Below are positions 1-16,900 of a stretch of 16,900 nucleotides of DNA, piece by piece. This stretch comes from Gemmatimonadota bacterium (GTDB lineage Bacteria; Gemmatimonadota; Gemmatimonadetes; Longimicrobiales; Longimicrobiaceae): contig JAHWJJ010000030.1 in the NCBI GenBank assembly GCA_019348475.1, positions 1-16,900 on the forward strand, in the 5' to 3' direction. Below the pieces are notes generated by a model. The model ran no database searches, was not told the DNA's origin, and was given only the letters and a program-made list of their open reading frames with translations. A program made the translations under genes and the position numbers. The first letter of the stretch is position 1. The number at the start of each line of letters is the position of its first letter.

Positions 1-11
1 CTTATGCTCGC

Positions 12-39
12 ACCTCCCCCAAAAAACCCTGGGGGAGGT
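12..39. terminator. GC-rich hairpin, possible terminator
   Basis: Nine-base perfect arms (ACCTCCCCC at 12-20 and GGGGGAGGT at 31-39) enclose a ten-base loop. No U-run follows on either strand. It could end a plus-strand gene lying left of the window, or be a distal terminator for the minus-strand gene ending at 186. The hairpin is plain in the sequence; the terminator role is inferred. Confidence 0.4.
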
Positions 40-70
40 TGAATCGCGGCGGGCTATCCGGAAGGGCGGC

Positions 71-130
71 GGAGCAGTCCGCGCAGCGGACTTTGCGATG
101 CTCCAGCGGCGATTTCAATTCAATCGCTCC
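71..130. repeat. Dispersed palindromic intergenic repeat, copy 1
   Basis: A 60-bp unit bounded by GGAGC and GCTCC. It contains a stem-loop (AGTCCGC at 76-82, loop GCA, GCGGACT at 86-92) next to a CCAGCGGCGA block. Its reverse complement aligns to 16836-16892 with only about four substitutions, one 5-base gap and one 2-base gap. Two copies in 17 kb, both intergenic, suggest a REP-like or MITE-like family. No transposase is visible nearby. Confidence 0.7.
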
Positions 131-185
131 AGCGCGGCGCCGGCCCATGGGCTGAAGTCGAACCCGGGAATTTGAACCGTAGGTT

Positions 186-623
186 TTATCCGATCGGGCC
201 GGGCGGAGGAGCGTGCGCATCCACCTGCGTGCGGAGGCGCGCGATCAGCGGCGGCAGCTCGGGGATGTCGCTGCTGCTGCGCCGGTGCGCCTCCACCGCC
301 AGCTCCAGCGCGCGCCGGGCAAGGGCGGCGGCCGCCGCGGAATCTCCGGCCGCACGGTGCGCGTCGGCCTCCGCGGCGGTCACCTCGGCCCAGGCGGCGA
401 GCACGTCGGGATCATTCACCATCTGCGCGGCGGAGGCCGAATCCAGCCGCTGCACCACGCCCGCGATGGGCCCCAGCAGCGCGTCGAGCGACGCGCGCGG
501 ATCCGCCAGCAACTCCGTCGGGTCCTCTCCGCCGCGCAGCTTGCCAGACAGCCCCTCCGCCATCTGGCGAAGCTGCGCGATCATCCGCAGAATGGAATCC
601 CGCTTCTCGGACGAGGTGAGCAT
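186..623 (-). CDS. Hypothetical helical protein (DUF6483-like)
   Basis: A 145-aa cytoplasmic protein predicted to be almost wholly alpha-helical. It opens with a helix (SEKRDSILRMIAQLRQMAEG), followed by a GxxDPTELL segment, an LLGPIAGVV helix, and a TPR-like alanine-rich region with a helix-turn-helix around AEADAHRAAGDSAAAAALARRAL. The N-terminal pattern recalls the DUF6483 family, but this is from memory of the pattern and is tentative. No signal peptide or membrane span is seen. The start is uncertain: the ATG at 623 fits the helix boundary, an upstream ATG at 677 would add 18 poorly structured residues, and neither has a clear Shine-Dalgarno. It is divergent from the gene at 695, with 71 bp between them. 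Confidence 0.65.
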   Translation of the reverse strand: MLTSSEKRDSILRMIAQLRQMAEGLSGKLRGGEDPTELLADPRASLDALLGPIAGVVQRLDSASAAQMVNDPDVLAAWAEVTAAEADAHRAAGDSAAAAALARRALELAVEAHRRSSSDIPELPPLIARLRTQVDAHAPPPGPIG

Positions 624-694
624 CCGCGGTGCTTCATGGTTCGAGGGTGGATCGATCGAGTTTGCCGATGCCTGCAACGTGCCAGGATGAGACG

Positions 695-964
695 ATGGAC
701 GAAGACCTGGACCGCATGTCTCGCGAGGAGCTGATCGCGGAGGCCAGAAAGCTGCGGCAGGGGATCCGCGTTCACCGCGACAGCAGCGGAAACGAGCTGT
801 GCTGGCATCATCCCGCCCTGTGGGGACTGCTGCCCGACTCGCAGGACCCGCTGCCTACCGTGCCCGCATGGCCGCAGTTTCTGCGCGGCTGCATCCGCTA
901 CCGTCAATCGCTCGACGAACAGATTCCCGACGCCCCCCGATCCGACGAGGAGTACCGCGGGTGA
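695..964 (+). CDS. Small conserved CWHHP-motif protein
   Basis: An 89-aa soluble protein. The start at 695 is chosen because AGGA lies 7 bases upstream (684-687) and the product then begins MDEDLDRMSREELIAEARKL, a typical amphipathic first helix. The middle carries the striking invariant-looking string RDSSGNELCWHHPALWGLLP, followed by PAWPQFLRGCIRYRQSLDEQ. Similar short proteins with an HRDS-G-x-LCWHHP core occur in diverse bacteria as far as I recall, without assigned function. The Cys-His-His grouping could bind a metal, but only one Cys and two His are clustered, so this is speculation. Confidence 0.75.
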   Translation: MDEDLDRMSREELIAEARKLRQGIRVHRDSSGNELCWHHPALWGLLPDSQDPLPTVPAWPQFLRGCIRYRQSLDEQIPDAPRSDEEYRG

Positions 965-1036
965 TCACATCACTCCATCCACTCCATCACTCCGGAACGA
1001 TCTTTGCCAATAGTCCTGAATAGTAATGGACCGATG

Positions 1037-1075
1037 GCCGTCCCGACGTCCGCACGCGCGGCCCGCCGGGACGGC
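1037..1075. other. Hairpin upstream of the 100-aa gene
   Basis: Nine-base perfect arms (GCCGTCCCG at 1037-1045 and CGGGACGGC at 1067-1075) flank a 21-base GC-rich loop, followed a few bases later by CTTTTCT. It may terminate the upstream 89-aa gene or sit in the leader of the gene starting at 1110. Confidence 0.35.
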
Positions 1076-1109
1076 AATCCGGCTTTTCTACCCGCACCAC
1101 AGGAGAACG

Positions 1110-1412
1110 TTGAGCAACCAGGCGAACACCACCTTCCACAACGCCCGCAACGAACTTTTCAGCCAGATCCACCGCTGCCAGGTGCTGAAGGCGGCCACCG
1201 AGCAGCAGGACGAGTGGCTGCGCGACACGGTGCAGTACCTGGGCGAGATCTTTCCCGCGCTGACCGACCGCGAGCTGAACGAGCTGCGGGAGATCGGCGC
1301 GCGCTTCTGCCAGCCCGCCATCCCGCACGGCAAGCAGCACACCGCGATTACGCGCGACCAGTGGCAGGACGCCCCCGCCCAGGAGGGCGCCGCGTCCGCC
1401 TCCGCGGCCTGA
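1110..1412 (+). CDS. Hypothetical 100-aa protein, TTG start
   Basis: The start is placed at TTG 1110 because AGGAG (1101-1105) precedes it by 4 bases. An in-frame ATG at 1026 would add 28 Arg/Pro-rich residues that run through an intergenic hairpin and look non-coding. The product is a mostly helical soluble protein with conserved-looking segments: HRCQVLKAATEQQDEWL at residues 17-33, a DTVQYLGEIFPALTDREL helix, and RFCQPAIPHGKQ near residues 66-77. Two cysteines are present. The tail is low-complexity Ala/Ser. I do not recognise the family. A strong intrinsic terminator follows at 1444. Confidence 0.65.
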   Translation: MSNQANTTFHNARNELFSQIHRCQVLKAATEQQDEWLRDTVQYLGEIFPALTDRELNELREIGARFCQPAIPHGKQHTAITRDQWQDAPAQEGAASASAA

Positions 1413-1443
1413 TGCGCCGTCCATTGCGCCGGTGACATGGGAG

Positions 1444-1475
1444 AGGGCGAGCACTGGCTCGCCCTTTTCGCTTTT
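1444..1475 (+). terminator. Intrinsic terminator
   Basis: A nine-base perfect stem (AGGGCGAGC at 1444-1452, GCTCGCCCT at 1457-1465) with tetraloop ACTG is followed by TTTTCGCTTTT. This is a textbook rho-independent terminator for the plus-strand gene ending at 1412. Confidence 0.85.
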
Positions 1476-1536
1476 AGGCGACCGGCGGGGCCGGACCGGC
1501 GGAGTTCCTGCGGCCGATCAGGCTTTCAGGGCGTGC

Positions 1537-1788
1537 TCACCGGGGGTACTCCTCGGGTTCGTCCCAGGACTGCGACCAGAACTCGTCCTCGGCCTCCGCG
1601 GCGTCGCGCATGTCCACCGGAGGGTCCCCGTCCGGCCCCCGCAGCCGGCCCGAGCGCAGGATCTCGTGCAGCGCCGCGTCGTCCACCGCGGGCACCTGCG
1701 ACGGTGGCCGCCCGGCGCGCAGCCGCACCAGGTAGCGCAGCCCTCCCAGCCCGGCGAGGGCGCTCAGGACGATCCAGAACCAGGCCAT
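1537..1788 (-). CDS. Small single-pass membrane protein
   Basis: An 83-aa protein. The start at 1788 is supported by GGAGGG upstream; a longer frame reaching 1935 would add 49 residues of Arg/Gly/Ala-rich sequence unlike the rest. Residues 3-21 (WFWIVLSALAGLGGLRYLV) form one hydrophobic helix followed by RLRAGR, a positive-inside stop. This suggests an N-out, C-in anchor with a ~60-residue acidic cytoplasmic tail ending in a Trp/Glu/Asp-rich stretch (DEFWSQSWDEPEEYPR). No recognised domain. It is divergent from the hipB-like gene. Confidence 0.65.
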   Translation of the reverse strand: MAWFWIVLSALAGLGGLRYLVRLRAGRPPSQVPAVDDAALHEILRSGRLRGPDGDPPVDMRDAAEAEDEFWSQSWDEPEEYPR

Positions 1789-1928
1789 GCCGCCCTCCGC
1801 TGCACGATCCGCTCCGGCACCCGCACATCCGCGGAGCGGTCCCGCGGGCGTGCGGCGAAAGCCGGCGCGGGCCCCGCCCGCGTTACCCGCGAACGCGCTT
1901 GCCTCTATGCGGATCAACCGGTAAAATG

Positions 1929-1958
1929 TTGTCATCTACACTTGGTACACGCGGATAA
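1929..1958 (+). promoter_or_regulatory. Putative hipBA promoter/operator
   Basis: TTGTCA (1929-1934) and GGATAA (1953-1958) are spaced 18 bases apart, which would start transcription within a few bases of the ATG at 1967. The same stretch contains an imperfect inverted pair, GTTGTC (from 1929) and GATAAC (to 1959), and a repeated TACAC. These could be half-sites for the HTH protein. Only the sequence elements are observed; binding is inferred from usual HipB autoregulation. Confidence 0.35.
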
Positions 1959-1966
1959 CAGCTAGA

Positions 1967-2287
1967 ATGCTGCCGGTTGAGCTTCAGAGTCCGAAGGAGA
2001 TCGCGGGCACCATCGCGCGGCGGGCGCGGGCGCTTCGGCTGCATCGCGCATGGACGCAGCAGGAGACGGCGGAGCGCGCCGGGGTTACGCTGGCCAGCTA
2101 CCGCCGGTTCGAGCGCACGGGCAGCATCTCCCTGGACCGGCTGCTGAGGGTGGCGGTCGCGCTGGGCGCATACGGCGGCCTGGAGCAGCTCTTCGCGCCT
2201 CCCCCGGCGGCTTCTCTGGCGGAGATGGCGCGGCTTGAGGCCTCGGAGTCGCGCAAACGGGGAAGGCGGCGCGATGCAAAGCCTTGA
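1967..2287 (+). CDS. HipB-like XRE-family antitoxin
   Basis: A 106-aa DNA-binding protein with a Cro/C1-type helix-turn-helix at about residues 15-65: the ARRARALRLHRAWTQQETAERAGVTLASYRRFE pattern (in pieces) contains the classic TQ-x-x-x-A-x-x-A-G-V recognition unit. A short linker and a strongly basic C-terminus (RKRGRRRDAKP) follow. In HipBA systems this protein neutralises the kinase and represses the operon. It overlaps the hipA-like gene by 14 bases, so the two are translationally coupled. No Shine-Dalgarno precedes the ATG, and the predicted promoter lies so close that the mRNA may be leaderless. Confidence 0.85.
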   Translation: MLPVELQSPKEIAGTIARRARALRLHRAWTQQETAERAGVTLASYRRFERTGSISLDRLLRVAVALGAYGGLEQLFAPPPAASLAEMARLEASESRKRGRRRDAKP

Positions 2288-3497
2288 AGTGTTCCTCAGC
2301 TGGGGCGACGAGGACGTGCGCGTGGGCACGCTCGCCGGGCGCGGCCACCACGTGTTCTTCGATTACGCGCCGTCGTTTCTGGCCCGGCCGCTACCGATCT
2401 CACCGTTCAAGCTCCCGGTCCGCCCGGGCGTGTTCGAGCACTCGGACCGCGAGTTCGCCGCGCTGTTCGGCGCGTTCAACGACTCCCTTCCGGACGGCTG
2501 GGGGCTGCTGCTGATGGATCGCGAGTTCCGCAGGCGGGGGCTGGATCCCGCCGCCGCGACTCCGCTCGACCGCCTTGCGTACATCGGCACGCGCGGGATG
2601 GGCGCCCTCACGTACCATCCGCCGTGCGACGTGGAGGATGCGGTTCTCCGGATCGACCTCGATGCTGTCGCGCGGCAGGCGGAGCGCGTCCTGGAAGGGA
2701 GCGCCGAAGAGGTACTGCCCGCGTTGCGGATTGCCGGCGGCTCACCGGCGGGCGCGCGTCCAAAGGTGGTGGTCGGTGTGGGCGACGGTGGGCGCCTCGT
2801 TTCCGGAACGGCGGACCTTCCGCCGGGCTACCGCCACTTCCTCGTCAAGTTCCTCGCACGGGAGGACCCGCCCGACCTGGGCGCGGTGGAATGGGCGTAC
2901 TCCGCCATGGCATCCGCGGCGGGCGTCGAGGTGCCCGCCGCGCGACTGTTCGAAACCGGGGACGGCACGCGGTACTTCGGCGCGGAACGCTTCGACCGCG
3001 TGGGGAACGCCCGGCTGCACATGCACACCCTCAGCGGCCTGCTGCACGCAAGCCACCGGATTCCCTCGATGGACTACGAGGGCCTGCTTCGCGCCACGCG
3101 GGCGCTGACGCGGGATCAGAGGCAGGTAGAAGAGGCATTCCGGCGGATGGCGTTCAACGTGCTGGCGCACAACCGCGACGACCACGTGAAGAACTTCTCG
3201 TTCCTCATGGACCGCGGCGGGGAGTGGCGGCTCGCACCCGCGTACGACCTTGTGTTCTCCACCGGTCCGCGCGGTGAGCATACAATGGCGGTCGCGGGCG
3301 AGGCCCGACGGCCCGGAGCCGGCGACATGCTGCGCGTGGGGGCGACGTGCGGCATCGACGCCGACCGGGCGCGGCAGATCATCGGTGAGGGCGGTGACGC
3401 CGTCGACCGCTGGCCGGAGTTCGCGCGGGAAAGCGGCGTCGCTGAAGCACGGATCCGGGAGATCGGCGCCGTCATCACGAGCGTGCGGCCCGTATGA
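2274..3497 (+). CDS. hipA: HipA-family serine/threonine kinase toxin
   Basis: A 407-aa protein, close to the usual HipA length. The start at 2274 has GGAAGG seven bases upstream; a longer frame from 2235 would lie inside the antitoxin gene. The N-terminal HipA subdomain (about residues 2-117) contains NDSLPDGWG, typical of the family. The kinase lobe shows a Gly-rich loop GGSPAGARPK (155-164), the ATP-contacting Lys in HFLVKF (Lys192), and ERFDR (238-242). It also carries the catalytic loop HNRDDHVKNFSF (Asp302, Asn307) and the metal-binding Asp in LAPAYD (Asp325). The spacing of these three residues matches E. coli HipA Asp309/Asn314/Asp332. All key residues are intact, so the kinase is probably active. 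HipA-type toxins phosphorylate translation factors such as GltX; the target here is unknown. Confidence 0.92.
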   Translation: MQSLEVFLSWGDEDVRVGTLAGRGHHVFFDYAPSFLARPLPISPFKLPVRPGVFEHSDREFAALFGAFNDSLPDGWGLLLMDREFRRRGLDPAAATPLDRLAYIGTRGMGALTYHPPCDVEDAVLRIDLDAVARQAERVLEGSAEEVLPALRIAGGSPAGARPKVVVGVGDGGRLVSGTADLPPGYRHFLVKFLAREDPPDLGAVEWAYSAMASAAGVEVPAARLFETGDGTRYFGAERFDRVGNARLHMHTLSGLLHASHRIPSMDYEGLLRATRALTRDQRQVEEAFRRMAFNVLAHNRDDHVKNFSFLMDRGGEWRLAPAYDLVFSTGPRGEHTMAVAGEARRPGAGDMLRVGATCGIDADRARQIIGEGGDAVDRWPEFARESGVAEARIREIGAVITSVRPV

Positions 3498-3595
3498 CCA
3501 GGCTCCGCCAGCCGCAAACCGACAGGACAGACGCGTAGCTCAGCAGGATTCGCCCCAGTCCCGTCCGGACGCCTTCCTCGAACTGTACACGCCGG

Positions 3596-4582
3596 ATGTC
3601 CGACCAGACCAGCAGCTCTGCGCCCGCTCATCCGATACCGGCGACGGTGCGCCGGGCGGTGGCGGCGTATTTCGGGCTGCAGGGTGCGGGCGTGGTCGGC
3701 TGGTGGGCGATGCTGTTCCTGGACGCGGAGGCGCGGCAGTGGTTCCGGATGAGCCCCGCGCCCGATCACACGCTCCTCGCCTTCGCCCTCCCCGACCTGG
3801 CAATCCTGGCGCCGGCGTCGCTGCTGGGCGCGGCGCTCGTAGTGCGCCGCGACGCGCGCGCGCCCGTGGTGCTGTGGGTGGCTGCGGGCGCCACTGTGTA
3901 CGCGGCCCTGTACACCCTGGCATTCGCGGTCCGCGCGGATGCGGGGTGGTTGGGCGCGGCGCTCATGCTGCCGGCAGCACTGCTGAGCGGGAGCTGCGCC
4001 GCCGCGGCCACTCCGAGTATGGTGGCTCTCCTGCGCCACGCCCGTCCCGCCTCCGCCGGCTGGAACACGGCAAAGACGTTCGCCCAGATCGCGGTGTTCT
4101 GGGGCACGCTGCTGTTCCTGGTGCCATGGCTCATCCGCATGCTCGAACTCCGCCTTGGCGTGCCCTCCTTTGGCGGGCCGGGGATGCGCGTGGTCGCCGT
4201 GGGGCTCTTCGTGGCGCTCGGCGGGCTGGGCGTGTGGAGCGGCGTGACGATGGCGCGGTCCGGACGGGGGACGCCGCTGCCGCTGGACGCGCCGCGGCGC
4301 CTGGTCGTCAGCGGACCCTACGCCTACGTCCGGAACCCGATGGCCATCGGCAGCCTGGGGCAGGGCGTCGCCGTCGGGCTTTATCTGGGCTCGCCGCTGG
4401 TGCTGGTCTACGTGGGCATTGGCGCGTGGATGTGGCAGGTCCTGGCCCGCCCGCTGGAGGAGATGGACCTCGCCCGGCACTTTGGGGCGGAGTACGAGGC
4501 GTATCGTGACGCCGTTCGTTGCTGGTGCCCGAACCTCACGGCGTTTCGAGCTCCCACGGATGCGCGCCAGCTGTCCGCGTAG
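3596..4582 (+). CDS. Isoprenylcysteine methyltransferase-like membrane protein
   Basis: A 328-aa multi-pass membrane protein with about seven hydrophobic segments (roughly residues 22-42, 60-83, 90-112, 118-137, 163-181, 199-216, 252-280). The C-terminal third has the ICMT/PEMT-type methyltransferase signature: RRLVVSGPYAYVRNPMAIG (234-252), and an end motif EEMDLARHFGAEYEAYRDAV with WCPN. These motifs form the SAM-binding and membrane-embedded active site in this superfamily. The N-terminal four-helix extension is longer than in minimal ICMT-like proteins. The substrate cannot be told; many bacterial members act on unidentified lipids or small molecules. The start at 3596 lacks a strong Shine-Dalgarno. 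It lies 98 bp after hipA and need not be co-transcribed. Confidence 0.75.
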   Translation: MSDQTSSSAPAHPIPATVRRAVAAYFGLQGAGVVGWWAMLFLDAEARQWFRMSPAPDHTLLAFALPDLAILAPASLLGAALVVRRDARAPVVLWVAAGATVYAALYTLAFAVRADAGWLGAALMLPAALLSGSCAAAATPSMVALLRHARPASAGWNTAKTFAQIAVFWGTLLFLVPWLIRMLELRLGVPSFGGPGMRVVAVGLFVALGGLGVWSGVTMARSGRGTPLPLDAPRRLVVSGPYAYVRNPMAIGSLGQGVAVGLYLGSPLVLVYVGIGAWMWQVLARPLEEMDLARHFGAEYEAYRDAVRCWCPNLTAFRAPTDARQLSA

Positions 4583-4690
4583 ACGGCTTCCGTTCAACGC
4601 GAGAGCATGAGAAAACGCGTTTACTCCCTCAACTCCGTGTGAAGCCTGTCGACGGACAACCGCGCGGGTTCCGTGTCCGGGGCCCGCCAC

Positions 4691-4719
4691 TTGTCGTCCC
4701 CGCCGCGGGCTCATTACAT
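4691..4719 (+). promoter_or_regulatory. Predicted sigma70-type promoter of htpG
   Basis: TTGTCG (4691-4696), a 17-base spacer and TTACAT (4714-4719) lie about 80 bases before the htpG start. Spacing is ideal and the -35/-10 are moderate. No CIRCE element (TTAGCACTC-N9-GAGTGCTAA) is seen, so HrcA control is not indicated. Confidence 0.5.
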
Positions 4720-4758
4720 TTTCCGCCTTGCCGCGGGCGTGAACCGCGCCGGCGGCTC

Positions 4759-4770
4759 GTGGTCGACCAC
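4759..4770. promoter_or_regulatory. Perfect 12-bp palindrome in htpG leader
   Basis: GTGGTCGACCAC is a perfect inverted repeat in the predicted 5' leader of htpG. It could be an operator or an RNA structure; nothing else in the sequence decides. Confidence 0.25.
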
Positions 4771-4801
4771 ACAGCATCCGAACGTGCGACAGGAGGGGAA
4801 C

Positions 4802-6889
4802 GTGCCCGAGCAGGCGCAGCAGTTCGCTTTCCAGGCCGAGGTGCAGCGGCTCCTGGACCTGGTGATCCACTCGCTCTACACGGACAAAGAGATCTTCCTC
4901 CGCGAGCTGGTCTCCAACGCGTCCGACGCCATCGACCGCCTCCGCTTCGAGGCGCTCACCGATCCCGGCCTCCTTCCCGAAGGGCACGAGCCGAAGATCC
5001 GGCTCATCCCCGACAAGGAGAACCGCACCCTCACCATCGAGGACGACGGGATCGGGATGACGCGCGACGAGGTGGTGCAGAACATCGGCACCATCGCCCG
5101 GTCGGGGACGCGCGAGGCGCTGGAGCAGCTGAAGGAGGCCGCCGGGGGCGAGGGCGCCGCGCAGCTCATCGGCCAGTTCGGCGTGGGCTTCTACTCGTCG
5201 TTCATGGTCGCGGACCGCGTGGAGCTGGTCACGCGCAGGGCGGGCACGGACCAGGCGGTCCGCTGGGAATCGTCGGGCGGCGGCTCGTTCACCGTCACCG
5301 AGGCGGAGCGCGACCGGCCCGGGACCACCATCACGCTGCACCTGAAGCCGGTGGACAGCGAGAACGGCATCGAGGACTACACCGAACGCTGGGTGCTCTC
5401 GCGCATCGTGCGGCAGCACGTGGACTTCATCACCTATCCCATCCTCCTCCCGGCCGAAAAGCCGGAAGAGGTGCCCGAAGGCGAGACGCCGCAGCCGGAG
5501 AAGCCCCTGAACTCCATGCGGCCCATCTGGTCGCGCCCGCCGTCGGAGGTCACGCCGGAGGAGTACGCGGACTTCTACAAGCAGATCTCGCACGACTGGT
5601 CCGAGCCGCTGGAGACCATCCACACCCGCGGCGAGGGGCTGGTGGAGTACCAGGCCGTGCTCTTCATCCCCTCGCGCGGCGCGACGGATCTGTACTATCC
5701 CGGCTTCAAGCCCAACCTGCGGCTGTACGTAAAGCGCATGCTGGTGCGCGAGAACAGCGAAGAGCTGCTGCCGCGGTGGATGCGCTGGGTGCGCGGCGCG
5801 GTGGACAGCCCCGACCTGCCGCTGAACGTGTCGCGCGAGATGCTGCAGAGCGACCGCCATGTCCGGCAGATCCGCCGCGTCCTGACGAAGAAGGTGCTGG
5901 ATGCGCTCAAGAAGATGCAGGAGAGCGACCGCGCGAACTACGAGACCTTCTGGCGCGAGCTGGGGCGCGCCGTAAAGGAGGGCGTCGATTCCGACTTCGA
6001 GAACCGGGACGCGCTGCTGAACCTGCTGCTGTTCAACTCGTCGCGCGACGCGGAGGCACTGGGCACGCTCAAGGAGTACGTGGAGCGCATGCCCGAGGGG
6101 CAGAACGACATCTGGTACCTGACGGGCTCGTCGCGCGAGCAGATCGAGAACTCGCCCGCGCTGGAGGCGTTCCGCGACCGCGGGTGGGAGGTGCTGTACC
6201 TCACGGACCCGGTGGACGAGCTGGTCGTGCAGTCGGTGACGGAGTTCGAGGGCAAGAAGCTGCGCTCCGCCGGCAAGGGCGCCGTTGAGCTGGAGGAGGG
6301 GGAGAAGAAGGCGGCCGGCGACGAGGCGAAGAAGGAGTTCGAGCCGTTCCTGGGCGCGCTGCAGAAGCGACTGGAGACGTGGGTCAAGGAGGTGCGCCTC
6401 TCCGGGCGCCTGACAAAGTCGCCGGCGGTGCTGGTGGTGGCCGAGCACGACTACTCGCCGCAACTGGAGCGCCTGCTCTCGCAGGGGCGCGACGGGATCC
6501 GGCAGCGGCGCATCCTGGAGCTGAACGCGTCGCACCCGCTGGTGCAGGGGCTGCGCCGCCGCTTCGACGCGAACCCCAACGACGCCGTCGTGGGCGACTA
6601 CGGCGAGCTGCTGCTGGGGTGGTCTCTGCTGGCCGAGGGCTCGGAGCCGCACGACCCCGTGCGCTTCACGCAGCTGGTCGCCGGACTGATGGAGACGGGG
6701 CTGGATGCGGCGCCGGGCGCGGCGCCGGAGGTGGCGTCGGCGACGTCCAGGGAGTCGCCTAAGTCCGCGGCGGAGCCGGCGGAGGACGTGGCGGGTGAAG
6801 CGGATGCACCCGCAGAGACGGCCGAGCCAGCGGAGGCGTCCGGCTCCACTGGCAGGGTCGGAGAAGAAGCGGGGACGAGCGCCGGCTGA
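4802..6889 (+). CDS. htpG: HtpG, bacterial Hsp90 chaperone
   Basis: A 695-aa cytosolic ATP-dependent chaperone that remodels client proteins as a homodimer. The start is GTG 4802, preceded by AGGAGG (4791-4796) with 5-base spacing; the frame stays open upstream to 4673 but that part crosses the predicted promoter. The N-terminal GHKL ATPase domain has FLRELVSNASDA (Glu35 catalytic, Asn39 metal-coordinating), EDDGIGM (Asp82 nucleotide-binding), IARSGT, and the lid motif GQFGVGFYSS (125-134). The middle domain includes YPGFKPNLRLYVKRM and NVSREMLQ. The C-terminal dimerisation domain is recognisable up to the QLVAGLMETGL segment. E. coli HtpG is about 624 aa; the excess is largely a ~60-residue Ala/Glu-rich tail beyond the dimerisation domain. 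Confidence 0.97.
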   Translation: MPEQAQQFAFQAEVQRLLDLVIHSLYTDKEIFLRELVSNASDAIDRLRFEALTDPGLLPEGHEPKIRLIPDKENRTLTIEDDGIGMTRDEVVQNIGTIARSGTREALEQLKEAAGGEGAAQLIGQFGVGFYSSFMVADRVELVTRRAGTDQAVRWESSGGGSFTVTEAERDRPGTTITLHLKPVDSENGIEDYTERWVLSRIVRQHVDFITYPILLPAEKPEEVPEGETPQPEKPLNSMRPIWSRPPSEVTPEEYADFYKQISHDWSEPLETIHTRGEGLVEYQAVLFIPSRGATDLYYPGFKPNLRLYVKRMLVRENSEELLPRWMRWVRGAVDSPDLPLNVSREMLQSDRHVRQIRRVLTKKVLDALKKMQESDRANYETFWRELGRAVKEGVDSDFENRDALLNLLLFNSSRDAEALGTLKEYVERMPEGQNDIWYLTGSSREQIENSPALEAFRDRGWEVLYLTDPVDELVVQSVTEFEGKKLRSAGKGAVELEEGEKKAAGDEAKKEFEPFLGALQKRLETWVKEVRLSGRLTKSPAVLVVAEHDYSPQLERLLSQGRDGIRQRRILELNASHPLVQGLRRRFDANPNDAVVGDYGELLLGWSLLAEGSEPHDPVRFTQLVAGLMETGLDAAPGAAPEVASATSRESPKSAAEPAEDVAGEADAPAETAEPAEASGSTGRVGEEAGTSAG

Positions 6890-6931
6890 TTCGCCCCTCG
6901 CCCGGCGAGCCTCTCCTGGAGAGAAAGGAAC

Positions 6932-6981
6932 GCCCTCCCCCGACGCGTTCGCGCAATGCGTTCGGGGGAGGGCTTCGTCTT
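6932..6981. terminator. Strong terminator, htpG and convergent gene
   Basis: Arms GCCCTCCCCCGA (from 6932) and TTCGGGGGAGGGC (to 6973) pair over 12 or more bases, with further CGC/GCG pairing inside. TTCGTCTT follows on the plus strand and GTTCCTTTCT on the minus strand. It lies between convergent genes and probably serves both directions. Confidence 0.8.
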
Positions 6982-7034
6982 CCGGGCTGTGGCGCACCGG
7001 AGTGGTGGGCGCCGCGACGCCCCTTACGGGCGGC

Positions 7035-7310
7035 TCAGTACGGGCAGACCATTTCGCCCGTCTCCACGTAGGCGGTCACTTCTCCCCACAGCAGCCTGTA
7101 CGGTTGGCCGCAGCCGGAGGTTGCCTCGCCCACCCACTCGCTGTAGGTGGCGTCCGAAAAGTACAGGTAGCGGGTCTGCATGGACGCCGCCTCGGCGCGC
7201 GAGCTCGGCTCGGCCCACAGAGGTGCGGACGCCGCGGTGCCCGCCAGCAGGGCTACGGCGGCGACAGCCGCCACGGCCCGGGCCGGAATGCTGCGGATGC
7301 GATGGATCAT
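7035..7310 (-). CDS. Small secreted DUF6289-like protein
   Basis: A 91-aa precursor with a clear signal peptide: basic n-region MIHRIR...R, hydrophobic core AVAAVAAVALLAGTAASA, and a likely signal peptidase I site after an Ala-x-Ala near residues 27-29. The mature part holds YLYFSDATYSEWVGE, then a Cys67, LLWGEVTAYVETGEMVC with Cys89, so one disulfide is possible. The YSDATY-x-x-x-VG-...-C-...-WG-x-x-T-x-Y-...-C layout matches what I know of DUF6289, a family of short exported proteins of unknown role. AGAGG lies about 9 bases upstream of the ATG at 7310. A near-consensus promoter at 7419-7447 drives it. Confidence 0.75.
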   Translation of the reverse strand: MIHRIRSIPARAVAAVAAVALLAGTAASAPLWAEPSSRAEAASMQTRYLYFSDATYSEWVGEATSGCGQPYRLLWGEVTAYVETGEMVCPY

Positions 7311-7418
7311 TGGGAAGACCTCTGTTGCAAGATGCTGGGTATCCCCGCCCGCCGGATGTGCCGGCGGGGCCCGCTCCGACGGATCCGCGGATTGTCAGGC
7401 GCTCACGGATCGCAATTG

Positions 7419-7447
7419 TATATATAAAGACCGATAAGGATTGTAAA
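7419..7447 (-). promoter_or_regulatory. Near-consensus sigma70 promoter (minus strand)
   Basis: On the minus strand TTTACA (7447-7442), a 17-base spacer and TATATA (7424-7419) form a near-consensus promoter inside an unusually AT-rich patch. It points at the secreted DUF6289-like gene and gives a ~100-base leader. Confidence 0.65.
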
Positions 7448-7748
7448 GTCCTCTGCCGGATCGGCCCCGTTGCAGTGCGACGGCGAGGTAGCCGTTGCCG
7501 CTGGCGCGCGGCTCGTCGGCTTCGAACATCAGCGTCGGCACGGCGGAAGGGCATCGTACTTCAAGGGGATCGGGACAGGGGGCGTCGAGTGGCTGCCCAG
7601 ACGCAGGATCGGGCGGGCGCGCTCGAAATGACCAGCAGCCGCTTTCCTGCACCCCGATCAACGGAATCCGAGGGGATTGACTTCGCTCCCGAAACAATCG
7701 AAACTGCATCGACGTTCGGTTGCAGTCCTCTTCCGTGAATCCCTCCCG
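7448..7748. other. Intergenic region before the TPR-CHAT gene
   Basis: About 300 bp without a gene I can support. On the minus strand a run from about 7548 to 7448 translates as VPTLMFEADEPRASGNGYLA and onward with GC-rich third positions, as if it were the 3' remnant of a lost gene; no start or full domain is present. On the plus strand TTGACT (7677-7682) is a candidate -35 for the TPR-CHAT gene, with no good -10. Confidence 0.4.
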
Positions 7749-10700
7749 ATGCGCGTGCCCCCCCTCCGCCAAAACGTGCTGCTCATAGTCGTGGCGCTGG
7801 GGATCGGCGTCGCGTGGGGGTGGCGCGGCTCGGCACGCTCCGACCTTGCCGGCGACCTGGCTGCGCTGGCCAGCCGCGGGGGAACGGGAATCACGCCCCG
7901 CCTCTCCATCCTTCCCGATCCGCCGGTCCGTTCCGGCACGGTCCCCGCCCGGCAGGTGGCCGCGCTCGTCCGCCGCCTCGGCACGCTCGCGGACAGCGGC
8001 GACGCCCGGGCGCTTCACCTGCGCGCGCTTGCGGACCTCATGTGGAGTTCCCCCCGCGAAGTCCGGCCGGTGGACCGCGCAATCGAGTGGCTTCACACCG
8101 CCGAGCGGCTGGAGGGCGGCTCGGCCGCGCTCTACTCGGACCTGGCGGCGGCGCACATGGTCCGCGCGGAGCGGGCCCAGAGTGCATACGACCTGGTGCT
8201 CGCGATCCAGTTCGCGGAACAGGCGGTCGCTCTGGACCCGCGCAGCCGCGCCGGCGCGTACAACCGCGCGCTCGCGCTGGACCGGTTTCACCTGCGCTAC
8301 CAGGCGGCTGAGGCGTGGCAGACCGTGCTGGCGCTTGGTGGGCCTGCGGCGGTGGCCGAGGCCCGGCTCCGCCTGCGGAGCCTGCAAAGCGGTGGACCGC
8401 GGCGTCCCGCCGCGGACGCACCCGCGGCGGCGCTGGCGGCGTTCGCCGGCCGTGAACCGCAGTGGGCCCGCGGCTGGGCCACGGACACGCTCCTTCCCGC
8501 CTGGGGCACGGCGGTGGCGAGCGGCGACAGCGCGCTTGCGACTGGGCGGCTGCGCGCGGCCGCGGCCCTTGGCGGGGCGCTGCAGAGCCGGCCCGGAGAC
8601 GGCACGGTCGCGCAGGCCGTGCACGACATCCGCCGCGTGGAGGCGAACCCGGCCGCCCTGCGCCGCCTGGCGGGCGCGTGGGCGGAATATGGGGCGGCGG
8701 CGGCGGCGCTCGACCAGCGCCGCGAACAGGTGCCGGTCGCGCTCTTTCAGCGCGTGCGCGAGCAGGCGCGGGGCTCGCCCGTGCTCCGCGACTGGGCGGA
8801 GTACCACTACGGCGTGTCGCTCTTCTATGCGGGTGACGCGGCCGCCGCGGCCCCGGTCTTCGTCCGCCTGTCGTCCGCCGTGGACGCCGGGCGCTTTCCC
8901 GCGCTTGCGGGGCGCACGCGCTGGTCTTTGGGCACGCTCGCGCTGCGCGGGGGCGACTACGCCGCGGCGCGCCCGCACCTGGCGCAGGCGATCCGCCTTT
9001 TCGAGCAGGCGGCGGAAGCCGAGAACCGGGGGGCGATGCAGGCCATGCTGGGAGAGGTCCTGTTCGCGCTGGGCCAGGACGCCGAAGCGTACACCTCCAT
9101 GCACGCCGGGCTTGCCACCCTGCGGCCGCACGGGCGGTCGCTGCGGCGGCACAACCTGCTCTTCGGCCTTGTGCATTACACGACGGTGGAGGGGCTGAAC
9201 CACGCGGCCCTGGCCATTCAGAGCGAAGACATCGCCGCCGCGGCGGCGCAGGGGCCGGGGGTGCGGGCGGAGGCGCTGCTTTCCCGCGCACGCGCCCTTG
9301 CCGCGGCGGGCCGCTATTCCGGCGCGGCGGCGGACGTGCAGGCCAGCGTGCCGCTGCTGGATTCGATCGCCGGCCCGCGGCAGCGGGCGTGGCTTGGGGC
9401 GGACCAGCGGACCGCGCGCGCGGCGCTCCAGGTGCCGACGCGGCCGCATGCGGCCGCCGCCGCGCTGGACTCGGTGGTGGCTGCCCTGCGCGAGGACGTG
9501 GCGGTGGAACGCCTGCTCATCGCCCTTACCCAGCGCGCCGAAGCCCGGGTGGCCGTGGGCGATGCGCGCGGGGGGGCGGCGGACCTGGATTCGGCGGCCC
9601 AGGTGATCGGCCGGCTGAGCGGCGGCGTCGCCCATGCGGCGCTGCGTGCCTCCATGCTCGACGCCCGGCGGCGCGTGTTCGACCGGCTGGCGCTGCTTCA
9701 CGTTCGCGACGGCCGGCCGCGTGACGCGCTGCTTGCCCTGGAACGCAGCCGTGCGCCGGTGAGTGGCTCCGCGGGGGGCGCTCGTCCACGCCCCGGGCGG
9801 ATCGGGTCAGGACGCGGCGAGGCCGCGGTGGAGTACGCGCTGATCGGCGACACCCTCCTTGCGTTTGCCGTGGCGGACACGGCGGTGTGGCTAGAGCGCA
9901 GGACGGTGGATGGGGACGGTCTGCGGCGCATGGCGGAAGCGGCACGGACGCGGCTGGAGCTGCGCATGGCGGATGGCGCCACGTCGGCGATGCTCGCCCG
10001 CCTGTACGACGTGCTCGTGCGGCCCGTGCAGGGGTACCTCGCCGGGCACGAGCGGCTGGCGGTCGTGGTGGACGGGGAGCTCGCGGCCGTGCCGTTCGCG
10101 GCGCTGCGCGACACCGCGCGCGACCGTTACCTGGTGGAGAGCCACGTGCTGCGGCTTGCCCCGGCCCTGGCCGCCGAGCCTGGACGGCGGCGGGGCGCCG
10201 AAGGCCGGACGCGGGCCGTCTTCGTCGCGGACCCGGCGTTCCGGCCGGCGGAGTTCCCCGCGCTGCAGCGGCTCCCCGAGGCGCTTCCCGAGACGCGGGC
10301 GCTGTCGGCTGCGTATCCCGGGTCGGTGCTGCTGTCCGGCGATTCCGCCAGCGCTCGGCGGGTGCGGGCTGCGCTCGCGTCCAGCTCTCTGTTCCACTTC
10401 GCCGGCCACGCGGTGTTCGACGACGCTCGCCCGGAGCGCTCGTACCTGGTGCTCACGCCCGACGCGAGCGGCGCCGGGCGTCTTTCGGCCGAACAGATCG
10501 ACGACATGGACCTCCGCGGCCTGCGCCTGGTGGTGCTGGCTGCGTGCCAGACCCAGCGTTCCGGGTCCGGGCGGTCCGGCGGGTTCGCGGGCCTTTCCGG
10601 CGCGATGCTGCGCGCCGGGGCCGGCGGCGTGGTGGGCAGCCTGTGGCGCGTGGACGACGGGCTGACGCGCGAGCTGATGACCGGCTTCCACGACGCGTAC

Positions 10701-10820
10701 CGTGCCACCGGCGACGCGGCCGCGGCGCTTCGGCAGGCGCAGCTTCGCCTTCTCGGTTCCCCCGACGCCACGCTCCGCTCGCCCGCCGCGTGGTCCGGCT
10801 TCCGCTACGCGGGCGAGTGA
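7749..10820 (+). CDS. Membrane-anchored TPR-CHAT protease
   Basis: A 1023-aa protein. An N-terminal hydrophobic segment (NVLLIVVALGIGVAWGW, about residues 9-25) acts as signal anchor, implying that the rest is outside the cytoplasm. Alanine-rich TPR-like helical repeats run from about 90 to 680, clearest near 165-195, 350-380, 391-420 and 433-455. The C-terminal CHAT (caspase HetF-associated with TPRs) domain, about 720-1020, has VVDGELAAVPFAAL, the catalytic His in HFAGHA (His887) and the catalytic Cys in VVLAACQT (Cys933), then GGVVGSLWRVDD and the closing AAWSGFRYAGE. The dyad is intact. CHAT proteins are clan CD peptidases, for example separase-like or Craspase TPR-CHAT. ATG 7749 is chosen over TTG 7677, which would leave 24 charged residues before the anchor; neither has a good Shine-Dalgarno. 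Confidence 0.9.
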   Translation: MRVPPLRQNVLLIVVALGIGVAWGWRGSARSDLAGDLAALASRGGTGITPRLSILPDPPVRSGTVPARQVAALVRRLGTLADSGDARALHLRALADLMWSSPREVRPVDRAIEWLHTAERLEGGSAALYSDLAAAHMVRAERAQSAYDLVLAIQFAEQAVALDPRSRAGAYNRALALDRFHLRYQAAEAWQTVLALGGPAAVAEARLRLRSLQSGGPRRPAADAPAAALAAFAGREPQWARGWATDTLLPAWGTAVASGDSALATGRLRAAAALGGALQSRPGDGTVAQAVHDIRRVEANPAALRRLAGAWAEYGAAAAALDQRREQVPVALFQRVREQARGSPVLRDWAEYHYGVSLFYAGDAAAAAPVFVRLSSAVDAGRFPALAGRTRWSLGTLALRGGDYAAARPHLAQAIRLFEQAAEAENRGAMQAMLGEVLFALGQDAEAYTSMHAGLATLRPHGRSLRRHNLLFGLVHYTTVEGLNHAALAIQSEDIAAAAAQGPGVRAEALLSRARALAAAGRYSGAAADVQASVPLLDSIAGPRQRAWLGADQRTARAALQVPTRPHAAAAALDSVVAALREDVAVERLLIALTQRAEARVAVGDARGGAADLDSAAQVIGRLSGGVAHAALRASMLDARRRVFDRLALLHVRDGRPRDALLALERSRAPVSGSAGGARPRPGRIGSGRGEAAVEYALIGDTLLAFAVADTAVWLERRTVDGDGLRRMAEAARTRLELRMADGATSAMLARLYDVLVRPVQGYLAGHERLAVVVDGELAAVPFAALRDTARDRYLVESHVLRLAPALAAEPGRRRGAEGRTRAVFVADPAFRPAEFPALQRLPEALPETRALSAAYPGSVLLSGDSASARRVRAALASSSLFHFAGHAVFDDARPERSYLVLTPDASGAGRLSAEQIDDMDLRGLRLVVLAACQTQRSGSGRSGGFAGLSGAMLRAGAGGVVGSLWRVDDGLTRELMTGFHDAYRATGDAAAALRQAQLRLLGSPDATLRSPAAWSGFRYAGE

Positions 10821-10821
10821 T
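10768..10821. repeat. Direct repeat, copy 1 (3' end of TPR-CHAT gene)
   Basis: This 54-bp segment encodes the last residues and stop of the TPR-CHAT protein (TLRSPAAWSGFRYAGE). It recurs at 11003-11056 with 3 substitutions. Confidence 0.9.
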
Positions 10822-10911
10822 CGAACTCGCAGACCGATTCAACCCGGCCATGTGCCGCGTGCCTCTGGTTCGTGAAAAACGCGCTTCATGACCATCTGAA
10901 GGAGGTACGCC

Positions 10912-11055
10912 ATCGACCGGCCCGGCAGTGGAGCGGCAACGAGAACGCCGTTGCCGGCCGATTTCAGGAGCCCCGCTCCGCTGGGGGTCGTCTTGTGGTC
11001 CCCCACGCTCCGCTCGCCCGCGGCGTGGTCCGGCTTCCGCTTCGTGGGCGAGTGA
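10912..11055 (+). pseudogene. Remnant of a second CHAT gene 3' end
   Basis: In the frame between TGA 10897 and TGA 11053, the last ~20 codons read SPTLRSPAAWSGFRFVGE then stop. This is nearly identical to the C-terminus of the TPR-CHAT protein just upstream. The preceding ~28 codons do not match the CHAT domain. AGGAGG (10900-10905) stands before the frame but no ATG or GTG follows it; the first codon in place would be ATC 10912. The simplest reading is the residue of a tandem CHAT gene lost by deletion, or a partial duplication. Confidence 0.6.
10934..10956. other. Hairpin between CHAT gene and paralogue 1
   Basis: Eight-base perfect arms (CGGCAACG at 10934-10941 and CGTTGCCG at 10949-10956) with a 7-base loop. 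There is no U-run, so it is probably not a terminator; it may stabilise or attenuate the intercistronic transcript. Confidence 0.35.
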
Positions 11056-11056
11056 T
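11003..11056. repeat. Direct repeat, copy 2
   Basis: A 54-bp match (51 identical) to 10768-10821, ending at the same stop codon and placed immediately before the start of the next gene. Confidence 0.9.
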
Positions 11057-11070
11057 TGAGAGGACGCGTG

Positions 11071-11868
11071 ATGGAGTTGCACATCGAAGTGATTGGGTTG
11101 TGCATGTTCGTCCACCCCGCGGAGGCAGAAGGGACGCACGTGCTGATGCCGCACGCGCACGCGGCGGGGGTGGAGCAGCATTTCGCCTGTTGCCTCTTCC
11201 CAGGCCAGTCCAAAAAGGTGCCGATCGAAGGGCACGCCATCGAGTTCGACGTGAAGGGCTCGGGGAGCCTGTACCTGCCGGACGACCCGCCGGTCATCAA
11301 CGCCGGGCGCTACGCAAACAAAACCGTAGACGCAGCGCAGTGGGGCACCAAACCACGCGGAAGCGTTGCGGCCCGGGTCACCATTCCTCCGGCGGCTGTC
11401 ATCCACTACGCCGAAACCGCCGAGTACGAGGTCATCGTTGACGGTACTTCCGACGACAGGAAACCGCTTACTCACAAGGTCGTCTGGCGGATCACCGACA
11501 TCACCGGCCCTGTTACATGGAACGTGCAGAGGCTCACGTACTCGAACGGCCACGGGCCCGCGCCGGCTCCCACCCCGTCTTCGGGCACGTTCCCATACAC
11601 TGCGGGTGCGACTGTAAAGGTAACCGTGGAATGCCAGCCGCGGCCGATTCCCACGGAGCCGATTCCGTATAACGAGGAGGCGCACCATTTCCGGGCGTAC
11701 CTTGCCCTTTTCCGTCCTCCTGTCGGCAAGTCGGTCAGGCTCAAGATGAAGAGCGACACCTCCGCCCTGCGTCAGACGCCGGATCTCCCGGAAGATCCTG
11801 CCGCCCTGAGGGACCAACCGTTTTCGCTCGCGTACAATTGCATGCTCGGCCAAGCGCCCGCTGGTTGA
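11071..11868 (+). CDS. Unknown protein, GLCMF/AYNCM family, paralogue 1
   Basis: A 265-aa protein of no family I recognise. The start at 11071 has GAGAGGA six bases upstream. It has no signal peptide or membrane span and appears beta-rich. Motifs shared with the neighbour at 12022 are: IEVIGLCMFVHP (5-16) followed by HVLMPH (23-28), GSVAARVTI (97-105), LTHKVVWRI (133-141), HFRAYLALF (206-214), and a C-terminal SLAYNCMLG (252-260) with Cys257 nine residues from the end. Same order, similar spacing and near-equal length show that the two are duplicates. It sits downstream of the TPR-CHAT gene and ends at a strong terminator. Possible roles are substrate, adaptor or regulator of the flanking proteases, all by context only. 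Confidence 0.75.
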   Translation: MELHIEVIGLCMFVHPAEAEGTHVLMPHAHAAGVEQHFACCLFPGQSKKVPIEGHAIEFDVKGSGSLYLPDDPPVINAGRYANKTVDAAQWGTKPRGSVAARVTIPPAAVIHYAETAEYEVIVDGTSDDRKPLTHKVVWRITDITGPVTWNVQRLTYSNGHGPAPAPTPSSGTFPYTAGATVKVTVECQPRPIPTEPIPYNEEAHHFRAYLALFRPPVGKSVRLKMKSDTSALRQTPDLPEDPAALRDQPFSLAYNCMLGQAPAG

Positions 11869-11895
11869 GACGCAGGTCTCCGCGGACCGAACCAG

Positions 11896-11931
11896 AGCCC
11901 CGAGCGCCGGCTGGCGCTCGGGGCTTTGCGT
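11896..11931 (+). terminator. Intrinsic terminator between the paralogues
   Basis: A 13-base perfect stem (AGCCCCGAGCGCC at 11896-11908, GGCGCTCGGGGCT at 11913-11925) with loop GGCT is followed by TTGCGTT. It separates the TPR-CHAT/paralogue 1 unit from the paralogue 2/caspase unit. Confidence 0.8.
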
Positions 11932-12021
11932 TCGGGTGCGAAATTGATGTTCGGCGTCCATCTGAGTGGGGGTGATAAGATCGCCGCCTCAGTCGGGCTC
12001 ACGTCCAGGAGGGAGAGCAAT

Positions 12022-12828
12022 ATGCCTTTCAAGCTGCAGATCGAATTCGCGGGCCTGTGTATGTTCGCCGCGCGGAGCGACGACCACCCGCGCATGTACG
12101 TGCTGATGCCCAGCGTTCGTGGCAATCATCACGGCGTGGGGCTGCACATCCCCGTGCTGAAGTTCGATACGAACCATCTGCAGCCCGGACAGACCGGCGG
12201 CTCGGGGCTGTTTGCCCAGAAACTCCTCCGCAATCGGGAGTTCGTCATCCCCGGCTCCGGCGCAGCTCAGCCGATCTGCTCACAAATCGCGGACGTGGGA
12301 CAGGCCACGGGCAAGCAGGTACTTCCGAACCTTCTCGGTCCCAGTCCGAGCGGGCTCGCGGCACGGGTCACCCTGCTGGGCGGGGCGATGACGGCGGTCG
12401 CGCGCGGCGCCTGTTGGGAGTGGCAGGCAGGCGAGTACCGCACCCTTTCGCACCGGGCGCTCTGGGAAGTTCCCGCCATGGAGGGCGACGCGCTGCCCAT
12501 CGAATTGCTGTCGCTGGCGACGTCGCAACCCGAGCACCTGACCCTGTATCCTGTTACGGCGGGCAGCGAGCTGGTGCTGCGGATCAACGTGCATCACATG
12601 ACGGCGGAGGATCTCGTACCCGAGCAGACCAGCACCGGCCGCCGGCCCGACGTGGGTGACTACGGCTGGCATTTCGCCCCTTATTACGATCTGTTCGGCC
12701 CGCAGACACCGCTGCGCCTGCCGCGGTTCAGGCCCGATGCGGACTGTCTCTCCGCCACAGGCACCTGCGCTGAGTGGCTGGAATCCGGAGGCCTGGCCTA
12801 CAACTGCATGCTGGCGGGCGGCGGTTGA
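12022..12828 (+). CDS. Unknown protein, GLCMF/AYNCM family, paralogue 2
   Basis: A 268-aa protein homologous to the product of 11071-11868. The start is ATG 12022, with AGGAGGGAG beginning at 12007; an open frame from 11926 would begin inside the terminator tail and is not credible. Shared blocks are: LQIEFAGLCMFAA (5-17) with MYVLMPS (25-31), SGLAARVTL (110-118), LSHRALWEV (142-150), HLTLYP (172-177), HFAPYYDLF (217-225), and GLAYNCMLA (257-265) with Cys262 seven residues from the end. Overall identity with paralogue 1 looks low outside these blocks, so the duplication is old. The central region differs, with extra Cys and Trp residues (CWEWQAGEYR). It lies 60 bp upstream of the caspase gene and probably forms an operon with it. 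Confidence 0.75.
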   Translation: MPFKLQIEFAGLCMFAARSDDHPRMYVLMPSVRGNHHGVGLHIPVLKFDTNHLQPGQTGGSGLFAQKLLRNREFVIPGSGAAQPICSQIADVGQATGKQVLPNLLGPSPSGLAARVTLLGGAMTAVARGACWEWQAGEYRTLSHRALWEVPAMEGDALPIELLSLATSQPEHLTLYPVTAGSELVLRINVHHMTAEDLVPEQTSTGRRPDVGDYGWHFAPYYDLFGPQTPLRLPRFRPDADCLSATGTCAEWLESGGLAYNCMLAGGG

Positions 12829-12888
12829 GTGCGCCAGCGCCGCGGGGACCTGATCATTGGTTCATGACTTTCGACGCAGGACGCGCCA

Positions 12889-13668
12889 ATGAAACGAGGA
12901 GTTTCGGTCCATTTTGCGGTTCCGGTACCGGGCCCGGGGTGCTATGTGGGCTATCCGCTCGTTCAATCGGTTGGTGCCTCCCGTACCATGGCGGAGATCG
13001 CACGCGCCTGCGGGTTCTCGGTGCGGGAACCCGTGGTGGGGAACCAGATCTCTCGCGACGTGGTCACAGCCGTGCTCAGCGGTATGGCCGGTGAACTGCA
13101 CGAAGGAGACACGCTGCTGTTGACCTACGCCGGGCACGGCTGCCGCGAAGTGGCGACCCCCGGAACCGGCGGCGGAGCGTACCGCGAGAGCTGGTGCCTT
13201 CCCGACGGGCAGCTCTGGGACCACGAGCTGTACGCGTTGTGGCCCGCGTTCAGGTCGGGAGTGCGCATCATCGTGGTTTCTGAGAGCTGCTACTCGCAGA
13301 CGATCGGGAGTCAGCGGCTCCACGACGCGGAGGTGATCGCTTTCCGGGAGCGCAGGTTGGGGGATCTCGCCCGGACCTGGCAGCTTCCGGAGGACTGCAC
13401 CCGCTGGGCGATTCCCGATCGGCCGAATGACGCCAGCATCGGTGCGTCCATCCTGGTGCTCGGGGCCTGCAAGGAAGAGGAAACCGCTGTGGACGGGCTG
13501 TTCACAAAGAAGCTGTGGCAAACGTGGACGACCGGAGGCGCCGGCGATTACTGCCAGTTCATGAGGCGGATCAAGAACGCGATGTACCCGGATCCCCAAA
13601 CGCCAGCAATGTCGTTTGTCGGCCGCCCAAACCCGGGATTTCTCCAGGAGCAGCCGTTCACGATCTGA
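12889..13668 (+). CDS. Caspase-like (peptidase C14) protease
   Basis: A 259-aa cysteine protease with a single caspase/metacaspase-type p20-like domain and little else. His83 lies in LLLTYAGHG (77-84) after a hydrophobic strand, and Cys134 in VRIIVVSESCYSQT (125-138). Between them, YRESWCLPDGQLWDHELYALW is typical of stand-alone bacterial caspases. The distal half, ILVLGACKEEETAVDGLFTKKL (in pieces, 188-209) and FVGRPNPGFLQEQPFTI, matches the p10-like end of the same group. The usual DSCHSG around the nucleophile is SESCYSQ here; the Cys itself is kept. There is no signal peptide, so it is likely cytoplasmic. Related orthocaspases cleave after Arg or Lys; specificity here is unproven. AGGA lies upstream of ATG 12889. 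Confidence 0.88.
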   Translation: MKRGVSVHFAVPVPGPGCYVGYPLVQSVGASRTMAEIARACGFSVREPVVGNQISRDVVTAVLSGMAGELHEGDTLLLTYAGHGCREVATPGTGGGAYRESWCLPDGQLWDHELYALWPAFRSGVRIIVVSESCYSQTIGSQRLHDAEVIAFRERRLGDLARTWQLPEDCTRWAIPDRPNDASIGASILVLGACKEEETAVDGLFTKKLWQTWTTGGAGDYCQFMRRIKNAMYPDPQTPAMSFVGRPNPGFLQEQPFTI

Positions 13669-13740
13669 CGTGCAGACCCGCAGGCGAGTGCGACCGTTGC
13701 CGCACGGCGTACTCCGGCACGTTGATCAGCGTGTACGAGA

Positions 13741-13768
13741 GCCCTCCCCGGGTCCGGCCGGGGAGGGC
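13741..13768. terminator. Bidirectional GC-rich terminator hairpin
   Basis: Eleven-base arms (GCCCTCCCCGG at 13741-13751, CCGGGGAGGGC at 13758-13768) with a 6-base loop lie between the convergent caspase and M48 genes. U-runs are weak on both sides. Confidence 0.6.
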
Positions 13769-13797
13769 TGCGTTCGCGAAGTGGGGCGGGCAGCCGC

Positions 13798-15252
13798 CTA
13801 CTGGCTCACCACCCGCTTCCACTGGCCCGCCGGGAGCACGGAATTCTCGTTCTCCACCTGGTTCAGGATGGCCAGTTCGGGGAGGGGGATCACGGACGGG
13901 TGCTGGCGGTTGAAGTCGGCCAGCGTCATGGGCCGGGTGGTGCGCACCACGTCGATGCGGTTGGGGCGCACGTTCAGCACGGCGGGGTCGTTCACGTCGT
14001 CGAAGCTGAAGATCACCTGGCGGAACGCGGACTCGTACTGCCGGAACCGCTGCGCCGGCGTGTACGCCAGCACCTGGTAGGTGCGGCCGCCGTGCTCGAT
14101 GAAGGCCGCCATTCCGGCGATGACCCCCTGCTGCGTCTGGGCCTGGAAGTATCCCACCACCGCGGGGTTGCCGTTGACGTTCTGCCGCCCGGCCTGCCCG
14201 GGGCGCAGCCCCTGCTGCGAAAAGAAGCGGCGCGCCGCGTCCTCGGCGCCGGCGGCACCCTGCGCCAGGGTGAGCTGCATCACCGCGTCCTGCCGCGGGG
14301 CCAGCGCGTTGACGGCCTGCGGCAGGTTCTGCGTGCGCCACCCCTGCGGAAAGTCGATGCGAAAGCGCAGCTCCGGGTGCAGGAACACGCCGCCCCGAAA
14401 GAAGCCCTGCCGCGGGTCGTCGCCGTACACCAGGCCGTCGATGCGGGCCAGGTACGCGTCGCGCCCCAGCTCCAGCGGCGCGCGGGTCACCGTGTCGGCG
14501 CGCGCCTGCGCGGCGGCGATGCGCTCCGGCTCGGCGGGGTGCGACGCCATCCACGACGGCAGCGCGCTGCGCCCCGACGACTCGCCGATGCGCATAAGGG
14601 TGGCGAAGATGTCGTCCATCTCGCGCACCTCGTACCCCTCGCGCAGGGCGTAGCTGAACCCAAGCTCGTCCGCCTGCCGTTCGGCGTTGCGGCCGTAGCT
14701 GAGAAAGAGCAGCTGCATCCCCGTTTGCGCGAGCCCGCCGAAGCTCTGCGCCGCGCTGGGAAAGAGGATGCTCCCCACCCCCAGCCCCAGCTGCGCCAGC
14801 TGGCCGCGGCTGATCTGGCTCACCGAGTGGCGCGCGGTCACGTGACCGATCTCGTGCCCCAGGATGGCGGCCAACTCCGCCTCCGAGTCGATCAGGTTCA
14901 TCATCCCCCGCGTCATGAAGATGAAGCCGCCGGGGAGCGCGAACGCGTTGGGGGTGGGATCGTCCACCACGCGAAACGTCCACGGCAGCTGGGGGCGCTC
15001 CGACTCGCGCGCCAGCTGCGCGCCCACGCGCTGCACGTACTGCTGCAGCGCCTCGTCTTCCACCAGCCCCAGCTGCTGCGCCACCTCCTGCGCGGCCTGC
15101 TGCCCGATCTGGATCTCCTGCGCCTCGGAGACCAGCGCCAGCTGCCGCCGCCCCGTCACCGGGTTGACGGCGCATCCCGCCGCCAGCACGCACGCCAGCG
15201 CGGCCGCCGCGCACCCGCGCGCCCGCCTCCGAAGCCTCACTCGCTCGGCCAT
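13798..15252 (-). CDS. M48-family metalloprotease lipoprotein
   Basis: A 484-aa exported zinc protease related to the BepA/YfgC and LoiP group, which degrade misfolded envelope proteins. The start at 15252 is preceded by GGAGGAGGGG. The signal sequence ends in a lipobox, LAAG-Cys27. The peptidase domain contains NAFALPGGFIFMTRGMM (102-118), the zinc motif HEIGH (His133, Glu134, His137) and the third ligand in NAERQADELG (Glu191). After the catalytic domain there is no TPR. A C-terminal region instead has a beta-rich domain (ELRFRIDFPQGW) and a closing segment (LADFNRQHPSVIPLPELAIL) seen in other stand-alone M48 lipoproteins. Lipidation and zinc-ligand assignments follow family knowledge. Confidence 0.92.
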   Translation of the reverse strand: MAERVRLRRRARGCAAAALACVLAAGCAVNPVTGRRQLALVSEAQEIQIGQQAAQEVAQQLGLVEDEALQQYVQRVGAQLARESERPQLPWTFRVVDDPTPNAFALPGGFIFMTRGMMNLIDSEAELAAILGHEIGHVTARHSVSQISRGQLAQLGLGVGSILFPSAAQSFGGLAQTGMQLLFLSYGRNAERQADELGFSYALREGYEVREMDDIFATLMRIGESSGRSALPSWMASHPAEPERIAAAQARADTVTRAPLELGRDAYLARIDGLVYGDDPRQGFFRGGVFLHPELRFRIDFPQGWRTQNLPQAVNALAPRQDAVMQLTLAQGAAGAEDAARRFFSQQGLRPGQAGRQNVNGNPAVVGYFQAQTQQGVIAGMAAFIEHGGRTYQVLAYTPAQRFRQYESAFRQVIFSFDDVNDPAVLNVRPNRIDVVRTTRPMTLADFNRQHPSVIPLPELAILNQVENENSVLPAGQWKRVVSQ

Positions 15253-15546
15253 CGTCCCCTCCTCCTCCATGCGCTCGTCATTCGGTCGTGCCGCGCGCGA
15301 GGGGCAAAAAGCACACCCGGCGCGCCGCCCGCGGGAGCAGGAGCCGCGCGTGCACGCATGAGCCACCGGACCTCGCCGCCTTCGTTCCCCCGCGAACGCC
15401 GTGGCCGCGTGTGGAATCGCGTTCGCGGACTCCAGCACCGCGTCCCCGCGGGTGACTTGCGCAGGCGGCCATTTCTGACGATTCTTCGCGACTGCTGCGC
15501 GGGGACGTAGCACCTTCCCCACCATCTCCCCTCGACTTTGCCGACG
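15253..15546. other. Divergent intergenic region
   Basis: About 290 bp between the divergent M48 and hydrolase genes. It must carry both promoters, but no convincing -35/-10 pair stands out; TTGCGC (15457-15462) with GATTCT 17 bases on is a weak candidate for the plus strand. No repeat, RNA gene or further coding frame was seen. Confidence 0.4.
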
Positions 15547-16746
15547 ATGGACCTTCCGCGCATTCGGGTCACGCCGGGCAATTTCATCTCCGGTGCCTTC
15601 AAGCTGCTGATGCTGGGCGCGGTGCTGGTGGTGCTGGTGCCGGGGCTGCGGCAGCGGGCCGCGCCGTACCTGGGCGCGACGGTGAATCCGCTGCGCCAGA
15701 TCGGCACGCAGGACCGGGTGAACACGATTGCGCGGTACGTGCAGCGGCAGGCGCGGAACACCGGCCTTTCTCCGCAGGACCGCGACCTGGCGCGGGTGAT
15801 GAAGGAGATGTTCCCCAACCGCAGCGACGTGATGATGGATCCGTGGGGGCGGCGCTACTTCCTGCGCCGGCGCGGCGACGGATTTCAGGTGGGCTCCGCC
15901 GGCCCGGACGGGCGCCGCGGCACCTCCGACGACATTCTCTCATCCATGCAGTCGCTGCCGCTCCGCGCCCCCGGCAGGCGGGTGGAGGGCCGGCTGTTCG
16001 TCCCGCGGCAGGGCGGGGGACCCTTCGCGGGGGTGATCCTGGCGCACGGGCTGCCGGGAACGGCCGAGGCGTTCACCGGGCGCGCGCTCTACATCGCGCG
16101 GCACGGGGCCGTGGTGATCGCGATCGACGCGCCGTTCAACCGCCGCCCCGGCCCCGCGATGACGCTCACGCCGCGCGACAGCGCCGAGCAGGTGCAGCTG
16201 GTCGTGGACCTGCAGCGCGCCGTGGACGTGCTGCTGACGCGGCCGGACGTGGACCCGGCGCGGCTGGCGTACGTGGGGCGCAGCTACGGCGGCGCGACCG
16301 GCGCGCTGTTCGCGGGCGTGGAGCGGCGGCTGAAGACGTACATCCTGGCCGTGGCGGACGGGGGGATCACCACGCGCTTCACCGCGCCCGGCGCGCCGCC
16401 GCCGCCGCCGGAGCGCGAGGCGCAGGCGCGCGCCTGGCTGGCGGCCATGCAGCCCATCGAAGGGATCCGCTTCGTCGGCCGCGCCAACGGCAGCATCCTC
16501 TTTCAGAACGCGCGGCAGGACCAGTTCGTCTCCATCGAGCGGGCGGAGGCGCTGCACGCGGCGGCCACCGGGGAAAAGGAGGTGCGGTGGTACGATACGC
16601 CGCACGCCCTGGACGCCGCCGCGCACGCGGACCAGCTACGCTGGCTCAGCCAGACCGTCGGCACCACCCCGCCGGGCCCGGAAGACGAGGCCGGTCCGCA
16701 GATCCCGCCGCCGTCCGCGCCGCGCCCGTCGCCCCGCGAGCCGTAG
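15547..16746 (+). CDS. Alpha/beta hydrolase with pseudopilin-like N-terminal segment
   Basis: A 399-aa protein. Residues 13-33 form a membrane helix (FISGAFKLLMLGAVLVVLVPG). Residues about 55-130 include MDPWGRRYFLRRRGDGF and GSAGPDGRRGTSDD (98-129), which closely resemble the DPWG...Y...SxGxDG...DD calcium-binding end of type II secretion pseudopilin GspG. From about 140 on it is an alpha/beta hydrolase of the dienelactone-hydrolase/dipeptidyl-peptidase type: oxyanion-loop LAHGLPG (166-171 region), nucleophile Ser246 in GRSYGG, acid Asp325 in NARQDQF, and His353 in TPHALD. The triad is complete. The Pro-rich C-terminal tail is probably disordered. The substrate is unknown. ATG 15547 is chosen over an in-frame TTG at 15538; no Shine-Dalgarno is evident. 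Confidence 0.82.
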   Translation: MDLPRIRVTPGNFISGAFKLLMLGAVLVVLVPGLRQRAAPYLGATVNPLRQIGTQDRVNTIARYVQRQARNTGLSPQDRDLARVMKEMFPNRSDVMMDPWGRRYFLRRRGDGFQVGSAGPDGRRGTSDDILSSMQSLPLRAPGRRVEGRLFVPRQGGGPFAGVILAHGLPGTAEAFTGRALYIARHGAVVIAIDAPFNRRPGPAMTLTPRDSAEQVQLVVDLQRAVDVLLTRPDVDPARLAYVGRSYGGATGALFAGVERRLKTYILAVADGGITTRFTAPGAPPPPPEREAQARAWLAAMQPIEGIRFVGRANGSILFQNARQDQFVSIERAEALHAAATGEKEVRWYDTPHALDAAAHADQLRWLSQTVGTTPPGPEDEAGPQIPPPSAPRPSPREP

Positions 16747-16835
16747 GGAAGGAGCGGGATGCCGGGGGTCCGAGAGCGGGAGGGCCGCGATCCTGGACCA
16801 GAGGCCGGTCCATCCACCGTGGCGAGGTCTCAGCC

Positions 16836-16892
16836 GGAGCGAATGAATTCGCCGCTGGAAAATCGCGAAGTCCGCCCTGCGCGGACTGCTCC
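16836..16892. repeat. Dispersed palindromic intergenic repeat, copy 2 (inverted)
   Basis: A 57-bp unit bounded by GGAGC and GCTCC, in reverse orientation to 71-130. The stem AGTCCGC (16869-16875) / GCGGACT (16881-16887) is identical to copy 1, while the loop is CCTGC instead of GCA. Stem conserved and loop free suggests that the structure matters. Confidence 0.7.
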
Positions 16893-16900
16893 TGCCGCAC

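Follow-up and report, generated by a model that had tools for sequence, protein, structure and literature searches.

A TPR-CHAT protease, a partner family without recognised relatives and a changing second protease in Gemmatimonadota

The locus and its proteins

The window analysed here, a stretch of 16,900 nucleotides from the genome of a Gemmatimonadota bacterium, carries the genes of a TPR-CHAT protease, two related proteins (P1 and P2) and a C14 caspase, consecutively and all on the plus strand. An earlier note on this DNA had described this order, and the open reading frames were found in these places with no extra gene predicted between them by the gene caller. The P1/P2 protein family is here given the name FAM.

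7749..10820, + strand: TPR-CHAT protease gene, 1023 aa, with a predicted N-terminal membrane anchor and His887/Cys933
11001..11057, + strand: repeat of the CHAT gene 3′ end, matching 10766-10822 at 52/57 nt and lying 15 nt upstream of P1
11071..11868, + strand: P1, FAM protein of 265 aa from the ATG at 11071, in a clade of its own with P0002 and P0003
11897..11924, + strand: G+C-rich hairpin separating P1 from P2, which may be a terminator (weak T run), seen by eye and not among the results of the pattern scan
11940..11959, + strand: GAAW-N11-CGTCC element, possible promoter of P2 and the caspase
12022..12828, + strand: P2, FAM protein of 268 aa from the ATG at 12022, member of the caspase-linked clade
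12889..13668, + strand: C14 caspase, 259 aa, His83/Cys134, no signal peptide seen, family of GSU0716 (3bij)

The window CHAT matched PF12770 over residues 748-1022 (E 1.3e-58, 199.2 bits against a cut-off of 24) and carries the catalytic His/Cys pair reported in the earlier note; it is a predicted protease. This dyad was kept in 29 of 30 aligned CHATs of the module, the thirtieth (L082) being gapped there. No match was found at E 0.001 among PDB sequences, a set which presumably includes the Csx29 chains, and a Csx29-like TPR-CHAT was therefore not assigned.

The window caspase matched PF00656 with 27.8 bits (cut-off 21.4) and its His83/Cys134 dyad, also noted earlier, was kept in 14/14 aligned module caspases, as expected by profile and catalytic residues of a C14 peptidase. 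It was absent from the output of the whole-genome PF00656 search, in which the window genome had no match, and was entered by hand in the C14 list. A solved homologue is GSU0716 (3bij, E 2.1e-28); the gene caller placed the caspase start at 12988, but the 3bij match begins at residue 3 counted from the start at 12889.

P1 and P2 are paralogues (BLASTP E 5e-11, 26% identity, computed with the frames 11056-11868 and 11926-12828, which are slightly longer). No Pfam model matched FAM above cut-off, and searches of NCBIfam, PHROGs and PADLOC gave no match, in keeping with the earlier description of an unrecognised family of about 265 aa, and its AlphaFold models (pTM 0.83) had no fold match in the PDB. 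In the FAM alignment, from which L038 was excluded as too weak, His42 and Cys262 were invariant in 41/41 rows, the latter near the C-terminus. Pro30 and Pro209 were likewise invariant, and position 217 was His in 37 rows and Asp in the other four.

Export or envelope anchoring of the TPR-CHAT proteins is predicted from a hydrophobic or lipobox-like N-terminal stretch in 23 of the 26 module CHATs whose start is present on the contig, the exceptions being L025, L071 and L080. No such N-terminus was seen in the module caspases. By a hydropathy rule, the FAM rows had no transmembrane segment or signal, with the exception of P0008, which has a twin-arginine-like start. The mismatch in localisation that the earlier note had pointed out for the window thus recurs throughout the module.

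The FAM tree placed P1 and P2 in two old and distinct lineages, which argues against the fresh duplication suggested earlier. Since P2 falls in the caspase-linked clade and P1 in another, behind the repeated CHAT tail, the window resembles two merged modules, and probably consists of CHAT with P1 followed by P2 with the caspase. The repeat at 11001..11057 is, judged by its sequence, a probable relic of a CHAT-FAM junction. An origin of the DGR type was considered for it and dropped by eye because the mismatches are not adenine-specific. The GAAW-N11-CGTCC pattern, which was selected post hoc after inspection, also occurs upstream of other caspase-linked FAM genes. No match to the locus was found in plasmids, phages or IMG/VR, and a mobile-element origin was rejected.

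Linkage of FAM to CHAT and to a changing second protease

The 36 FAM places that were found lie in 16 Gemmatimonadota genomes (37 rows, two pieces of one match at G273:C29 being joined). Matches outside Gemmatimonadota were few in protein searches and in a scan of genome contigs; FAM may still occur there, because all of these searches depend on shared short words. A strong CHAT gene on the same strand, strong being our choice of 122 bits or more, lay within 5 kb of 32/36 FAM places (0.22 expected), a C14 gene within 5 kb of 13/36 (0.14 expected) and both near 12/36. The placement is thus far from the random one that would have spoken against the candidate undescribed protease module proposed in the earlier note, and the linkage supports that proposal. 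In the window's own genome, which is 76.6% complete, each of the two CHAT genes found has a FAM gene next downstream. The CHAT-FAM loci occur in differing chromosomal settings. Some related loci have flanking genes in common (L068 and L070; L025 and L027), and the FAM rows are for this reason not independent. ZorA/ZorB-like genes adjoin some module copies, a hint of a role in defence.

Conversely, 18 of the 48 CHATs of 122 bits or more had no FAM within 5 kb, and all 18 were inspected. Two aligned with the window CHAT over almost its full length: one at G180:C63 (6e-147), where the contig end cuts the locus, and one at G156:C1:769307 (2.8e-44), with a weak FAM-like gene (8e-7) immediately 3′ of it. 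For the remaining 16, in 14 loci, the alignment to the window CHAT begins at about residue 600 with 3e-21 or weaker, taking the best match per locus; the L093 CHAT had no match by tblastn and one of 2e-21 by phmmer.

A peptidase gene adjoins FAM in 21/36 places: C14 caspase in 12, S8 subtilase in three, M28 in three, trypsin-like S1 in two and M48 in one, the labels being assigned by hand from Pfam matches. The earlier note had taken two clan-CD proteases as the mark of the module; because S8, M28, S1 or M48 peptidases stand in the place of the caspase elsewhere, this is not its defining feature. Eleven places had no recognised adjacent peptidase (three of these 11 were Pfam-scanned) and three stop at a contig end. 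The S1 gene of L040 is on the opposite strand, and the M48-linked FAM of L034 has no CHAT nearby. The S8 gene of L080 is a partial frame and motif inspection found no GTSxA in that of L072, so some of the second proteases may be inactive.

When the peptidase classes were mapped on the FAM tree, 11 changes were counted against 20.2 on average in shuffled labels, with 0/200 shuffles as low; on the CHAT tree the count was 8 against 15.8, again with 0/200 as low. The label 'none' in these trees stands for true absences as well as for unknown contexts and for places at a contig end. The clustering was due mainly to C14; S8 had two origins in either tree, and S1 was not clustered (500/500 shuffles as low). 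Distances within FAM and CHAT were correlated (Mantel r 0.79, n = 28, 0/5000 permutations), with r 0.53 (n = 23) after thinning of near-copies, and those within FAM and caspase were correlated as well (r 0.95, n = 11, 0/5000 permutations), which ties the paralogue family to both proteases as the earlier note had supposed. The window, L075_8, L029, L042, L033, L034 and L035 are outside the CHAT-FAM comparison, mostly since no CHAT was called there, and the L079 FAM, overlooked by the gene caller, is outside the tree and the Mantel test.

A recurrent sigma/anti-sigma-like pair

The module loci of relatives carry a recurrent pair of genes for an ECF sigma factor and an anti-sigma-like protein with a single transmembrane helix. 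The sigma factors scored 53.8 to 67.5 bits with TIGR02937 (cut-off 42.9) in 3/3 tested, and by a simple hydropathy rule the single helix was present in 14/17 anti-sigma-like rows. The anti-sigma-like family (E 1e-20) was found in 15/16 FAM genomes and in 8/379 others, counted among the best 5-6 candidates per genome. The statement in the earlier note that the usual partners are absent therefore applies to the window rather than to its relatives. The window lacks the pair, as do several CHAT-FAM loci, and an unlinked pair is located on another contig (C260) of the window genome.

An ECF promoter common to the CHAT and sigma genes was not found, as dyad counts were at most 10 and those of shuffled sequences 8 to 11; several regions upstream of the sigma genes resemble sigma-70 promoters by eye. 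The element GTYGGAYGG, selected post hoc after inspection, was present upstream of 10/18 sigma genes in module loci and 0/6 unlinked ones, and upstream of 6/36 FAM, 3/14 caspase and 0/26 CHAT genes, at a background of 0.016 per 230 bp. It was not present in the window.

Possible functions and comparison with known systems

The function of the module may be depicted, tentatively, as follows: TPR-CHAT, FAM and the second protease would form a two-stage proteolytic switch with a trigger in the envelope and FAM as the dedicated partner of a leaderless executioner. TPR-CHAT would sense an envelope signal outside the cytoplasm. Where the sigma/anti-sigma-like pair is present, CHAT or a later protease would cleave the anti-sigma-like protein in its outer part, and the sigma factor set free would raise transcription of the FAM-protease unit. 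FAM would bind its cognate protease and control its release, as holder or deliverer of the executioner, in this window the caspase, and the released protease would act inside the cell in defence, stress-induced arrest or death. As the pair is missing from the window and several other loci, the sigma steps are not a local circuit everywhere, and the grouping of the window CHAT apart from the caspase-linked CHATs in the CHAT tree counts against the switch. A wider version is possible and rather doubtful: FAM would be a new type of protease-control protein, a single beta-rich scaffold connecting the envelope alarm of TPR-CHAT with proteases of four or more unrelated classes (caspase, subtilase, trypsin-like and M28), and would thus be the bacterial equivalent of an apoptosome adaptor whose executioner can be exchanged.

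Other readings have been weighed against the switch. FAM may instead be a direct substrate of TPR-CHAT or of the adjacent protease, as Csx30 is of Csx29, its fragment being an effector or released regulator and the conserved C-terminal motif around Cys262 a tail that could be recognised. We regard this as unlikely, while giving weight to the Craspase precedent (in the excerpts of PMC10028731), to the presence of CHAT beside FAM even where there is no second protease, and to a Cys262 kept in every row so near the C-terminus; the predicted export of TPR-CHAT is hard to reconcile with FAM rows that, P0008 excepted, have no transmembrane segment or signal, and FAM also follows the class of the second protease. 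The invariance of His42 and Cys262, with His or Asp at position 217, could suggest a hydrolase-like triad in a FAM that is itself the enzyme and is only matured or licensed by the proteases, as could confident models without a fold match. Yet no hydrolase family matched FAM, and Pro30 and Pro209 are as invariant, suggesting a structural role, so that an enzyme is improbable.

Bacterial gasdermin operons have a protein of similar size adjoining CHAT or caspase-like proteases, and FAM resembles the gasdermins in its size, in the type of its neighbours and in having a C-terminal tail that is short and conserved. That FAM is a divergent pore former of the gasdermin type, opened by the protease next to it, is nevertheless very improbable, as neither a sequence match (Pfam, PADLOC) nor a PDB fold match to gasdermins was found. 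Finally, a co-location due to chance or housekeeping, with no functional connection, gains something from the shared flanking genes and non-independent rows; set against 32/36 CHAT-linked places in differing chromosomal settings, and a FAM-CHAT correlation that survives thinning, it is scarcely credible.

Among known systems, the type III-E Craspase (Csx29, Csx30, CASP-sigma) likewise combines a TPR-CHAT protease with a partner and an ECF-like sigma factor with inhibitor, as far as the excerpts of PMC10028731 describe it. It differs in that the TPR-CHAT is here predicted to be exported, that a second, changing protease is present and that FAM is about half as long as Csx30 (565 residues, in the same excerpts). 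Cas7-11 was not seen among the scanned neighbours in a general scan not aimed at it; those ORFs of the window that were scanned gave matches to other families or no match. The MoxR-vWA/VMAP ternary conflict systems (Kaur et al. 2020; excerpts of PMC7159879) also combine a constant core with peptidases of trypsin or caspase type that can replace one another, but the constant parts are here CHAT and FAM, the peptidases are separate genes, and MoxR, vWA or STAND components were not found in the subset of neighbours that was Pfam-scanned. The EACC1/EACC2-caspase systems share a caspase with a constant partner, and EACC2 loci include genes for an ECF sigma factor and a TPR protein (both from excerpts of PMC7159879 and PMC8195603), whereas FAM is a separate protein without family match. 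The window caspase scored 14.2 bits with NF047832 (cut-off 140) and is thus not an EACC1-associated caspase. In regulated proteolysis of the RseA/RsiW type a membrane anti-sigma protein and an ECF sigma factor are likewise involved, here with a predicted envelope protease. The proposed trigger is here CHAT, the output is the FAM-protease unit and cleavage is putative. Anti-sigma proteolysis of this type is named in the excerpts of PMC10028731.

The module is a real, conserved and new variant of the bacterial protease-effector systems, and no description of a CHAT-FAM-protease module was found in literature searches. Bacterial CHAT proteases and caspases are best known from defence systems whose partner protein reveals the purpose of the protease. 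Here, a family without recognised relative or matched fold accompanies a predicted exported TPR-CHAT in 32/36 places. The lineages of this family go, by and large, with the class of the second protease. Harmful proteases are usually kept silent by class-specific inhibitors; should FAM control proteases with unrelated folds, it would represent a general means of silencing them. If true, a route from an envelope signal to a cytoplasmic caspase in bacteria would become testable.

The FAM family and its TPR-CHAT partner

The window is one complete contig of 16.9 kb from a genome assembly of 504 contigs that is 76.6% complete. Open reading frames and gene calls gave four consecutive genes.

7749 to 10820, + strand, TPR-CHAT peptidase
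11071 to 11868, + strand, P1 (265 aa)
12022 to 12828, + strand, P2 (268 aa)
12889 to 13668, + strand, C14 caspase

The CHAT domain matched PF12770 at 1.3e-58 in Pfam, with weak TPR matches upstream of it, and the caspase matched PF00656 as well as the solved GSU0716 structure 3bij (2.1e-28, sequence search). P1 and P2 are related to each other (E 5e-11, 26% identity) and form, with their relatives, the family here called FAM. Neither reached the cut-off of a Pfam family (E of about 0.2 for Mgm101p and Ku), and NCBIfam, PADLOC and PHROGs gave no match for them at E 1 or below. The FAM relatives with names belong to Gemmatimonadota (fetched loci L042 and L043, protein P0007) and Longimicrobium sp. 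(P0003). The window also harbours a HipBA-type toxin-antitoxin-like pair (1967 to 3497), in which an HTH gene (PF01381) overlaps the HipA gene (HipA_C 5.7e-50), and an M48 peptidase gene (13798 to 15525, Pfam 2.4e-40) convergent with the caspase; an M48 gene is likewise found 3′ of the solitary FAM in L034.

The earlier note had proposed that the two proteases and the duplicated protein make up a module, and had named as its own test whether the latter is randomly placed relative to CHAT and C14 genes. It is not. A strong CHAT match (≥122 bits) was present within 5 kb, always on the same strand, at 32 of the 36 FAM places in 16 genomes, against 0.22 expected from CHAT density; a C14 gene was within 5 kb at 13 places against 0.14 expected, and both at 12. 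The gene set observed in the window is real and conserved. The four CHAT-less places were G180:C880 (genome:contig), where the contig begins within an anti-sigma-like gene, G224:C2, a contig end, G286:C59, a solitary FAM copy, and G140:C16, a weak match. Viewed in reverse, FAM was within 5 kb of 30 of the 48 strong CHATs. By full-length alignment, two of the other 18 were of the module type, one truncated by the contig end and one followed by a weak FAM-like gene; the remaining 16 were more distant. Both CHAT matches in the genome of the window have FAM downstream. One TPR-CHAT sub-family thus pairs with FAM nearly one to one. A second tandem FAM pair behind a single TPR-CHAT was detected in G300:C94 (L075:7834-9451), where no adjoining peptidase was recognised.

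The varying peptidase beside FAM

The peptidase beside FAM was assigned from gene calls, phmmer and hmmsearch labels and Pfam scans.

Peptidase adjoining FAM at the 36 places
C14 caspase (12 places): window P2, G299:C149, G251:C116, G273:C109, G286:C139, G243:C449, G032:C7, G180:C880, G224:C20, G299:C28, two in G300:C54
Subtilase S8: L031, L072, L080 (partial frame)
M28 with N-terminal extension: L036, L039, L073
Trypsin-like S1: L074 (second CHAT locus in the genome of the window), L040 (opposite strand)
M48: L034, a locus without CHAT
Next gene is P2: P1
Contig end: L032, L035, L069
No recognised peptidase: the remaining 11 places, of which L033, L076 and L081 had their neighbours Pfam-scanned

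The caspase lay directly 3′ of FAM at nine places, and a pair of sigma and anti-sigma-like genes intervened at three (L030, L068, second module of L070). L042 and L043, not counted among the 36, also contained a caspase.

Peptidase class labels required 11 changes on the FAM tree against 20.2 when shuffled, and 8 against 15.8 on the CHAT tree (0/200 as low in either). The clustering was mostly due to C14; M28 clustered in the CHAT tree, the S1 labels were not clustered and S8 had two origins. FAM and CHAT distances were correlated (Mantel r 0.79, n = 28; 0.53 when thinned to 23; 0/5000 permutations), as were FAM and caspase distances (r 0.95, n = 11; 0/5000), some of the correlation reflecting the inheritance of whole cassettes. 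Such comparisons of sequences show that FAM, CHAT and caspase travel and diverge together, a correlation that does not mean contact.

P2 groups with the caspase-linked FAM clade. P1 shares a different, starred branch with P0002 and P0003, at a distance of some 3.3 changes per column from that clade; the window CHAT falls outside the caspase-linked CHATs. Immediately upstream of P1 is a copy of the CHAT gene's 3′ end (52/57 nt), resembling junctions elsewhere in which FAM directly follows CHAT. Upstream of P2 is GAAW-N11-CGTCC, a pattern chosen post hoc and found in 9 of the 36 FAM upstream regions against 0.004 expected per 220 bp; eight carriers are caspase-linked and the ninth is L036. We read the window as a putative fusion of a CHAT-P1 module to a P2-caspase unit.

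The sigma pair and other flanking genes

Related modules carry a sigma pair that is absent from the window.

Location of the sigma pair
Between CHAT and FAM-caspase: L024-L028, L041, L043
Same arrangement, contigs without CHAT: L029, L042
Between FAM and caspase: L030, L068, L070
Close to the module: L032, L033, L039, L071, and L069 as a fragment

The sigma member belongs to the ECF sigma factors, all three of the genes tested exceeding the TIGR02937 cut-off. Its partner had a weak, below-cut-off zf-HC2-like start in one of three scanned and a single predicted transmembrane helix in 14 of 17 rows (all except L033, L071 and the L069 fragment), and is called anti-sigma-like by position and shape, not family match. 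With the best candidates per genome scored, the anti-sigma-like family was found at E 1e-20 in 15/16 FAM genomes against 8/379 others, and within the window's taxonomic family in 12/12 against 0/4. It also occurs unlinked to the module, including on C260 of the window's genome. The contigs G180:C63 (L089) and G180:C880 (L029) both end inside an anti-sigma-like gene and look like halves of one module locus.

Other genes flank some modules. A third clan-CD-like gene lies 3′ of the caspase in L028 (10436-11230; CHAT 25 bits, PADLOC SAVED_CHAT 1e-8), with counterparts in L025, L026, L027, L041, L042 and L043. Directly 3′ of the L028 caspase and small CHAT-like gene are Zorya-like MotA/ExbB and OmpA genes (11265-13088; PADLOC ZorB1 2.3e-21, ZorA 1.1e-5), and genes with the same starts occur in L041 and L042. 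Several small ORFs in L024:3111-6852 and L086:2825-3285 share a MKKLSLKLDELRIDSF-like leader and Cys-rich tails and resemble peptide natural-product precursors; the one scanned had no Pfam match.

Predicted location and proposed mechanism

In 23 of the 26 module CHATs with a start on the contig, the N-terminus or the open frame immediately preceding the called start contained a hydrophobic or lipobox-like segment (lipobox judged by eye, as in L079, L081 and L082), the exceptions being L025, L071 and L080; export of TPR-CHAT is a prediction. No such N-terminus was seen in the FAM and caspase rows, one FAM relative (P0008) having a twin-arginine-like start, and no signal peptide was evident by eye in the other adjoining peptidases.

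We propose that TPR-CHAT would act as an envelope trigger, that the regulatory step would run via the anti-sigma-like protein where this is present, and that a leaderless executioner protease would be under the control of FAM. The main rival, compatible with the same data, is a direct substrate model, in which FAM would itself be cleaved by CHAT or by the adjoining protease. Among the open-access papers listed by literature searches, no title or opening of an abstract described the module, and a term search of the main text of three papers, PMC7159879 and PMC8195603 among them, gave no mention of Gemmatimonad-. The nearest precedent is Craspase, where Csx29 cuts Csx30, an inhibitor of an ECF-like sigma factor (PMC10028731). 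For the swapping of peptidases beside FAM, the nearest precedent is the ternary systems, which carry exchangeable trypsin or caspase parts (PMC7159879).
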